Source: Rothia similimucilaginosa (lineage in GTDB: Bacteria > Actinomycetota > Actinomycetes > Actinomycetales > Micrococcaceae). From it: DNA of 64,000 bases. The notes under the pieces are model-generated. The model was given only the letters and a program-made list of their open reading frames with translations, did no database searches and was not told the origin of the DNA. Below are positions 1 to 64,000 of this stretch, one piece after another. How positions within the stretch are numbered: the first letter of the stretch is position 1; each line of letters starts with the position of its first letter. The DNA lies in the NCBI RefSeq assembly GCF_029850875.1, contig NZ_JAOVAM010000002.1, positions 186,001 to 250,000 on the forward strand, given 5' to 3'. The position numbers were made by a program, and so were the translations under genes.

Positions 1-825
1 GCATCCGACGCCTGGGGACTGCTCGCCAAGCGCAAGATCTCCCTTTTCTTCACCCCGCAGTCCACCTCGAATGGCAAGCCCAAGCGCCGCCGCCCCGGCT
101 CCGCCCACAGCCCCTACCGCCGCGTACCCGAAGGCGACCAGCTGCTCGGCGCGGGCCTGCGCTCCGTCACCGAAGAAGTCACCTTCGGCTCCCGCCGATT
201 CAGCTACCAGGTGTCTGCCGGCGGCTTCTGGCAGATTCACCGCGCCGCCCCCTCCACCATGGTCGGAGCCATGCTCAACATGCTCCGCCCGCAGGAAGGC
301 GAATGCACCCTCGACCTGTACGCCGGTGCGGGCCTGTTCACCGCCGCACTCGCAGATGCCGTGGGTGCGACGGGTACCGTCATCAGCATTGAGGGTTCCC
401 CGGTGACCCATAAGGATGCCCGCTCGAACTTCGCGCCTGATGGTTGTTCTCGCACGGAAAACTCTGCGGACACCCGTATTGAGGTGATTCGTGGCGACGT
501 GGCACGCCACCTGGTCGATTTGAAGACCGCCCTTGAGTTTGGTGAAATCCCCGCTATTGATGCGGTGGTCCTTGATCCATCCCGTGAGGGTGCGAACCGA
601 ACCACCCTGGAACGCCTGGATGCGCTGGACCCCAAACGTATTCTGTACGTGGCATGTGACCCGGCATCCCTGGGGCGTGACACCGGTATTTTGCGTGAGC
701 TGGGTTGGGACATGGTGCAGCTTCGGGCCTTTGATATGTACCCGAATACGCATCATGTGGAGTCGGTGGTGCTTTTTGAGCGTGCCCCGGCGAAGCCTCG
801 TCCGCGCCGCCGCCGCACCACGTAG
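1..825 (+). CDS. Class I SAM-dependent RNA methyltransferase, TrmA/RlmD-like (5' truncated by window)
   Basis: The frame is open from base 1 to the stop at 823-825, so the gene begins before the window; about 274 residues are visible. It resembles the RNA 5-methyluridine methyltransferase family (TrmA/RlmD/RumA). Visible motifs are the SAM-binding LDLYAGAGLF (about residue 104), the VVLDPSREG loop, YVACDPASL carrying the catalytic cysteine, and DMYPNTHHVES near the C-terminus with the conserved HxVE. Family members methylate C5 of a uridine in tRNA or 23S rRNA. The missing N-terminus would show whether a TRAM domain and Fe-S cysteines are present, so the substrate cannot be assigned. A short Arg-rich tail (PRPRRRRTT) ends the protein. 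Confidence 0.85.
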   Translation, partial: ASDAWGLLAKRKISLFFTPQSTSNGKPKRRRPGSAHSPYRRVPEGDQLLGAGLRSVTEEVTFGSRRFSYQVSAGGFWQIHRAAPSTMVGAMLNMLRPQEGECTLDLYAGAGLFTAALADAVGATGTVISIEGSPVTHKDARSNFAPDGCSRTENSADTRIEVIRGDVARHLVDLKTALEFGEIPAIDAVVLDPSREGANRTTLERLDALDPKRILYVACDPASLGRDTGILRELGWDMVQLRAFDMYPNTHHVESVVLFERAPAKPRPRRRRTT

Positions 826-1050
826 CGTGCAACTAGTTGCCGTTACAAAGAAGCACATAATTGCTGTGTTGGGCGGGTTGGGCTGTTCACCAGCCTACCC
901 ACTAGGGGTTATTTCAGGCTGTTTTCGCTCAATCCGGTGCGTCTTGCTCTGCGGGAGCATAAATCTGCTTTTTGGCACTGTAAACGGTAGAATCATTGAA
1001 GAACCAACGCACGGAATGAGCCGTGCCCCAACCTTGAGGAGTGTGGGTGT

Positions 1051-3123
1051 ATGTCCGCTGAAAACGCATTGCCGCAGGAGGAGACCCCGAATAGCGCCCC
1101 CGGTGGCGCACCCACCGCTGACTACAGCATTGGCGATGGTGCCACTGCCAAGTTGCTCCCGGGTATTCAGTCCCCGGCAGACCTGCAGAACCTCAGCTAC
1201 GAGCAGTTGGAGGAGCTCTCTAAGGAAATTCGCCAGTTCATCGTGACGAATGTGTCGGCAACCGGTGGTCACCTGGGTCCGAACCTGGGCGTTGTGGAGC
1301 TGACTCTCGGCATTCACCGTGTCTTCGAATCTCCTAAGGACAATATTCTTTTCGACACCGGCCACCAGTCCTATGTGCATAAGCTGGTGACTGGTCGTCA
1401 CGCGTTTAAGACTCTGCGTCAGAAGGGAGGCCTGTCGGGTTATCCGGATCGCGACGAATCTAAACACGATATTATTGCTTCTTCGCACGCCTCCAGCTCG
1501 ATTTCGTGGGCTGACGGTATTTCTCGCGCGCATAAACTTAACGGCGAAGATGACCGCTACACCGTGGTTCTCATTGGCGACGGCGCGCTGACCGGTGGCA
1601 TGGCGTGGGAGGCTGTAAACAATATTGCTGCCGACCGCACCCGCAAGGTCGTGATTGTGGTCAACGATAACGGCCGCTCCTACGCGCCGACTATTGGCGG
1701 TTTCGCAAACCAGCTGTCTGAGCTCAAGCACGGTGTGCAGCAGCAGGTGGATCGCGTGCGCCTTGACCACCGCTACGACAACGCCCTGGATGCTGTGCGT
1801 ATCGGTCTACAGCGTGGCGGTCCCGTCGGTCAGATGGTGTACCGCGGTCTGCACGGCATGAAGGCGGGCATTAAGGACGTTGTCGTACCTAAGGGTATTT
1901 TTGAAGACCTGGGCATGAAGTACGTGGGCCCCATTGACGGCCACGACCAGCAGGCTGTGGAGAACGCACTGACCGCGGCGAAGAACTACGCCGGCCCGGT
2001 GATTGTGCACGCCATTACCGAGAAGGGCCACGGTTACGCGCCTGCCCGCGCGAATGAGGACGACCAGTTCCATGCGGTGGGCCAGATTGACCCGCTGACC
2101 GGTGAGGATGTTTCGACCAGTACCTCTGAATCGTGGACCAGCGTTTTTGGCCGCGAAATCGCGGATATTGCTGATGAGCAGGAGAACGTTGTCGGTATTA
2201 CCGGCGCGATGCTCATTCCCGTGGGTCTGCGCGAATTTCAGAAGCGCCACCCCGAGCGCGTTATTGACGTAGGTATCGCTGAGCAGCACGCCGTGGCGAT
2301 GAGTGCCGGCCTGGCGTACGGCGGTATGCACCCGGTGGTTGCCCTCTACGCAACCTTCCTGAACCGTGGCTTTGACCAGTTGCTCATGGACGTTGCTCTG
2401 CACAAGGCGGGCGTGACCGTGGTGCTGGACCGCTCCGGTATTACCGGTCCGGACGGCGCAAGCCACCACGGTATGTGGGATTTGGCGATGCTGCAGTTCA
2501 TTCCGGGTCTGCACCTGGCGGCTCCGCGTGATGGTGCGACCCTGCGCGAAGAGCTGCGTGAGGCTGTAGCTATTAACGATGCACCGACCGTGATTCGCTA
2601 TCCGAAGGGCTCCGTGGGCGAGGACATTCCCGCCCTGGAACGTCGTAACGACGGCGTGGATGTACTGGCACGAACTGATAAACCCCACCCGGAGACCGGC
2701 CAGCGTGATGTGCTGTTCGTCGCTGTTGGTGCTATGGCCCGTGTGGCCCTGGAAGCCTCGAAGGTGCTTGCCGCCGAGGGTATCCAGTCCACCGTGGTTG
2801 ACCCGCGCTGGGTGATGCCGGTGCCATCTTCGGTTATTGAGTTAGCGCGTGATCACCGCATTGTGGTGACCATTGAGGACGGCGTACGTTCCGGCGGTGT
2901 GGGTTCACGCATCCGCCAGGAAATGCGTGCGGCCGGTGTGGATACCGCGCTGAGCGAGCTGGGTCTGCCGGCGGAGTTCATTCCGCACGCTTCCCGCGAG
3001 CAGATTCTGGAAGAGGTCGGCCTGACTGCGGAAACCATTATCGCTGACCTGCGTGCGCAGCTGGCTGGCGATAAGGTTCCGTTCGCTCGTGAAGAGGGCC
3101 AGAAGCCGCGCCACACCCGCTAG
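1051..3123 (+). CDS. dxs: 1-deoxy-D-xylulose-5-phosphate synthase
   Basis: 690 residues. Condenses pyruvate and glyceraldehyde 3-phosphate to DXP, the first step of the MEP isoprenoid pathway, using thiamine diphosphate. Visible motifs are TGHQSYVHKL near residue 105, the ThDP/Mg motif GDGALTGG (about residue 176) through to the VVNDNGRSYAPT segment, the catalytic-Glu region DVGIAEQHAVAMSAG (about residue 404) and a C-terminal transketolase-like domain. It is somewhat longer than the usual 620-640 residues, mainly through an N-terminal extension of about 40 residues. The ATG at 1051 follows TTGAGGAGTGTGGGTGT, where GAGGAG is an acceptable ribosome binding site. It stands alone, with a strong terminator downstream. 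Confidence 0.97.
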   Translation: MSAENALPQEETPNSAPGGAPTADYSIGDGATAKLLPGIQSPADLQNLSYEQLEELSKEIRQFIVTNVSATGGHLGPNLGVVELTLGIHRVFESPKDNILFDTGHQSYVHKLVTGRHAFKTLRQKGGLSGYPDRDESKHDIIASSHASSSISWADGISRAHKLNGEDDRYTVVLIGDGALTGGMAWEAVNNIAADRTRKVVIVVNDNGRSYAPTIGGFANQLSELKHGVQQQVDRVRLDHRYDNALDAVRIGLQRGGPVGQMVYRGLHGMKAGIKDVVVPKGIFEDLGMKYVGPIDGHDQQAVENALTAAKNYAGPVIVHAITEKGHGYAPARANEDDQFHAVGQIDPLTGEDVSTSTSESWTSVFGREIADIADEQENVVGITGAMLIPVGLREFQKRHPERVIDVGIAEQHAVAMSAGLAYGGMHPVVALYATFLNRGFDQLLMDVALHKAGVTVVLDRSGITGPDGASHHGMWDLAMLQFIPGLHLAAPRDGATLREELREAVAINDAPTVIRYPKGSVGEDIPALERRNDGVDVLARTDKPHPETGQRDVLFVAVGAMARVALEASKVLAAEGIQSTVVDPRWVMPVPSSVIELARDHRIVVTIEDGVRSGGVGSRIRQEMRAAGVDTALSELGLPAEFIPHASREQILEEVGLTAETIIADLRAQLAGDKVPFAREEGQKPRHTR

Positions 3124-3198
3124 ATATTCCGGTCTGCGCTTCCTCAGCCATCGGCTCTCAGCGGTAGATTCTCAATAATAGACAGCATAGGCAGACAG

Positions 3199-3233
3199 AA
3201 GCCCCGCCCATCATAACTGATGGGCGGGGCTTT
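3199..3233 (+). terminator. Intrinsic terminator after dxs
   Basis: AAGCCCCGCCCATCA and TGATGGGCGGGGCTTT form a near-perfect stem around a TAAC loop, followed by a short T run. It lies 75 bp after the dxs stop and faces the end of the convergent Rieske gene, so it may act in both directions. Confidence 0.85.
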
Positions 3234-3313
3234 GCTGTATGCACTATGCTGTATCCACTATACGGGGCACTATCGGCCAGCGCCTGAGCTTATGAGCATG
3301 AGAAGTAGTGGTT

Positions 3314-3853
3314 TTAGGAATTGTTAGTAGTGCCGCTGACGAAAATCTTGCCGCCTTTCACCTGCACCGGGTAGCTGGTCAGAGGCGCCTCCGCAGGGCC
3401 GTGCACTACTGAGCCGTCAGCTACGGCGTATTCGGAGCCGTGGCAGGGGCACACGATACGGTTGGAGTCCTGCACCTGTACCTGACAACCTTGGTGGGTG
3501 CACACGGTGCTGAACGCCTTGTATTCACCTGAAGAGGGCTGTGACACGATAACAGTCGTGGAGCCATGGGTCAGACGCGCCGCCTTGCCCACACCCACAG
3601 CGGAGGCAGAACCTACCTCAATGGTACCTTCAGGTGCGGTGACGGCGGAGTCCCCCTCAGCGCAGGAAGCAAGTAGGGCACCGGACGCGACGGCACCGGT
3701 GACGAGGGTTGCGCGTCGGGAGAGGACGCGCGCAGAAGATTCAGTCTCGGCGGTAGCTGCTACGGTATCGACAGCATTAGATTCGATGGCGGCAGATGCA
3801 GTGGGCGAGGAGCATGCCTTCTGAGAGCGGCAGCATCCGTTGGATGCGGGCAT
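3314..3853 (-). CDS. Rieske [2Fe-2S] protein, Tat-exported lipoprotein type
   Basis: 179 residues. The C-terminal half is a small Rieske domain with CTHQGCQV and CPCHGSEY, the CxH...CxxH pairs that ligate a 2Fe-2S cluster. Around residue 46, SRRATLV is a twin-arginine motif followed by a hydrophobic stretch ending LLASC, a plausible lipobox with lipidation on Cys64. The long N-terminal region before the twin arginine (about 45 residues, Ser/Ala-rich) is unusual for a Tat signal. It is a stand-alone ferredoxin-like Rieske protein rather than the QcrA subunit, which is larger with three membrane helices. AGGA lies 6 bp before the ATG. Partner and reaction cannot be told from the sequence. Confidence 0.85.
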   Translation of the reverse strand: MPASNGCCRSQKACSSPTASAAIESNAVDTVAATAETESSARVLSRRATLVTGAVASGALLASCAEGDSAVTAPEGTIEVGSASAVGVGKAARLTHGSTTVIVSQPSSGEYKAFSTVCTHQGCQVQVQDSNRIVCPCHGSEYAVADGSVVHGPAEAPLTSYPVQVKGGKIFVSGTTNNS

Positions 3854-4048
3854 GGTGGTTCCTTTCGTGTACTCTCTCCGCCCTAGGCCGGTTTAGGATA
3901 AAAAGCGAATGAGAGCAGGCTAAGCTTGGTTTGTATTGCTCCCGACACAAATTTCTGAGGCAAACTTCCGAGGCACACAAAATACCGGTCGGGTGGGCGC
4001 ATCAGCAACACACCCAACCGGCACACGTCTATTTAGCATTAGTGAAAG

Positions 4049-5314
4049 CTACCCTAGATGGCGGGCAAAAATCGGTGCAATCACGGGGGCAACCAGACCC
4101 GTCTGCCACGAACGCGCACCGTACTCGGCGAGTGCACCCCGCAGGGTCTGCTCATCAAAACGAGTTGGCGGCTCCCAGCAGAGGCGGCGAACATAATCGG
4201 TCGTGATCAGGTTCTGCGCCGGAATATTCAACTCCTCAGAGAGGCCATCAATTGCCTGACGAACCTCGGTGAACAGCGCCAAGTTTTCGGGGCGCTTAGA
4301 CTCCCACGCCTTCAACGGCGGAGGGGCAGTTGACGGCAAAGTGAACGGTACGGCGTTCTCACCACGTGCTGCCGCGGCAATAGCACGCACCCAACGCGGG
4401 CCCTCACGACGCAAACTGCGCGTCTGAAAACCGGGAATTGACATAATAGTGGGCACGTTACGCGGCATGGTGCGTGCCGCCTCTACAATCGCAGAGTCGG
4501 GCAGCAGACGCTTCGCGTCAACGTCCTTCTTACGCGCCAGCGAGTCACGCTCAAACCACAGGTTACGCAGCGCCGTCAGCTGTTTGACCGAACGCAGCAT
4601 CGTGCGGCCCTTCGTCTTACGCCAACGCTCCGGCTGATCCGCAGGATTCTTCACCGGGGTCTTGCACAGGTACTCAAACTCCTCCAGGGCGTACTGTAGC
4701 TTACCCTGCTGGCGGAGCAAATCCTCCAATGCGTCACGCAAATCAATGAGCACGTCAACGTCCAGCAGTGCATAGTTCAGCCAGGACTCCGGCAGGGGGC
4801 GGCGCGACCAATCTTCCTTCGAGTGCTTCTTCGCCAGCTTATAGCCGAGCAGCTCCTCAACGGTTGCACCCAGGTTCACGCGCTCCAGACCGGCAAGACG
4901 CGCACCAAGCTCCGTATCAAACAGACGGTTCGGGCGCATACCGAGCATATCCAGGCTCGGGAAGTCCTGAATTGCGGCGTGAATAACCCACTCAGCATCC
5001 GCCAGGGCATCGTTAATAATGCGCAAATCCTTAAACGCCTCAGGGTCGATCAAGTACAGCTGATCTTCACGCTTAAGCTGCACCAAAAAAGCACGTGAAC
5101 CGTAGCGGATGCCCTGGGCACGCTCCGTATCAACAGCCACCGGGCCGGACGCCGCCACCAACTGTTCAGCGGCACGACGCAGGCCGCTCTCAGTGGTGAT
5201 GAGAGTCGGAATCGGTGAGGAAGGGGTCTCCAGAGGAACAACGTCAGGGACTTCGATACCGTGAAGGGTCAGCTGAGGGGTGCCTGCGGCATTCTGTTCA
5301 GCTGCGGTACTCAT
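4049..5314 (-). CDS. rnd: Ribonuclease D-like 3'-5' exonuclease with HRDC domain
   Basis: 421 residues from the ATG at 5314, chosen over an upstream in-frame start at 5431 because AAAGGA precedes it and the extra N-terminus is low-complexity Arg-rich. The exonuclease domain carries the DEDDy signature: VAVDTER (Asp62, Glu64), the IHAAIQDFPSLDMLG segment with the second Asp, and YALLDVDVLIDLRD with the final Tyr and Asp. A C-terminal HRDC-like region follows (about residues 215-300). The family trims tRNA and other RNA 3' ends. It belongs to a minus-strand group with msrB and ybaK but is 215 bp from msrB, so it may have its own promoter. Confidence 0.92.
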   Translation of the reverse strand: MSTAAEQNAAGTPQLTLHGIEVPDVVPLETPSSPIPTLITTESGLRRAAEQLVAASGPVAVDTERAQGIRYGSRAFLVQLKREDQLYLIDPEAFKDLRIINDALADAEWVIHAAIQDFPSLDMLGMRPNRLFDTELGARLAGLERVNLGATVEELLGYKLAKKHSKEDWSRRPLPESWLNYALLDVDVLIDLRDALEDLLRQQGKLQYALEEFEYLCKTPVKNPADQPERWRKTKGRTMLRSVKQLTALRNLWFERDSLARKKDVDAKRLLPDSAIVEAARTMPRNVPTIMSIPGFQTRSLRREGPRWVRAIAAAARGENAVPFTLPSTAPPPLKAWESKRPENLALFTEVRQAIDGLSEELNIPAQNLITTDYVRRLCWEPPTRFDEQTLRGALAEYGARSWQTGLVAPVIAPIFARHLG

Positions 5315-5528
5315 GCACTCAATCCTTTTCCTCTGTCTGGTTCGACGCGCCCATACGATGCGCCAGATGCCCGGGTGGCCCATGCCCGAGTAAATACGAG
5401 CCCGGGCGGGGTAGCGTGCCCGCGAAGGCACTACGCCATTTTACCCGCCCGAGCTTAAAGCCTCGAATTTTAGAGAGACTCACAATAAGGGGTTCACCGG
5501 CGTGCCTGCTGGGGGTTATCGCCGGGCT

Positions 5529-6023
5529 TTATTCGGCGGTTTCCGCCTCGTCAGCTGGCGCCTCGTCAACCGGAGCATCACCAGCCGGGGCCTCACCGGG
5601 CTGTGCTTCACCAGCCGGGGTCAGCGTCAGACACACCGAATTGATGCAATACCGCAGATCTGTGGGAGTCGGGTAGCCCTCACCCTCAAACACGTGACCC
5701 AGGTGCGAATCGCAGGCGGCGCAACGCACCTCCACACGGTGCATACCGAACGTGGTGTCCTCCAGGTAACGCACACGGTTCTCAGCCAGCGGTGCGAAAA
5801 ACGACGGCCAACCACAATGCGAATCGAACTTCTGATCGGAACGGAACAGCTCCGTACCGCAGGCACGGCAAGAATAGACACCCTCAGTGTGGGTGTTCCA
5901 GTATTCGCCGGTGAACGCGCGCTCAGTGCCGCCCTCACGCAGAACAGCGTATTCTTCAGGCTTGAGCACTTCACGCCAGTTCTTGGCGATAGCACCCACG
6001 CCGGGTAGCGAATTGCCCATCAT
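5529..6023 (-). CDS. msrB: Peptide-methionine (R)-S-oxide reductase MsrB
   Basis: 164 residues. Reduces methionine-R-sulfoxide in oxidised proteins. Zinc-binding CxxC pairs are at Cys52/Cys55 and Cys101/Cys104, the HCGWPSF motif at residues 69-75, and the catalytic Cys126 lies in RYCINSVCL. Many MsrB proteins read RYCINSASL, so the extra Cys131 is a small local difference. Residues 136-164 are an acidic Ala/Glu/Pro-rich tail with repeated PAGEAP/PADEA units, not part of the fold. The partner msrA is 26 kb away in this window. Confidence 0.96.
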   Translation of the reverse strand: MMGNSLPGVGAIAKNWREVLKPEEYAVLREGGTERAFTGEYWNTHTEGVYSCRACGTELFRSDQKFDSHCGWPSFFAPLAENRVRYLEDTTFGMHRVEVRCAACDSHLGHVFEGEGYPTPTDLRYCINSVCLTLTPAGEAQPGEAPAGDAPVDEAPADEAETAE

Positions 6024-6107
6024 GACTCCTTCAGTTTGCTCTCATGCCTAGGCTCTTACGGCATATGTAACGCCGCGGCCGGGCGGATTATTCCCGCTGA
6101 GCGCGGA

Positions 6108-6608
6108 CTAAGCGCGGATGCCAGCGTACTTGCCGTTGGTGAGCTTCAGTAGATCGTCAGGGGCGAGCTCAACGTCCAGGCCGCGCTTACCGCCAGAGAC
6201 CATAATCGTGTCAAAAAGCTGCGCAGACTCATCGAGCAGGGTGGGGGAGGGGGTCTTCTGACCCAGCGGAGAAATACCGCCCACCACGTAGCCGGTGCGG
6301 CGCTCAGCGACCTTCGGGTTGCACATGGAGGCGCTCTTCCACCCCAGAGCAGCGGCGGCTGCCTTAATGTTCAGCTTGCCAGACACCGGCACGATTGCGA
6401 CAGCGAAATCCTTCTCGTGCACAATCAGTAGGGTCTTGAACACCTGTTCCTCGGAGGCGCCGAGGTTCTTCGCGGCCTCTTCACCGAAGGAGGTGACACC
6501 CTCAACGTGCTCGTATTCGCGCATCTGGAAGGGGGTATTCGTCTCGGTCAGCAACGCTACGGCGGCGGTTGCTGCGCCACTCTTCTTACCTTTAGTTTTC
6601 TTAGCCAT
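6108..6608 (-). CDS. ybaK: YbaK/EbsC-type Cys-tRNA(Pro)/aminoacyl-tRNA deacylase
   Basis: 166 residues from MAKKTKGKK. A longer in-frame start exists at 6638, but neither start has a clear Shine-Dalgarno sequence, so the N-terminus is uncertain. The protein has the YbaK layout: the early TPFQMREYEHVEG segment, EQVFKTLLIVHEKDFAVAIVPV, the KLNIKAAAAALGWKSA helix and GYVVGGISPLGQK with the conserved GGISP. The family hydrolyses mischarged Cys-tRNA(Pro) after release from ProRS. It is divergent from zapE across about 170 bp. Confidence 0.9.
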   Translation of the reverse strand: MAKKTKGKKSGAATAAVALLTETNTPFQMREYEHVEGVTSFGEEAAKNLGASEEQVFKTLLIVHEKDFAVAIVPVSGKLNIKAAAAALGWKSASMCNPKVAERRTGYVVGGISPLGQKTPSPTLLDESAQLFDTIMVSGGKRGLDVELAPDDLLKLTNGKYAGIRA

Positions 6609-6780
6609 AGACACCATTTTACGGAAGTCACCATGCACTGTGGGGTGCGTTTGTGATCCTGCCGCCGCCCCTCCTCATGCCCGTAATGTGGCGGGCAACT
6701 CATGCGGCTCACGCGGGGTGTTAGACAGTACTACACTTAAAGCGGAAGTCACATCGCCGTCACTGAAGAAAAGAGTTTTT

Positions 6781-7830
6781 GTGCCCACCACGACCGTACA
6801 CTTGACCGACCGCATTCCTCGCGTTTCTGCTGATGAGTTGCTGGCGGGTTTCCGCCCCTCTGAGCGTTTTGGTGAAGTGTCTTTTGATAGCTACATTCCT
6901 GATCCGAATCAGCCGTCGCAGGCTGAGGCTGTGCAGAAGCTGAAGGATTTTGGCGACAAGATTAATGGTGGCGGCGCTGGTGCCGGTTTCTTTGGTCGCC
7001 TGTTTGGGGGCAAGAAGAAGGATTCGACGAAGTCTGGCCTGTACCTTGACGGCGGTTTTGGTGTGGGTAAGACTCACCTGTTGGCGTCGCTGTGGCATTA
7101 TGTGGACGGCCCGAAGGCGTTCGGTACTTTTGTGGAGTACACGAACCTGGTGGGTGCGTTGACGTTCCGTAAGACGGTTGAGGCGTTGAGCAGCTACAAG
7201 CTGGTATGTATTGACGAGTTTGAGCTGGATGATCCGGGTGATACTGTGCTCATGTCTCGTCTGATGCGTGAGCTGGCGGATGCTGGCGTGAAGCTTGTGG
7301 CGACCTCGAACACGCTGCCTGGTGCGCTGGGTGAGGGCCGTTTCGCGGCTGAGGATTTTAAGCGTGAGATTCAGGTGCTTGCTTCGCAGTTTGAGGTGCA
7401 CCGTGTGGATGGTGAGGATTTCCGTCACCGTGGCCTGCCTGCCGCCCCGGAGCCTGTTGCTGATGATGCGTTTGATGCGAAGGTTGAGGAAGTGTTCGGC
7501 GGCCAGACTGTTGGTGTTGATAACTTCGCTGACCTGGTGGAGCATCTGGCGAAGGTACACCCGTCGCGTTACCGTCAGCTGATTGATGGCCTGGATGGTA
7601 TTGCGTGGCGTGATGTTCACCCGATTACTGAGCAGTCGGTGGCGTTGCGTTTTGTGGTGTTGGCTGACCGCCTGTATGACAAGGACTTGCCGATTGTTTC
7701 TTCGGGTGTGCCTTTTGACAAGGTGTTTACTGAGGAGATGCTGGCTGGTGGTTATCAGAAGAAGTATTTCCGTGCGGTGTCTCGTTTGACTGCGTTGGCT
7801 CGTGAGGGCATGCTCGGCGAATCTGAGTAG
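6781..7830 (+). CDS. zapE: AFG1/ZapE-family P-loop ATPase
   Basis: 349 residues from the GTG at 6781. The open frame extends to 6295, but that part lies antisense to ybaK and is not protein-like. Walker A is GGFGVGKTHLL and Walker B is LVCIDEFELDD, followed by the sensor stretch KLVATSNTLPG, the AFG1/ZapE pattern. ZapE associates with the Z-ring in proteobacteria, while the actinobacterial role is less clear. A Gly-rich insert (INGGGAGAGFFGRLFGG) sits before Walker A. Codons end mostly in T or G, unlike the C-ending codons of the fab and rib clusters. Confidence 0.9.
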   Translation: MPTTTVHLTDRIPRVSADELLAGFRPSERFGEVSFDSYIPDPNQPSQAEAVQKLKDFGDKINGGGAGAGFFGRLFGGKKKDSTKSGLYLDGGFGVGKTHLLASLWHYVDGPKAFGTFVEYTNLVGALTFRKTVEALSSYKLVCIDEFELDDPGDTVLMSRLMRELADAGVKLVATSNTLPGALGEGRFAAEDFKREIQVLASQFEVHRVDGEDFRHRGLPAAPEPVADDAFDAKVEEVFGGQTVGVDNFADLVEHLAKVHPSRYRQLIDGLDGIAWRDVHPITEQSVALRFVVLADRLYDKDLPIVSSGVPFDKVFTEEMLAGGYQKKYFRAVSRLTALAREGMLGESE

Positions 7831-7916
7831 CCGCCGCCTGGCGTTGCGAAACTGGGCAGCGTGAATCCCGTAGCGTGAACCGTGTAGTGTGAATCGCGCC
7901 GAAAAGTTTATATAGT

Positions 7917-7963
7917 AAAGACCCCCGCCGGATGCTCCACGAGAGGATCCGGAGGGGGTCTTT
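7917..7963. terminator. Bidirectional terminator between zapE and cas3
   Basis: AAAGACCCCC (7917-7926) pairs with GGGGGTCTTT (7954-7963), with an inner GGAT/ATCC stem. T-rich ends on both strands suit the convergent zapE and cas3 genes. The 7857-7900 stretch before it holds three imperfect copies of a GCGTGAATC-like unit. Confidence 0.85.
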
Positions 7964-7974
7964 GTTTGCCTTGG

Positions 7975-10900
7975 CTAGTCTTCGTTATCAAGCTTGAAGC
8001 TCTGCAGGCCTAGCTTGGTGGTGTACACCAGTTCGTAATCGCAGAGCCTGTATGAGTACACGCCTGCTTCGACCTCTTCGAAGGGCAAGATGAGCTGCCC
8101 CTCCAGCATGAATGACTTCTGCCAGTTTTCGATGCGTTCCTTTTCCAGCTGGTCGAGTGCGGCATCGAAGCGGAGCTTTCCGCCCTCGATGCGGTGGTTG
8201 GGTGCATCTGAGTATTGGTAGGGGAGTCGAATCGATGAAGCCGCAAGTTGCATGCTCTGCCAGTAAGTCGGCGGGTCATCGGCTGAAGCGTCAAAGCGAA
8301 GAGAATCAGTCTCGTCTGTGCCGTTGATGGAAGGCAAAAGTCGGTAGCTTTTAATCGCACTCTTGGGGTTGCCCGGTTGGTTCCGTTCCACAATGATTGC
8401 GATAACCTCCAATGAGGAATCGGTATCACGAACCTTTGCCTCGCCGATTTGCTCGTCAGAGAATCGCTGGTCGTTGGACTGGAGGAGACTCTTCATGCAG
8501 TCCGCCATGGTGTACTGTTCACCATGAGGTGCGCAGAGCAGGTAGCCTTTAGCACGGACATTGGCTAGATCCTTACCTTTCTCACATTCCTGCTTGGCGC
8601 TCTCGTAGACTTCTGCCCAGGCACTAGGAATCTCAGTAGACGTATTTTCCTGGTAGGTCTTCTGCACCAGTGGACTGATGTCCGCAGGGATTCGAATCGG
8701 TTCACTGTCGAAGTGGGGGAGTAGCTGCGCGTAGCTATTGAGTAGAATCATTGGCTCGTAGACTGCCTTAGATCCACGCGGGAAATCGGGCGCCTCATCG
8801 TGTGATCCGAAAGTTTCAATTCCTCGCACGTAGCACACCGGCTTGCGGTATGCGGGGGTGCGTTCTGAGCTACTGCGGCTATCGTGACGGTGTAGGCGTC
8901 CCATGCGCTGAAGTACCAGGTCGACCGGCGCGAAGTCGGTAATCATTACGTCAAAGTCCAGGTCAAGCGACTGTTCGATGACCTGCGTGCCCACCACGAT
9001 GAGGCGGTGCGGGCGCGAAGAATCCTCCCCGTCAGCTTCGTTGTAGTGCGCCTTCTTGCCGAGCTTCGATACGAGGAGTTCTTCTTGCTCGGCACGGTGG
9101 GTGGCGGTAAAGCGAGAGTGGGTGAGGATGACGTGCTCTTCACCGAACTGTTCACTCAGAAATGCGTGCATTTCCTGGGCTCGTCCAACGGTGTTGCAGA
9201 TGACTGCGGCGCATCCGTGATCATTGGCGAGCGGTTCGAGTACGTTCAGGACGCTTTCGGGGCTGTCGTCAATGAGTTTCAGCTCGATTTCGGTTTGCTC
9301 TACGGGCTGTTCAACCTTCCATTTCTTGGGAGTTCCGTTGTCCTCAGCGGTGAGCGTGTGGACAACGGGGTAATCCAGATCGAGGATGGGTTCTTCGGAC
9401 GCTTCCGGCTTAGGTGCTGCCTGAATACCTGCGAGTCGAGCTTTCATTTTCGCCATCAGGTCATTCTGTGATGGGGGAGCAGGAGCAGCTACTTTGTTCG
9501 GTTCTGCTCCAACCTTTAGACCCTTGGCGTAGCTCTTCATGAGCTCATCACGAGTAGCTGACGGCAGGGTTGCCGACATGAGAATAACGGGCGCATTCAT
9601 CTGACCCAGCCAGTAGAGCGCAGCAGAAAGATACCGGCTCATATACGCATCGTAGGCGTGAACCTCATCAATGATGATGACCTTAGAAGCGAGGCCAAGG
9701 TATCGGAGCATCACATGCCGTGCTTGCAGAGCGGTCATGAGAACTTGGTCGATGGTGCACACAATAAAGCTGGAGAGAAGCCCCTTCTTCGTACCGCTGA
9801 GCCAGCTGTGCCGGGCGAGAGACGTTCCGGGACGCAGCGTTTTTCGATTATTTTCTCGCCCGTGGGTAAAGGATTCGTCGAAAATATCTGCCTTGGAGAG
9901 CGCCTCGTAGGACTTGTTGAAGCGGTTCTTGGAGTGGCCCAGGAACATGGAGTGCGGCTCAATAGGTTCGCCGTGTTCTTGCGCCACGTTATTTGTCTGG
10001 TATTCCACCCATTCGATAACACGGTCAAAGAGGGCATTAGAAGTCGCCTGGGTGGGTGCTGCGAAGGCTATGCCGGTGCGACCGGTTGCCTGTGCGAGGA
10101 ACTCGGCAGCGATGAGACCGGCTTCGGTCTTACCCTGACCCATGGGTGCTTCGATGCACATCATGCCGCCGCTTTGCATGGAGCGTGCCGCTTTGACTAC
10201 GACTTCCTGCATGGGGCGTAGGCTCGGGTTGCTCCACCCAAAACGGGATGCGTAAAGATCTGCTGCGGGGGTATCGGGATTAGTGTCCAGTGCGGCAATC
10301 CAGCGCTGTTCAAGCCCGAGCGTCTGCCAACCAATGCGCGCTCGCTGTTCCTGTTCGGCTGAGCCAAAGGTGCCCATGGGGAAGAAATCAGGGTTTGAGG
10401 CAATCCAGTCTGACATGATGACGAAACCGGTGATGCAGAACTGCACGGAGACGGGGATAGTCTGTCCGCGCTGTGCTAACTGATGCAATGCCGAGGATGC
10501 GCCAAAGCGTTCCAGAGTGATGTTGTAGAGTTCTTGCCAGGCGGCATGCCATTTGGGGGAGAGACGCTCCAAAATGACGTTGCTTAGATCTGCTGAATTA
10601 GAGCGGTAGTCTGCGGGTGTGCCGTGGTGCGCGCCAGAGATGCTTGCGAGAGTTTCAGCAACTTCACGCGATATGCCCTCAATGTTGCTGGTGAGCAGGT
10701 GAATGAGGATGCTCTGGCTGTACTTGCTGTGGGGGCATCGCAAGCTGCTAGTAGGCGTGACAAGGTCTTCGGGGAACTCAAAGTCCTGCTGCTCGATACG
10801 CTGACGGTACACGGCGAGGTTTTCGTCGCGTCGCGCATCGAGCTGCCCGGAGAATTCGGGGGTTGCTTTGCCCATATCGTGGGTGGCGGTGAGCCAGCAT

Positions 10901-11121
10901 ACCAGCGCGCGCGTATCTTCCATTGAAAGGTGGAGATGCTCACTGAATCGTTTCTGCAGACCGGGTGCGAGCCATGTATCCCAGAGTCGGGCGGCAACAG
11001 AACCGGCATCGAGCATGTGCTGGACGAGGGAGAGACCGCGGGTGGGGGAGTCCTTGTCTCCTGTTTTTGCCCAGAATGATGCCGTTTCAGGTGTTGAAAG
11101 ATACTTAGGGGCGGGTGCCAT
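7975..11121 (-). CDS. cas3: CRISPR-associated helicase/nuclease Cas3 (type I-E)
   Basis: 1048 residues. After Cascade binds a target, Cas3 nicks and unwinds the displaced strand. An N-terminal HD nuclease domain has THDMGK (His81-Asp82), ISGAHHGTP near residue 162 and a later SDWIASN. The SF2 helicase has Walker A GQGKTE (328-333), DEVH at 485-488 and SATLP at 516. Both activities are in one chain as usual for type I-E, and the key residues look intact. AAGGAGAATC precedes the ATG. It is divergent from cas8e, and its own promoter must lie in or beyond the intergenic region that carries the degenerate repeats; a TATAAA on the minus strand at 11206-11211 is a possible -10. Confidence 0.97.
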   Translation of the reverse strand: MAPAPKYLSTPETASFWAKTGDKDSPTRGLSLVQHMLDAGSVAARLWDTWLAPGLQKRFSEHLHLSMEDTRALVCWLTATHDMGKATPEFSGQLDARRDENLAVYRQRIEQQDFEFPEDLVTPTSSLRCPHSKYSQSILIHLLTSNIEGISREVAETLASISGAHHGTPADYRSNSADLSNVILERLSPKWHAAWQELYNITLERFGASSALHQLAQRGQTIPVSVQFCITGFVIMSDWIASNPDFFPMGTFGSAEQEQRARIGWQTLGLEQRWIAALDTNPDTPAADLYASRFGWSNPSLRPMQEVVVKAARSMQSGGMMCIEAPMGQGKTEAGLIAAEFLAQATGRTGIAFAAPTQATSNALFDRVIEWVEYQTNNVAQEHGEPIEPHSMFLGHSKNRFNKSYEALSKADIFDESFTHGRENNRKTLRPGTSLARHSWLSGTKKGLLSSFIVCTIDQVLMTALQARHVMLRYLGLASKVIIIDEVHAYDAYMSRYLSAALYWLGQMNAPVILMSATLPSATRDELMKSYAKGLKVGAEPNKVAAPAPPSQNDLMAKMKARLAGIQAAPKPEASEEPILDLDYPVVHTLTAEDNGTPKKWKVEQPVEQTEIELKLIDDSPESVLNVLEPLANDHGCAAVICNTVGRAQEMHAFLSEQFGEEHVILTHSRFTATHRAEQEELLVSKLGKKAHYNEADGEDSSRPHRLIVVGTQVIEQSLDLDFDVMITDFAPVDLVLQRMGRLHRHDSRSSSERTPAYRKPVCYVRGIETFGSHDEAPDFPRGSKAVYEPMILLNSYAQLLPHFDSEPIRIPADISPLVQKTYQENTSTEIPSAWAEVYESAKQECEKGKDLANVRAKGYLLCAPHGEQYTMADCMKSLLQSNDQRFSDEQIGEAKVRDTDSSLEVIAIIVERNQPGNPKSAIKSYRLLPSINGTDETDSLRFDASADDPPTYWQSMQLAASSIRLPYQYSDAPNHRIEGGKLRFDAALDQLEKERIENWQKSFMLEGQLILPFEEVEAGVYSYRLCDYELVYTTKLGLQSFKLDNED

Positions 11122-11172
11122 GATTCTCCTTAGACGGTAGACTAGTGCGTACCTCGCTGCGGTGCGAGGTGT

Positions 11173-11202
11173 ATGTTCCCCGAAGCAGACGGGGATGAGC
11201 CA
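11173..11202 (+). repeat. Degenerate CRISPR repeat 1 in the cas3-cas8e gap
   Basis: ATGTTCCCCG starts it and CGGGGATGAGCCA ends it, against the array repeat that starts GTGTTCCCCG and ends CGGGGATGAGCCG. The loop has changed (AAGCAGA instead of CGCGAG) and is one base longer, but the CCCCG/CGGGG stem is kept and 7 of the last 8 bases, the future crRNA 5' handle, are unchanged. It is in the same orientation as the array, which is 6.6 kb away. Several leader-distal array repeats also begin ATGTTCC. A separate perfect 7-bp hairpin (ACCTCGC/GCGAGGT, 11151-11170) lies just upstream. Confidence 0.85.
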
Positions 11203-11244
11203 GTATTTATAAAATTGGTTGATGTGGTCCCTGCGCTAGCGGGG
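11195..11244 (+). ncRNA. Candidate crRNA-like guide RNA
   Basis: If Cas6e cuts at the base of each hairpin as in ordinary type I-E repeats, it would release handle ATGAGCCA (11195-11202), a 21-nt guide (11203-11223, starting GTATTTATAAA) and the second repeat's hairpin up to 11244. That is 50 nt instead of the normal 61, about two Cas7 steps (12 nt) shorter. The pattern of conservation, with the handle kept in repeat 1 and the hairpin kept in repeat 2, is what one functional crRNA needs. A weak plus-strand promoter (TTGAAA at 11094 and CATGAT at 11119) could drive it from inside the cas3 start. Expression is not shown by sequence. Confidence 0.55.
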
Positions 11245-11252
11245 ATTCTGCT
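11224..11252 (+). repeat. Degenerate CRISPR repeat 2 in the cas3-cas8e gap
   Basis: GTGGTCCCTGCGCTAGCGGG aligns with the first 20 bases of the array repeat with three changes (T4G, C9T, G14T). The changes keep a hairpin, TCCCTGC/GCGGGGA with loop GCTA and one U-G pair. The 3' part, which would be the handle of a following crRNA, has diverged to ATTCTGCT. The loss of the handle here, with the hairpin kept, contrasts with repeat 1 and suggests selection on a single spacer unit. Confidence 0.8.
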
Positions 11253-11292
11253 TCCATTGCGTCTGGTTTCACTCTACACCTTAAAAATATCA

Positions 11293-11327
11293 AAGGTATT
11301 AATAAATTGGTAGATTTACTTGACTTA
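11293..11327 (+). other. Partial protospacer with AAG PAM overlapping the cas8e promoter
   Basis: AAG at 11293-11295, the classical type I-E PAM, is followed by GTATTAATAAATTGGTAGAT. Against the guide at 11203-11223, positions 1-5 and 7-11 match and position 6 does not; position 6 is the base flipped out in Cascade. With a one-base gap the two segments stay alike over about 18 of 20 bases. A 32-nt footprint would run from 11296 into TTGACT, the -35 box. The same data could also mean a duplicated protein-binding site. Confidence 0.6.
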
Positions 11328-11349
11328 ACCTTCTTGGTGCTCCTATAGT
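11320..11349 (+). promoter_or_regulatory. Promoter of the cas8e operon
   Basis: TTGACT (11320-11325), an 18-bp spacer and TATAGT (11344-11349) match the vegetative sigma-factor pattern. Start of transcription near 11356 would leave a leader of about 140 nt before the cas8e ATG. An inverted repeat CTTGGTG (11333-11339) / CACCAAG (11374-11380) and an inner AGTGG/CCACT straddle the -10 and start region, and a leader hairpin GGTCCAC/GTGGAC is at 11406-11425. Confidence 0.75.
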
Positions 11350-11496
11350 GGAATTATCAAGCCACTGGAGGCCCACCAAGAGCCCCCTGACAAGGCTAAA
11401 TTAATGGTCCACTCCCATTGTGGACTAGAAACCATTTTTATGACTGCTCATTCGTCACTCGACAGTGAGCTGATTTCGATGATGAAAGGAGTGAGA

Positions 11497-13182
11497 ATGG
11501 CTAGCTTGGAAGAACCCCGCTTCAATCTTGTTGATGAAGCATGGATCCCGGTTCGACTGAAAACGGGCGAGGTTGCTGAGCTGTCACTCCATGATTTCTT
11601 CAAGCGGGTGTATGAGATTGACCGAATTCAAACGGATAATCCGCTAACCGATGTTGCAATCTTGAGTGTTGCGCTCATTATCTTTGCGCGCGCCACTTTT
11701 CTTAGCGAAGGCGTTAAGAGCTCTGGTGGCGCGGCTCCTTGGACTCGCCAGATGCGTGAGTCCGACGCTAATAACCTGACTGCTGTTCTGGGATACCTTG
11801 AAATTTTCAAGGACCGTTTCTGGCTGGTAGGCGGTGACCGCCCCTTTATGCAGGTGCATGATTTGCACACGGCTAAGGGAGACACCAAACCCGTTAGCCG
11901 CTTGCTTTTGGACTCGGAGAGCGAGTACTTCTCGGTTCGTGCTGAAAAGACCTTGGACTCTCTGAGCTTTGCCGAGGCAGCACGCTACCTGCTGACGATT
12001 CAAGCCTGGGACTATTCCGGTATTAAATCTGGCGCAGTGGGTGACCCCCGTGTTAAGGGCGGTAAGGGCTACCCTCTGGGCGTTGGCTGGTACGGCACCA
12101 CCGGTAAGGTGATTGTTCACGGTGCCAACATGATGGAAACCCTGCTGTACAGCCTCGACTATGAGCAGCTGACTGATGATGAGTCGTTTGCTCTTGACCT
12201 CCCGGTATGGGAACGTGCTGAACCTGATACCGCTGCACCCCGCGCCTATACGGGAGGGTCTGCCGCGGCTTATAAAGATGAGCCGGGTCCTGCGAGCGGT
12301 ATGTGCGAGATTTTGACCTGGCAGTCGCGTCGCATCCGCCTACACCATGACGGCGAGCGCGTAACTTCGGTCCTTGTTGCTAACGGCGATAAGTGGTTTG
12401 ACCGCAATACCTATACTGACCCTCTGACGGGTTATCGCTACAGCAAGAACCAGTCGTCGAAGACCGAACAGGTGTGGATGCCTCAGGCTCATTCGGCTGA
12501 ACGCACTCTGTGGCGTGGTGCTGATGCTCTGCTGACTCGTCTCACCCCGGAATCGGAGAAGCAGAATAAGCCTGCTCCTGTGATTCGTCAGTTGGGTTCG
12601 GGAAGGTACTTCCCGACCGACGCGGAGGTACAGGTTCAGCTGGTGGGCGTTGAATACGGCAACCAGAGCGCCGTGATTGAGAACATTATTTCTGACTCGA
12701 TGACCCTTGAGCTTTCTCTGCTGACTGATGAAGGTATGAGTGCCTCCCAGATGGTGCGTGAAAATATTCAGTCAACCATGGATGCGGCAATTGCTCTTGG
12801 GCAGTTTGCGGGTAATTTGTTGCGTGCCGCAGGTCGGGAATATGAATTCCGTGCAGATGCTACCGAAGCCGTACTTAACCGTATGGAGGAGTCTTTCCGC
12901 CTCTGGCTTGCAAATCAGGGGGCTGCAGAAGACATCTCTGTCAAGAAGGAAGAATGGCAGCGTCTGGTGCGTAACGCTATCCAGCACGAATCGAACATCC
13001 TTATTGATAGTGCAGGCCCCAAGGCTATGCTTGGCTTCTTTGGTAAGGATCTTTCCGGGAACGAAGTTCTTTACAGTGTTGCTCACGCAGAACGGCAGCT
13101 CCATGCGCGTCTGCGTAAGATCATCCCTTTGGCTTATCAAGCCTCTACCTCTCACTCACATCAGGAGGACACGAATGAGTGA
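11497..13182 (+). CDS. cas8e: Cascade large subunit Cas8e (Cse1/CasA)
   Basis: 561 residues. The large subunit of type I-E Cascade recognises the PAM and recruits Cas3. The protein opens with FNLVDEAWIPVRL, the typical Cse1 start, and continues with the ASLSVALIIFARA-like helix and the Trp-rich DRPFMQVHDL segment. ATG 11497 follows AAAGGAG at 6 bp. An in-frame ATG at 11404 with a weaker AAGG would add 31 residues that do not look like the family, so the shorter form is preferred. First gene of the Cascade operon; it overlaps cse2 by 8 bp. Confidence 0.95.
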   Translation: MASLEEPRFNLVDEAWIPVRLKTGEVAELSLHDFFKRVYEIDRIQTDNPLTDVAILSVALIIFARATFLSEGVKSSGGAAPWTRQMRESDANNLTAVLGYLEIFKDRFWLVGGDRPFMQVHDLHTAKGDTKPVSRLLLDSESEYFSVRAEKTLDSLSFAEAARYLLTIQAWDYSGIKSGAVGDPRVKGGKGYPLGVGWYGTTGKVIVHGANMMETLLYSLDYEQLTDDESFALDLPVWERAEPDTAAPRAYTGGSAAAYKDEPGPASGMCEILTWQSRRIRLHHDGERVTSVLVANGDKWFDRNTYTDPLTGYRYSKNQSSKTEQVWMPQAHSAERTLWRGADALLTRLTPESEKQNKPAPVIRQLGSGRYFPTDAEVQVQLVGVEYGNQSAVIENIISDSMTLELSLLTDEGMSASQMVRENIQSTMDAAIALGQFAGNLLRAAGREYEFRADATEAVLNRMEESFRLWLANQGAAEDISVKKEEWQRLVRNAIQHESNILIDSAGPKAMLGFFGKDLSGNEVLYSVAHAERQLHARLRKIIPLAYQASTSHSHQEDTNE

Positions 13183-13789
13183 CCGTACTGCGCAGAATGA
13201 CCTGCAGCAGTTTATTGCTGCAAAGGTGATGCGTCTTTACCACCAGAAGAGTAGCGGTGTTTCGTCTGCTACTGCACAGCTGGCGAAGCTTCGCCGGGGA
13301 ACGGGTGAACCGCCCTTGGCTCATCCTGAGCTTTGGGGATTCGTCCTGGAGAAGGAAGACGGTACTGAAGGTATCCCCGAAGAGTACCGCGGTAAGGGCG
13401 ACCAGCCGAGTAACGCGGAGAATGCTGCATACACTGCTTTGACTCTTTTTGCTCTGCACCAGCAGGCGCAGAATCAGCCTATGCATGTTGCCGGTGTTTC
13501 TTTCGGTCAGGCAGTCGGTCGCTTGGTCAGTCAGACTACTTCTTCGATGAAGAAGCGTTTTGATTCTCTGCTGACTGCTCAGACGGAGAACGCTCGCCAG
13601 CATTACCTGCGTAGCCTGATTACTCTTCTCCGTTCCGAAGGTATTGCGTTTGACTACGGTCGATTCGCGACTGACTATATGTACCTTCTGAACCCCACGA
13701 CGCAGCAGAAGGTTCTGTACCGCTGGAACCGTGACTTCTCCTACGGGCTCGTCCCTGTTCGCGCTGTTGCGAACAAAACCACTAAGTAA
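13175..13789 (+). CDS. cse2: Cascade small subunit Cse2 (CasB, Cas11e)
   Basis: 204 residues. Two copies form the belly of type I-E Cascade and stabilise the R-loop. The start ATGAGTGA overlaps the cas8e stop, with AGGAGG at the right distance. The frame is open far upstream, but that part lies inside cas8e. The family signature is seen in GTGEPPLAHPELWGFV near the N-terminus and in the late VPVRAVANK tail. An Arg/Lys-rich helical protein as expected for contacts to nucleic acid. Confidence 0.93.
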   Translation: MSDRTAQNDLQQFIAAKVMRLYHQKSSGVSSATAQLAKLRRGTGEPPLAHPELWGFVLEKEDGTEGIPEEYRGKGDQPSNAENAAYTALTLFALHQQAQNQPMHVAGVSFGQAVGRLVSQTTSSMKKRFDSLLTAQTENARQHYLRSLITLLRSEGIAFDYGRFATDYMYLLNPTTQQKVLYRWNRDFSYGLVPVRAVANKTTK

Positions 13790-13816
13790 CTATCACTCCT
13801 GAAAGAAGGAAAAATC

Positions 13817-14938
13817 ATGACTACTTTCGTTGATATCCATGCCCTGCAGACCCTGCCCCCGTCGAACATTAACCGTGACGACACAGGCAGCCCCAAGTCC
13901 GCTTTCTTTGGCGGCGTTCAGCGTCAGCGTGTTTCCAGCCAGGCTTGGAAGTCCGTTATTCGCCGCGATTTTGAGTCGCACCTCGACCGCTCGAAGCTGG
14001 GCGTACGTACCCGCCTGGTTGCTGACAAGGTAGTGGCGCGTATCTTGGAGCTTGCACCCGAATTTGATGATGAGAAGGCTGAGGCGGCTGTCGTAGAGGC
14101 TTTCAAGGCGGCAAAGATTAAGCTGGAGAAGCCGAAGAAGAAGGAAGACGAAGAAGCAGGCCGTGCTGTTTCTGGCTACCTGATTCTGTTGAGCAACCAG
14201 CAGATTGACAAGCTGGCACAGGCAATTATTGATGCTAATGGTGAGAAGCTTGTTGCGAAGGATGTTAAGGAAATCCTCGATACCAACCACAGCGTTGATA
14301 TCGCTCTCTTTGGTCGTATGCTGGCAGAAGCTGCCGACTTCAACGTTGACGCAGCATGCCAGGTAGCGCACGCCCTGAGTGTTCACGGCTCTGAGCCTGA
14401 TTTCGACTACTACACCGCCGTGGATGACGTCGTTCGTTCTTCGGATGACGCTACCGGTGCGGGCATGATTGGCACCGTTGAGATGGCGGCAAGCACCTTC
14501 TACCGCTACGCCAACATCAACCTGGATGCACTGAACGCTAACCTGGGTGATACTTCTGCAAGTGTTGAGGCAACCCTCGCGTTTGTCCGTTCCTTCATCA
14601 ACTCCATGCCTACCGGTAAGCAGAACTCTTTCGCCGCACGCACCCTGCCTGACGCGGTTATCGTGACCGTTCGTAACGACCGTCCTATCTCCTACGTGAA
14701 CGCCTTCGAGAAGGCTATCACCGAGGTTGAGGGCCGCCGCGTGGCTGCTGCCCGTGCGCTCGCATCTGAGGCTAAGAACATTGAAGAAGCGTACGGTTAC
14801 AAGCCTGTTGCTTCGTATGTTCTGGCTTTGGGTGACCTCAAGGAAGAACTGGCTGGTCTTGGCGAATCTGTTTCTCTGAAGGGTCTGTTGGAGTCCCTCG
14901 AAGCTCAGCTGACTGCTCTCACCTCTCAGGAGTCCTAA
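13817..14938 (+). CDS. cas7e: Cascade backbone subunit Cas7e (Cse4/CasC)
   Basis: 373 residues. Six copies normally line the crRNA, each spanning six spacer bases with one base flipped out. The N-terminus FVDIHALQTLPPSNINRDDTGSPKSAFFGGV and RQRVSSQAWKSVIRRDF are characteristic of CasC. GAAAGAAGGAAAAATC before the ATG supplies the ribosome binding site. The stop overlaps the cas5e start (TAATG). A 21-nt guide such as the candidate at 11203 would be expected to load about two fewer copies. Confidence 0.96.
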   Translation: MTTFVDIHALQTLPPSNINRDDTGSPKSAFFGGVQRQRVSSQAWKSVIRRDFESHLDRSKLGVRTRLVADKVVARILELAPEFDDEKAEAAVVEAFKAAKIKLEKPKKKEDEEAGRAVSGYLILLSNQQIDKLAQAIIDANGEKLVAKDVKEILDTNHSVDIALFGRMLAEAADFNVDAACQVAHALSVHGSEPDFDYYTAVDDVVRSSDDATGAGMIGTVEMAASTFYRYANINLDALNANLGDTSASVEATLAFVRSFINSMPTGKQNSFAARTLPDAVIVTVRNDRPISYVNAFEKAITEVEGRRVAAARALASEAKNIEEAYGYKPVASYVLALGDLKEELAGLGESVSLKGLLESLEAQLTALTSQES

Positions 14939-15690
14939 TGCCTACCCTGCTCTTGAAGATGAGCGGGCCGTTGCAGTCATGGGGCACTCAGAGCCGTTTC
15001 CGTCGCCGTGATGCTGGGCATGAGCCGAGCAAGTCTGGCGTGATTGGAATGGTCGCTGCAGCCCTGGGGCGCTCGCGTAACGAGCCGGTTGATGACCTGG
15101 TTTCGTTGAAGTTTGCGGTGCGTACGGATGCCCAGGGTACCCTGATTCGTGACTATCAGACCGCTAAGAACTGGGCTAAGAACCCGAATGGTGCGGCTTC
15201 TCTTTCGACCCGTATGTACCTTTCGGATGCTGTTTTTGTGGTGGCTCTGGAAGGCGAACGTGAACAGCTGGAGACTATCGAATCTGCACTGAAGAAGCCT
15301 GTGTATCCTCTGTATCTTGGGCGACGTGCGTGCCCGGCTAGCTACGACCTTGTCCTGGGTATCCGTGAGGAGTCAGCTGAGGAAGCTCTGCGTTCGTTGG
15401 AGTGGCAGGTTCCTGAGTATCGTCGTAAGGATTTTCCGAGCCCGGTAGCGTTGCGCATCTTGCGTGATGCGTTGCCTGGTGAACGTGGCGACTTGGTGCG
15501 GGATATTCCGGTGAGTTTCAGCTCGGAGCATCGTCAGTATGCTTCGCGTGAGGTTGTGTCGGTTGAGCCTGTTCTCGTAAATATCAAGGACGATCAGCTT
15601 GCACAGAACGGGGAGGAAGGGGCTTCTGCGAAGAGCCCTTCTGCCCAGGATTCTGAGCCTGATTATATGAAGGCGGTGATGGAAGCATGA
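14938..15690 (+). CDS. cas5e: Cascade subunit Cas5e (CasD)
   Basis: 250 residues. Cas5e holds the 5' handle of the crRNA at the foot of Cascade. The family start LLLKMSGPLQSWGTQSRFRRR and SGVIGMVAAALGR are clear, as is the YPLYLGRRACPAS core. Overlaps cas7e by 1 bp (TAATG) and cas6e by 4 bp (ATGA), so translation is coupled. The last 40 residues are a less conserved acidic Ser/Glu stretch. Confidence 0.95.
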   Translation: MPTLLLKMSGPLQSWGTQSRFRRRDAGHEPSKSGVIGMVAAALGRSRNEPVDDLVSLKFAVRTDAQGTLIRDYQTAKNWAKNPNGAASLSTRMYLSDAVFVVALEGEREQLETIESALKKPVYPLYLGRRACPASYDLVLGIREESAEEALRSLEWQVPEYRRKDFPSPVALRILRDALPGERGDLVRDIPVSFSSEHRQYASREVVSVEPVLVNIKDDQLAQNGEEGASAKSPSAQDSEPDYMKAVMEA

Positions 15691-16367
15691 CGTATTTTTC
15701 TCGTTTCATGATTAATCCGCAGCGTCGTGGTGCGTGGAAGTTGTTGCGTAGCCCGCAGGCGATGCATGCTGCTGTGATGGCGACTTTGCCGCCGGATACG
15801 GACTATTCTGAGAGCCGTATTCTGTGGCGTTTGGATGAGTTTCAGCATGCTCCGGTTCTGTACATGTTGAGCCCTGAGGAGCCTGATTTTTCGGCTCTTG
15901 TGGAGCAGGCTGGATGGCATAATCGCCGTGGTGAGAGCGCTCATTATGGTCGTTTGCTGGCGAAGCTGGAGAACGGTCAGGAGTGGGCTTTCCGCCTTGC
16001 CGCGAACCCGGTGAAGCGTCATACGAATCAGCAGACGGGTAAGCGTGAGGTGTTCCCGCACGTGACTGTTACCCAGCAGCAAGCGTGGATTCGTGAGCGT
16101 GCTCCGCAGTGGGGATTTGAAGTAATTCCTAGTGTTGAAGGTCAGGATGTCGAGGAGTGCCCGATGGTTTCTTCTCGTCAGGATCTTGCGTTTGCCCGTC
16201 GTAACGCTGAGGGCAAGGTTGGTAAGGTGACTCACCGTAAGGCTCAGTTTGATGGTGCTCTTCGCATCACTGATGTTGAGCTGTTCCGTCAGTCTTTGCT
16301 CTCTGGTATGGGCAGGGGTAAGGCGTACGGCATGGGCCTTCTAACGTTGGCGCCTCTGTCCCGCTAG
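15687..16367 (+). CDS. cas6e: CRISPR RNA endoribonuclease Cas6e (CasE)
   Basis: 226 residues. Cas6e cuts the precursor at the 3' base of each repeat hairpin and stays bound to the mature crRNA. It has the two-ferredoxin RAMP fold signature, ending with the glycine-rich SGMGRGKAYGMGLL loop. The N-terminal SRFMINPQRRGAWKLLRSPQAMHAAV with its His is the expected active-site region. The last Cascade gene; a terminator follows 13 bp after its stop. It would also process the degenerate repeats at 11173-11252 if they are transcribed. Confidence 0.95.
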   Translation: MTYFSRFMINPQRRGAWKLLRSPQAMHAAVMATLPPDTDYSESRILWRLDEFQHAPVLYMLSPEEPDFSALVEQAGWHNRRGESAHYGRLLAKLENGQEWAFRLAANPVKRHTNQQTGKREVFPHVTVTQQQAWIRERAPQWGFEVIPSVEGQDVEECPMVSSRQDLAFARRNAEGKVGKVTHRKAQFDGALRITDVELFRQSLLSGMGRGKAYGMGLLTLAPLSR

Positions 16368-16379
16368 GTAATGCGGGTG

Positions 16380-16424
16380 AAGGGCGGGGGACTGTTCTGT
16401 GTGATGGTGCCCCGCCCTTTCTTT
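16380..16424 (+). terminator. Terminator between cas6e and cas1
   Basis: AAGGGCGGGG (16380-16389) pairs with CCCCGCCCTT (16410-16419), followed by TCTTT. A smaller hairpin GTGCC/GGCAC follows at 16442-16457. The position cuts the Cascade genes from cas1-cas2 transcriptionally, so adaptation genes may need read-through or a promoter of their own in 16425-16479. Confidence 0.8.
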
Positions 16425-16479
16425 ATTCACTCATATTTTTGTGCCGATGATGGCACGCTGATGTTAATAGGAGAAGATC

Positions 16480-17421
16480 ATGCAGGGGGCTGTTCCTCCG
16501 AGCTCGTCTGAGCTGTTTCGTAGTTCTGACCGTTTGAGTTTTGTGTATGTGGAGCATGCGACGATTTCCCGTGCTGATAGTGCGGTGACGTTTGTGAAGG
16601 AAGAGGGCGTGGTTCATTGCCCTGCTGCGAGCTTGAGCGCTTTGCTGTTGGGGCCGGGTACTCGTATTACTCATCAGGCGATGGCTTTGTTGGGGGAGTG
16701 CGGTACTACGGTGGTGTGGGTTGGCGAGCAGGGGGTTCGTTATTATGCGAGCGGTAAGTCTGTGGCGCGTTCTTCGCATCTGTTGATTGCTCAGGCGAAG
16801 TTGGTGTCGAATACGCGGAGCCGTTTGGCTGTGGCGCGCATGATGTATCAGTGGCGTTTTCCTGGTGAGGATACGAGTGAGCTGACGATGCAGCAGTTGC
16901 GTGGCAGGGAGGGCGCTAGGGTGCGTTCTGTGTATAGGCAGTGGTCTGAGCGGACTGGTGTTCCGTGGGAGCGCCGTGAGTATGATCCGAATAATTTTGG
17001 TGATGGGTCACCGATTAATCAGGCGTTGTCGGCTGCTCATGCTGCGTTGTATGGGATTGTTCATGCGGCGATTGTGTCTTTGGGGTGTGCGCCTGGGCTG
17101 GGTTTTGTGCATACCGGGAATTCTTGGTCTTTTGTCTACGACGTTGCTGATTTGTATAAGGCGGAGATTACGATTCCTGTTGCGTTTGAGGTGGTTGCTG
17201 GCTATACGGATGGGATGGATATTGGGTCTGTGACGCGTAGGGCGGTGCGTGACCGTATTCGCTCTGAGAAGGTGATGGAGCGAGTTGTGCGGGATATTCA
17301 GCGTTTGTTGGTGCCAGAAGAGCTTCCTGAGGAGATGCTTGATAGTACTGAGATGCTTTTGTGGGATGAGTACACGGGAGGTACTGCGGCGCGTGCGAAT
17401 TTCTCTGGAGACGAGTCATGA
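16480..17421 (+). CDS. cas1: CRISPR adaptation integrase Cas1 (type I-E)
   Basis: 313 residues. Cas1 with Cas2 inserts new spacers at the leader end. Visible family features are the N-terminal beta domain (LSFVYVEHATI), the VVWVGEQGVRYYA segment, and the metal site near HTGNSWSFVYDVADLYK with conserved His and Asp. The ATG follows AATAGGAGAAGATC. Overlaps cas2 by 4 bp. Third codon positions are richer in T than in many neighbouring genes. Confidence 0.96.
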   Translation: MQGAVPPSSSELFRSSDRLSFVYVEHATISRADSAVTFVKEEGVVHCPAASLSALLLGPGTRITHQAMALLGECGTTVVWVGEQGVRYYASGKSVARSSHLLIAQAKLVSNTRSRLAVARMMYQWRFPGEDTSELTMQQLRGREGARVRSVYRQWSERTGVPWERREYDPNNFGDGSPINQALSAAHAALYGIVHAAIVSLGCAPGLGFVHTGNSWSFVYDVADLYKAEITIPVAFEVVAGYTDGMDIGSVTRRAVRDRIRSEKVMERVVRDIQRLLVPEELPEEMLDSTEMLLWDEYTGGTAARANFSGDES

Positions 17422-17756
17422 TTGTGATTGTGTTGTCTGCTTGTCCGGTGAGTCTTCGTGGTGATTTGACGAGGTGGCTTTTGGAGATTAATCCTGGGGT
17501 GTTTGTGGGGCGTGTGAGTGCTAGGATTCGTGAGAAGTTGTGGGCGCGTGTGTTGGAGTCGGGTGGTACTGGTCGTGCGACTATGGTGTTTCCGGCGGAT
17601 AATGAGCAGCGGCTTGAGTTTCGGGTGAATAATGCGGATTGGGAGCCTGTCGATTTTGAGGGTGTGAAGCTGATTTATCGTCCGGTGGTTCGTAAAGTTG
17701 TGCCGAAGTCTGGGTGGAGTAAGGCGAGTAGGTATCGCCGTGCTCGTCGGGGTTAG
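17418..17756 (+). CDS. cas2: CRISPR adaptation protein Cas2 (type I-E, Cas2e)
   Basis: 112 residues. Starts MIVIVLSACPVSLRGDLTRW and continues INPGVFVGRVSARIREKLW, the Cas2e (CasB/YgbF-like) pattern that bridges two Cas1 dimers. The C-terminal tail is basic (KASRYRRARRG). Translation is coupled to cas1 by an ATGA overlap. The CRISPR leader begins directly after its stop. Confidence 0.95.
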   Translation: MIVIVLSACPVSLRGDLTRWLLEINPGVFVGRVSARIREKLWARVLESGGTGRATMVFPADNEQRLEFRVNNADWEPVDFEGVKLIYRPVVRKVVPKSGWSKASRYRRARRG

Positions 17757-17850
17757 GAGCAATTGGTTATCGTGTATTCTGGAGTTAGGCTCTGGCTCGA
17801 AAGTGATTCTATTTTGCTGATGTAGGGGGTAAAGCCCCATGTCAGCAAGT
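17757..17850 (+). promoter_or_regulatory. CRISPR leader with terminal hairpin
   Basis: 94 bp between the cas2 stop and the first repeat. It ends in an inverted repeat whose arms TTGCTGA (17814-17820) and TCAGCAA (17842-17848) enclose an inner GGGG/CCCC stem, stopping 2 bp before repeat 1. This is the end where new spacers should be added, judged from the intact repeats here and decayed repeats at the far end. Confidence 0.75.
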
Positions 17851-20800
17851 GTGTTCCCCGCGCGAGCGGGGATGAGCCGGAATTTAGCCCATTTGGAATT
17901 AGCACCATTATGTGTTCCCCGCGCGAGCGGGGATGAGCCGTGCTGGCGCTCATGGCGTAGTGCTACACGGTTGTGTTCCCCGCGCGAGCGGGGATGAGCC
18001 CGCTACACCGCTACCTCAACGGAACGGTAACGCGTGTTCCCCGCGCGAGCGGGGATGAGCCGCCGGTGTGTTAGAACCCGGGTTGATGATAATCGTGTTC
18101 CCCGCGCGAGCGGGGATGAGCCGAGCGCTAAGGCGGCTTTCAGCTGCACCCAGGCGTGTTCCCCGCGCGAGCGGGGATGAGCCGATTGCACGAAGGCCCT
18201 CGGCTTTGATTTCGAGGTGTTCCCCGCGCGAGCGGGGATGAGCCGGCGCGCTGGGTCATGAGCATCGCCATATCCCAGTGTTCCCCGCGCGAGCGGGGAT
18301 GAGCCGATGCTCACGCACGGCGCCCGCCCAGCCCGTATGTGTTCCCCGCGCGAGCGGGGATGAGCCGGCTGAGGTTTCTGCTCTGCGTGCGTCGTGGGAG
18401 TGTTCCCCGCGCGAGCGGGGATGAGCCGAACACGCCGTAACGTGGAACAACCTCGTAGCCGTGTTCCCCGCGCGAGCGGGGATGAGCCGCGTGGTCTGCG
18501 CATGACGTGAGGCCAGCCCAGGTGTTCCCCGCGCGAGCGGGGATGAGCCGCGGACCCTGAACCGCCTCATGGCACTCATCAAGTGTTCCCCGCGCGAGCG
18601 GGGATGAGCCGAAGTTGGTAAGTGCCTGGCACAGGTAAACTAAGTGTTCCCCGCGCGAGCGGGGATGAGCCGAGGTGGAGCGGAGCCATACGACCGGCAC
18701 ATTAGTGTTCCCCGCGCGAGCGGGGATGAGCCGACCGGAACACCGCAATTCAGAACGCCTTGAAAGTGTTCCCCGCGCGAGCGGGGATGAGCCGATTTTG
18801 CGCCCGGTTTGAGTTAGTGGTTGCTTGTGTTCCCCGCGCGAGCGGGGATGAGCCGAGCTGGTCAATGCGTCGCCTATCTGAAGAGGCGTGTTCCCCGCGC
18901 GAGCGGGGATGAGCCGGCGCTAGGACGGGGGGCGTACTAATGCCGCTAGTGTTCCCCGCGCGAGCGGGGATGAGCCGCCACGCATTGACATAAGCGTCGG
19001 TAGCGGGCAGTGTTCCCCGCGCGAGCGGGGATGAGCCGCGTAATTGTATCGCCAACATCAAAGGCCACACGTGTTCCCCGCGCGAGCGGGGATGAGCCGA
19101 AAGGAAACCGATAATGACCGACAAGAAGACCGTGTTCCCCGCGCGAGCGGGGATGAGCCGACCGAGCTAACCGCTGTGATGGGCAATGCGAGGTGTTCCC
19201 CGCGCGAGCGGGGATGAGCCGACAAGGTCGCTGACAAGTAATGAGCTGCTGACGTGTTCCCCGCGCGAGCGGGGATGAGCCGTACGAGCCGGGGCCCGTG
19301 ATTGATGCCGCCCTGTGTTCCCCGCGCGAGCGGGGATGAGCCGCATTCCTGCGCCGTATCCATCACTACTACGAGGTGTTCCCCGCGCGAGCGGGGATGA
19401 GCCGCCGTCCACGAACGCGCCGTCCTCCGCGATGACGTGTTCCCCGCGCGAGCGGGGATGAGCCGAATGTTAATCGCGAGGCGGGCACGATAATTCAGTG
19501 TTCCCCGCGCGAGCGGGGATGAGCCGAAGCCAGCGGAAAGCCGACGAAATAGCGTCAAGTGTTCCCCGCGCGAGCGGGGATGAGCCGCTCCGCTATGAAA
19601 CTGTGGTGCTTCTTGTGTCGTGTTCCCCGCGCGAGCGGGGATGAGCCGCGGTGCGCTAGTAGCGGCAACCTCTTCTTCCTGTGTTCCCCGCGCGAGCGGG
19701 GATGAGCCGTCCTAATGCAAGCTTGGATTTCATCTCTTCCAGTGTTCCCCGCGCGAGCGGGGATGAGCCGCGGTTAAGAGCCGCCTAGCATTGGAGAAGT
19801 TAGTGTTCCCCGCGCGAGCGGGGATGAGCCGTACAGACGCTACGGCGATTATTTCATCAAAATGTGTTCCCCGCGCGAGCGGGGATGAGCCGCGGAAGCC
19901 ATCCCAAACGTTCATGGGTGCGGTGTGTTCCCCGCGCGAGCGGGGATGAGCCACCGAAGCCTGATATTGTGCTGCCGACTGTGGAGTGTTCCCCGCGCGA
20001 GCGGGGATGAGCCGGGCGGGAACGGCAAGACCTACTCGTTGGTTGCGTGTTCCCCGCGCGAGCGGGGATGAGCCGATAGCCGAGGGGCTCAACCTAAGCG
20101 CTTCGCAGTGTTCCCCGCGCGAGCGGGGATGAGCCTGGGGCGAAGAGGGTGCCGACGAAATTCCCGAGGTGTTCCCCGCGCGAGCGGGGATGAGCCGCGG
20201 GTAAGTGTGCGCAGCTGGTCGAGCTGAAGGTGTTCCCCGCGCGAGCGGGGATGAGCCGCAAAGAAGAAGGAAGAGAGCTAACATGTCGATGTGTTCCCCG
20301 CGCGAGCGGGGATGAGCCGTCGGATTCTACGCGGGCGTGGCTGCCCTTCTTGTGTTCCCCGCGCGAGCGGGGATGAGCCGGACACCACCACCAATGACCG
20401 CCCACCCTTCTGAAAGTGTTCCCCGCGCGAGCGGGGATGAGCCGACCCTAAAGGCACTGTTCCAGAACTGGGTGAAGTGTTCCCCGCGCGAGCGGGGATG
20501 AGCCGAACGCGATTACCCGCGCGCTACCGCTATTCATGTGTTCCCCGCGCGAGCGAGGATGAGCCTAGAAGCGCCTGCGTGATGAGCTGCTTCTGTTGGT
20601 GTTCCCCGCGCGAGCGGGGATGAGCCGTTGGTGATGCCGCGATCAATAATCTCATTGATGTGTTCCCCGCGCGAGCGGGGATGAGCCGGGCTCCGCCGCC
20701 CGCATGCACGAGTATGCCGCGTGTTCTCCGCGCGAGCGGGGATGAGCCGAGTTTCCTCATCAGCTACAGGTTCCGGTGCACGTGTTCCCCGCGCGAGCGG

Positions 20801-21602
20801 GGATGAGCCTGCCAGGGTGATGATTGCTGATTGGAATTGAGCGTGTTCCCCGCGCGAGCGGGGATGAGCCGCCGCGCCATTGCTCCAGCGCTAAGCCTAA
20901 GCTGTGTTCCCCGCGCGAGCGGGGATGAGCCGGTTACATCGGTACCCCGGCGCGCATGCTCCCCGTGTTCCCCGCGCGAGCGGAGATGAGCCGGGCTGGC
21001 GTCACGAGCAACTGTCCGCACTCATCTGTTCCCCGCGCGAGTGGGGATGAGCCGAAGACCGGGGTAGAGCCATAGGAACCAACGTAGTGTTCCCCGCGCG
21101 AGCGGGGATGAGCCTTCGCGGAAGACCCCCTGGGCTCCTTCTTCGTGTGTTCCCCGCGCGAGCGGGGATGAGCCGCACCATTTCATGCCGCCTATCAGAG
21201 CTTTCAAGTGTTCCCCGCGCGAGCGGGGGTGAATCGATGGCCTCTGACGGCAAGATTGGGTTCGACCAATGTTCCCCGCGCGAGTGGGGATGAGCCGGCG
21301 CCGATGGACTGAATGACGATGGCGCGTAGATGTTCCCTGCGCGAGCGGGGATGAGCCGAGGAGTGCTGCGGGGGCGGTGTTGAACAGCGCATGTTCCCCG
21401 CACGGGCGGGGATGAGCCGAAGAAGATGAAGGCGGCGGCTGAGGCAATGGAATGTTCCCCGCGCGAGCGGGGATGAGCCGCAATCCACTTTCACCTCCGC
21501 GCCGAAACTGCCGTGTTCCCCGCGCGAGCGGGGATGAGCCCTATATCAAGGGCAATAATGAAAGAGGCTCAACGTATTCCCCGCACTCGCGGGCACAGGT
21601 TA
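17851..21602 (+). CRISPR. Type I-E CRISPR array, 61 repeats plus one decayed terminal repeat
   Basis: The 29-bp repeat starts GTGTTCCCCGCG, has a CCCCGC/GCGGGG hairpin and ends GGGGATGAGCCG. Repeats begin at 17851 and recur every 61 bp. I count 61 recognisable repeats, the last at 21513, then a strongly decayed one at 21574 (GTATTCCCCG then CACTCGCGGG). Spacers are 32 nt, except one of 35 nt (20381-20415) and one of 31 nt before 21147. Repeats are almost all identical up to about 20.5 kb. After that they vary, for example at 20538, 20721, 20965, 21026, 21208, 21269, 21330 and 21391. The array reads in the same direction as cas1-cas2. Spacer origins cannot be told without a search. Confidence 0.98.
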
Positions 21603-21648
21603 AAGCCCCTCGACCCGCAGCAGTAAACTGCAGGCCGAGGGGCCTCCT
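21602..21648 (-). terminator. Terminator downstream of pnuC and of the array
   Basis: GCCCCTCG (21605-21612) pairs with CGAGGGGC (21636-21643), with an inner CAG/CTG stem. On the minus strand it is followed by TTTAA, placing it after pnuC; it may also stop array transcripts. Confidence 0.7.
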
Positions 21649-21699
21649 CATCCATTAGCTGGTAGAAATGTCAGCCCTAGAAAGCTAGGGAACCACCCC

Positions 21700-22455
21700 T
21701 TACGCCACCGCCACGGTACCCTTGGTCGCAGTACCATTTCGGGTCCACAGCAACAGTGCTGCCACGCTGTTGATGATGTAGAAGATGTACTTGCCGACGT
21801 TCGCGAAGTTGCCCTGAGTCAGCGCCTTGATGCACTGCACGGTGTTGTACAGGAACCAGAATTGCCACTGCATCGTGAGCTTGAGCGCGTTCAGAATGTT
21901 TGCTGACAGGGACAGGCCAAACACTACAGTCGTGATCCAGAACAGGAACGAGGTCTTGCCGCCGTAACCGACATAGTTCGCAATCAGGGAGAACGCGAAC
22001 GAACCGGCCACAATACCGCCAATAATCAGCTGGCCCTTCGTGCCGGTCGGCGGTTCCAACGCCTTGCCGCGTTCGGAGTTCTGCCACCTACGAATCGCGA
22101 AGGTGTACACGATAAAGGTCACCGGGTAGGTGATGATTGCCGCCTTGTTGCCCAGAATGTAGTCAATCGCGCCAGAGAGCGCCGTGTTAATAATGCCGAG
22201 CACGTTGCCGACGTTTGAGAGGCGGCCGGTCAGGCGGGTAGACATCATTGAAATACCCACGTTAATCACGGAAATCACGCCGAGGGGAATGAAGTTAGTG
22301 ATCGGGCCCCAGTCGACGTATTTGGCGAGGTTGGTGCTCAGGTATCCTGAAGCGATTGCGATGGCGATAACCAGTGCTACGCCGAAAAGGTCGGCGTACT
22401 TAGACTTGGCGAAAAAGAGGAGAGCCTTCTCGTATGAGAATTCTTTGGCCTCCAT
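21700..22455 (-). CDS. pnuC: PnuC-family nicotinamide riboside transporter
   Basis: 251 residues from the ATG at 22455, which follows AAAGGAG; the longer frame to 22629 has no such signal. About seven membrane segments. The C-terminal QWQFWFLYNTVQCIKALTQG and KYIFYIINSV match the PnuC pattern of Trp/Asn residues that bind the ribosyl substrate in the membrane. PnuC proteins pass vitamin precursors by facilitated diffusion, trapped by later phosphorylation. A second member at 55902 sits under an FMN riboswitch, so this copy is the better candidate for nicotinamide riboside. No riboswitch is seen upstream here. Confidence 0.8.
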   Translation of the reverse strand: MEAKEFSYEKALLFFAKSKYADLFGVALVIAIAIASGYLSTNLAKYVDWGPITNFIPLGVISVINVGISMMSTRLTGRLSNVGNVLGIINTALSGAIDYILGNKAAIITYPVTFIVYTFAIRRWQNSERGKALEPPTGTKGQLIIGGIVAGSFAFSLIANYVGYGGKTSFLFWITTVVFGLSLSANILNALKLTMQWQFWFLYNTVQCIKALTQGNFANVGKYIFYIINSVAALLLWTRNGTATKGTVAVA

Positions 22456-22576
22456 GGGTAACTCCTTTGTTGAGGATATAGAAACAGTGATAGGGTACCA
22501 ATAACAATAACTCTTTGAAAAGGATTTGAACCGGCGTGTCACACATAAAACATCAGAAACCCACTGACTCCACATC

Positions 22577-23575
22577 TTGATACAAAGAAAACCCTGTGCC
22601 CCTCCAGGCCCCATACCAACTTCCCGCAAACCTTGCCCGGCAACCGAGGAAACTAAAGGCCGACGCCTCGTTATTCAGCGTGCCACCATCACTGAAACCG
22701 GTATGACCGTGAACTACACTGCACACGGTCTGCGCGAATTCCTTAGCGAAGGCACCACTCTGACCGTACGCCACGGCTACATTCGTAACGACTCTTTCGA
22801 AACCCTGCGCTCCTGGCCGCTCACCCCCGAATTTGACGATGACGCTGACAGCTTCAGCGGTAGCGACCAGTTCCCCATCGAGCTGATGCAGGGTGAGGGT
22901 GTCAATCACGTTCTGCAGCTCGACCCGTGAGGTCAGGAAATCACCCATCAGATTGCTGTGCGCATCCCGGTGGCTGAGACCAAGATACTGAAGACTTCTT
23001 TCGAGGATGTTCCGGATAGCCACCCGTTTGCTGAGGATATCCGTATGGCGAACCAGAAGAAGTGGCTGATACCGAACCCGTAGACTGTCGCGTTTGAGTC
23101 GGACCGCCCTGTGACCCGTGAGGAGCTTATTGCTCTGCTGAACCACGCTGCTGGTCACGCTGGCGTGAACGAAAACTCGGATATTGCACCCTTCACAGAT
23201 GCGGCAGGCCGCCAGACCGCGAATGCGCTGCACTGGGCTCGTGACCACAAGATCACCGAGCCGCTCACTGGTGGCGACAAGATTGACCCGACCGCACCGG
23301 TTTCTGACGAGGAGCTGGCGGCTGTGCTGTTCCAGTACAACGCGGAGGTTCAGCTGACTGAAATGAACGAGGCTGCTGGTTCTCGTTTTCGCGACGTGCT
23401 CGGTGCCGGTACTCTGCACCGTTACGTTGCGTGGGCTGGCGCGAACGACATCGTGCTGGATTCTTCGGGCGTGTTCAACCCGACCGCGCCGACTACTCGA
23501 GCGGAGCTGGCTCGTTTCATTCGCCGCTACAAGCTGCAGAACCTGCTGTTCACTGACTTCTCGTATGTCTCCTAA
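22577..23575 (+). pseudogene. Decayed SLH-domain surface protein
   Basis: One reading frame carries protein-like sequence throughout but has in-frame stops at 22928-22930 (TGA) and 23081-23083 (TAG). It shows the end of an unknown domain (RATITETGMTVNYTAHGL...) followed by three S-layer homology motifs: FEDVPDSHPFAEDIR, FTDAAGRQTANALHWARDH and FRDVLGAGTLHRYVAWA, each with a later TREEL or TRAEL type helix. The 5' end is missing; no start, signal peptide or promoter is recognisable. SLH domains bind wall polymers. The conserved frame between the stops suggests recent inactivation. Confidence 0.75.
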
Positions 23576-23613
23576 TTTTTAGTCACCTCGGCACCGTGTG
23601 TTGGGGTGTGTGG

Positions 23614-23653
23614 AACCCCCGTCTTCTGGCTTTTGCTGGAGGCGGGGGTTTTG
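23614..23653 (+). terminator. Terminator after the SLH remnant
   Basis: AACCCCCGTCTTC pairs with GGAGGCGGGGGTT, followed by TTT. It survives although the gene before it is broken. Confidence 0.8.
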
Positions 23654-23758
23654 CCATGCCCCGTATTGCCGGACCTCGGGGAGTTTTAGTGACAGGCTGT
23701 GCCTGGCATATGAAATTTTGCGTTATATATGCCTAAAATCTTGCAAAATCCTGTGCGC

Positions 23759-23803
23759 TAAGTAAGTATTACCTAGAAGGTAAGTTAAAGTTTGCCTTAC
23801 TTA
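23759..23803. promoter_or_regulatory. AT-rich inverted repeat upstream of the propeller gene, possible metal-regulator site
   Basis: TAAGTAAG (23759-23766) and CTTACTTA (23796-23803) are perfect inverted arms. Inside, AGGTAAG and GCCTTAC form a second pair reminiscent of DtxR/IdeR-type boxes, but the match is loose. The rest of the 23576-23943 gap holds one terminator and no gene. Confidence 0.35.
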
Positions 23804-23943
23804 ATACTGTGTGAAGACTAGTTTCCTTCCTCGTGGGCCCACGAAACCCATAGCAAAGAGTAGGAAAATCACGGCACCTCACCACCTGTCGGTGGCGGAG
23901 AGACGCACCTTTACACACACCCACGAAAAAAAAGGACATACAT

Positions 23944-26900
23944 ATGAAGCTCGCATCAAGCAAGGCATTCAAGGGCCTCGCCGTTGGATCGCTGGCACTG
24001 GCAATTTCCGGCGTTGCCACCATCCCCGCATCGTTCGCGGCAGAATCCACCCGGGCAGCAAGCCAGAGCAGCGATGCTCGCACCATCACCGACAAGGCGA
24101 TGGCAAAGATCACCCAGGGTCTGCCCGGTCAGTTCCAGGTCGCATACTCCAAGAAGACCAACAAGATTTGGGTTGCTGGCACTGCAGACCGCGACGAGCA
24201 CGTTTCTACGATTGCTCGCATTGACGCAAACTCCCTGAAGATTGAGGCAGTTGCCGAGCTGCCCATTATCAAGGGGGACTCGGGCTACTCCTACGAGGGT
24301 GCGTACGGTATCACCGTCGATGACGAGGAAGGTACCGTGTGGGTGACCAGCACCCGCGATAACTCCGTTGCCGTATACGATCAGGCGACCATGAAGCAGC
24401 TGTGGACCAATGCGGGTCTGAGCAAGGATGACCCGAACTGGATCGAGCACCCCCGCGAGGTGCGTGTCGATCACGAGTCGGGTAAGGCTTTCGTGACCGG
24501 TCGCTTCTTTGTCTCGGCTATCGATCTGAAGACCAAGAAGGTCGAGAAGATTCAGCTTGAGGGCGCACCCGATGGCGGTACCCGCTACATCAGCATGAAC
24601 ATTCTGGTGGACGGTGGTAAGCTGTATGTTCCCGAGCGTACCGGCGGCAAGATTTTCGTCATCGACACCAAGACCTTCAAGGTCGAGAAGACCATCTCTG
24701 TGAAGGGCGATAAGGACGGCGATGTTCGCCCCTCCGACGTGGCTATTGACCACTCGCAGAACGAAATTTACGTTTCTTCGCAAGGCGTGAAGGGCGAGAA
24801 CTCCGGTGTATCCGTGTACGATGCGACCACCTACGAGTTCAAGAAGTTCATCCCCTTCGGCACCCAGGCGCTCTCGCTCGATAACGATGAGGCGAACGAC
24901 CTGGTGTACGTCTCTGACTTCGGCACCGGCAAGGTCGGCGTGATTGACGGCGGCGCAGCAGACAAGCTGATTGCCGAGGTCGCCATGAACGGCGGCAAAG
25001 CAAACGACCTGGTCGTACTGCCCAACGGTTCCGTTGTCGCTGTGGACAAGCAGGCTGGCGCAACCGCAACCGTGCCCTACGTCCTCGACGGCACCACCGG
25101 CACCGTCAGCACCTCCAGCCAGGTTACCAGCAAGCCCGGCAAGGACCGCCAGGGCAATGACGTACCCGCAAAGACCACCGACATTCAGGCGAACTCCATC
25201 CTGAAGTTCAAGGTCACCGCAACCGCAGGCGACAACTCTCAGGTCAAGCAGGTCACCCCCGAAACCCGCGAGTTCCAGGGCTACCCGGCAACCGCCACCA
25301 AGACCAAGGCAACCGACTCTACCACCCCCTCCACCGAGGCGCACCGTACCGTGGATGCAAACGGTAGCGTTGCGAACATCATTCAGGGCCTGCCCGGCCA
25401 GTTCCAGGTTGGCTACTCCAAGAAGAACCACAAGCTGTTCGTACCCACCGTGGGTGCGCGCGGCGGCCTCGCTTCCTCCCTGGCACGCGTGGATGCAGAC
25501 ACCCTGAAGACTGAGGCATTCGCCGAGCTGCCCGTGAAGAAGAACGATAAGGGTCAGTACGGTTACACCTCCGCGTACGGCGTGACCGTTGATGACGTGG
25601 ATGGCACCGTCTGGGTTACCAACACCATCGACAACTCCGTGGCAGTGTACGACCAGCAGACCCTCAAGCTCATCTGGACCAACGAGGGCGCGAAGGAAGG
25701 CGACCCGAACTGGATTGAGCACCCCCGTTCCGTTTTGGTTGACCACGAGTCCGGCAAGGCATTTGTGACCGGTCGCTTCTTCGTCTCCGCTATCGACCTG
25801 AAGACCAAGCAGGTTGAGAAGATTCAGCTCGAAGGCGCACCCGACGGTGGCACCCGCTACGTGAGCATGAACATGTTCCTGGGCGGCGGCAAGCTGTACG
25901 TTCCCGAGCGCACCGGTGGCAAGCTCTTCGTCGTGGACACTAAGACCTTCAAGGTTGAGAAGACCATCCAGACTCAGGGTGAGGACTCCACCGTTGAGGT
26001 TCGCCCCTCCGACGTTGCTGTGGACTACTCCCTGGGCGAAATCTACGTCTCTTCCCAGGGCGTGAAGGGTGTCAACTCCGGTATCTCCGTGTACGACCTG
26101 ACCACCGGCGAGTTCAAGAAGTTCGTCAAGTTCGGCACCCAGGCGCTCGCCCTGGAGCATGACGAGGATCGCGACCTGGTGTACGTGGCTGACTTTGGCA
26201 CCGGTAAGGTAGCTGTCTTCGACGGTCGCGCTGACGAGGTCATCGGCGAGGTCGAGATGAACGGCGCAGCCGCGAACGACGTGACCCTGCTCAAGGACGG
26301 CTCCGTGCTCGTCCTCGATAAGAAGGACCGCGACGAGAAGGTGACCCTGCCCTACGTGCTCAACGGCACCACCGGCGAAATCACCACCGCCAGCGAGTAC
26401 ACCACCCTGCCCACCAAGGACCGCCAGGGTAACGACGTTCCTGCATCGGTTCAGCAGCTGAAGTCTAACTCGATTCTGAAGTTCAAGGTTGGCGTGAAGG
26501 ACACCGACGCGAGCGCAGCTCCTGTGGGTATCACCCCGACTTCGCTTCAGTTTGCGGGTTACCCGACGGTGACCGGTGTGAAGGCTGAGGAGCCGAAGCC
26601 AGCTGATCCGAAGGTTGAGGATAAGAAGTCTGACGCTAAGTCCGAGAACACCGCAGAGGCTAAGGATCAGACCTCCAAGGATCAGGCATCTCAGTCTGAT
26701 TCTAAGCCTGACGCTAAGACCGGTGCACAGGACTCCAAGTCTGATTCCAACTCGGACTCCAAGCCTGTTCCGGATGCTGTGAAGGCTGATAAGTCCGGTT
26801 CGGCGGTGAAGAATGGCGGTTCCTCGGTCGCTAAGAGCGATGCTGGTTCCTCGCAGGCTGGCTCTTCGCGTGGTGCTTTGGCGAACACCGGTGCTAACGC

Positions 26901-26979
26901 TGTGCTGCCGCTGGTTGCTTTCGCTTCGGTGGCTCTGATCGCGGGTGCTGCTCTGGTGATGCGCCGTCGCAAGGCATAA
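23944..26979 (+). CDS. Cell-wall-anchored protein with two tandem YncE-like beta-propellers
   Basis: 1011 residues. A Sec signal peptide (residues 1-34, ending PASFAAES) leads into two copies of a roughly 400-residue beta-propeller of the YncE/YVTN type, starting near residues 57 and 480. Each copy repeats the same landmarks: QGLPGQFQV, DNSVAVYDQ, DPNWIEHPR, ERTGGK, VRPSDVA and EIYVSSQGVKG. A Lys/Asp/Ser-rich spacer (about 885-970) is followed by LANTG (979-983), a hydrophobic helix and RRRKA, a sortase signal of the LAxTG kind common in actinobacteria. It is therefore displayed on the wall. YncE-like propellers bind ligands or proteins; the ligand here is unknown. AAAAGGAC precedes the ATG. 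Confidence 0.85.
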   Translation: MKLASSKAFKGLAVGSLALAISGVATIPASFAAESTRAASQSSDARTITDKAMAKITQGLPGQFQVAYSKKTNKIWVAGTADRDEHVSTIARIDANSLKIEAVAELPIIKGDSGYSYEGAYGITVDDEEGTVWVTSTRDNSVAVYDQATMKQLWTNAGLSKDDPNWIEHPREVRVDHESGKAFVTGRFFVSAIDLKTKKVEKIQLEGAPDGGTRYISMNILVDGGKLYVPERTGGKIFVIDTKTFKVEKTISVKGDKDGDVRPSDVAIDHSQNEIYVSSQGVKGENSGVSVYDATTYEFKKFIPFGTQALSLDNDEANDLVYVSDFGTGKVGVIDGGAADKLIAEVAMNGGKANDLVVLPNGSVVAVDKQAGATATVPYVLDGTTGTVSTSSQVTSKPGKDRQGNDVPAKTTDIQANSILKFKVTATAGDNSQVKQVTPETREFQGYPATATKTKATDSTTPSTEAHRTVDANGSVANIIQGLPGQFQVGYSKKNHKLFVPTVGARGGLASSLARVDADTLKTEAFAELPVKKNDKGQYGYTSAYGVTVDDVDGTVWVTNTIDNSVAVYDQQTLKLIWTNEGAKEGDPNWIEHPRSVLVDHESGKAFVTGRFFVSAIDLKTKQVEKIQLEGAPDGGTRYVSMNMFLGGGKLYVPERTGGKLFVVDTKTFKVEKTIQTQGEDSTVEVRPSDVAVDYSLGEIYVSSQGVKGVNSGISVYDLTTGEFKKFVKFGTQALALEHDEDRDLVYVADFGTGKVAVFDGRADEVIGEVEMNGAAANDVTLLKDGSVLVLDKKDRDEKVTLPYVLNGTTGEITTASEYTTLPTKDRQGNDVPASVQQLKSNSILKFKVGVKDTDASAAPVGITPTSLQFAGYPTVTGVKAEEPKPADPKVEDKKSDAKSENTAEAKDQTSKDQASQSDSKPDAKTGAQDSKSDSNSDSKPVPDAVKADKSGSAVKNGGSSVAKSDAGSSQAGSSRGALANTGANAVLPLVAFASVALIAGAALVMRRRKA

Positions 26980-27031
26980 GCGTGGCGTTTAGCTTTCGGG
27001 CTTAAATGCTCGATTCGATGTAACGCGTGAG

Positions 27032-27090
27032 AAGGCGGGTATTTTCTCTTTTGGATTCTTTGAATCTGGGGGAGGGGGTACCCGCCTTTT
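27032..27090 (+). terminator. Terminator after the propeller gene
   Basis: AAGGCGGGTA and TACCCGCCTTTT pair across a 37-bp T-rich loop region. The 26980-27518 gap also holds the 15-bp inverted repeat at 27272-27316 and no gene. Confidence 0.7.
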
Positions 27091-27271
27091 GTGTATCTGC
27101 TTGGGCTAATGCTGGATGGGTGGTTTGAAAGCATATTTATATATATGCACATGACTATAAAAATATAGGTTTTGAATGTCGAAAATGTGCGGCTCATGGT
27201 GAATGTTGCTGGCGCGCCTCACCTAAAATTTTAAATTAATATGTAAATATGAGAGCATCACAATACCCCTA

Positions 27272-27316
27272 GTTTCCAGGGTTTTCGCCCGCAAGGTCAA
27301 GGAAAACCCTGGAAAC
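27272..27316. repeat. Perfect 15-bp inverted repeat
   Basis: GTTTCCAGGGTTTTC (27272-27286) and GAAAACCCTGGAAAC (27302-27316) enclose a 15-base loop. No T run follows on either side, so it is not a standard terminator. It lies between the intact propeller gene and its dead copy. Confidence 0.7.
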
Positions 27317-27518
27317 GAATCAACCTTCGAATGATGCTGAAGGCGAATTTGGGGGTCATTTATAAAAACACAAAACATGCCCACGTCGTTGCTTATTATT
27401 TTACGAGTAGAACACTGAGGATGAGAAGGTAAGTAAATTTATGTGTTACTACACTTCTGCTTTTCATGCCGTCGAATATGTCACCGCATATTCACGGGTG
27501 TCTTGTTAGCATTCGCCT

Positions 27519-28714
27519 GTGGCATGTGAGCACTTCCGTTATATATTTGAAGGATACACATTGAACCTCACTCCCTCCTCGGTTAAAGCATTGAAAGGGC
27601 TCGCCGTCGGCTCCTTCGCAGCACCGAACACCGCACACCAGATCAGCGCATCGTATCCTTCTACCGCAGCGCTGAGCCGCGTTGTTGACACATCCGCATC
27701 CATTGCCCAGATTACCCAGGGTCTGCCCGGTCAGTACCAGGTTGCCTACTCTAAGGAGATCAACAAGATCTGGATGGTCGGCGTGGGTGCACGCGATGAC
27801 CTCGCCTCCACGATTGCTCGTGTCAATGCAGACACTCTTCAGATTGAAGAAGTGGCAGTGGTTCCTTTCGAGCTGGATAAGAACGGCGAATTTGGCTACA
27901 TTTCTGCGTACGGCATCACTGTTGATGACGTGATCGGCACCGTGTGGGTTACTAATACCACCGACAACTCCCTGTCTGTGTTCGATCAGAACACCATGGA
28001 GTTGATTTGGACTAACCACGGCATTGCCGAGAGTGACCCTAACTGGATTGAGCACCCCCGCTCCGTGCTCGTGGATCACAACTCCGGCAAGGTGTTCGTC
28101 ACCGGTCGCTACTACGTGTCCGCTATCGATATGAAGACCTACGAGGTCACCAAGCTGCAGCTCGAAGGCGCGCCCAATGGTGGCACCCGCTACGTTGGTA
28201 TGAACATGACCGTTGATGGTGACAAGCTGTACGTGCCTGAGCGCACCGGCGGCAAGGTCTTCGTCATTAACACCCATACGTTTAAGACCGAGCAGGTTAT
28301 CCGGACCCGCGCCGAGGATTCCACTGTTGAGGTTCGCCCCTCTGATGTCACTATTGACCACTCCGAGAACGAAATTTACGTCTCTTCCCAGGGGGTGGAC
28401 GGCGTGAACTCCGGTATCTCCGTCTATGACCTGAGCACCGGTGAGTTTAAGAAGTTCGTCAAGTTCGGCACCCAGGCGCTGTCTATGGAGAACGATGAGG
28501 CACGCGACCTGGTGTACGTGACTGACTTCGGTACTGGCAAGATTGCTATCTTTGATGCGAAAACCGACCGTACTCCATCGTGAAGTTCTACGCTGAGGTT
28601 TCCAAGGGTGAGTTCACCTCCACCACGACCATTAACCCCGCTAAGATTCCTTTCCAGGGCTACCCGAATCAGGCTACCGCAGTGCTGATTGACCCCTCCC
28701 CTGAACTTCGCTGA
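27519..28714 (+). pseudogene. Decayed third copy of the YncE-like propeller gene
   Basis: The frame to 28583 encodes one propeller very close to the second copy of the intact gene (STVEVRPSDV, GVNSGISVYDL, TGEFKKFVKFGTQAL). It stops early at 28581-28583. The homologous end (VKFYAEVSKGEF ... FQGYPNQATAVL) continues in another frame to a TGA at 28712-28714, so about 70 residues were lost by a frame-breaking deletion near 28565. The signal peptide has lost its hydrophobic core and there is no wall anchor. A plausible original start is the TTG at 27559. Confidence 0.8.
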
Positions 28715-28946
28715 GGGTGCCGTCGACATTACCCGACCGCGGGTGCGGAGGTAAGTGCGGTGGAGGTGCTGGACAGATGTCGGGGGAGCACCTGGCATAG
28801 CTGGAAAAGGGCCCATGCGGTGGGTTTTGCACCCAATGTAAAATATGTGACTCAATTCACTGCTCTTCGATTTGGTTGTTTTCGAGAACCTCTGTAAAGT
28901 TATATGTGTTGCCAGGGAGGCCTGGTAAAAGAGATTTAAATCTCAC

Positions 28947-29022
28947 GGCCCCATCGTATAGCGGCCTAGTACTCCGCCCTCTCACGGCGGCAACACCGGT
29001 TCAAATCCGGTTGGGGTCACCA
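28947..29022 (+). tRNA. tRNA-Glu (CTC)
   Basis: 76 nt with CCA encoded. Acceptor GGCCCCA pairs with TGGGGTC, the anticodon stem CCGCC/GGCGG carries loop CTCTCAC (anticodon CTC), and the T arm is CCGGTTCAAATCCGG. Confidence 0.95.
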
Positions 29023-29027
29023 CTAGG

Positions 29028-29065
29028 AAAAAGCCTTGATTCTTCGGAGTCAAGGCTTTTTATTT
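29028..29065 (+). terminator. Terminator after tRNA-Glu
   Basis: AAAAAGCCTTGA pairs with TCAAGGCTTTTT, followed by further T-rich sequence. Confidence 0.9.
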
Positions 29066-29134
29066 ATGTCTGTATCAGCGGGAATATCTCTTAGAATCTA
29101 TGGTGCCGCCGTGACCTCTCAAAAGAATAAAAGC

Positions 29135-29171
29135 GAGAAGCCGCATGTGTTTCAAACACATGCGGCTTCTC
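29135..29171 (-). terminator. Terminator after the first DUF6318-like gene
   Basis: GAGAAGCCGCATGTGTTT and the matching arm ending GGCTTCTC form a 16-bp stem. The minus strand then reads GCTTTTATTCTTTTG. Confidence 0.85.
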
Positions 29172-29193
29172 GGCGGTATAGAGGATCCAGAAC

Positions 29194-30039
29194 CTACTGT
29201 GCCGACGCCTCAGCAGAACCTGCAGCAGTCGCCTCCGCAGGCGCAGCAGCCTCAGCAGAAGCGCTCGGGCTCAGTGACGGAACCGGTGAAGCAGAAGCAG
29301 TACCCGGAGCACGACGCACCATACGCCAAGTGCCGTCCTGGTAGTGCGCCACAATCTGGCCAGTTACCGGCTTACCCGGGTACTTGAACACCTCGGTCAG
29401 CGGCTGTACACGATCATTGGTCTTGCTGTACACACCAGCCCCCTCAGCACTATCAATCACCATCTCAGTTGCCCAAGAGTAGTAGCCGGTGCGGGTGTCC
29501 TTAGTCGGGCGGTCAGTAGTCAACGACAGAATCACCGGACGCTCCGAACCGATAACCCAGCCGCTCTCCGAAGCGTACATGCTCTGGAAGAACTCAGCCA
29601 CGGTTGAGTAGTCGCCGGTATGGTCAATGTTCGTGAAGCGTGCACCGTCACCGGTCAGCAGCAGGTAGTTCAGGGTAGCCTGCCAGTACGCAATGAACGC
29701 GTGTAGACCCTCAACACTGTTCTCACGCAGCTTCGCCGGCTCTACCGGAATCGCAACGTTGACAGCCTTGTGTTCCTTGGTGCCGGGCTCAAAAGTGCCG
29801 GTGGAGGAGTAGTCAGCAAGAACGACCTCACCCTTCATGCTGGGACCAGCCTCAACGGTGGTGGTTACCTCCGCAGTGGGAGAGACGGATGCGGTAGCGC
29901 TCGCGGTCGAAGACTCGGTAGCGGATGCGCTCGTGGTCGCCGAAGATTCGGAGGACTTCGAGGAGCATGCGGCAAGAAGCGCTGCGGTGCCCAGACCTAG
30001 AGCGGTCAGGGCGGTGCGGCGAGTGTACATGGTAGACAT
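29194..30039 (-). CDS. DUF6318-like lipoprotein, copy 1
   Basis: 281 residues. YTRRTALTALGLGTAALLAACSS is a twin-arginine-type signal ending in a lipobox (LLAAC, Cys25). A Ser/Ala/Thr-rich linker (residues 26-65) precedes the conserved domain with HAFIAYWQATLNYLLLTGD and SGWVIGSERPV, seen again in the two copies upstream. The family is, as far as I recognise it, DUF6318, found in Micrococcaceae lipoproteins of unknown function. The tail is again Ala/Ser/Glu-rich and of low complexity. Function unknown; it acts outside the membrane. Confidence 0.75.
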   Translation of the reverse strand: MSTMYTRRTALTALGLGTAALLAACSSKSSESSATTSASATESSTASATASVSPTAEVTTTVEAGPSMKGEVVLADYSSTGTFEPGTKEHKAVNVAIPVEPAKLRENSVEGLHAFIAYWQATLNYLLLTGDGARFTNIDHTGDYSTVAEFFQSMYASESGWVIGSERPVILSLTTDRPTKDTRTGYYSWATEMVIDSAEGAGVYSKTNDRVQPLTEVFKYPGKPVTGQIVAHYQDGTWRMVRRAPGTASASPVPSLSPSASAEAAAPAEATAAGSAEASAQ

Positions 30040-30279
30040 GGGGCTCTTTCTGAGGTGAATAAAGTATGTGGCGGAAATGAACTAATTCCAGGGTATCGCA
30101 GGGGAGCGGTCAGCCCAATGTTGTGTGTGCCTCCATCGCGGTAAAAGTGGCGGTAGATGACGAAAAACACGGGGCCCAAGGCTTCTCATACGACTGCGAT
30201 ATGACCGAGGTCCTAAACGGAGGCGCCGGATCTGCTCACGCTTGAAGTGGGTGAGCATGTTGTAAGTTTGGCTGGTTCA

Positions 30280-30923
30280 TTTCTAACCGTCCAGGCACCA
30301 TCCTGATACTTCAAGATAAAGAAAAATTCATAAAATCACCGGGGGCTGCTACTCAATGAGGCCATGGTGAGTTCCCCACTATCTGTATAGTGGATTTTTG
30401 CTTCCTTGCTGTAACGGCCAACACCCAGCCAGCGGTACTGTTGTTCGTCAACCTTCTGTGGGGTCTCCTCGGACAGATCAGCTATGAGTGGCGTCTCGGT
30501 GCCGTATATCCACTCCTCATCCTTTGCGTATAACTCTACGTATGCTTCCATTTTCTGCACGTAGATGGTGTCCAGGTTCACGACCTTGAGCGGTTTAGCG
30601 TCACCGGTGATCACCATATAATTCAGGGATGCGACCCAGTAGCCTATAGCAAGGTACATACCTGACCTCGTCTTACGCTCCATGCCATCGGGAGGGGCGG
30701 GCATGGGCGGGTTTTCTACTTTCTTCGTGGAGCTTGCGGGGCGGTACGTTCCGGTGGACTTGTAGCTATTGAACTTCAATTCGCCCTTGTGGGGGAGCAG
30801 CGGGTCAACTACGCTCGGATCATCCAGCGGGCGAATATTGCTTGCGCACGCAGTCAGAGCCGCATGAATACCGGTCGCACCAACTCCAGAAGAGTACGTC
30901 GAGTGAAGAAGATAGTCATCAGA
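30280..30923 (-). pseudogene. DUF6318-like lipoprotein, copy 2, frameshifted
   Basis: The best frame runs from about 30890 down to 30336 and contains GVGATGIHAALTACASNIRPL, YLAIGYWVASLNYMVITGD and EEWIYGTETPL, close to copy 3. The start codon and twin-arginine motif (MTIFFTRRTLL, ATG at about 30923) lie in a different frame, so one frameshift falls near 30890. At the 3' end the expected KYQDGAW motif is in another frame near 30300, after an early stop at 30336. Two breaks make it non-functional as read. Confidence 0.75.
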
Positions 30924-31129
30924 AGCTCTTCGTTGGATCCAATACAGAACAAATAACGACGCCGTGCACCAGAGCAGACGTAAACGCCCTGTAAAGACTT
31001 ATCAGTACGTCAATGTATATACGTTAAGCACACCCAAGCGCCACTCCTCCTACCCCGAATATCCGTAGGGTTTTCCCCTGGGTGTTCCCTGAGACTCCGC
31101 AGAGTTACGGCAGAGATTCGGCACAAAGA

Positions 31130-31164
31130 AACCCCGCCCACGGTGCATTACCGCAGGCGGGGGA
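31130..31164 (-). terminator. Terminator after DUF6318-like copy 3
   Basis: CCCCGCC (31132-31138) pairs with GGCGGGG (31156-31162); the minus strand continues TTTCTTTG. The 30924-31211 stretch has no gene. Confidence 0.75.
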
Positions 31165-31211
31165 GAAGCCTACCTCAAGCTGTTATGTCTTAACTCAGTA
31201 GGATGAGAGTC

Positions 31212-31991
31212 TTAGACAGCAGAAGAGCTAGAGGAAGAACCGGAAGCCGACGAAGGAGAATCTTCGTCGCCGGTGAGCATAATCCACTTACCGTCCTTGT
31301 ACTCCACGGCAACCTTCATTAGCTTGCCATTCGGGCTAGAAGCGGTCATAAAGGGCTGGTCAGACGTATCCTCACGATGAATCTTCGCATCGGCGCTGTA
31401 GTTCATGTATGCCGGCCAGGTGTAACGACGGGTACCCTTACCGGACGCCTTCTGTGGAGAACCACTAATGAGCTCAAGAGTAACCGGGGTATCCGTACCG
31501 TAGATCCAGCCCAGATCGCTCTCGTACATGAGCGTAAGTTCCTGCAGACTCTTCGCATACACATCTGCAGGGTCAGCCTTCTTCATCGGCTCAGTATCGC
31601 CGGTCATCAACGCATAGTTAAAGCTCGCCAGCCAGTAGCCAATGAACGCATACATGCCATCAACGTTATCTTCGTTCATGTTTGCCGGAACGAGAGGCTT
31701 GGGCACGTTCTGCGCCTTCTTTTCGGCAGTGGCGGGAACGTATTCCTCGTTCTTCTCGAAGTTATCGAACTTCACAAAGCCCTTATAGGACTTGTCCGAA
31801 GAAGCAGATGCGGAAGCAGTAGCCGAAGCGTTTACGGAAGCACTCGCGGAAGCGGAGCTAGACGCCGAACCTTCAGCCAGCGGGCGGATATCTCTAGCGC
31901 ACGCAGTCAAGGCAGCCAGCACACCGGCACCGGTCGCACCCAGTGCCACGCGGCGGGACATACCAGCAGAAGTGAGGGAAGGGCTCGTCAT
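31212..31991 (-). CDS. DUF6318-like lipoprotein, copy 3
   Basis: 259 residues from the ATG at 31991, which has AAAGG 6 bp upstream; an in-frame start at 32018 lacks this. MSRRVALGATGAGVLAALTAC is a twin-arginine signal with lipobox LTAC. A Ser/Ala repeat linker (SASASASV type) follows, then the domain with GMYAFIGYWLASFNYALMTGD, LGWIYGTDTPV and VEYKDGKWIML. The tail is poly-Ser. With copies 1 and 2 it forms a tandem same-strand family. Confidence 0.75.
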   Translation of the reverse strand: MTSPSLTSAGMSRRVALGATGAGVLAALTACARDIRPLAEGSASSSASASASVNASATASASASSDKSYKGFVKFDNFEKNEEYVPATAEKKAQNVPKPLVPANMNEDNVDGMYAFIGYWLASFNYALMTGDTEPMKKADPADVYAKSLQELTLMYESDLGWIYGTDTPVTLELISGSPQKASGKGTRRYTWPAYMNYSADAKIHREDTSDQPFMTASSPNGKLMKVAVEYKDGKWIMLTGDEDSPSSASGSSSSSSAV

Positions 31992-32115
31992 AATCAGCCT
32001 TTCATAGGAAGTCAACAAAGGAAATTGAGTGAGTTGACACCCCCATCATACCCGGCGTACCTTATAACAACCCCAAAACGCAGACGAACAACAAATAGCC
32101 GGGTGCATACGAAGA

Positions 32116-32156
32116 CACCCCGTAGCTGCCACACAATAAAAGACAGCTACAGGGTG
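32116..32156 (-). terminator. Terminator after msrA
   Basis: CACCCCGTAGCTG (32116-32128) pairs with CAGCTACAGGGTG (32144-32156) with one mismatch. Confidence 0.7.
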
Positions 32157-32194
32157 AACAACGTAATACACCTCGACTGATCCGGAAGCACCTG

Positions 32195-32716
32195 CTAACG
32201 GAGCAGATGCGCAAAATTACGGCGTGCCTGAGCCACCTTCGGGCTCACCACAAACGCACAATAACCCTGCGCCGGATTCAACGCGTAATAATTCTGGTGA
32301 TACTCCTCAGCCTCATAGAACACGCCCAGGGGCTTAATCTCCGTAACAATGGGGGAGGGGTACAGCTGCTGAGCACGCGCCACCGCACGCTCAAACGCCT
32401 CACGCTGCTGCTCATCCGCGTAGAAAAGCACCGAACGGTACTGCGAACCGGTATCCGCGCCCTGACGATCCCAGCTCGTCGGATCGTGACTCGTGAAGAA
32501 AATATCCAACACCGTATCCAGGTCAATCACCTGCGGGTCAAAACTGAGCTTTACCGCCTCCTGATGCCCGGTCGTGCCCGAACACACCGAACGATAATTA
32601 GGGTCGGGAGTATCGCCGCCCGTGTAGCCGCAGACGCTCACCTCAACCCCGCAGAACTGGCGGTACACCGCATCCAGGCACCAGAAACAGCCGCCAGCAA
32701 GTACAACATCAGTCAT
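32195..32716 (-). CDS. msrA: Peptide-methionine (S)-S-oxide reductase MsrA
   Basis: 173 residues. Reduces methionine-S-sulfoxide. The catalytic GCFWCLDAVYRQ motif is at residues 9-20, with GYTGG, GTTGHQEAVKLSFDP and the AEEYHQNYY segment, all hallmarks of MsrA. AGGAGGA lies just before the ATG. It is the stereo-partner of msrB at 5529-6023 but not linked to it. Confidence 0.97.
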   Translation of the reverse strand: MTDVVLAGGCFWCLDAVYRQFCGVEVSVCGYTGGDTPDPNYRSVCSGTTGHQEAVKLSFDPQVIDLDTVLDIFFTSHDPTSWDRQGADTGSQYRSVLFYADEQQREAFERAVARAQQLYPSPIVTEIKPLGVFYEAEEYHQNYYALNPAQGYCAFVVSPKVAQARRNFAHLLR

Positions 32717-32849
32717 GATTCCTCCTCAAATAGTGAGCCTCGAACTAACACTTAGAAATCCACACTACCTAAAGAACACCGCAGAGCCACAGAATATTCC
32801 TAAGCAGACGCATGCTTCGGCGTAAACCGCCACCTGCCACAATAGAGGT

Positions 32850-33794
32850 ATGACTGAAAAACTAGAAACCCCCACCCTTGCAGAAGTCATCGACGCCTTC
32901 CACACGCTCTTCCCGCCGCAGCTCGCTGCCGGATGGGACGCATCCGGCCTCGTCGCCGGACGTGGCGCTGCTAAAGTGAGCACTGTCCTCTTCGCAGTAG
33001 ACGCCCTCACCGCCACCGCCGAAGAAGCCGTAGCTGAAGGCGCGCAGCTACTCATCACCCACCACCCGCTGCTGCTGCGCGGCGCAAAGTTCATCCCCGA
33101 CAGCGACTACAAGGGCAACATTCTGCACACCCTCATCGAGGGCGGATGCGGCCTGCTTGGCGCACACACCAACGCAGATGCCGCCGTTGAAGGCGTGAAT
33201 GAAGCACTCTGTGAGGCTATCGGCCTGATTGATTGTGAACCGCTTACCGAAGCACAAACCCAGGTACTCGACGAACAGGAACACACGGTAGGCACCGGTC
33301 GCCTCGGCACCCTACCCGAAGAAATCACCCTCAAGGAACTGGCAGAACGCCTCGCTGCGGTGCTACCCGCAACCGCCGGTGGCCTGCGCATCGCCGGACG
33401 CGCCGACCAGCCAATCCGCCGCGTCGCCCTCTGCGGCGGTGCCGGTGACTCTCTCTTCGGCGCCGTGCGCGCCACCGACGCGCAGGTGTACATCACCGCC
33501 GACCTGCGCCACCACCCCGCCAGTGAATTCCGTGAAACTGCACGAGTTGACGGCAGCAACATCGCTCTGATTGATTGTTCCCACGCAGCCAGCGAATCCC
33601 TGTGGTTGCAGTCGGCGGCAAACCGCCTGCGCGCCCTGCTCGCTGAGCGCGGCTTCACCATCGAAACGAAGCTGTCCACGCTGAACACCGACCCGTGGGA
33701 CTTCACCGTCTCCACTGGCGTGGCAACCGGTCAGGAGGCGCACTCGGCAAGCACCGAACCCGCCGTCACATGGACCAGCCTGACTGAACAGTAA
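32850..33794 (+). CDS. Nif3-like dinuclear metal centre protein
   Basis: 314 residues. NIF3/YbgI family proteins form a toroidal hexamer with two metals per subunit. The landmarks are GWDASGLVAG, LITHHPLLLRGAKF with the two His ligands, AHTNADAAVEGVNEAL and, near the end, LRHHPASEF and IDCSHAASESL with further ligands. The region between (about residues 120-190) is the insertion domain seen in longer members. The cellular role is not firmly known; annotation as GTP cyclohydrolase type 2 homologue is only by similarity. Confidence 0.92.
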   Translation: MTEKLETPTLAEVIDAFHTLFPPQLAAGWDASGLVAGRGAAKVSTVLFAVDALTATAEEAVAEGAQLLITHHPLLLRGAKFIPDSDYKGNILHTLIEGGCGLLGAHTNADAAVEGVNEALCEAIGLIDCEPLTEAQTQVLDEQEHTVGTGRLGTLPEEITLKELAERLAAVLPATAGGLRIAGRADQPIRRVALCGGAGDSLFGAVRATDAQVYITADLRHHPASEFRETARVDGSNIALIDCSHAASESLWLQSAANRLRALLAERGFTIETKLSTLNTDPWDFTVSTGVATGQEAHSASTEPAVTWTSLTEQ

Positions 33795-34164
33795 ACGCTC
33801 AAAGTAGCGGCTGAAGAGCTGCCAAGAGCCAAGAAATAGACACAGTAAAGCCCGGCCTGTACGCGTCCGACAGGAATCTTTCATCAAGGATTCTCAAAAG
33901 AACGTAAAGGCAGGGCATTACTTCTGGGGGGGGGGGGCACCCCGCGAACGCGAGCGGTCTAAACGACCTTACGTAGCGCGAGCCTGGAATGCGCCGATCA
34001 GAGTCACCAGCTCACCATAACTCACCATGTGCTGAGCATCGAAAGCGCCGCAAATGTGGGAAAGTGGTTTTACAGGGGGGGCGATACAGGCTTAAGCCCC
34101 TAGAAAATAGTTACAAAATCTTCAATATGATGTAAAAATAAGCGAAAACAAATAATTGGGCAAC
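33795..34164. other. Non-coding stretch with a G12 tract
   Basis: No gene seen. It contains a run of 12 G at 33926-33937, another G run near 34075-34081, and an AT-rich stretch (34105-34160). Nothing here resembles a promoter for either neighbour, since both genes end at this gap. Confidence 0.6.
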
Positions 34165-34956
34165 CTACTGCTCATGCACTAGCAGAGTCAAAACACCCGC
34201 CTTACGCGCCGTCGGCAGAGTGCACTCCACCGACCAGTCCTCGCTGACCGCCTCCAAAAATTCGGCAATACCCGCTGTGGAACCACCAATAGGACGAGCC
34301 GCCAAACCCGACTGAATCAGGTAGCGCGCAAACAGGCCACGGTAATGCTTCGCCATATGCGAGACGACCTTACGCGACCCATCAGCCGCCACACGCTCCA
34401 CACGAACCGCCAGAGTCTGTGACGGGGAAGTCACCCACGACTTCGCGTAGGCTGCAGAACGGCAATCCAGAATCAGCTGGTCCTTCGCGGTCGCCTCCAG
34501 AGCGGTACCTAACGCGCCCTTCCAGAAGGAGGCAAGCGCACCCACCGAACCCAGCTTTACGCCCATCGACAGGCGGTAGGCGGGGATCGCGTCCTCGGGG
34601 CGCAGAATACCCCACAGCGCCGAAGAAATTAGTAGCGACCAGTGCGCGGCATCGCGTTCGGCGGGGGAGAAGCTTGCATAATCCAGTGCTTCAAAGAGCA
34701 CGCCAGTGTAGGTGCGGATCGCGGGCTGTGCTGGTTCGGTCAGCAGGCGCGTATTGCGTTCCACCTCTGCTTTGAGAGAGGAACCCACCTTGAGCTCCGC
34801 CAGAGCGTCTACGCCGGCGCTTACCTGCGCCAGCTCCTCCAGAACGCTCTCACGCTCAGCCGTAAGCTCAGGGAACGAGAGGTCAGCAAAGCATACGGGC
34901 GCGTTACCAGTGGGGGCGGAGGTTTTACCTTCGGAGGGGGGAAGAAGAATCAGCAT
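34165..34956 (-). CDS. yaaA: YaaA-family peroxide stress protein (UPF0246)
   Basis: 263 residues from MLILLPPSEGKT, the invariant start of the family. A longer frame to 35178 runs into the rnpB region and is not used. Motifs are LLPPSEGK, YTGVLFEALDY, LLISSALWGILRP, SFWKG, DCRSAAY and HMAKHYRGLFARYL. YaaA limits iron-driven oxidative DNA damage in E. coli and binds DNA. GGAGAG sits right before the ATG. Confidence 0.92.
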   Translation of the reverse strand: MLILLPPSEGKTSAPTGNAPVCFADLSFPELTAERESVLEELAQVSAGVDALAELKVGSSLKAEVERNTRLLTEPAQPAIRTYTGVLFEALDYASFSPAERDAAHWSLLISSALWGILRPEDAIPAYRLSMGVKLGSVGALASFWKGALGTALEATAKDQLILDCRSAAYAKSWVTSPSQTLAVRVERVAADGSRKVVSHMAKHYRGLFARYLIQSGLAARPIGGSTAGIAEFLEAVSEDWSVECTLPTARKAGVLTLLVHEQ

Positions 34957-35050
34957 CTCTCCAGTGTACCCGCGAGACGCCGGTGTGCCCCCAACACGCC
35001 CCTGTGTACCCGTGAGGGAGCCCGGGACAAGCCACCTCCAAGGTTGTGCG

Positions 35051-35056
35051 TATAAT
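35051..35056 (+). promoter_or_regulatory. -10 box of rnpB
   Basis: TATAAT lies 6-8 bp before the predicted 5' end of RNase P RNA. No clear -35 at 17 bp; GGGACA at 35024 is 21 bp away. Confidence 0.6.
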
Positions 35057-35061
35057 GGGTT

Positions 35062-35477
35062 GGGTGAAACGGGCCGTCCGGGCAATCGCGAGGCATACGT
35101 GTTTCGAGGAAAGTCCGGGCTCCACAGCACAGGATGGTGGATAACATCCACTCGGGGTAACCCGCAGGCTAGTGCCACAGAAAGTAAACCGCCGCGGTTC
35201 GCCGCGGTAAGGGTGAAAGGGTGGTGTAAGAGACCACCAGCGGGCGCGGTGACGCGCCCGGCTAGGTAAACCCCATTCGGAGCAAGGTCAAACAGAATAC
35301 GCCATGGTAGGGTAGTGCGCCCGATCCCCGTTAGCTTCCTTCATGGAGGTGGGGTGCGTATTCGGGTAGGCTGCTTGAGACGTACGGCAACGTACGTCCT
35401 AGATAGATGATTGCCTCGAAATGCCCCTTCGGGCGGCGTTTTAGACAGAACCCGGCTCATAGGATGACCCGTTTCAC
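35062..35477 (+). ncRNA. rnpB: RNase P RNA, type A
   Basis: Catalytic RNA that trims tRNA 5' leaders. The ends GTGAAACGGG and CCCGTTTCAC pair as P1, the universally conserved GAGGAAAGTCCGGGC lies near the 5' end and ACAGAACCCGGCT near the 3' end, forming P4 and the core. Length about 416 nt fits actinobacterial type A RNA. Confidence 0.95.
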
Positions 35478-35516
35478 GTTACTGTTGACTGATGAAAAAC
35501 ATCATCGACTGATCGA

Positions 35517-35564
35517 AAACGAAGACCGCGAATGCACGCTCAAGCGCATTCGCGGTCTTCGTTT
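35517..35564 (+). terminator. Terminator after rnpB
   Basis: AAACGAAGACCGCGAATGC pairs with GCATTCGCGGTCTTCGTTT around a loop of about 10 nt, followed by AAAAC; a very strong stem shared with the convergent def gene. Confidence 0.85.
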
Positions 35565-35606
35565 AAAACTTCTCGAAAGGTCTCTGACCTCCAGAAGTGC
35601 TCGTGA

Positions 35607-36179
35607 TTAGTGACCGAACGGATCCGGGTCTACGCCGGGCATCCAGGAGTTACCGTCGACGGTCCAGCCTTCCTTCTTCACGACCTTCTTCATCTTGCCG
35701 GTCCACTTCTTGTTCAGGCGGTTCACGTACAGCTTGCCGTCCAGGTGGTCGGTTTCATGCTGCATGCAGCGTGCAAACCACCCGGTTGCCTCAAACTGGA
35801 CGGGGTTGCCGTGCTCGTCAAGACCGTTCACGGTCACCCACTCGGCACGCTTGAGGGGGAAGCCGTAACCGGGGAAGGACAGGCAACCCTCTTCCTCCTC
35901 GTAGGGGTCTGGGTCAGCGGTAGAAATCTTACCCAAGGTCAGTACCGGGTTGATGATGCAGCCGCGCGGGGGAACGCCGTCCTCATTCTCCATCTTGTAG
36001 GTGAAGATGCGCAGGCCCACACCAATCTGCGGTGCCGCTAGACCCACACCGTTGGATGCGTCCATAGTCTCGTACATGTCAGCCACGAGCTCCTTGAGCT
36101 CATCATTAAACTCGGTGACGGGTGCCGCTGGGCGGTGCAGAACGGGGTTGCCGTGAATAACGATGGGGCGAATAGCCAC
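35607..36179 (-). CDS. def: Peptide deformylase
   Basis: 190 residues. Removes the formyl group from nascent N-terminal fMet. The three motifs are GVGLAAPQIGV (motif I), EEGCLSFPG with the metal-binding Cys (motif II) and QHETDHLDG with the two His and catalytic Glu (motif III). A C-terminal tail WTGKMKKVVKKEGWTVDG follows. Start ATG is preceded by AAGGATGATTCCGTGGCT, so the spacing to AAGGA is longer than usual. Confidence 0.96.
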   Translation of the reverse strand: MAIRPIVIHGNPVLHRPAAPVTEFNDELKELVADMYETMDASNGVGLAAPQIGVGLRIFTYKMENEDGVPPRGCIINPVLTLGKISTADPDPYEEEEGCLSFPGYGFPLKRAEWVTVNGLDEHGNPVQFEATGWFARCMQHETDHLDGKLYVNRLNKKWTGKMKKVVKKEGWTVDGNSWMPGVDPDPFGH

Positions 36180-36366
36180 GGAATCATCCTTTGCTTGTGT
36201 TGAACGGGAACTGTTGGGTGGGAACTTGCCGGATGCGTCTGCCTCGTGAAGAATTACCTCATGAAGATGCGGTGCGCCCTGTTCCCGCTCGCTAGTTTAA
36301 AGTGCGGGTGTAAAAGCTCTGTTCCGGTACACCGTGTGCGGGCAAAACCGAATCGAGGGTAAACGA

Positions 36367-36400
36367 AAGGGCCGTTACGGATAACCATAACGACCCTTTC
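36367..36400 (-). terminator. Terminator after tRNA-His
   Basis: AAAGGGCCGTTACGG and CCATAACGACCCTTT pair with few mismatches; it lies 8 bp downstream of the tRNA on its strand. Confidence 0.8.
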
Positions 36401-36407
36401 CATCGGG

Positions 36408-36480
36408 GTGATCGACGGGGGTTGAACCCGCGACCTCCTGGACCACAACCAGGCGCTCTGCCAACTGAGCTACGACCACC
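36408..36480 (-). tRNA. tRNA-His (GTG)
   Basis: On the minus strand GTGGTCG pairs with CGATCAC, preceded by the extra G(-1) of tRNA-His. The anticodon stem CCTGG/CCAGG holds loop TTGTGGT (anticodon GTG). T arm is GCGGGTTCAACCCCCGT. CCA is not fully encoded. Confidence 0.95.
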
Positions 36481-36585
36481 ATGTGCTTCGCTTGGTTTCC
36501 CTTGCGATACGCAACGGATACTACTGTACAGGAGATTCAGAAACCTGCCAAATCAAAAAGCCGTGATGCTTGTTACAGTCCGTGC

Positions 36586-37263
36586 TTACGCCTTGGATGC
36601 CTCAGAAACGGACGCCTCAGCCTCGCACTCAGCCGCCTCACGTGTGGCTCGCTCAGTCTCCACCTCACGCGCAATCTGCGCCGAAGCAATCGCATCCGGG
36701 CCCTGCGGCACAAAAATAGTGCGGCGGTAATACTTCAACTCATCAATCGAGTCCTTGATATCACCCAGTGCGCGATGGTTACCGGTCTTCGCCGGGGCGC
36801 TGTGACGAGCCGCCGGGTACCAGCGCGACGCCAGCTCCTTAATGGTCGACACATCAATTACACGGTAGTGCAGGTGCGCCATGACCTCGGGCATGTAACG
36901 CTCCAGGAAACGCTTATCCATGCCCACCGAGTTGCCGCCCAGCTGCGCCTTGCCCGCCACCGGAACATACTTCTTGATGTAGCGAAGCACCTGCTCCTGC
37001 GCGTAATCCATTGACACACCGTGCTCAATATCGGGCAGTAGACCCGAGGCCTCATGCATCGAACGCACAAAGTCATTCATGCTCTCCAGCGCGCCGGCAG
37101 GAGACTCGTCACCGGGCTTAATGACGAACTCAACACCGGAACCCAGAATGTTCAAATCGGCATCCGTGACCAGAACGCCCACCTCGACGAGAGCATCATT
37201 CTCCACGTCCAAGCCGGTCATCTCACAGTCAATCCATACAATACGTTCACTAGAAATACTCAC
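36586..37263 (-). CDS. orn: Oligoribonuclease
   Basis: 225 residues. DEDDh exonuclease that degrades short RNA and pGpG-like dinucleotides to mononucleotides. Exo I is VWIDCEMTGLD at residues 9-19, Exo II lies around NSVGMDKRFLERYMPEV, and Exo III is HRALGDIKDSIDEL with the active-site His and Asp. The extra 20-25 residues at the C-terminus are Ala/Glu/Ser-rich. Confidence 0.96.
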   Translation of the reverse strand: MSISSERIVWIDCEMTGLDVENDALVEVGVLVTDADLNILGSGVEFVIKPGDESPAGALESMNDFVRSMHEASGLLPDIEHGVSMDYAQEQVLRYIKKYVPVAGKAQLGGNSVGMDKRFLERYMPEVMAHLHYRVIDVSTIKELASRWYPAARHSAPAKTGNHRALGDIKDSIDELKYYRRTIFVPQGPDAIASAQIAREVETERATREAAECEAEASVSEASKA

Positions 37264-37491
37264 CCTCCCACTCTACCCCCAAACACCGCCGACCCGGTGG
37301 ATAGCACATCACAAAAGGGTGCAAGAGGGCGCAAGAGGATGCACAAACGGCAGCATCGAGGGAGAACTGCGCCACTCTGCGCGCCCCTGAGGTATGTTCA
37401 CAAGCTTCTTCATAACAGTGATTCTCGCAAGTGCATCCAAGGGCTCCGGTATGATAAAAGCCAGAAGGACGATGCAGACAGAAAGGGAGTT

Positions 37492-39165
37492 ATGCGCGCA
37501 CTAAAGGAGCTAGCACACCGGCTCACCACCCCCAGCGCACACGACGCACCTCTCTCACCCAAACTCTTGGACTACGTCAATAATCATCGTCTGCGTACGC
37601 TGATTATCGGCACTATCGGCTCCATCATGGTCACCCTCGGCTCCTACGCCGTCGGTTGGCTCGCCGACAGCTCTAACTTCTGGCGCTACGACATTATCCG
37701 CGCCATCCGATTCGAAGCCGCATGGGTCATTACCGGCATTATTATGCTCGCCCTCGGCGCCATGATTATGTGCCGTGAATGGCTGCGCATCTACCAGAAA
37801 ATGGGTGACTGGAACGAACCCAACACCATGCGTTGGATGATTGCCGTCATCACCAGCTGGTCTCTGCCGCAGGTCTTCGCCTTCACCATCTACAGCCGCG
37901 ACATGTTCTCCTACTACGGGCAGGGCATGGTCATGGCGCACGGCCTCAACCCGTACAAGCACGGTGTCTCCGAGATCTCAAACTTCATGCAGAACGGTGC
38001 GGACCCCATGTGGGCGGAATCTCCACCCCCGTACGGACCGGTCTCACTTAAGCTCGAAGAGTGGATTGTGCACCTGGCGGGGGAGAACATCGACCTCTCC
38101 CTCTTCTACTTCCGCCTGCTTTCCGTGTTCGCGGTCATCGGCATCCTCTTCTACGTGGCAAAACTCGCTAAGGCACACGGCTTCAATCAGGTCCGCGCCC
38201 TCTGGCAGATCGGCCCGAACCCGCTGTTCATCGCATCGTTCATCGCCAGCGGCCACAACGACTCGCTCATGACCATGTTCATGCTCGGCGGCCTCTACTA
38301 CGCCAAGCGCTACCGCGACACCTGGTGGGGCGGCCCACTCGGCGTGACCTTCGTAGCCCTCGGCGTTGCCGTCAAGCCGCTTGCCCTCGTGGTGCTGCCC
38401 TTCGTGGGTCTGCTCTGGGCGGGTAAGAACGCCTCCTGGCCGCGCAAGTTCATCTTCTGGGCCCTCTCCGGCGTGCTACTGCTTGCTGAAATGACGCTCA
38501 TGGGCTGGGTAACCGGACTGGAATTCGGCTGGATTAGGGCACTGTCCACCACCGGCGGCCAGTACATCTGGTACACCCCCTTCGGCCTGGTCATCGGCGC
38601 CGCCTCCCTGTTCGTTCAGGGCGACGCCTTCGAGGTCATACGCAAGCTCATCGAGACCGTCGGCAAGGGCATCGGCATGCTCGGCGCTATGGCAATGGCA
38701 TTCGTTGGACGCGACCGCAATATCGTCCGCCATGCCGGCCTCGCAATCCTGTTCATGCTCCTGTGCAGCCCCATGATTCAGCCCTGGTACCTGCTCTGGG
38801 CAATCCCGATGCTCGCCGCAACCGGTCTGCGCTCGCACTTCCAGCTCATGTGGTACTTCATCACCACGCTGTTCTTCATGGCGTACGGTGTGAGCGACCA
38901 GCTGAACGTATCGCCCTACCTGCGTGACTTCAACCAGGACATGGGCCGACTCATCGCGACCGTCATCTGCCTGGGCTACATCATCTACCTGGTGGCCCTC
39001 GACCCGGCAACCCGCCGCCTGGTGTACGTGAGCCTGCACCCCACGCAGATTCGCCGCACCGCCATCCGCCTGTGGTGGCAGCTGTTCCCCGGCGCATCAA
39101 GCCGTCGTACCCGCCGCCGCGAGGTGAAAAAGGCAGAACGGGAAGCCGCCAAGATAGGCTCCTAG
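37492..39165 (+). CDS. mptB: MptB-like polyprenol-phosphate-mannose alpha-1,6-mannosyltransferase
   Basis: 557 residues from the ATG at 37492 (AAAGGGAG upstream); the longer frame starts inside antisense orn. About 12-13 membrane helices of the GT-C fold. The first long loop has YSRDMFSYYGQGMVMAHGLNP and PPPYGPVSL, the MptA/MptB signature with the catalytic acid pair. Family enzymes extend the alpha-1,6-mannan core of lipomannan-type glycolipids at the outer face of the membrane. The basic C-terminal tail (RRTRRREVKKAEREAAK) is cytoplasmic. Confidence 0.8.
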   Translation: MRALKELAHRLTTPSAHDAPLSPKLLDYVNNHRLRTLIIGTIGSIMVTLGSYAVGWLADSSNFWRYDIIRAIRFEAAWVITGIIMLALGAMIMCREWLRIYQKMGDWNEPNTMRWMIAVITSWSLPQVFAFTIYSRDMFSYYGQGMVMAHGLNPYKHGVSEISNFMQNGADPMWAESPPPYGPVSLKLEEWIVHLAGENIDLSLFYFRLLSVFAVIGILFYVAKLAKAHGFNQVRALWQIGPNPLFIASFIASGHNDSLMTMFMLGGLYYAKRYRDTWWGGPLGVTFVALGVAVKPLALVVLPFVGLLWAGKNASWPRKFIFWALSGVLLLAEMTLMGWVTGLEFGWIRALSTTGGQYIWYTPFGLVIGAASLFVQGDAFEVIRKLIETVGKGIGMLGAMAMAFVGRDRNIVRHAGLAILFMLLCSPMIQPWYLLWAIPMLAATGLRSHFQLMWYFITTLFFMAYGVSDQLNVSPYLRDFNQDMGRLIATVICLGYIIYLVALDPATRRLVYVSLHPTQIRRTAIRLWWQLFPGASSRRTRRREVKKAEREAAKIGS

Positions 39166-39312
39166 CGTGAATTCCCAGCGCGAACTCCCGGTGTAAATCC
39201 CGGTCGTGCTTACCGGATGTCGGGCCAGCCGGATGCGCTGCCCAGTGGACCGGCCCCCGCGTGAGAGGCGCGGTGCAGGAGAAGCATAAATTCTCATGTA
39301 CCCTAGAGGAAG

Positions 39313-39388
39313 GCCTCAGTAGCTCAGAGGATAGAGCAGGAGCCTTCTAATCTCTTGGTCGGGGGTTCGATTCCCTCCTGGGGCGCCA
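39313..39388 (+). tRNA. tRNA-Arg (TCT)
   Basis: 76 nt with CCA encoded. GCCTCAG pairs with CTGGGGC, the anticodon loop is CTTCTAA (anticodon TCT) and the T arm is GGGGGTTCGATTCCCTC. The anticodon stem closes with a C-T mismatch next to the loop. Confidence 0.9.
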
Positions 39389-39396
39389 CATGCAGA

Positions 39397-39437
39397 AACC
39401 GCCCCGCACCCTAAACTCAGGGTGCGGGGCGGTTTTC
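39397..39437. terminator. Terminator after tRNA-Arg
   Basis: AACCGCCCCGCACCCT and AGGGTGCGGGGCGGTTTTC form a long stem with a T run; probably also serves the convergent HNH gene. Confidence 0.9.
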
Positions 39438-39495
39438 TTTATAGTTTTTGCGTTGGTGTGCCGCGAGGTGCCGGGAGGCTATTTCTTGGCTGGGA

Positions 39496-40395
39496 TTACT
39501 TCTTGGTCGGGTTGGTGCCCTTGCAGGAGTTAAGGACGCGCTCCATAACCTTCTTTTCCTCCGCGGTGACCCACAGTTTGTACTTCGCCTTCACGTGCAC
39601 CTGGCGTGCCACGTAGGTGCAGCGGTAGGCGGTGTTGCTCGGCAGCCAATCGGAGGCGTCTGCATCGGACTTCTGCTGGTTTGCCGGGCCGTCTGCAGCG
39701 AGCAGGTTTTCTGGGTCGTTTGCCAGTTGGCGGCGCTGCTCTGCGGTCAGATCCTGCGCACCGGTCTGCCACGCGTTCGAAAGAGCCACCACATGATCAA
39801 TCTGCACGGCTGCGGAGGTCTTCTTGCCGCGCTTGAACTCAATGGTCTTGCCGGTGTAGGGGTCATTCAGAGTGCCGCTAATTACGGTGCATGCGTGGGT
39901 CCTGACCTTGAAACGAAGGTTGGTCAGATCGCGGCGCAGAATGTCGTCGCGAGTGTTGCACTTGTTACCGTCAACGTCATCCCAAGCGGGGCCGAACTGT
40001 TCACGAGAGTAGCCAGCCTTCGACGCGCGTTCCTTCACCTGCAGGGATACCAGCTCGCTCTTCGCGGTCGCCAGATCCGGTGCGAGCGCGGTCGCGAGAT
40101 CAACCGCCTTGTACGGGTTCTTGACCTCGGCGAGGGTTTCTGTGGCAACGGTGGTTTCTCCCTCATCGGTGGCGGAGGTCGTCGCCTCCGAACCGAGCAT
40201 GCCGTCCACACCGTTCTTACTCACGTAGACCAGGCCAATAATCAGCAAGATAACGGCAAACACAGCGAGCAGACCGTAAATGAGACGCTTTTTCTGCGGG
40301 TCCATCGAGTCGGGCAGCTTGGGCAGGTTGCGTTGAATCCGCTGAAGATCCTGTAGTGTGGGCAGGTCGTTGCTGTTGATGGGCTTTTTGCTCAC
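39496..40395 (-). CDS. Exported or membrane-anchored HNH endonuclease (DUF1524/GmrSD-C type)
   Basis: 299 residues from a GTG at 40395 with GGAG 5 bp upstream; the longer frame to 40434 lacks such a site. A membrane helix (about residues 38-58, LIYGLLAVFAVILLIIGLVYV) follows a basic N-terminus. The outer part holds the nuclease core: IDHVVALSNAWQTGA, NDPENLLAADGPANQQKSD and the C-terminal KLWVTAEEK segment, with a Cys pair probably forming a disulfide. Such nucleases degrade extracellular DNA. It is divergent from ssb, with one ssb-side element shared with the DNA-uptake operon. Confidence 0.85.
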   Translation of the reverse strand: MSKKPINSNDLPTLQDLQRIQRNLPKLPDSMDPQKKRLIYGLLAVFAVILLIIGLVYVSKNGVDGMLGSEATTSATDEGETTVATETLAEVKNPYKAVDLATALAPDLATAKSELVSLQVKERASKAGYSREQFGPAWDDVDGNKCNTRDDILRRDLTNLRFKVRTHACTVISGTLNDPYTGKTIEFKRGKKTSAAVQIDHVVALSNAWQTGAQDLTAEQRRQLANDPENLLAADGPANQQKSDADASDWLPSNTAYRCTYVARQVHVKAKYKLWVTAEEKKVMERVLNSCKGTNPTKK

Positions 40396-40630
40396 GGAAA
40401 CTCCAGGGGTAGATCGGGATGCGGCTGAGTGCACCGCATCATCAAGGATAGAGCGCGTGGGATAGAAATAGTTAACGTGAGGGCAAAAAATAGCCGCCCC
40501 GACGCTGAAATACCTATCATGATGCCGGATGGGGTGGGGTTTGTGGAAGTAGCTTTGGGGGCCGCGGGCGTGATGCCGGATGGGGAGTAGTCGTCATATT
40601 TCTGTGGGGAGTGCACTGCCTGCGGGTAAA

Positions 40631-40711
40631 TTTTGAAAAAACGGGGTGAAAAATTCAAAAACTCTATCCACAGGCGGTACCCAAAACCGTAAAACGTGAG
40701 GTTATCCACAG
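40631..40711 (+). promoter_or_regulatory. Inverted TTTTGAA/TTCAAA element plus DnaA-type boxes upstream of ssb
   Basis: TTTTGAA (40631-40637) and TTCAAA (40654-40659) are inverted half-sites. CTATCCACAG follows at 40664-40673 and GAGGTTATCCACAG at 40698-40711, containing the DnaA consensus TTATCCACA. The same layout lies upstream of yraN at 44587-44668. The rest of 40396-40791 shows no gene. Confidence 0.6.
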
Positions 40712-40791
40712 AAGCGGTAACCGCCAGGTGCAGAGTCGGGTAAATGCTGGCAGGGTGGAGGAACCCACCCACTAGTTTCTAAGGAGAAACC

Positions 40792-41328
40792 ATGAGCGAC
40801 ACCATCCTGATCCGTGGATTCACCGCTTCCGACCCGACACTGAGCACCCTGCCCAATGGGGTGCCCGTCGTGAACTTTCGCCTCGCCAGCACCCCGCGTT
40901 GGCAAGACGCCACCGGCACCTGGAAAGAAGGCACCACCAACTGGTACACCGTGAAAGCCTACCGCCGCCTCGCCCAGAACATCGCCACCTCCATTGAGAA
41001 AGGGCAACCGCTGGTCGTGAGTGGCCGCCAACGTATTAGCCGCTGGAACCGTGAAGACGGCACGCAGGGCACCACGGTAGAAGTGGATGCCCTCGGTATC
41101 GGTCACGACCTGAACTACGGTACGAGCACCTTCGCCCGCACCGTGGAGAAGCGCACGGTCAACGAGGGTTCCATGCAGGGGGTACCTCAGCAGGACGCAA
41201 CGCAGCAGGGTACGCCGCACTCGGGTGCACCATCGCAGGAGGCGCCTCAGTACACGCAACAGTATGCTCCTGCGCAGAACGGTGCATCCGAGGGCGGGGG
41301 AGTGCAGAGTGACGAACCCCCCTTCTAA
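40792..41328 (+). CDS. ssb: Single-stranded DNA-binding protein
   Basis: 178 residues. The OB fold occupies residues 1-110 (ILIRGFTASDPTLS, VNFRLASTPRW, WYTVKAYRRLAQNIA, LVVSGRQRISRW). The tail is Gln/Pro-rich and ends SDEPPF, the acidic tip that recruits repair proteins. It stands alone with AAGGAGAAACC before the ATG. In many actinobacteria the replication Ssb lies between rpsF and rpsR; this stand-alone copy could therefore be the paralogue used in DNA uptake (inference from the shared promoter element). Confidence 0.93.
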   Translation: MSDTILIRGFTASDPTLSTLPNGVPVVNFRLASTPRWQDATGTWKEGTTNWYTVKAYRRLAQNIATSIEKGQPLVVSGRQRISRWNREDGTQGTTVEVDALGIGHDLNYGTSTFARTVEKRTVNEGSMQGVPQQDATQQGTPHSGAPSQEAPQYTQQYAPAQNGASEGGGVQSDEPPF

Positions 41329-41345
41329 AAGTGTTCCCCGGATGC

Positions 41346-41374
41346 TTGCATAAACGCGGGTGCATTGGGATAAT
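41346..41374 (+). promoter_or_regulatory. Promoter of rplS
   Basis: TTGCAT, 17 bp, GATAAT. Transcription would start near 41381, just before the structured leader. Confidence 0.65.
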
Positions 41375-41384
41375 GGGGCATTGT

Positions 41385-41493
41385 GTTGACATCGGGCACG
41401 CCCCTGCCGCAGGGGGAAGAGCGACCAACGATGTCAACCTTCGGGCACCAATCCTGTCCGAAGCATAAAGTTTTCTGTCCCGCAGTGGGGCAG
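41385..41493 (+). promoter_or_regulatory. Structured 5' leader of rplS
   Basis: Three hairpins in a row: GTTGACATCG/CGATGTCAAC with an inner CCCCTG/CAGGGG, then CTTCGG/CCGAAG (41439-41463), then CTGTCCC/GGGGCAG (41475-41493). Leaders of this kind before rplS are known for L19 autoregulation in other phyla; similarity here is in layout only. Confidence 0.5.
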
Positions 41494-41545
41494 AGCAATC
41501 TGAGTCTATTTGACCTGCGGCAGATGGCTCTGGAGATCTACAACT

Positions 41546-41893
41546 ATGCAGACTCTTGACTTCCTCGACAAGAAGTCCCTCCGTGACGACATCCCCGCAT
41601 TCGGCCCCGGTGACACCCTGAACGTTCACGTTAAAATCGTTGAAGGTAAGAACCACCGTATCCAGGTCTTCAAGGGCTTCGTCGTTGGCCGCCAGGGTGC
41701 AGGCGTTCGCGAGACCTTCACCGTCCGCAAGGTTTCCTTCGGCGTTGGTGTTGAGCGTACCTTCCCCGTTCACTCTCCCTCCATCGAGAAGATTGAGGTT
41801 GTGACCCGCGGTGACGTCCGTCGTGCAAAGCTGTACTACATGCGCGACCGCCACGGTAAGGCTGCTCGTATCCGCGAGAAGCGTGAGTTCTAA
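41546..41893 (+). CDS. rplS: 50S ribosomal protein L19
   Basis: 115 residues. Start [31 protein letters not shown] and the late [21 protein letters not shown] are typical of L19, which sits at the 30S-50S interface. GGAG lies 10 bp before the ATG. Preceded by a structured leader of about 160 nt and followed by a terminator, so it is a single-gene unit. Confidence 0.97.
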
Positions 41894-41919
41894 TCTTTAT
41901 AGATACAGAATTCTGTTGC

Positions 41920-41963
41920 AAACCGCTCCCCAACCGCATTCCGCGAGCAAGGAGCGGTTTTTG
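41920..41963 (+). terminator. Terminator after rplS
   Basis: AAACCGCTCC pairs with GGAGCGGTTTTTG. Confidence 0.85.
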
Positions 41964-42087
41964 CATATTCTGAGAACCTTGCCGCTCTCAGAAAATAAAA
42001 GCCCAAGAGCACAAGCACTCTCGATACAATAGCTAGGTACCGTTTCACCCGAGCTAGGTATCTCTCAAACGAAAGGCTCACTCCAGC

Positions 42088-43200
42088 ATGGCAGACGACA
42101 AGAACACTGCGAACACCAGCCCCTTCCCTGAGGGATACCAGCCTCAAAGCCGCCGCGAGCGCCGAGAAATGGAAGAATACTTCACACGTCTCGCCGCTGA
42201 GAAGGCCACAGCTGAGAATGCAGCTACTGAGCAGAGCGCCGCAGAGAATGCGGACGCTACTGGGGCGACCGAATGTAATACCGAGAGCACTCGTGAGCTG
42301 GTAGCTAGCGCCGAGGCAAGTGCCGCCGTGACTTCTTCCTCCGTGAAGGAAGCGAAGAAGAACGCCGCAGTGAAGAATGCCGAGCGCGAAGAAACCGCCG
42401 ATGAGGAGACTACCGCAGATGTGGAAACTACCAAGGACTTCTCCGAAATGACCCCCAAGGAACGCCGCAAGGCAAAGCGCGCCGAACAAGCAGAGCTGAC
42501 CTACTCCCAGGCGCAGGAAGAAGGCCGACTCGGCGAATGGCTCTGGGTACAGGCACGCGAGGGCGGCACTGTCATCCTCTACGCGCTGGTCATCGCATTC
42601 CTGGTCAAGACCTTCCTGCTGCGTGGCTTCTACATTCCCTCCGGCTCCATGGAGCAGACCCTGCAGGTGAACGACCGCGTGTTCATTAACGTGGCGGGCT
42701 CCTACTTTAGCAATCCCAAGCGCGGCGACGTCATTGTCTTCAAGGACTCTCAGGGTTGGATTCCCTCCACCCAAAAATCCAGCAACCCGCTCAAGGACGG
42801 CCTGTCCTTCATGGGTATTCTGCCGGATACCTCATCGAACTACCTAGTCAAGCGTGTTATTGGTACCCCCGGTGACGTGGTCGAAAGCGACGGAAACGGC
42901 AAGGTCAAGGTCAATGGTGTAGAAATTACCGAACCGTACCTGTACCCCGGCAACCAGCCCTCGGAGATCCCCTTCAAGGTGACCGTGCCCGCCGGCAAGT
43001 ACTTCGTGATGGGTGACCACCGCAGCAACTCCGCCGACTCCCGCTACCACATTAGCGACGGCACCGCGTTCATCTCCAAGGACGACGTGCAGGGTAACGT
43101 ATTCGTGGTGGCGTGGCCGCTGAACCACTTCGGTCTGCTACAGGATCAGAGCTCAGTGTTCTCCTCGATTCCCGAGCCGACCTCCACCCCGAGCGAGTAA
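42088..43200 (+). CDS. lepB: Signal peptidase I
   Basis: 370 residues. Cleaves Sec and Tat signal peptides at the outer face. A long cytoplasmic N-terminus (residues 1-155, Ala/Glu-rich with Lys/Arg clusters) precedes one membrane helix (about 161-178). The catalytic Ser187 is in IPSGSMEQTL, the general base Lys255 in NYLVKRVIGTPGD, and box E is GDHRSNSADSRYH. The N-terminal extension is much longer than in most type I peptidases and of low complexity. AAAGGCTCACTCCAGC precedes the ATG. Followed 6-12 bp later by rnhB. Confidence 0.95.
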   Translation: MADDKNTANTSPFPEGYQPQSRRERREMEEYFTRLAAEKATAENAATEQSAAENADATGATECNTESTRELVASAEASAAVTSSSVKEAKKNAAVKNAEREETADEETTADVETTKDFSEMTPKERRKAKRAEQAELTYSQAQEEGRLGEWLWVQAREGGTVILYALVIAFLVKTFLLRGFYIPSGSMEQTLQVNDRVFINVAGSYFSNPKRGDVIVFKDSQGWIPSTQKSSNPLKDGLSFMGILPDTSSNYLVKRVIGTPGDVVESDGNGKVKVNGVEITEPYLYPGNQPSEIPFKVTVPAGKYFVMGDHRSNSADSRYHISDGTAFISKDDVQGNVFVVAWPLNHFGLLQDQSSVFSSIPEPTSTPSE

Positions 43201-43212
43201 GCGAGCTTGGGA

Positions 43213-44028
43213 ATGATGGTGAGCGCTCAGAAGAGTGCAAGGAAACCCGCTCAATCTAAGCCTGCAAAGACAACACCGCCTGCCGCCGACCTCGAATACG
43301 AGCAGCAGCTCTTCGCCTCCGGCACCCGCACGGTTGCCGGAATCGACGAGGTGGGCCGCGGCTCCATGGCGGGCCCGGTCACCGTGGGCGTCGCAATCCT
43401 CACCCCGGACGCCACCCTCGAAGTGGGCGGGCTAATCGACTCCAAAGCACTCTCACCGGCACGCCGCGAATCCATGGTTCCCGAAATCCGCCAGTGGTGC
43501 GCCGTGGCAGTCGGCCACGTGGAACCGGCAGATATTGACCGGCTCGGCATGACCCTCTCGCTGAGACTTGCCGCTCAGCGTGCGCTCGCTGAGCTGGCGC
43601 GCCGCGGATACCGTGCCGACGCCGCCCTGCTGGATGGTAAGCACGACTGGTTTACCCCTCCGCAGGAGGACCTGTTCAGTGCGCTGGCACCGGACCCGGC
43701 GCAGGCACACTATAACGCACTGCTCGCCCAGGCATGGGAAGGCGCAGGTGAGCCCGCGCAGATGCCGGTGACCATGGTCATTAAGGGCGACTACAAATGC
43801 GCCTCCATTGCCGCCGCATCGGTGGTTGCGAAGGTGGAACGTGACGAGCTGATGGTCCAGCTGGATGCCTGCTACCCGGGGTACGGCTGGGCAAACAACA
43901 AGGGCTACGGATCCGCCGCTCATCGCGAGGCGATTAGCGTGCAGGGCCCCAGCCCGCAGCATCGACTGTCATGGTCGCTTCCGGCGACCGCCGAGCAGAT
44001 TAAGGCCGCCGCGACACAGCGCGGCTAG
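43213..44028 (+). CDS. rnhB: Ribonuclease HII
   Basis: 271 residues. Removes ribonucleotides from DNA. GIDEVGRGSMAGPV gives the first Asp-Glu pair, DALLDGKHDW the next Asp region, and IAAASVVAKVERDELM with YGWANNKGYG the C-terminal part. The start could be the ATG at 43213 or 43216 or the GTG at 43219; GGGA upstream suits the GTG best. In an operon with lepB and DUF2469, the usual actinobacterial order. Confidence 0.95.
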   Translation: MMVSAQKSARKPAQSKPAKTTPPAADLEYEQQLFASGTRTVAGIDEVGRGSMAGPVTVGVAILTPDATLEVGGLIDSKALSPARRESMVPEIRQWCAVAVGHVEPADIDRLGMTLSLRLAAQRALAELARRGYRADAALLDGKHDWFTPPQEDLFSALAPDPAQAHYNALLAQAWEGAGEPAQMPVTMVIKGDYKCASIAAASVVAKVERDELMVQLDACYPGYGWANNKGYGSAAHREAISVQGPSPQHRLSWSLPATAEQIKAAATQRG

Positions 44029-44126
44029 GGCGCATGGCGTTCCTGAAGACCGCGCCTCGGAAGCTGGCGAAAGCCTAACGTGCCACCGCTGAATCAGTAC
44101 TAAGAAAGCCCAGGAAAGGAAGAGTA

Positions 44127-44453
44127 ATGAGCGCAGAAGACCTCGAAAACTACGAGACCGACGCCCAAATGGCGCTCTACCGCGAATACAAAGACGTCAT
44201 GTCGCTCTTTAGCTACGCGGTAGAAACCGACCGACGCTTCTATCTGGCAAACCAGGTGGACGTCACCCCGCATGTGCAGGGCGGCACCCTCTACTTTGAG
44301 GTGAGCATGAGCGACGTGTGGGTGTGGGATGTATTCCGCTCCAACCGCTTTGTGAAGAAGGTGCACGCCTACTCGGTACGTGATGTGAACGTGGAGGAGC
44401 GCCTGCCCAACCAGGAGTTCACCGTGCCGGAAATGCCGGACTTTAACGCCTAG
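44127..44453 (+). CDS. DUF2469 family protein
   Basis: 108 residues. Starts MSAEDLENYETDAQMALYREYKDV, with ETDRRFYLANQVDV and YFEVSMSDVWVWDVFR, the strongly conserved actinobacterial family DUF2469. Function unknown. It sits between rnhB and yraN as in many actinobacteria. GGAAAGGAAGAGTA precedes the ATG. Confidence 0.93.
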   Translation: MSAEDLENYETDAQMALYREYKDVMSLFSYAVETDRRFYLANQVDVTPHVQGGTLYFEVSMSDVWVWDVFRSNRFVKKVHAYSVRDVNVEERLPNQEFTVPEMPDFNA

Positions 44454-44586
44454 CTCAGGCCTGATTCACCGCCTTGCCGGAGGTAAGCGCACCAGTGCCG
44501 AGCTGCTGGGCGGCAGAACTTAGGCGATGAAACCGCGCGATGAAGCTACGCGAATATGACGCGGCGAATTGGCACCCGAGCGGCGT

Positions 44587-44668
44587 TTTTGAAAAATATG
44601 CCCCAAAATTTCAAATAAATAGCTGTGGATAACCTCTAATTCCTTCTGAGAACTGAGGTTATCCACAG
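44587..44668 (+). promoter_or_regulatory. Inverted TTTTGAA/TTCAAA element plus paired DnaA-type boxes upstream of yraN-comM-dprA
   Basis: TTTTGAA (44587-44593) and TTCAAA (44610-44615) keep the same spacing as upstream of ssb. CTGTGGATAACCTC (44623-44636) and GAGGTTATCCACAG (44655-44668) are perfect inverted arms, each holding TTATCCACA. The second arm is at the same distance from the half-sites as in ssb, to within 1 bp. Confidence 0.6.
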
Positions 44669-44744
44669 TTTTTCGTTAACCACGTTTGGGCACGCGCGCG
44701 GCGGGCACAGTAGAAGCACTACCGCTATCTACCGGGAGAGACCC

Positions 44745-45200
44745 ATGACAACAGCCCGAATAACAGCCCACGCCACAACCCAAAACGCACCCAACAGACT
44801 CCGAATCCACCGAACCCCACCCCGCGCCCACAGCGTCGGTAGATGGGGCGAGGAACTGACCGCCCGCATCCTGGAGACGAATGGCTACCGGATTCTCGAG
44901 AGGAATTGGCGCCCGCCTGCCGGACTGGAATACGAACAAATCCGCGGTGAGCTCGACCTGATCGCCATTGACCCCGAGGACGAACTGGTTTTTATTGAAG
45001 TCAAGACCCGCAGCAGCGAAGATTTTGGGCACCCGTTCGCATCCATTGACCGCGATAAGGCGCGCCGCACGCGCTCGCTGGCGATTCTTTGGTGCAGGCT
45101 GCGCGAGAACCTGGATTTTCCGCGCTTTCGCATTGACGCAATTGCGGTGACTGGATCCTGCGAAACCTTCACCTTCGAGCATCTGAAGGCGGTGGCGTAA
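44745..45200 (+). CDS. YraN/UPF0102 nuclease-like protein
   Basis: 151 residues. RWGEELTARILETNGYRILERNWR, GELDLIAIDPEDELVFIEVKTR and the RDKARRTRSLA stretch are the UPF0102 core. The E-x-D...E-V-K triad resembles Holliday-junction resolvase and restriction nuclease folds. GGGAGAG lies before the ATG. Its stop overlaps the comM start (TAATG), so it is the first gene of the operon. Confidence 0.92.
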   Translation: MTTARITAHATTQNAPNRLRIHRTPPRAHSVGRWGEELTARILETNGYRILERNWRPPAGLEYEQIRGELDLIAIDPEDELVFIEVKTRSSEDFGHPFASIDRDKARRTRSLAILWCRLRENLDFPRFRIDAIAVTGSCETFTFEHLKAVA

Positions 45201-46738
45201 TGGGATTCGCACGCACCTATTCCGTGGCGCTCGTGGGCTTGCGTGGGCACATTGTTGACGTCGAGGCTGATATTTCACAGGGCCTGCCCGGCTTCGTGCT
45301 GCTGGGCCTGCCCGATACCGCCCTTAACGAGTCGAAAGAGCGTGTACGCTCCGCCGCGAAGAATACCGGCATCACCCTCACTCAGCACCGGCTCACCGTG
45401 AACCTGACCCCGGCGACCCTACCCAAGCGCGGCTCTGCGTTTGATCTAGCCATTGTGGTTGCGGCGCTACAGGCGGAGAAGAAACTTCACCCCAGCGGCG
45501 ATAGCGTTTTTCTGGGTGAGCTGGGACTGGACGGAACGCTACGCCCTGTGCCGGGCATCCTGCCGGCAGTCAAAGCTGCCGTGGATGCCGGACACCACCG
45601 CGTGATTGTGCCCGCCGAAAATGCTGAGGAGGCGGCGCTCATCCCCGGCGCGCAGGTGAGCGGTTTCCGCTGCTTGGCAGAGGTTTTTGCCGCTCTCGGC
45701 GCGGAGAGTCAGAAGCTGACCTACCCGCCCGCCCCGCAGACTGAGGCGAGCGTACCGGTAGCGAAACCGGCTGAAATTCCCTCGGATATGAGCGATGTCG
45801 CCGGTCAGTCACAGGGCCGTTTCGCCCTGGAAATTGCCGCTGCGGGTGGTCACCATATGCTGCTGACCGGACCGCCTGGTTCGGGTAAAACCATGCTGGC
45901 GGAGCGCCTGCCGAGCATCCTGCCGACCCTCGACAACGATGCCGCGATGGAGGTGACCGCGATTCGTTCCCTCTGCTCGGCGGGGGAGCACCTGAGCGAG
46001 CTGGTGCGTCAGCCGCCGTTTGAGGCGCCGCATCATAGCGCCTCCGCGCCGGCGATTTTGGGTGGCGGCAGCGGCATTCCCCGCCCGGGCTGCGTGTCTA
46101 AAGCGCACCGCGGCGTGCTCTTTCTCGATGAGGCGCCGGAGTTTAAACGCACGGTGCTCGATTCGCTCCGTCAACCCCTGGAGTCGGGGACCGTGACTCT
46201 GGACCGTTCGAGTGCATCGGCGACGTATCCGGCGCGTTTTCAGCTGATTCTGGCGGCGAACCCGTGCCCCTGTGGCATGAACGTGGGTACCGGTACGGAG
46301 TGCACGTGTGCTCCGCGTGAGCGTCGCGCCTATTTTGGGCGGCTGTCCGGCCCGCTGGTGGACCGTATTGACGTGAATGTGACGGTTCCGAAGGTGTCGT
46401 CCACGGAGCTTGCGGGCGGTCAGGTGAATGAGAGCTCGGCGCAGATTCGCGAGCGCGTTATGGCGGCGAGGCAGGCTCAGCGGGAGCGCCTGGAACCGTA
46501 CGGGTTGAAAACGAATGCGGAGATGAACGGCAAAATTTTGCGAGGTCCGCTGCGTCTGGATGCGAAGCTCACCGGCGAGCTGAACGCCGCCGTGGATCGC
46601 GGAACGCTGACGGCTCGCGGCTATGACCGGGTGTTGCGTATCGCCTGGACCCTCGCTGATTTGGAAGGTGCCGCCTACCCGAGCCGGGAGCATCTGGATG
46701 TGGCGCTTTTCCTGCGGCAGCAGGGGCAGCTGAAATAG
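45200..46738 (+). CDS. comM: ComM/YifB-family Mg-chelatase-like helicase
   Basis: 512 residues. ComM promotes branch migration when transforming DNA joins the chromosome. The N-terminal Lon-like fold contains SQGLPGFVLLGLPDTALNES and TVNLTPATLPKRGSAFDLA. The AAA+ part has Walker A GPPGSGKTMLAERLP, Walker B GVLFLDEAPEFKR and a C-terminal RGYDRVLRIAWTLADL segment. ComM and YraN are coupled by a TAATG overlap; dprA follows 61 bp later. Confidence 0.94.
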   Translation: MGFARTYSVALVGLRGHIVDVEADISQGLPGFVLLGLPDTALNESKERVRSAAKNTGITLTQHRLTVNLTPATLPKRGSAFDLAIVVAALQAEKKLHPSGDSVFLGELGLDGTLRPVPGILPAVKAAVDAGHHRVIVPAENAEEAALIPGAQVSGFRCLAEVFAALGAESQKLTYPPAPQTEASVPVAKPAEIPSDMSDVAGQSQGRFALEIAAAGGHHMLLTGPPGSGKTMLAERLPSILPTLDNDAAMEVTAIRSLCSAGEHLSELVRQPPFEAPHHSASAPAILGGGSGIPRPGCVSKAHRGVLFLDEAPEFKRTVLDSLRQPLESGTVTLDRSSASATYPARFQLILAANPCPCGMNVGTGTECTCAPRERRAYFGRLSGPLVDRIDVNVTVPKVSSTELAGGQVNESSAQIRERVMAARQAQRERLEPYGLKTNAEMNGKILRGPLRLDAKLTGELNAAVDRGTLTARGYDRVLRIAWTLADLEGAAYPSREHLDVALFLRQQGQLK

Positions 46739-46799
46739 GGACAGCTGACATAGCGTGCTGGTTTATAGAAGGAATCACCCACGAGAGGAGAAGAACGTC

Positions 46800-48581
46800 A
46801 TGAGTGAGAAGAAACTGAGAAAACGAGTTGAAGATACCGAATTGAAAGATTATGGGCTGAGAGAAACAGCACTGGAAGAGCAAGCGCCAGAAGAGAGCGC
46901 GGCTGAGGATTTTGTACAGGAGGTACTGCAGATCCGCCTGCCCGGTCGCACTCTGGATGTGCACGCCCTGGTGCGTGAGAGGGCGGCTCATATCCTGTCG
47001 CTGGGGCAGGAACCTTCGCCGAGCCCATACAACGGGGCGCGGTTGCCGGGATTCCTCGCCTCCTGCCTGAACCCGGTGTATCTGGAAGAGATGAATCAGC
47101 AGAAACTGAGCCGGGAGGAACAGCCGGGAGAGGAGCTACAGGGTGAGGGGCTACAGAGCGAGCGCCCCGAACCTGCGGTGGGCACAGCCTCCAGCGGCTC
47201 TGATCCTGTACATCTGTTCACTCCTGAGCCCCTGTTCAATCCCGCCCTCAGCGCGCCGGAGCTTGAGGCGGCGTGCCGTGAGTACATCCGCTGCTGCACC
47301 GCTCAACTGATGCGCTACGCGGAGCCCGCCGATGAGCTCGTGGTCGAATCCCTCGCCAGCCTGGGTGCGCCGCTGACCCTGCACTACCTGTTGACCGGGC
47401 ATATCCCGGATGAGTACACCTGGGAGAACGGCGAACCGGACGAACAGCTCAGCGAATTTCTGCACTCGGTGGGTGCGCCTGTGGCAGGGGAGTCCGCCCT
47501 GTTCTCCAGCGCGAATGGCTACTACACGCCGGGTGAGCATCAGATGAGCCGCGATAAGTTCGGCAAGTTGCTCGCGACCCGCCGCCTGCGCTGGAACCGC
47601 CGCATGGAACGCACCCTGAACGCGGAGGCGCATATGGCGGCAACCTGCGGGGCGTGGCTGGTCACTCCTGCTGATCCGCTGTGGCCGCCGCAGCTGAACG
47701 ATTTGGGGCCTGCTCGACCATACGGGCTGTGGTGCCGAGGCGATTCGCGGCACCTGCTGGATTTGGCCTCTACCCCGAGCGTGGCGCTGGTCGGTTCGCG
47801 TGACCCGAGCATCTACGGTACGGAGGCGACGACCCACCTCGCCGCTGAGCTGGCGCGCCACGGGTACACGGTGATTTCTGGCGGTGCGATGGGCATTGAT
47901 ATTGCGGCGCATCGGGCGGCGCTGACCCAGCAGGGTAGCGACCTGCCGACCATCGCTTTCATGGCGGGTGGGTTGGACCGGCTGTACCCGGCGCAGAACT
48001 CGGATGCGCTGAACATGATTATTGACCGAGGGCTCATCATGAGCGAGGTGAGCGTGGGTAATACCCCCACGCGGTGGCGTTTTCTGGAGCGTAACCGGCT
48101 GATTGCGGCGTTAGCGCGGCATACCATTGTGGTGGAGGCACGTTGGCGTTCCGGTGCGCTGAATACGGCTCGTCACGCAATGGAGATTGGGCGTACTCTC
48201 TGGGCGGTTCCGGGCCAGATTAACTCGCCGAATTCGGTGGGCACGAACCGTCTGCTACGTGATGGACTAGCGCAAACACTTACCGAGGCCGCCGACATTC
48301 TCGAATACGATGCCGCCGCGGGTTTCGAGCTGGGCACCGAGCACGAGAGCGAGTGGGATCAGGCTGCCTCCTCTAGCACGCTGGATGAGCTGACCGAACG
48401 GCAGGGCAGGGTCTGGGATGACTTGAGCCCGCGCTCCTACCGTGGCGTGGACGAGATTGCCGCAGCCCTTGGGTTGAGTGCTCGCGACGTGATGGCTGAT
48501 CTGTTCCACCTGGAGCGCTGCGGCCTAGCGGAGAGTAGCGGAACAAGCTGGAGAAAGGTCCGCCCGGCTGTTGCAGCGTAG
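46800..48581 (+). CDS. dprA: DNA-processing protein DprA (long N-terminus)
   Basis: 593 residues from the ATG at 46800 (GAGAGGAGAAG upstream). DprA loads RecA onto incoming single strands. The Rossmann core near residue 330 has SVALVGSRDPSIYG, SGGAMGIDIAAHRAAL and VEARWRSGALNTARHAMEIGR; a winged-helix-like C-terminus follows (YRGVDEIAAALGLSARDVMADLFHLE). About 250 residues precede the core, of which residues 100-150 are Gly/Gln/Glu-rich and low complexity. The total is well above the usual 300-400 residues. Confidence 0.92.
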   Translation: MSEKKLRKRVEDTELKDYGLRETALEEQAPEESAAEDFVQEVLQIRLPGRTLDVHALVRERAAHILSLGQEPSPSPYNGARLPGFLASCLNPVYLEEMNQQKLSREEQPGEELQGEGLQSERPEPAVGTASSGSDPVHLFTPEPLFNPALSAPELEAACREYIRCCTAQLMRYAEPADELVVESLASLGAPLTLHYLLTGHIPDEYTWENGEPDEQLSEFLHSVGAPVAGESALFSSANGYYTPGEHQMSRDKFGKLLATRRLRWNRRMERTLNAEAHMAATCGAWLVTPADPLWPPQLNDLGPARPYGLWCRGDSRHLLDLASTPSVALVGSRDPSIYGTEATTHLAAELARHGYTVISGGAMGIDIAAHRAALTQQGSDLPTIAFMAGGLDRLYPAQNSDALNMIIDRGLIMSEVSVGNTPTRWRFLERNRLIAALARHTIVVEARWRSGALNTARHAMEIGRTLWAVPGQINSPNSVGTNRLLRDGLAQTLTEAADILEYDAAAGFELGTEHESEWDQAASSSTLDELTERQGRVWDDLSPRSYRGVDEIAAALGLSARDVMADLFHLERCGLAESSGTSWRKVRPAVAA

Positions 48582-48684
48582 AAGAGCCCCTGAACACCCC
48601 TACTGAACACCTGAGGCAGTAGCGGGTTGTGAGAGCCGGTCATGACAGGGCGGCATGTAGAGGAGACTGAACCTCTCTACAATT

Positions 48685-48722
48685 GGGGTAGGCCTGCGCG
48701 TACTGGTGCGGAGCCTACCCCG
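48685..48722 (+). terminator. Hairpin between dprA and xerC
   Basis: GGGGTAGGC and GCCTACCCC are perfect arms around an 18-base loop, without a T run. A smaller GTAGAG/CTCTAC hairpin lies just upstream (48657-48680). Confidence 0.45.
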
Positions 48723-48818
48723 CCGCCCTATCGGCAGATGCGTGGGGAATAGAAATACAACGTCGAGAAGCATCAATGCCGCTAGACCCAGGAGCCGGAA
48801 CCACGAAAGGAGGGACGC

Positions 48819-49952
48819 ATGACCCCCGCCCGCCAGCACGAAAACTGGGCTGAAAACCGGAACGAGAACCCGGAAGAATACCGGGACGAGAACCGGGATG
48901 ATGATCCCTCTGCGACCCTGCCGGTGACCTATACCCGCAGCCTCGCCGCAGATAACCCACAGAGGCACGGTGAACGCCTGGATTCAGCCCTGTCCGGCTC
49001 CGCCTTACCTGAATCAGCGCTGGGCGTTTCTGGCGAAGTATTCCGCCCCGTCCTGGACCGTTTTGAGCGTTTTCTGCGTTATGAGAAGCACCGTTCTGAA
49101 GAGACGATTCGTTCCTATATTTCGGATTTGGAGGGCTTTTTCGGTTATATGGCGCGCCGCGGTGTGCGGCATCTGGAGAGTATTGATGCGTCCCTGATTC
49201 GTGAGTGGTTGGGTTCGCTACATCTGCGGCAGGCGGCTCGTTCTACGGTGGCTCGCCGCGGCTCGACCCTGCGTACGTTCTTCACCTGGGCTCAGGATGA
49301 GGAACTGGTGCACGCCAATCCCACGCGCGGTATGCGCACCCCCAAGCGGGAGAATCACCTGCCGCCGGTGCTGAGCCAGGAGCAGATGAACCAGTTACTG
49401 ACTACTCTGCAGAAGCGCCGGGTGCAGGATCCTCGTGATGCGCGCCTGCTGCGCCTGGAAGCTGTGGTTGAGGTGCTGTACGCCTCGGGCATGCGTATCT
49501 CTGAGCTGACCGGCCTGGATTTGCAAAGTGTGGACCGGGCAAATAAGACGGTGCGCGTGCTGGGTAAGGGCAATAAGGAGCGAGTGGTGCCGTTGGGTAC
49601 CCCGGCGCTCAAGGCGTTGAATCGTTGGGTTTCGTATGGTCGTCCGCAGTGGATTCCGGAGGGCGCTCAGGGCGTGACGGCTCTGTTTATTGGCCCTCGG
49701 GGTGGGCGTGCGAATGCCCGTCAGATTCGTGAGGATCTGACCCGCTTGCTGCGCACGGTGGAGAACACAACCGCCTCGGGTGCGCACGTTTTGCGTCATT
49801 CGGCGGCGACTCATCTGGTTGATGGTGGTGCCGATATTCGTTCGGTGCAGGAGCTATTGGGGCATTCGTCGTTGGCGACCACGCAGATTTACACGCACGT
49901 GTCGATGAAGCGTCTGGCGGAGACGTATGCTCGGGCGCATCCGCGAGCATAG
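48819..49952 (+). CDS. xerC: Tyrosine recombinase XerC
   Basis: 377 residues. Resolves chromosome dimers with XerD at dif. The N-terminal SAM-like domain has LRYEKHRSEETIRSYISDL. The catalytic set is Arg in SGMRISELTGLD, HVLRHSAATHL (His-x-x-Arg), GHSSLATTQIYTHVS with the active Tyr. AAAGGAGGGACGC precedes the ATG. The first 70 residues are a poorly conserved Glu/Asn/Arg-rich extension. Confidence 0.94.
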   Translation: MTPARQHENWAENRNENPEEYRDENRDDDPSATLPVTYTRSLAADNPQRHGERLDSALSGSALPESALGVSGEVFRPVLDRFERFLRYEKHRSEETIRSYISDLEGFFGYMARRGVRHLESIDASLIREWLGSLHLRQAARSTVARRGSTLRTFFTWAQDEELVHANPTRGMRTPKRENHLPPVLSQEQMNQLLTTLQKRRVQDPRDARLLRLEAVVEVLYASGMRISELTGLDLQSVDRANKTVRVLGKGNKERVVPLGTPALKALNRWVSYGRPQWIPEGAQGVTALFIGPRGGRANARQIREDLTRLLRTVENTTASGAHVLRHSAATHLVDGGADIRSVQELLGHSSLATTQIYTHVSMKRLAETYARAHPRA

Positions 49953-50193
49953 GGGTGGAACCCGAAAGTTAGCTGTCTCTCTATTTGAATCTTGCCCGTG
50001 CGGGTTGTACGATTCAATCTAAGCTATACACTGTTCAATGTCTATCTGGATATCCTGTGCACCCTAAACTTTCTGCACAGCGATGTTTATTCAAAGCCGC
50101 TGAACAAGGTAGCATAGGTAACAGGCTAACCGTGGTATCCGTCTCTACGGAGGCACCGCGTACGAGTATTAAAAACTAGAAAGGTCGCACCGC

Positions 50194-51093
50194 ATGCGCG
50201 CACTCGTTTGCCCCGGACAGGGTTCTCAGAAGAAAGGCTTCCTGAGCCCCTGGCTCGAGATTGAAGGTGTGCGTGAGCACCTGGAACGACTCTCCGAAGC
50301 GGCAGGCATCGACCTAATTCACTACGGCACTGAAGCCGAAGAAGAAACCATCAAGGACACCGCAATCGCCCAGCCCCTCATCGTGGCTGCAGGCATCGTC
50401 ACCGGTCGCCTCGCACTGCACGAACTCGACGGTGAAGAGCTCATCTTCGCGGGCCACTCCGTCGGCGAAATCACAGCAGCGGCACTTGCAGGCGTACTCA
50501 GCGACGAAGACGCAATGCGTTTCGTGCGCGTGCGCGCCAACGGCATGGCGGAGGCGGCAGCCGCCTCCCCGACCGGCATGGCTGCAGTACTCGGAGGCGT
50601 TGAAGAAAACGTCCGCGAAGCCATCGACGCAGCAGGCCTCGTCGCAGCAAACTCCAACGGCGGCGGCCAGATCGTAGCCGCAGGCCCCATCCCCGCCATT
50701 GAAGCATTCGCCGCGAACCCGCCCGCACGCGCACGCGTCATCCCTCTGAAGGTCGCTGGCGCATTCCACACCGAGGCAATGGCACCCGCCGTGCCCGCAC
50801 TGGAAGAGTTCGCCGTTGCCCTGCAGGTATCCGACCCGACCTCCGCGCTACTGACCAACCGCGACGGTTCCGCAGTGGCATCCGGTGAAGAGTTCGTCAA
50901 GACCCTCGTCTCCCAGGTGACCAGCCCCGTGCGCTGGGATTTGTGCATGGCAACCCTGCTTGAACGTGAAGTCGCCAGCATTATCGAGGTCGCCCCCGCA
51001 GGCACCCTGGTCGGGCTGGCAAAGCGCGCGATGCGCGGCGTGCCCGGCACCTCCATCAACGCTCCGGAGGACCTCGCCTCACTGAAGGGCTAA
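50194..51093 (+). CDS. fabD: Malonyl-CoA:ACP transacylase
   Basis: 299 residues. Loads malonyl units onto ACP. GQGSQ at residues 9-13, the nucleophile Ser89 in FAGHSVGEITAA, and VAGAFHTEAM with the catalytic His. AAAGGTCGCACCGC precedes the ATG. First gene of the fabD-fabH-acpP-fabF cluster. Confidence 0.96.
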   Translation: MRALVCPGQGSQKKGFLSPWLEIEGVREHLERLSEAAGIDLIHYGTEAEEETIKDTAIAQPLIVAAGIVTGRLALHELDGEELIFAGHSVGEITAAALAGVLSDEDAMRFVRVRANGMAEAAAASPTGMAAVLGGVEENVREAIDAAGLVAANSNGGGQIVAAGPIPAIEAFAANPPARARVIPLKVAGAFHTEAMAPAVPALEEFAVALQVSDPTSALLTNRDGSAVASGEEFVKTLVSQVTSPVRWDLCMATLLEREVASIIEVAPAGTLVGLAKRAMRGVPGTSINAPEDLASLKG

Positions 51094-51209
51094 ACGCCAG
51101 AGGAGAGAACCCAGCTCTCCCTGCGCTAGGAACCCTTCACACTAGACATGCACTTTAGATATGCGAGGCACACAGTGTCTTGCGAGCATCAGCACTAAGG
51201 ATTGAATAC

Positions 51210-52235
51210 GTGACTACCCTCAAGCAGTACGAAATCAACCGCTACTCCCGCATCCTCGGTTACGGCGCAGCCCGCGGTGAGGTCATCGTCCCCAACGATG
51301 ACATCGTTGAGGCAATCGACTCCTCCGACGAGTGGATAAAGCAGCGCACCGGCATCGCAACTCGCCACCGCGCCAGCGAAAACCAGTCCGTAACTGACCT
51401 CGCCATCGGTGCCGCCAAGGACGCCCTGGCGGCATCCGGTGTAGCCGGTGAGGACATTGAGGCGGTCATCATCTCGACCATCTCGCACCCCTACGCAACT
51501 CCCTCCCTGGCAACCCTGGTCGCCGATGCAATCGGCTCCAAGTGCCCCGCATACGATATCTCCGCAGCGTGTGCAGGTTTCTGCTACGGCATCGCCCAGG
51601 CAGACGCCCTCGTCCGCGCAGGCACCGCAAAGCACGCGCTGGTCATCGGCGTTGAGAAGCTCTCCGACTTCATTGACAACACCGAACGCACCATCTCCTT
51701 CCTGCTCGGCGACGGCGCAGGCGCAGCAGTCGTGGGCGTTTCCGACGAACCCGGTATCGCTCCCACTGTATGGGGTTCGGACGGCTCCCGCTGGGGCACC
51801 GTTGGCATGGACCGCTCGATGCTAGACATTCGCAACCGCGACTTCGTAGCAAACCCCGTACAGGAAGGCGAAAAGATCTGGCCCACCCTGCGACAGGACG
51901 GCCCCTCCGTCTTCCGCTGGGCAGTATGGGAAATGGCAAAGGTCGCCAAGCAGGCACTCGAAACCGCCGGCATCATCCCCGACGAGCTTGGCGCGCTCAT
52001 CCCGCACCAGGCAAACGCCCGCATCATTGACCAGATGGTCAAGACCCTCAAGCTTCCCGACACGGTGGCAGTGGCACGCGATATCGTTGATGCTGGTAAC
52101 ACCTCCGCCGCATCGGTCCCCCTCGCCGCACATCGCCTGCTTAAGGAGAACCCGGAACTCTCCGGCAAGTTCGCCCTGCAGATTGGCTTCGGTGCCGGCC
52201 TGGCATTCGCAGCTCAGGTAGTCGTCCTTCCCTAA
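51210..52235 (+). CDS. fabH: 3-oxoacyl-ACP synthase III
   Basis: 341 residues from a GTG at 51210, 117 bp after fabD. Starts fatty-acid synthesis by condensing an acyl-CoA with malonyl-ACP; in this group branched starters are likely. Cys121 lies in DISAACAGFCYG, the His in LIPHQANARII and the Asn in DAGNTSAASVP. A longer in-frame TTG at 51180 is less likely; AAGGA precedes the GTG. Confidence 0.95.
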   Translation: MTTLKQYEINRYSRILGYGAARGEVIVPNDDIVEAIDSSDEWIKQRTGIATRHRASENQSVTDLAIGAAKDALAASGVAGEDIEAVIISTISHPYATPSLATLVADAIGSKCPAYDISAACAGFCYGIAQADALVRAGTAKHALVIGVEKLSDFIDNTERTISFLLGDGAGAAVVGVSDEPGIAPTVWGSDGSRWGTVGMDRSMLDIRNRDFVANPVQEGEKIWPTLRQDGPSVFRWAVWEMAKVAKQALETAGIIPDELGALIPHQANARIIDQMVKTLKLPDTVAVARDIVDAGNTSAASVPLAAHRLLKENPELSGKFALQIGFGAGLAFAAQVVVLP

Positions 52236-52437
52236 GGAAAACCACAAGAGCCCGATGCTCACCGCCCCTCATAACCGGCACCACACCGGTGCACGAGAAA
52301 GAAAATAAAGCGGGAAAGCATCCCCTAAACTCCGAGTTTCCGCATGCGTACACCACGTAGACACGATAAACTCGGTAATGCACGCGTACCCCCAACCGGC
52401 GGGTGCGATGACCATCGAACAACAAAGGAGCCCCTGA

Positions 52438-52680
52438 ATGGCTAACAAGGAAGAGATCCTCGCAGGTCTGGCAGAAATCGTTAACGAAGAGACCGGCGTT
52501 GAGGTTGAGGACGTTCAGCTAGACAAGTCCTTCACCGAGGACCTGGACATCGACTCCATCTCGATGATGACCATCGTCGTGAACGCTGAGGAGAAGTTCG
52601 AGGTGACCATCCCGGACGAAGAGGTCAAGAACCTCAAGACCGTTGGCGACGCAGTCGAGTTCATCGCGAACGCTGCCTAA
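52438..52680 (+). CDS. acpP: Acyl carrier protein
   Basis: 80 residues. Small acidic helical protein with DIDSIS, where Ser40 receives phosphopantetheine. AACAAAGGAGCCCCTGA precedes the ATG. Flanked by a 202-bp gap from fabH and by a GC-rich hairpin before fabF, which suggests separate adjustment of its dose. Confidence 0.97.
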   Translation: MANKEEILAGLAEIVNEETGVEVEDVQLDKSFTEDLDIDSISMMTIVVNAEEKFEVTIPDEEVKNLKTVGDAVEFIANAA

Positions 52681-52696
52681 GCTATCACCAATAACG

Positions 52697-52737
52697 ATGC
52701 GGCGCGGGCTCTCACCGGCCCGCGCCGCATCGCTGTT
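52697..52737 (+). terminator. GC-rich hairpin between acpP and fabF
   Basis: ATGCGGCGCGGGC pairs with GCCCGCGCCGCAT around TCTCACCG, followed by CGCTGTTT. Probably partial, because fabF follows. Confidence 0.65.
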
Positions 52738-52893
52738 TACCCAACTAACCCAATACACCCCGGGAATACAGCGAGGAACCCGCAGTGCGGACCCCACGCG
52801 GAACACACACGTATACCCCCCGGGACCTACAGGTTTTTATCCACACACCACCGGATAAACCACCAAATCGACCACCGAAGAGAAAGTGCCACA

Positions 52894-54165
52894 ATGTCTC
52901 GAAAAGTGCTGGTGACCGGCCTCGGCGCGACCACCCCCATTGGCGGCGACGTCCCCACCACCTGGGAAAACGCAACCAAGGGCGTATCTGGTGTATCTAC
53001 CCTTGATTACCCCTGGGTCAAGGAATACGACCTGCCCGTATACATTGCAGGCCAGCTCGCCGTGCCCGCCCTCGAATCCGGCCGCCTCACCAAGGTAGAA
53101 GCAAAGCGCCTGGATCCCTCGGGTCAGCTCGCCCTCATCGCCGCACGCGAAGCATGGGAAGACGCAGGATTCACCGGCCCCGACGCCGACTCTGCAGAAG
53201 AAGTTGACCCCGAGCGCACCGGCGTAGCCTTCGGCACCGGCATTGGTGGCGTGTGGACCCTCCTCGACGCATGGGACACCCTCCGTGAGAAGGGTCCCCG
53301 CCGCGTCCTACCCATGACTGTTCCGATGCTTATGCCCAACGGTAACGCAGCAGCAGTCTCCATGAACCTCAAGGCACGTGCCGCAGCGCAGACCGTCGTC
53401 TCCGCATGTGCATCCTCCACCGAGGCCATGCAGCTGGGTGCCGAAATGATTCGTAGCGGCAAGGCTGACGTGGTCATCGTTGGTGGCGCTGAAGCAGCTA
53501 TCCACCCGCTACCCATGGCAGCATTCGCCAAGATGCAGGCACTCTCCTCCCGGAACAACGAACCCGAAAAGGCATCTCGCCCCTACGACGTCGACCGCGA
53601 TGGCTTCGTCATGGGTGAAGGTGCAGCAGCACTCATCCTCGAATCTGAAGAGCATGCCAAGGCACGCGGCGCACGCGTCTACGCGGAACTAGCAGGCACC
53701 GGCGTATCCGCCGACTCCTACCACATCACCGCACCGGACCCCGCAGCACTCGGCGCAACCCGCGCACTGCGCGAAGCCCTCGAAGATGGCAACATTGACC
53801 CGAAGACCGTCGTGCACATCAACGCGCACGCCACCAGTACCCCTGCCGGTGACCTGCCTGAAGCAACCGCAATGCACGAAACCTTCGGCGAGCACACCAA
53901 GAACATCGCCGTCTCCGCAACCAAGTCCATGACCGGCCACCTGCTCGGCGGTGCGGGTGCCCTTGAGGCTGTGCTGACCGTCCTGGCTCTGCACCACCGT
54001 ATCGCACCCTGCACCATCAACCTGGACAACAAGGACCCCCAGATTGACCTGGATGTGGTGACCGAGGCTCGCGAGCTACCCGCCGGCGACATCGTGGCAC
54101 TGTCGAACTCCTTCGGTTTCGGCGGTCACAATGCTGTTGTAGCGTTCCGCTCAGTAGAGGGCTAA
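52894..54165 (+). CDS. fabF: 3-oxoacyl-ACP synthase II
   Basis: 423 residues. Elongates acyl-ACP chains. Nucleophile Cys172 is in VVSACASSTEA; the His residues lie in NAHATSTPAGD and KSMTGHLLGGAGA. AAGAGAAAGTGCCACA precedes the ATG. Last gene of the cluster; a strong hairpin follows at 54316. Confidence 0.96.
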   Translation: MSRKVLVTGLGATTPIGGDVPTTWENATKGVSGVSTLDYPWVKEYDLPVYIAGQLAVPALESGRLTKVEAKRLDPSGQLALIAAREAWEDAGFTGPDADSAEEVDPERTGVAFGTGIGGVWTLLDAWDTLREKGPRRVLPMTVPMLMPNGNAAAVSMNLKARAAAQTVVSACASSTEAMQLGAEMIRSGKADVVIVGGAEAAIHPLPMAAFAKMQALSSRNNEPEKASRPYDVDRDGFVMGEGAAALILESEEHAKARGARVYAELAGTGVSADSYHITAPDPAALGATRALREALEDGNIDPKTVVHINAHATSTPAGDLPEATAMHETFGEHTKNIAVSATKSMTGHLLGGAGALEAVLTVLALHHRIAPCTINLDNKDPQIDLDVVTEARELPAGDIVALSNSFGFGGHNAVVAFRSVEG

Positions 54166-54315
54166 AACTCTTCGACAGCCTCATAGAAAGGGCACGTCGG
54201 AAATGCTAGCGGGGGAGTGCCATCTCTGCGGCGCCCCTAATCATCAATAACCCAGCCGCCTTGAAGATGGAGTCCCGTCGTATTCCCGAGAGGCACCCTC
54301 TGGAGGCTTGGCAAT

Positions 54316-54361
54316 AAACAGGGGCGCCTGCGATAGATGTCTATCGTAGGCGCCCCTGTTT
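54316..54361 (+). terminator. Strong terminator after fabF
   Basis: AAACAGGGGCGCC and GGCGCCCCTGTTT head a near-perfect 20-bp stem. It could work in both directions. Confidence 0.8.
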
Positions 54362-55285
54362 GCGTATGAAGTTTTACCTGCGGGTTAGTTGTTTGAGAAG
54401 TTGTACCGTACACCGCTCGCGGGGGAGTGCCCCCACCTCGCGTGTCCGGTACACACTCTAGGTCGCCTGCCCCTCGGGGAAAGATATAAAGGGGTAGCTT
54501 CTCGGGGTAGTTTGCCTCAGTCCGGGGCATATGAGGTCGGTGTGGGGCTGAGTTTCGTGTGCAGCTCTCCTGAGTGTGGGTAGGCAGGGTTTTACACGTT
54601 ATAAACGGGTGGCGTATTCGCTCCTGTACTGCGAATACGCCACCCAAACACACCACACTCCACAAGACAATGCAGAGCGCACGGGATCAACCATCCCGTA
54701 AGGTTCCCGTAACTCCCATCGCGCACCGCGGTAGGCGACGACAGAAGAATGGGAGTTTATGACCGGTTGACACACACAGAGCCCCATAGAAAGGTGGACG
54801 CTGTGCGTTCTTCTGGAAGTTTATCGGAAGAGCTCCCCCGCCGGTTCCGCTTTTCTAGCTTCAAATGGCAGAAGCTTAAGGGTTTGATGTGAGTGCTCGG
54901 ATGGTCCGAATCATGTCGTTCCCAACGGAACCGGTTTATCGGTGATGGGCGCTCCTGTAGATAAGAATAACCTTAAACCACCCCTGAACTAATCCTTAAA
55001 CCAATAATTTAATCTTATTTTATAATTCCTTGTCGTAAAGGTAGTGATGGGTGTTCAATATGCTCTGGGTAATCCGCTGGAAACCGCTGTAACTCTTTGG
55101 CCTGTTTAGCACTCTCCACCGTTATGAAACCGTGATAAATCATCCCCGAAAAGTTGAAGAACAGAACTCCTAAATGACTCCACAGGTGACTGTCGATAGA
55201 AGCAAGCTGATGGGTCTTGAAAACGTACTCGGAACGTGGTCACAAAACGTCATCTTGTCACGGAAGTTATCCCAGAGAAAACAAA
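54362..55285. other. Non-coding region, possible small RNA between two hairpins
   Basis: No protein gene seen on either strand. From 54362 to 54606 the sequence is GC-rich and folds (TGTACCG/CGGTACA with an inner GGGGG/CCCCC, 54400-54455), and it is bounded by the strong hairpins at 54316-54361 and 54607-54645. From 54960 to 55260 it is AT-rich with no feature recognised. Confidence 0.4.
54607..54645. terminator. Perfect 15-bp stem hairpin
   Basis: GGGTGGCGTATTCGC and GCGAATACGCCACCC enclose a 9-base loop. No T run on the plus strand; on the minus strand it is followed by GTTTATAACG. Confidence 0.6.
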
Positions 55286-55315
55286 TTAAAACCCCGGCGT
55301 GCGCTGTGGCATAAT
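55286..55315 (+). promoter_or_regulatory. Promoter of the riboflavin cluster
   Basis: TTAAAA, 18 bp, CATAAT; the start would be near 55322, directly before the riboswitch. Confidence 0.5.
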
Positions 55316-55326
55316 CAGTATCAACA

Positions 55327-55522
55327 TCGTGCTCCGGGGTCGGTGAAATTCCGAACCGGCGGTCACAGCCCGCGAACCACTCTCGCAGGCAGGCAAAGAA
55401 TCATACGAATCTTCGCATCCGGGCAGGACGCCAAGACTCCGCTAGAGACGCCCGCTTGCAAGAGAGGCCGAACCGGTGAAAATCCGGTGCCGACAGTACA
55501 GTCTGGATGGAAGGTAGCACGA
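55327..55522 (+). promoter_or_regulatory. FMN riboswitch (RFN element)
   Basis: Closing arms TCGTGCT and AGCACGA. Conserved GGTGAAATTCCGAACCGGCG near the start, AACCGGTGAAAATCCGG and CCGACAGTACAGTCTGGATG near the end. Binding of FMN should switch off the genes below. The variable arm is long. About 380 nt follow before the first gene, including a GAAAACCG/CGGTTTTC hairpin (55634-55666) that may be the regulated terminator. Confidence 0.95.
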
Positions 55523-55901
55523 GCAGAAAAAGGCAGGAGCGCACTCCGCCGAGCCTCCCGAGAAACCTCGAGGTAGCGTGTAGGGTGCACCGAAGCAGTT
55601 ATTTGAGAAAACTGTTGCTCGAGAAAAATACTTGAGAAAACCGTTGCCCAAGGGCACAGCGGTTTTCTGTATGACGGGGGAGAGGCACCTTTCGTAGGTG
55701 CCGGTACATTATTCCCCTCGACCGCAGTCACTGATTTCAGCCATGGTGGGCTGATTCGCCGCTCCCGCCTCAGCACGGATACCGGGCACTCCCTAAGAAC
55801 CCCGCGTTAGCCGCGCCTTTTTCTGTTCCTCTCCCCGGAGCCGCCGCAGATGCGCACACAGCGCATCCGACACACGGTCCAACTCAGAGAGGAAAGAAAC
55901 A

Positions 55902-56633
55902 ATGGACATTGTGCGGTGGCTCTTCGACGCACAAATTCACGTGGGGGACCAGTCTCTCCTCGTGCGCGAAGTTCTCGGAAACGCATTCGGCTTGGCATCG
56001 GCGCTCGGTGGCATGCGACGCAAAGTATGGGCGTGGCCCGTCGGCATTCTCGGCAACCTACTGCTCCTCACTGTCTTCCTGGGCGCCCTCGTCGGCAGCC
56101 CGCACCCCGTGACCATGCTCGGCCAGGCAGGCCGACAGGTCATGTTTATTGCCGTGTCCATCTGGGGCTGGCACCGCTGGCGCGTAACCCGCGCCTCCGG
56201 CGGTGACGCCTCCGAAGGTGTCGCGGTAATCCCCAAGTGGGCTACCAACACCGAACGCACAGGCCTGGTTGTCGCTATGGTTGCAGGTACTCTGCTGCTC
56301 ACCCCCATCTTCCGCGCCCTCGGCTCCTACGAACCGGTCTGGTCCGACGCCTGGATCTTCACCGGCTCACTGCTCGCCACTTACGGTATGGCGCGCGGTT
56401 GGGTTGAATTCTGGCTCATCTGGGTTGCCGTTGACCTGGTCGGTGTGCCGCTACTGTGGAACGCAGGCTACTACGCAACCTCCTTCATGTACGTGTTCTA
56501 CGGATGCTTCACCCTGATTGGCTTCTTCGTCTGGTGGCGCACCCGCAACCTGGAGGCGCAGAAGACTCAGGTGCAGACCCAGTTCCCCGACGTGGCCGTT
56601 GAGGTAACCGATGTACAGAAGGGTCGTGCTTAA
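55902..56633 (+). CDS. pnuX: PnuC-family transporter, probable riboflavin importer (PnuX-like)
   Basis: 243 residues, about seven membrane helices (KVWAWPVGILGNLLLLTVFLG, IFTGSLLATYGMARGWVEFW and so on). The fold is that of PnuC, but it is the first gene under an FMN riboswitch and is followed by riboflavin synthesis genes, as for PnuX of corynebacteria. Substrate is inferred from this context. GAGAGGAAAGAAACA precedes the ATG; the stop overlaps the region of the ribD start. Confidence 0.85.
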   Translation: MDIVRWLFDAQIHVGDQSLLVREVLGNAFGLASALGGMRRKVWAWPVGILGNLLLLTVFLGALVGSPHPVTMLGQAGRQVMFIAVSIWGWHRWRVTRASGGDASEGVAVIPKWATNTERTGLVVAMVAGTLLLTPIFRALGSYEPVWSDAWIFTGSLLATYGMARGWVEFWLIWVAVDLVGVPLLWNAGYYATSFMYVFYGCFTLIGFFVWWRTRNLEAQKTQVQTQFPDVAVEVTDVQKGRA

Positions 56634-56634
56634 G

Positions 56635-57888
56635 ATGTCGCAGAACCCCTCGCTGCAGGTGCTGGCGAGCGCACACCAGCCCGCAACTGTTGCCCCGAGT
56701 GTATCTTTGCCGCACAACGATTTGGACTACTCCGCCGCGGAGTACGGGCACCTTGCCGGGCTGGCCGCCGCACGCACTCTCCAGCTGCCCGGCCCCGAGC
56801 AGACTCTCAGCCACGCAGAAGCTATGACCCTGGCACTGCAGGCGGCACGCCAGGGTATCCGCGGCGCGAACCCGCTTGTCGGCGCCGTTATCACCGACGC
56901 GCACGGGCACGTGCTGCACGTGGGCTACCACCGAGGTGCAGGCACCCCGCACGCCGAAGCCGACGCTCTCGCCGCCGCCCGTGCTGCGGGAACTGACCTT
57001 ACCGGCGCCCGCATGTACGTGAGTCTCGAGCCCTGCAACCATACCGGACGCACCGGCCCCTGCTCCCACGCCGTCGCCGAGGCGGGCATTAGCGAACTCT
57101 ACTACGCCTACAGCGACGACACCGAAAACGCTGCCGGAGGTGCCGCCTACCTGCGCTCGCAGGGCGTCACCGTGCACGCCATGGAGGAATTCGCGAACGC
57201 ATCCTACCTGCTGAACGAGCGCTGGTTCATTGCCGCCGCCGAACGCCGCCCTTTCATCACCGCAAAGAGCGCCTCCACCCTGGACGGGTTCATCGCGGCT
57301 GCTGACGGCACGAGCAAGTGGATTACCGGCCCCGCCGCGCGCATTGACGGGCACCTGATTCGTCACCGCGCCGACGCCGTCATGATCGGCACCCGAACCA
57401 CCCTCATGGACGACCCGACCCTGGACGCGCGCGACGCCAACGGGGAACGCTTCAAGAAGCAGCCGCTGCGCGTGGTCATGGGCAAAACCGAGATTACCGA
57501 GAACTACCGCGTGCGCGGCCTCAACCCGCCCGAAGGTGTGGAGGCGGACCCGCAGAACTTCCTACAGGTCTTCACCCACGACCCGCGTGAACTGCTCGAC
57601 GAGCTGTACGCCCGCGGGGTGCGGCACCTCATGATTGAGGGCGGCCCCGGCATGGTCGGCCTCTTCGCCGGTGAAGACCTCATCGACGAGATGGTCTGGT
57701 ACCGCGCTCCCATGATCATGGGGCAAGGTAAGAGCGCCGTGTACCGTCTGTTCGTGGACACCCTGGCGCAGGCACTGCGCATGAAGCTGGATGACCTGGG
57801 CATGTTCCCGGCGGTGCGCGTGCTCGGCAATGACACCGCAACGCACCTGGTGCCGGCACCTCGCGGAACTGCGCAGGACTCCGGGTAG
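56635..57888 (+). CDS. ribD: Bifunctional riboflavin deaminase/reductase RibD
   Basis: 417 residues from the ATG at 56635, one base after the pnuX stop. The deaminase half has GANPLVGAVI, HAEADAL with the Zn His and catalytic Glu, and PCNHTGRTGPC with the Zn Cys pair. The reductase half (from about residue 205) has SASTLDGFIA, the Asp region DAVMIGTRTTLMDDP and MIEGGPGMVGLF. An N-terminal stretch of about 55 residues precedes the deaminase core, longer than usual. Confidence 0.95.
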   Translation: MSQNPSLQVLASAHQPATVAPSVSLPHNDLDYSAAEYGHLAGLAAARTLQLPGPEQTLSHAEAMTLALQAARQGIRGANPLVGAVITDAHGHVLHVGYHRGAGTPHAEADALAAARAAGTDLTGARMYVSLEPCNHTGRTGPCSHAVAEAGISELYYAYSDDTENAAGGAAYLRSQGVTVHAMEEFANASYLLNERWFIAAAERRPFITAKSASTLDGFIAAADGTSKWITGPAARIDGHLIRHRADAVMIGTRTTLMDDPTLDARDANGERFKKQPLRVVMGKTEITENYRVRGLNPPEGVEADPQNFLQVFTHDPRELLDELYARGVRHLMIEGGPGMVGLFAGEDLIDEMVWYRAPMIMGQGKSAVYRLFVDTLAQALRMKLDDLGMFPAVRVLGNDTATHLVPAPRGTAQDSG

Positions 57889-58210
57889 CGGCGCACCCCG
57901 GCGAAGCTGGATGCCTGCCACGCGCCCGAACCGAGGCTGGACTAGTCGCGGCTGGACTAGCATCCGCCTGGGTTGAGCGCGGGCGGGGGAGTAATACCTC
58001 AAGGAGAACCTCCGCCTGCGCCCGAATAGTTGGCGCTGGCTAGTTCATGCCAGCTGATTCATACCGGCTGGTTCGCATGCTGGCACAAAACCTCCCCGTC
58101 ACGGGGAATATTCGAAAAATACGTATAGTTATACCGACGAACAAACCATCGCCGCCCGTCGCCCTCAACGACGACGCCCCGGCGGACACGGCGAGAAAAG
58201 GAAAGCACAC

Positions 58211-59503
58211 ATGTTTACCGGAATCATTGGCGCCCTCGGCACCGTAGAATCCATCACTCCCATCGAAGGTAGCGACGCAGCCTACCTGACCCTCAACGCC
58301 GGAGATGTCGTCGCCGACCTCGAACACGGCGGATCCCTCGCCGTCAACGGTGTATGCCTCACCGCTATCGACCTCGACCAGCTACAGCCCGGCCAGTTCC
58401 GCACCTACGCCATGGGCGAGACGCTGCGCCGCACCAACCTCGGCAACCTGAACCCGGGTGACACCGTCAACCTGGAGCGCTGCCTGCCCGCCGGTGGCCG
58501 CTTCGACGGTCACGTCGTGCAGGGTCACGTGGATGCGGTGGGCACCCTCGCATCCGTTACTGCGCACGAGGCATGGAGTACCCTGCGCTTCAACTTGCCC
58601 GCCGACCTGGCACCCCTGCTCGCTGAGAAGGGATCCATCGCTGTTTCTGGAGTGTCTCTGACCGTCACCGCAGTATCTGAGCCCGGCGAAACCCCCGCGT
58701 GGTTCGAGGTTGGCCTGATTCCCGAAACTCTGAAGGCAACCAACCTCGGCGCTCTCAAGGTCGGCGACAGCGTGAACCTTGAGACCGATGCGCTCGCTAA
58801 GTACGTGCAACGTCTGACCGCATTCGCTGGCGTACCGCAGACCGGCCCTGCACACTCCGGTGAGCAGGTTGCGCCGCGCCGCGCCGACGCCGCAACCGTC
58901 CTTGACAGCGTGCAGACCGCAGTGGACGCTATCGCCGCAGGTCGCGCCGTAGTCGTCGTCGACGATGAAGACCGCGAAAACGAAGGCGATATCATCTTCG
59001 CTGCCGAGCACGCAACCCCCGAGCTGATGGGCTTCATGATCCGCTACACCTCCGGCGTGGTCTGCGCGCCCCTGAGCAATAAGCGTGCCGACGAGATGAA
59101 CCTGCCGCCCATGGTTGCCAACAACGAGGACCCCAAGGGCACCGCATACACCGTCTCTTGCGATGCGGCATCCGGCGTGAGCACCGGCATCTCCGCGGCA
59201 GATCGCGCACGCACCGTGCAGATCCTCGCGGATACTTCCTCCACCCCGGCTGACATCACCCGCCCGGGCCACATCTTCCCGCTGCGCGCCGTTGACGGCG
59301 GCGTGGCGGAGCGTCCCGGCCACACTGAAGCCGCAGTGGAACTCTCCCGCGCGGCGGGCCTGTCCGGTGTGGGTGTTATCGCCGAGGTTGTGCACGACGA
59401 CGGTTCCATGATGCGTTTCGACGCCCTGCGCGCCTTCGCCACCGAACATAACCTACCCATGATCTCTATCGAAGACCTCATCAAGTACGTAGCTAAAGCG
59501 TAG
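58211..59503 (+). CDS. Fusion of riboflavin synthase (RibE) and DHBP synthase (RibB)
   Basis: 430 residues. Residues 1-205 are riboflavin synthase: [12 protein letters not shown] start and two lumazine-binding barrels, with NGVCLT and VSLTV and [12 protein letters not shown] motifs. After a linker (about 206-225, [18 protein letters not shown]) residues 228-430 are 3,4-dihydroxy-2-butanone-4-phosphate synthase, with [43 protein letters not shown] and GHTEAAVEL. There is no stop or frameshift between them. In most bacteria RibB stands alone or is fused to RibA, not to RibE, and here RibA is a separate gene next door. GAAAAGGAAAGCACAC precedes the ATG. Confidence 0.93.
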
Positions 59504-59511
59504 GAGAACGC

Positions 59512-60300
59512 ATGAGCGAAAACCCTAACACCCAGGCAACGCCGGGCACCTTGGCAGATCCGGTCATCTTGGTCGAGCCGGTTGAGGCGCAGGCTGAAGA
59601 GCTCAGCGCCAAATCCCTGCGCATCGCCTCCCAGCTCGCTGAAGGCTATCGAGTCAGCCCCCTCGACATGGTGCCCAGCCCCAGCCCGCTGCTGGTCGAA
59701 AGCACCGAAGAGGTCGCCGTACCCACCCCCCAGGGTCTGTTCGGTTTGCGCGCCTGGCGATTTGCAGATGGTGCCGAGCACCTCAGTGCCCGTGCCCTCG
59801 ACCCTGATGGTGCCCCCGTACCTGCCGAGGATGGGGGAGCGCCCGCAGTACGTGTCCATTCTGAATGCGCCACCGGTGACATTTTCGGTTCCTTCCGATG
59901 CGATTGCGGCCCCCAGCTGGAGAACGGCCTGCGCATCCTCAACCGCACCGGCGGGTACCTCATCTACGTGCGCAACCACGAAGGACGCGGCATCGGCCTG
60001 GTCAACAAGCTCCGTGCCTACGCGCTGCAGGATGCCGGACTCGACACCCTCGACGCGAACCTGGTGCTCGGCCTGGACGGCGACATGCGCGACTACTCGC
60101 AGGCGGCACTGATCCTGCAGGAACTCGGTATGAACGAGCTGAGGCTCGTGACCAACAACCCCGCCAAGCGGGAGGCGCTCGAAAGCCTCGGCCTGCAGGT
60201 TACCGAACTCATCCCGGACGAAATTCCCGCTCGAGTCGAGAACGCACACTACCTGCAGACCAAGCGTGAGCGCATGCGCCATATGCTCAAAAGCGCATAG
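59512..60300 (+). CDS. ribA: Stand-alone GTP cyclohydrolase II
   Basis: 262 residues. Opens the GTP ring at the first step of riboflavin synthesis. The core has VRVHSECATGDIFGSFRCDC with three Zn Cys, VRNHEGRGIGLVNKLRAYALQ, LGLDGDMRDYSQAALILQELG and LVTNNPAKREALESLG. The residues before GRGIGL differ a little from the usual QEGRGIGL, and an insert of about 20 residues (DPDGAPVPAEDGGAPA) precedes the zinc motif. Starts 9 bp after the fusion gene. Confidence 0.9.
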   Translation: MSENPNTQATPGTLADPVILVEPVEAQAEELSAKSLRIASQLAEGYRVSPLDMVPSPSPLLVESTEEVAVPTPQGLFGLRAWRFADGAEHLSARALDPDGAPVPAEDGGAPAVRVHSECATGDIFGSFRCDCGPQLENGLRILNRTGGYLIYVRNHEGRGIGLVNKLRAYALQDAGLDTLDANLVLGLDGDMRDYSQAALILQELGMNELRLVTNNPAKREALESLGLQVTELIPDEIPARVENAHYLQTKRERMRHMLKSA

Positions 60301-60387
60301 CGCACAGATTAGAAACCCTGCAGATAGCCCGTGTAACCCCCTGCACACTAAACTTTTCAAAAACCCACAACCCACAAGGAGAACACA

Positions 60388-60864
60388 ATGAGCGGCGTAG
60401 GCGCAGCAGATATCACCCTCAACCCCGAAGACTACAGGGGCTTCAAGCTCGCAATCGTAGCGGCAAGCTGGCACACCCAGGTCATGGACGGCCTCATCGA
60501 CGGTGCGCAGCGTGCAGCACGCGACGCAGGCCTCGAGCCGACCCTCGTGCGCGTTCCCGGTACCTTCGAACTGCCCGTCGCAGCAACCCGCCTCGCTGAG
60601 AAGTTTGACGCAATCGTCGCGCTCGGCGTGGTGATCCGCGGCGGCACCCCCCACTTCGACTACGTCTGCCAGGGCGCAACCAACGGCCTGACCGACGTGT
60701 CCGTGCTGACCGGCCGCCCCATCGGCTTCGGCGTGCTCACCTGCGACAACGAGCAGCAGGCACTCGACCGTGCAGGCCTGGAAGGTTCTAACGAAGATAA
60801 GGGCTACGAGGCAACCGCAGCGGCACTGCAGACCGCAGCAACCCTCAAGCAGTTCAGCAACTAA
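60388..60864 (+). CDS. ribH: 6,7-dimethyl-8-ribityllumazine synthase
   Basis: 158 residues. Joins the RibD/phosphatase product with DHBP. Motifs are [50 protein letters not shown] and [30 protein letters not shown] precedes the ATG. End of the riboflavin cluster; the terminator follows. Confidence 0.96.
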
Positions 60865-60886
60865 CACCACTGAACGGTACGCGGCT

Positions 60887-60932
60887 CAGTTTCACGAAGA
60901 GACCTATTGACTCTTCACCGTGAAACTGGGTT
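60887..60932 (+). terminator. Terminator after ribH
   Basis: CAGTTTCACG with GAAGAG pairs with CTCTTC and CGTGAAACTG; GGGTTGC follows. Confidence 0.75.
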
Positions 60933-61011
60933 GCAGCACCGGTTAAACTGAAACAACCCGCGCACCGGACTTACCGGGCTTTATCAGGCATAATCGGGCG
61001 TCTATGAATCT

Positions 61012-61040
61012 GGCATGTATGCACCAGAAAGATACATGCC
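61012..61040. promoter_or_regulatory. Inverted repeat in the trpE leader
   Basis: GGCATGTAT and ATACATGCC are perfect arms separated by 11 bp. It lies about 20 bp after a CATAAT -10-like box at 60989, so it could be an operator or leader hairpin. Confidence 0.45.
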
Positions 61041-61123
61041 GGCACATACGGTAAACCCCCGCGCGGCAGCTAAGGGACACAGCGCACCGACGCGCTCCCA
61101 CCCCAACACCAAGGAGTACAGCA

Positions 61124-62734
61124 ATGCAGGATTTGGGCACTATCACCCCCAGCCTCGAAGAATTTCGCGCCCGCGCAGCCAGCACCCGCGTCATTCCCGT
61201 ACACATCAAAATCCTCGCCGACTCACTCACCCCCATCGGCATCTACCGAGCCCTCGTACTCCAAAACGACCAGGGCGAACCGGTCGAAGCAGCCCACGGT
61301 ACCTTCCTGCTCGAATCCGCCAAAATCTCTGCAGAAGGCGAATCCGCAGCCTGGGACCGCTACTCCTTCATCGGCGCGTCCTCCCGCTCCACTCTCACCA
61401 CCGTCGACGGCGCAGTCCACTGGCAGGGACGCACCCCCGCTGGCGCACCCGTCGACGGTGACCCCGTAGAAGCCATCGCCAAGACCCTGCAGATGCTCTA
61501 CACCGAACCCGACCCGACCCTGCCGCCGCTCACCTCCGGATTGGTCGGCTACCTCGGCTGGGACGTCGTCCGCCACTGGGAGCACCTACCCTTCCCGCCT
61601 GCTGATGACGTGAACCTACCCGAATTTGCACTCAACATGGTCTCCGACATGGCAATCCACGACAATAAGGACGGCACCGTCCTACTCGTCGCCAACGCCA
61701 TCAACTTCAACGGCACCAGCGAAAACGTCGACGGCGCCTACGAAGATGCCGTCGCGCGCCTGCACAGCATGCTCCGCCGCCTACAGCGCGGCGCCGCAGC
61801 CACCACCTCCATTCTCTCCGGCGTGGCAGACGTAGACCGTAAGGTCCGCGAAGACGTCACCCTCACCTGGAGCGAACAGGGCTTTAAGGATGCCATCGAC
61901 CGCTCCAAGAAAAACATCATCGACGGCGACGTCTTCCAAATCGTGCTCTCACGCCGATTCGAAGCCGAAACCAACGCCAAGGCCCTCGACGTGTACCGTG
62001 TACTGCGCCAGTCCAACCCCTCGCCGTACATGTACCTCTTCAACTTCGAAGACAGCAACGGCACCCCCTTCCATATTGTCGGATCCTCCCCGGAGGCGCT
62101 CGTCACCCTCAAGGACGGCATCGCCAGCACCCACCCCATCGCCGGTTCCCGCCCGCGCGGCGCAACCCGCGAAGAGGACCTCGCGCTCGCTGAGGAGTTG
62201 CTCGCCGACCAGAAGGAACGCTCTGAACACCTTATGCTCGTCGACCTGGCACGCAACGACCTCTCGCGCATCGCCAAGCCCGGCACTGTGTCCGTCGACC
62301 AGTTCATGATCATTGAGCGTTTCAGCCACATCATGCACATTTCATCCGCCGTTAGCGCCGAACTCGACCCGCAGTTCAGTGCCTACGATGTGCTACGTGT
62401 CGCCTTCCCGGCGGGCACCCTTTCCGGCGCGCCCAAGCCGCGCGCCATGCAGCTCATCGACGAATATGAACCCACCCGCCGCGGCGTCTACGGCGGCGTG
62501 TGCGGCTACTTTGACTTCGCCGGCAACATGGACATGGCAATCGCCATCCGCACCGCCGTCCTCAAGGAAGGCACCGCCTACGTACAGGCAGGTGCGGGCC
62601 TCGTCATGGACTCCAACCCGGACTCCGAAACCCTCGAAACCGTCAACAAGTCCGCCGCCCCGCTGCGCGCGGTGCTGACCGCCTCCGGCCTGGCACCGCT
62701 GGACGCAGACGCAGCCCTCAACGCCACCAAGTAA
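61124..62734 (+). CDS. trpE: Anthranilate synthase component I
   Basis: 536 residues. Converts chorismate to anthranilate with TrpG ammonia. LLESAK (the Trp-feedback region), [40 protein letters not shown] and [13 protein letters not shown] and [12 protein letters not shown] are clear. CAAGGAGTACAGCA precedes the ATG. Starts a trp operon: trpC follows at 14 bp. Confidence 0.96.
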
Positions 62735-62748
62735 CCCAAGGAGACACC

Positions 62749-63564
62749 ATGAGCACCGTTCTCGACGAGATCATTGTCGGCGTCCGCGAAGACCTCGCCG
62801 CCCGTGTACAGCAGGTTCCCCTTGAGGAAATAAAGAAGCGCGCCCTCGCAGCTGCACCCGCCCGCGATGCACTCGACTCCCTACGCGGCGAAGTACCCGG
62901 CGGCGGCAACGGCACCACCGCACGCATTATTTCTGAGGTGAAGCGCTCCTCACCCTCCAAGGGTGCACTCGGCGAAATCCCGGACCCCGCCGCGCTCGCC
63001 GCACGCTACGAAGCAGGGGGCGCCGCAGCAATTTCCGTGCTCACCGAACAGCGCCGATTCAACGGCTCCCTCGCCGATCTTGACGCAGTCCGCGCCGCCG
63101 TGAACATCCCCGTGCTGCGCAAGGACTTCACCGTCGACGAATACCAGATCTGGGAGGCACGCGCACACGGCGCCGACCTGGTGCTGCTCATTGTCGCAGC
63201 CCTCGACGAGCAGACCCTGTGCGAGTTCCTCGAACTCACCGAATCGCTCGGCATGAATGCCCTCGTCGAAACCCACACCCCCGAAGAAATCGAAGTCGCC
63301 CAGCGCATCGGCGCCAAGATTGTGGGTATCAACGTGCGTAACCTCAAGACCCTCGAAGTCAACAACGAGCACTACGCATCCCTCGCAGCGCACCTGCCCA
63401 ACTCCGTCATCAAGGTCGCTGAATCCGGTGTCGCCGGCATCGAGGACGTGCGCGCCTACGCCGGCGCTGGCGCCGATGCGGTCCTCATCGGTGAAGCGCT
63501 GGTACGCTCCGGCGATCCGGAGGGTACCGTGCGTGAATTCTCCAAGGTGCCTGTGACCCGATAG
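62749..63564 (+). CDS. trpC: Indole-3-glycerol phosphate synthase
   Basis: 271 residues. TIM barrel with [56 protein letters not shown] and [12 protein letters not shown], covering the catalytic Lys and Glu residues. CCAAGGAGACACC precedes the ATG. A strong hairpin follows, so the other trp genes may lie elsewhere or beyond the window. Confidence 0.96.
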
Positions 63565-63580
63565 GTCGTTCTCTTGTCAT

Positions 63581-63625
63581 AAGGCCGGTGTCTGCCATGA
63601 AGCAGGCACCGGCCTTACTCTTTCT
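63581..63625 (+). terminator. Terminator after trpC
   Basis: AAGGCCGGTG pairs with CACCGGCCTT, then ACTCTTTCT. Confidence 0.85.
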
Positions 63626-63807
63626 CAACGTCATATTACCCGCAGGTCGTGCGTTCACATTGAGATGCAGTCAGTTCGTTGATAGTCTACCCAAGGATAG
63701 TTCACCAAACTGCACCACATATATTGATTGGGTAACACGCACCACATCAAATGGACGCGGTGTCGGGACATCCATCATGCGTCCACACTACACTCGCGAG
63801 AATACTT

Positions 63808-64000
63808 ATGGCTCAATCCCCAGAAAAATCTGTGTCCTTCATCGAACGCACCCTCTCTTCCGGTTCCTCCACCCGTCCCGTGCCCACCCTCGAAGCATCG
63901 CGTTCCTCAGCTGAAACCCTGGGGAGTAACACCGAGTTAACCAACCCCCAGAAGCTGGCCGCCTACCGCACCTGGATGCCCGCCCTCATCATCTGGGCAC
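63808..64000 (+). CDS. Start of an unidentified protein, cut by the window end
   Basis: 64 codons are visible from the ATG at 63808. The N-terminus is Ser/Thr-rich (SFIERTLSSGSSTRPVP) and the visible end, YRTWMPALIIWA, looks like the start of a membrane segment. It is too short to name. CTCGCGAGAATACTT before the ATG gives only a weak ribosome binding site. Confidence 0.6.
   Translation, partial: MAQSPEKSVSFIERTLSSGSSTRPVPTLEASRSSAETLGSNTELTNPQKLAAYRTWMPALIIWA

Follow-up and report, generated by a model that had tools for sequence, protein, structure and literature searches.

CreR, which Liu et al. reportedly described in Cell Host Microbe in 2023, is said to be a cas-regulating RNA of CRISPR types I-B, I-E, and V-A. 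According to excerpts of PMC13131331, CreRs mediate autorepression in these three types through partial promoter complementarity, and a competition model for CreR is given in excerpts of PMC12737573. CreR and the locus reported here have in common a mini-CRISPR beside the cas genes and a guide that is complementary, to a limited extent and behind a PAM, to the cas promoter. Autorepression through the effector would be expected here as well. The present locus differs from CreR in its 21-nt guide, in its position in a divergent cas3/cas8e gap, and in a first repeat (psiR1) whose loop is complementary to the tail that follows the second repeat (psiR2). The psiR1-psiS-psiR2 architecture with degenerate repeats is shared with CreA of the haloarchaeal type I-B module CreTA (excerpts of PMC8501985 and PMC9458426), as is the pairing at positions 1-5 and 7-11 together with a PAM (PMC8501985, excerpts). 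However, CreA targets a toxin-gene promoter and not a cas promoter, and of its two repeats psiR1 has diverged further; in the present locus the handle is kept by psiR1 and lost from psiR2.

Two further bodies of work bear on the limited pairing and the short guide. In Escherichia coli, Cascade binds with an AAG and as few as 5 seed base pairs, whereas interference needs extended pairing (PMC5904413, excerpts). The AAG and short seed of the present locus are of a kind that suffices for binding and not for interference, but the E. coli sites are incidental off-targets, 45% of which match at position 6 for the crRNAs examined there, compared with 3 of 29 pairs in this study (23 plus six read by eye). 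In Haloarcula, shortening the spacer abolishes interference, and from 24 nt downward there is no priming either, while repression persists (PMC10989794, excerpts). A 21-nt guide fits with this, but the guides of three relatives (G028, G027, and G002) are longer.

We analyzed a window of 64,000 nucleotides from Rothia similimucilaginosa (contig NZ_JAOVAM010000002.1, positions 186,001 to 250,000), in which an earlier note, made from the letters alone, had pointed to a degenerate mini-array. The note knew of no such case in an actinobacterial type I-E locus. CreR has already been reported for type I-E (PMC13131331, in the excerpted part); no title on CreR in Rothia or actinobacteria was among the literature matches listed, but the primary CreR paper may include such loci. 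CreR in type I-E is therefore known, and the Rothia locus is an addition to it.

A degenerate mini-array between cas3 and cas8e

All eight cas proteins of the window (8/8) match type I-E families or Cas3 domains. The main array holds 61 repeat copies at no more than 3 mismatches, where none are expected from shuffles, and the 29th base of its repeat is a G in 49 of the 55 copies counted. At the array end (21026-21540), six of the last nine repeats carry 1-3 mismatches, which is the usual leader-distal decay. Since a megablast search of the main array against phage records gave no match, the array was not tied to phages.

Within the cas3-cas8e gap, the one-spacer mini-array of two degenerate repeats described in the earlier note was confirmed and spans 11173-11246, with psiR1, guide, and psiR2 oriented like the main array, and unguided repeat detection recovered both of its elements (families D2 and D3). 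The details also held up on counting: psiR1 keeps its stem (CCCCG/CGGGG, with a loop longer than that of the array repeat) and 7 of the 8 handle bases of the array repeat, and the coordinates and length of the guide agreed. Likewise, psiR2 (GTGGTCCCTGCGCTAGCGGGGAT) has 3 differences from the array repeat in its first 20 bases (17/20 kept), including the hairpin (6 pairs, among them one G-U; 7 if the T-A beside it is counted), and its handle is lost in that ATGAGCC does not come next. Presumably, Cas6e would cut after 11194 in psiR1 and after 11244 in psiR2. A canonical type I-E array has near-identical repeats and spacers of ~32 nt, whereas the repeats here are degenerate, the spacer is 21 nt long, and a second handle is missing; what is found is, as in CreR, a crRNA-like unit with degenerate repeats that is linked to a cas locus. 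An Rfam search of 11050-11560 returned no match at E ≤ 0.1.

A seven-pair hairpin (ACCTCGC/GCGAGGT, 11151-11170) lies directly upstream of psiR1. Its outermost pair is A-T in the window and G-C in G013 (read from the alignment), a genome with a Cas8e 98% identical to that of the window, and the hairpin was not seen in G001 and G033. It could be part of creR or of the cas3 leader.

When the gap was compared between five Rothia sequences (one genome per species), 24 of the 30 psiR1 positions were invariant versus 1 of the 21 guide positions, as counted from the alignment. Between species, the guide changes along with its target. Loss of the psiR2 handle recurred, as predicted, in the relatives read by eye. 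The remark that the guide falls short of 32 nt by close to two Cas7 steps turned out not to be general, because the distance from the guide start to the psiR2 stem varies: it is 25 nt in the window and 24-30 nt in G015, G001, and G033, and 38-39 nt in G028, G027, and G002.

Table 1. Coordinates of the cas genes, the mini-array, and its target in the window.
Feature	Position	Strand	Remarks
cas3	7975-11121	-	divergent from cas8e; start codon at 11121
psiR1	11173-11202	+	30 nt, ATGTTCCCCGAAGCAGACGGGGATGAGCCA; degenerate I-E repeat
psiR1 loop segment GAAGCAGA	11182-11189	+	complementary to 11247-11254
psiR1 handle ATGAGCCA	11195-11202	+	
Predicted mature CreR RNA	11195-11244	+	50 nt; predicted from I-E Cas6e cleavage rules
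Guide	11203-11223	+	21 nt, GTATTTATAAAATTGGTTGAT
psiR2	11224-11246	+	hairpin retained, handle gone
Tail after psiR2 TCTGCTTC	11247-11254	+	complementary to psiR1 loop; occupies place of remaining psiR2 handle
Target PAM AAG	11293-11295	+	
Target protospacer	11296-11316	+	ungapped; guide positions 1-5, 7-11, 13, 15, 21 match
cas8e-operon promoter candidate	11320-11349	+	TTGACT-18-TATAGT
cas8e (cse1/casA)	11497-13182	+	TIGR02547; first operon gene downstream of target
cas6e (casE)	15687-16367	+	TIGR01907; enzyme expected to process CreR
Main CRISPR array	about 17851-21541	+	repeat GTGTTCCCCGCGCGAGCGGGGATGAGCC

A target in front of the cas8e promoter candidate

A target for the guide, missed by the earlier note, was found at 11293-11316 in the same gap. 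The guide agrees with 11296-11306 at every one of positions 1-5 and 7-11 (10/10 seed) and is mismatched at positions 6 and 12. This is the sole exact site with AAN and the ten seed positions in the 2,046,137-base genome, in which eight further sites are one-mismatch versions. When the gap was shuffled 4000 times (first-order), a 10/10 seed with an AAG or AAC PAM never arose (the best score being 9, in four shuffles), and a 10/10 seed irrespective of the PAM arose in three. Beyond position 13 the ungapped match fades in the window, and a 1-nt gap restores it; a gapped alignment of guide and target was dropped because the ungapped comparison needs no gap, with the first mismatches at 6 and 12.

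The promoter candidate behind the target, of which the -35 element TTGACT starts 24 nt after the protospacer start, is the only promoter-like site found in 11080-11520 (0.6 expected by chance from shuffles), and the same consensus search detected no promoter-like site upstream of psiR1. TTGAC[TA] with an 18-nt spacing also occurs close behind the target in G015, G001, G033, and G028. As in CreR, the guide has partial complementarity to a PAM-flanked site at the promoter of the cas operon beside it, with the promoter being a consensus match only, and Cascade bound at the target should lie against this promoter candidate. The cas8e leader also contains a hairpin at 11407-11425 (GTCCAC/GTGGAC, loop TCCCATT), and on inspection by eye G015 and G001 have hairpins with a similar loop.

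Covariation of guide and target in related loci

Relatives were collected by Cas8e searches in four overlapping genome sets: genus (35 genomes, E limit 1e-3, 16 matches), family (395 genomes, 1e-20, 37 matches), order (396 genomes, 1e-20, 54 matches), and class (394 genomes, 1e-40, 47 matches). We compared 15, 20, 20, 20, and 20 stretches (L071 twice), by which the order and class matches were covered in part. Many relatives carry psiR1, a guide, and a handle-less hairpin in the gap, or upstream of cas3 where cas3 and cas8e form one operon. From a broad scan, which allowed any place and gave many candidates with a seed of at least 9 but without AAC or AAG, 23 non-redundant guides were chosen by a seed of at least 9/10 and partly by PAM and place.

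The seed matches of all 23 cognate pairs (23/23) are a product of this selection. When guides and targets were swapped between loci, 18 of 506 pairs reached a seed of at least 9, and with AAG or AAC required the numbers were 21 of 23 for cognate versus 1 of 506 for swapped pairs. Even between the window and G015, of which the Cas8e proteins are 84% identical, the guide differs and the target differs along with it. We read this as coevolution of guide and target and not as common descent alone. On the evidence of these swaps and of the rule-based tests below, the guide-target pairing is maintained by selection, as in CreR.

The distribution of mismatches over the 23 pairs provided a second line of evidence. 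Mismatches peak at positions 6 (20 pairs), 12 (18), and 18 (17), which coincide with the flipped-out bases of Cascade, since the type I-E complex flips out one crRNA base in six, at regular intervals (excerpts of PMC5904413 and PMC13122317). Positions 1-5 and 7-11 had been used for choosing the pairs, and positions 13-17 only as a tie-breaker; mismatches at the latter numbered 6, 8, 7, 10, and 10, which leaves 74 matches out of 115 versus 0.25 by chance (P 7e-19). After position 17 matching is approximately at chance level (28/92 at positions 19-22). With six more pairs read by eye (L063, L088, L089, L105, L106, and L114), all mismatched at position 6, the count there became 26 of 29, and comparison with 0.75 (P 0.045) gives a weak hint that matching at this position is avoided.

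A rule-based survey of cas promoter regions

Since the 23 guides had been picked partly by PAM and place, we used rule-based tests, in which a match needed a handle with at most 1 mismatch, a flush stem of at least 4, a seed of at least 9/10, and a PAM of AAC or AAG. The rule matched 25 of 54 cas promoter windows versus 1 of 909 control tiles of the same size elsewhere in the same loci, where the 25 include six near-identical genomes (G000/G013; G028, G018, G005, and G020) and a second handle form was permitted in eight loci. In held-out loci, 5 of 33 matched versus 0 of 556 tiles under a nearly unchanged rule, for which the handle was taken from the locus's own array where found and the cas3 frame limit was shorter. 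Loci lacking a cas3 frame had been excluded before counting (2 of 56 in the 54-window test and 6 of 39 in the hold-out), and loci with cut regions were counted (L046 with 151 nt and L060 with 223 nt in the former, L118 with 425 nt in the latter). By this rule, 29 of the 54 loci in the first test and 28 of the 33 in the hold-out gave no match.

When the PAM was ignored, the 54 windows contained 32 candidates with a seed of at least 9, of which 25 carry AAC or AAG. In the hold-out, 17 of 22 such candidates were without these PAMs (12 CCC, 3 AAT, 1 GAG, and 1 GAA), and those CCC candidates that were printed match one piece of CRISPR repeat to another. Three loci among the 23 are not rule matches, namely L060 (223-nt region), L071 (no cas3 frame), and L072 (PAM AAA), and in an earlier run with narrower promoter windows chance picks for L041, L053, and L072 scored above the reported ones. 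Within Rothia, 13 of 15 testable genomes match and G029 and G010 do not (G004 is outside this count). The recurrence of handle, flush hairpin, and cas-promoter target lends comparative support to the idea of the earlier note that Cas6e would make one crRNA-like guide, in parallel to CreA and CreR.

In operon-type loci, an in-frame start preceded by a Shine-Dalgarno (SD) sequence lies 23-121 nt after the target in 12 of 15 cases. The misfits are L064, with no SD-preceded start within 400 nt, L039, where the first is at 334 nt, and L068, where it is at 444 nt. Upstream of cas3, L068 (G724) has the target twice in tandem, as near-copies, and with the 444 nt this may point to a double operator or to space for another gene. 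Two other observations concern single loci: in L020 (G001), the creR-cas8e unit occurs twice in tandem, 6.4 kb apart, with an identical guide and target in both, and in L005 to L009 (G033 and four genomes of the G028 group) the Cas8e match has one internal in-frame stop.

The last PAM base tends to follow the array

The last PAM base of the targets tends to equal the base that follows the 28-nt array repeat. In 3 lineages (G000/G013, G033, and G484) a G array accompanies AAG, and in 11 a C array accompanies AAC, the one exception being the G028 group, where AAC stands at the target and 71-81% of the array copies have G; the association has a Fisher P of 0.009 with lineages grouped by hand and mixed arrays omitted. 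Two mixed arrays from the held-out loci go against the rule, namely L106 (AAC, with G the commonest base) and L114 (AAG, with C the commonest). The base after the type I-E repeat is derived from the PAM during adaptation, and AAC and AAG are among the tabulated I-E PAMs (PMC8482600, excerpts). Where the base has this origin, its agreement with the PAM base is expected.

Complementarity between the psiR1 loop and the tail

The complementarity of the psiR1 loop to the tail after psiR2 amounts to 8 bp in the window (p 0.006 by tail shuffling). A different 8-bp pair, GCGAGAAG/CTTCTCGC, is found in G001, with 5 bp in G033 and 6 bp in G463, and no other sequence from outside the clade of the window exceeds 4 consecutive Watson-Crick pairs. 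Swapping loops and tails between G001 and the window left 4-5 bp. Over 22 lineages combined the pairing is not general (P 0.09, with some psiR2 picks doubtful, L037, L060, L061, and L065 among them). G001 and G033 alone give P 0.0005, where the two were chosen after seeing the window and G001's 0 of 2000 shuffles was entered as 0.0005. One predicted fold pairs the loop with the tail and opens psiR1, but this fold is not robust, because the psiR1 hairpin was the more probable structure in all five shorter precursors that were folded (5/5). We therefore treat loop-tail pairing, as modeled here, as a lead and not as a result. It is conceivable, if rather doubtful, that in the clade resembling R. 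mucilaginosa a loop-tail pseudoknot or alternative fold competes with the Cas6e hairpin and forms a second layer of control on the CreR precursor. If so, CreR processing would depend on the amount of Cas6e or Cascade, and autorepression would have a threshold.

Discussion

Our comparisons are most consistent with a creR-type locus, in which a crRNA-like RNA would guide Cascade to repress the cas8e operon, and we put the probability of this reading at roughly 0.85. The transcription, processing, Cascade loading, repression, and physiological role of creR are what we infer from the arrangement of the locus. In the proposed working, the mini-array would be transcribed rightward into a short precursor. 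Cuts by Cas6e in both repeats would release from it a crRNA-like RNA of ~50 nt that carries the 21-nt guide behind a normal 5' handle. Cascade loaded with this CreR would then bind the AAG-flanked site just upstream of the -35 element, pairing mainly at positions 1-5 and 7-11. Since this pairing would be too limited for cleavage, bound Cascade would only block the promoter, and would thereby repress the genes that encode it. The promoter would become free again when additional crRNA or anti-CRISPR proteins draw Cascade off.

The same pairing at positions 1-5 and 7-11 behind a PAM is known from CreA (PMC8501985, excerpts), which raises the question whether the locus is an addiction module like CreTA, with the mini-array as the creA antitoxin and the targeted promoter driving a small toxic RNA ahead of cas8e. 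The ~145 nt between the promoter candidate and cas8e, with the hairpin at 11407-11425, would be in line with this. However, the gap's one promoter-like site faces cas8e, the T-run behind that hairpin is not conserved in G015 or G001, and most operon-type loci (12 of 15) have a likely cas3 start so near the target (23-121 nt) that little space is left for a toxin gene. No separate toxin RNA gene was seen under the targeted promoter, where the leader of ~145 nt remains, and we consider such a module improbable. More improbable still is that the mini-array is left over from a former array and has no present function, its repeats surviving by chance or because the decay is recent. Degenerate repeats, one missing handle, and the 2 of 15 testable Rothia loci without the element speak for decay, but a relic does not account for the covariation of guide and target over 23 non-redundant guides with its 6-nt periodicity and PAM switching, nor for a psiR1 that is far more conserved than the guide.

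We also weighed whether the shared sequence itself is the functional unit. The AT-rich stretches 11203-11223 and 11296-11315 match across 21 nt with one gap and might be binding sites of a protein regulator beside incidental hairpins. There is very little room for this explanation, since the shared sequence varies by species, skips every sixth base, and begins directly after the handle in one copy and directly after AAG or AAC in the other (21 of 23 pairs). A captured self-targeting spacer serving immunity or priming instead of regulation has an equally slender chance: its PAM and seed would indeed be like those of a functional protospacer, but over the 23 pairs matches beyond position 17 are about as frequent as expected by chance, the repeats are degenerate, the arrangement recurs in several genera, and megablast against phage records did not tie the array to phages.

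Taken as a creR-type locus, the mini-array that had been spotted by eye now has a concrete and unique target assigned to it. Guides aimed at promoters in this way recur among type I-E loci of actinobacteria, and their guide-target pairs have changed independently. Because the pairs covary and drift is seen at the flipped-out positions, nature has recorded in these loci which base pairs Cascade needs at a promoter. It may also be possible, through the link between array and PAM, to read the PAM of a system from its own genome. The locus also presents a testable feedback circuit in an oral bacterial genus.
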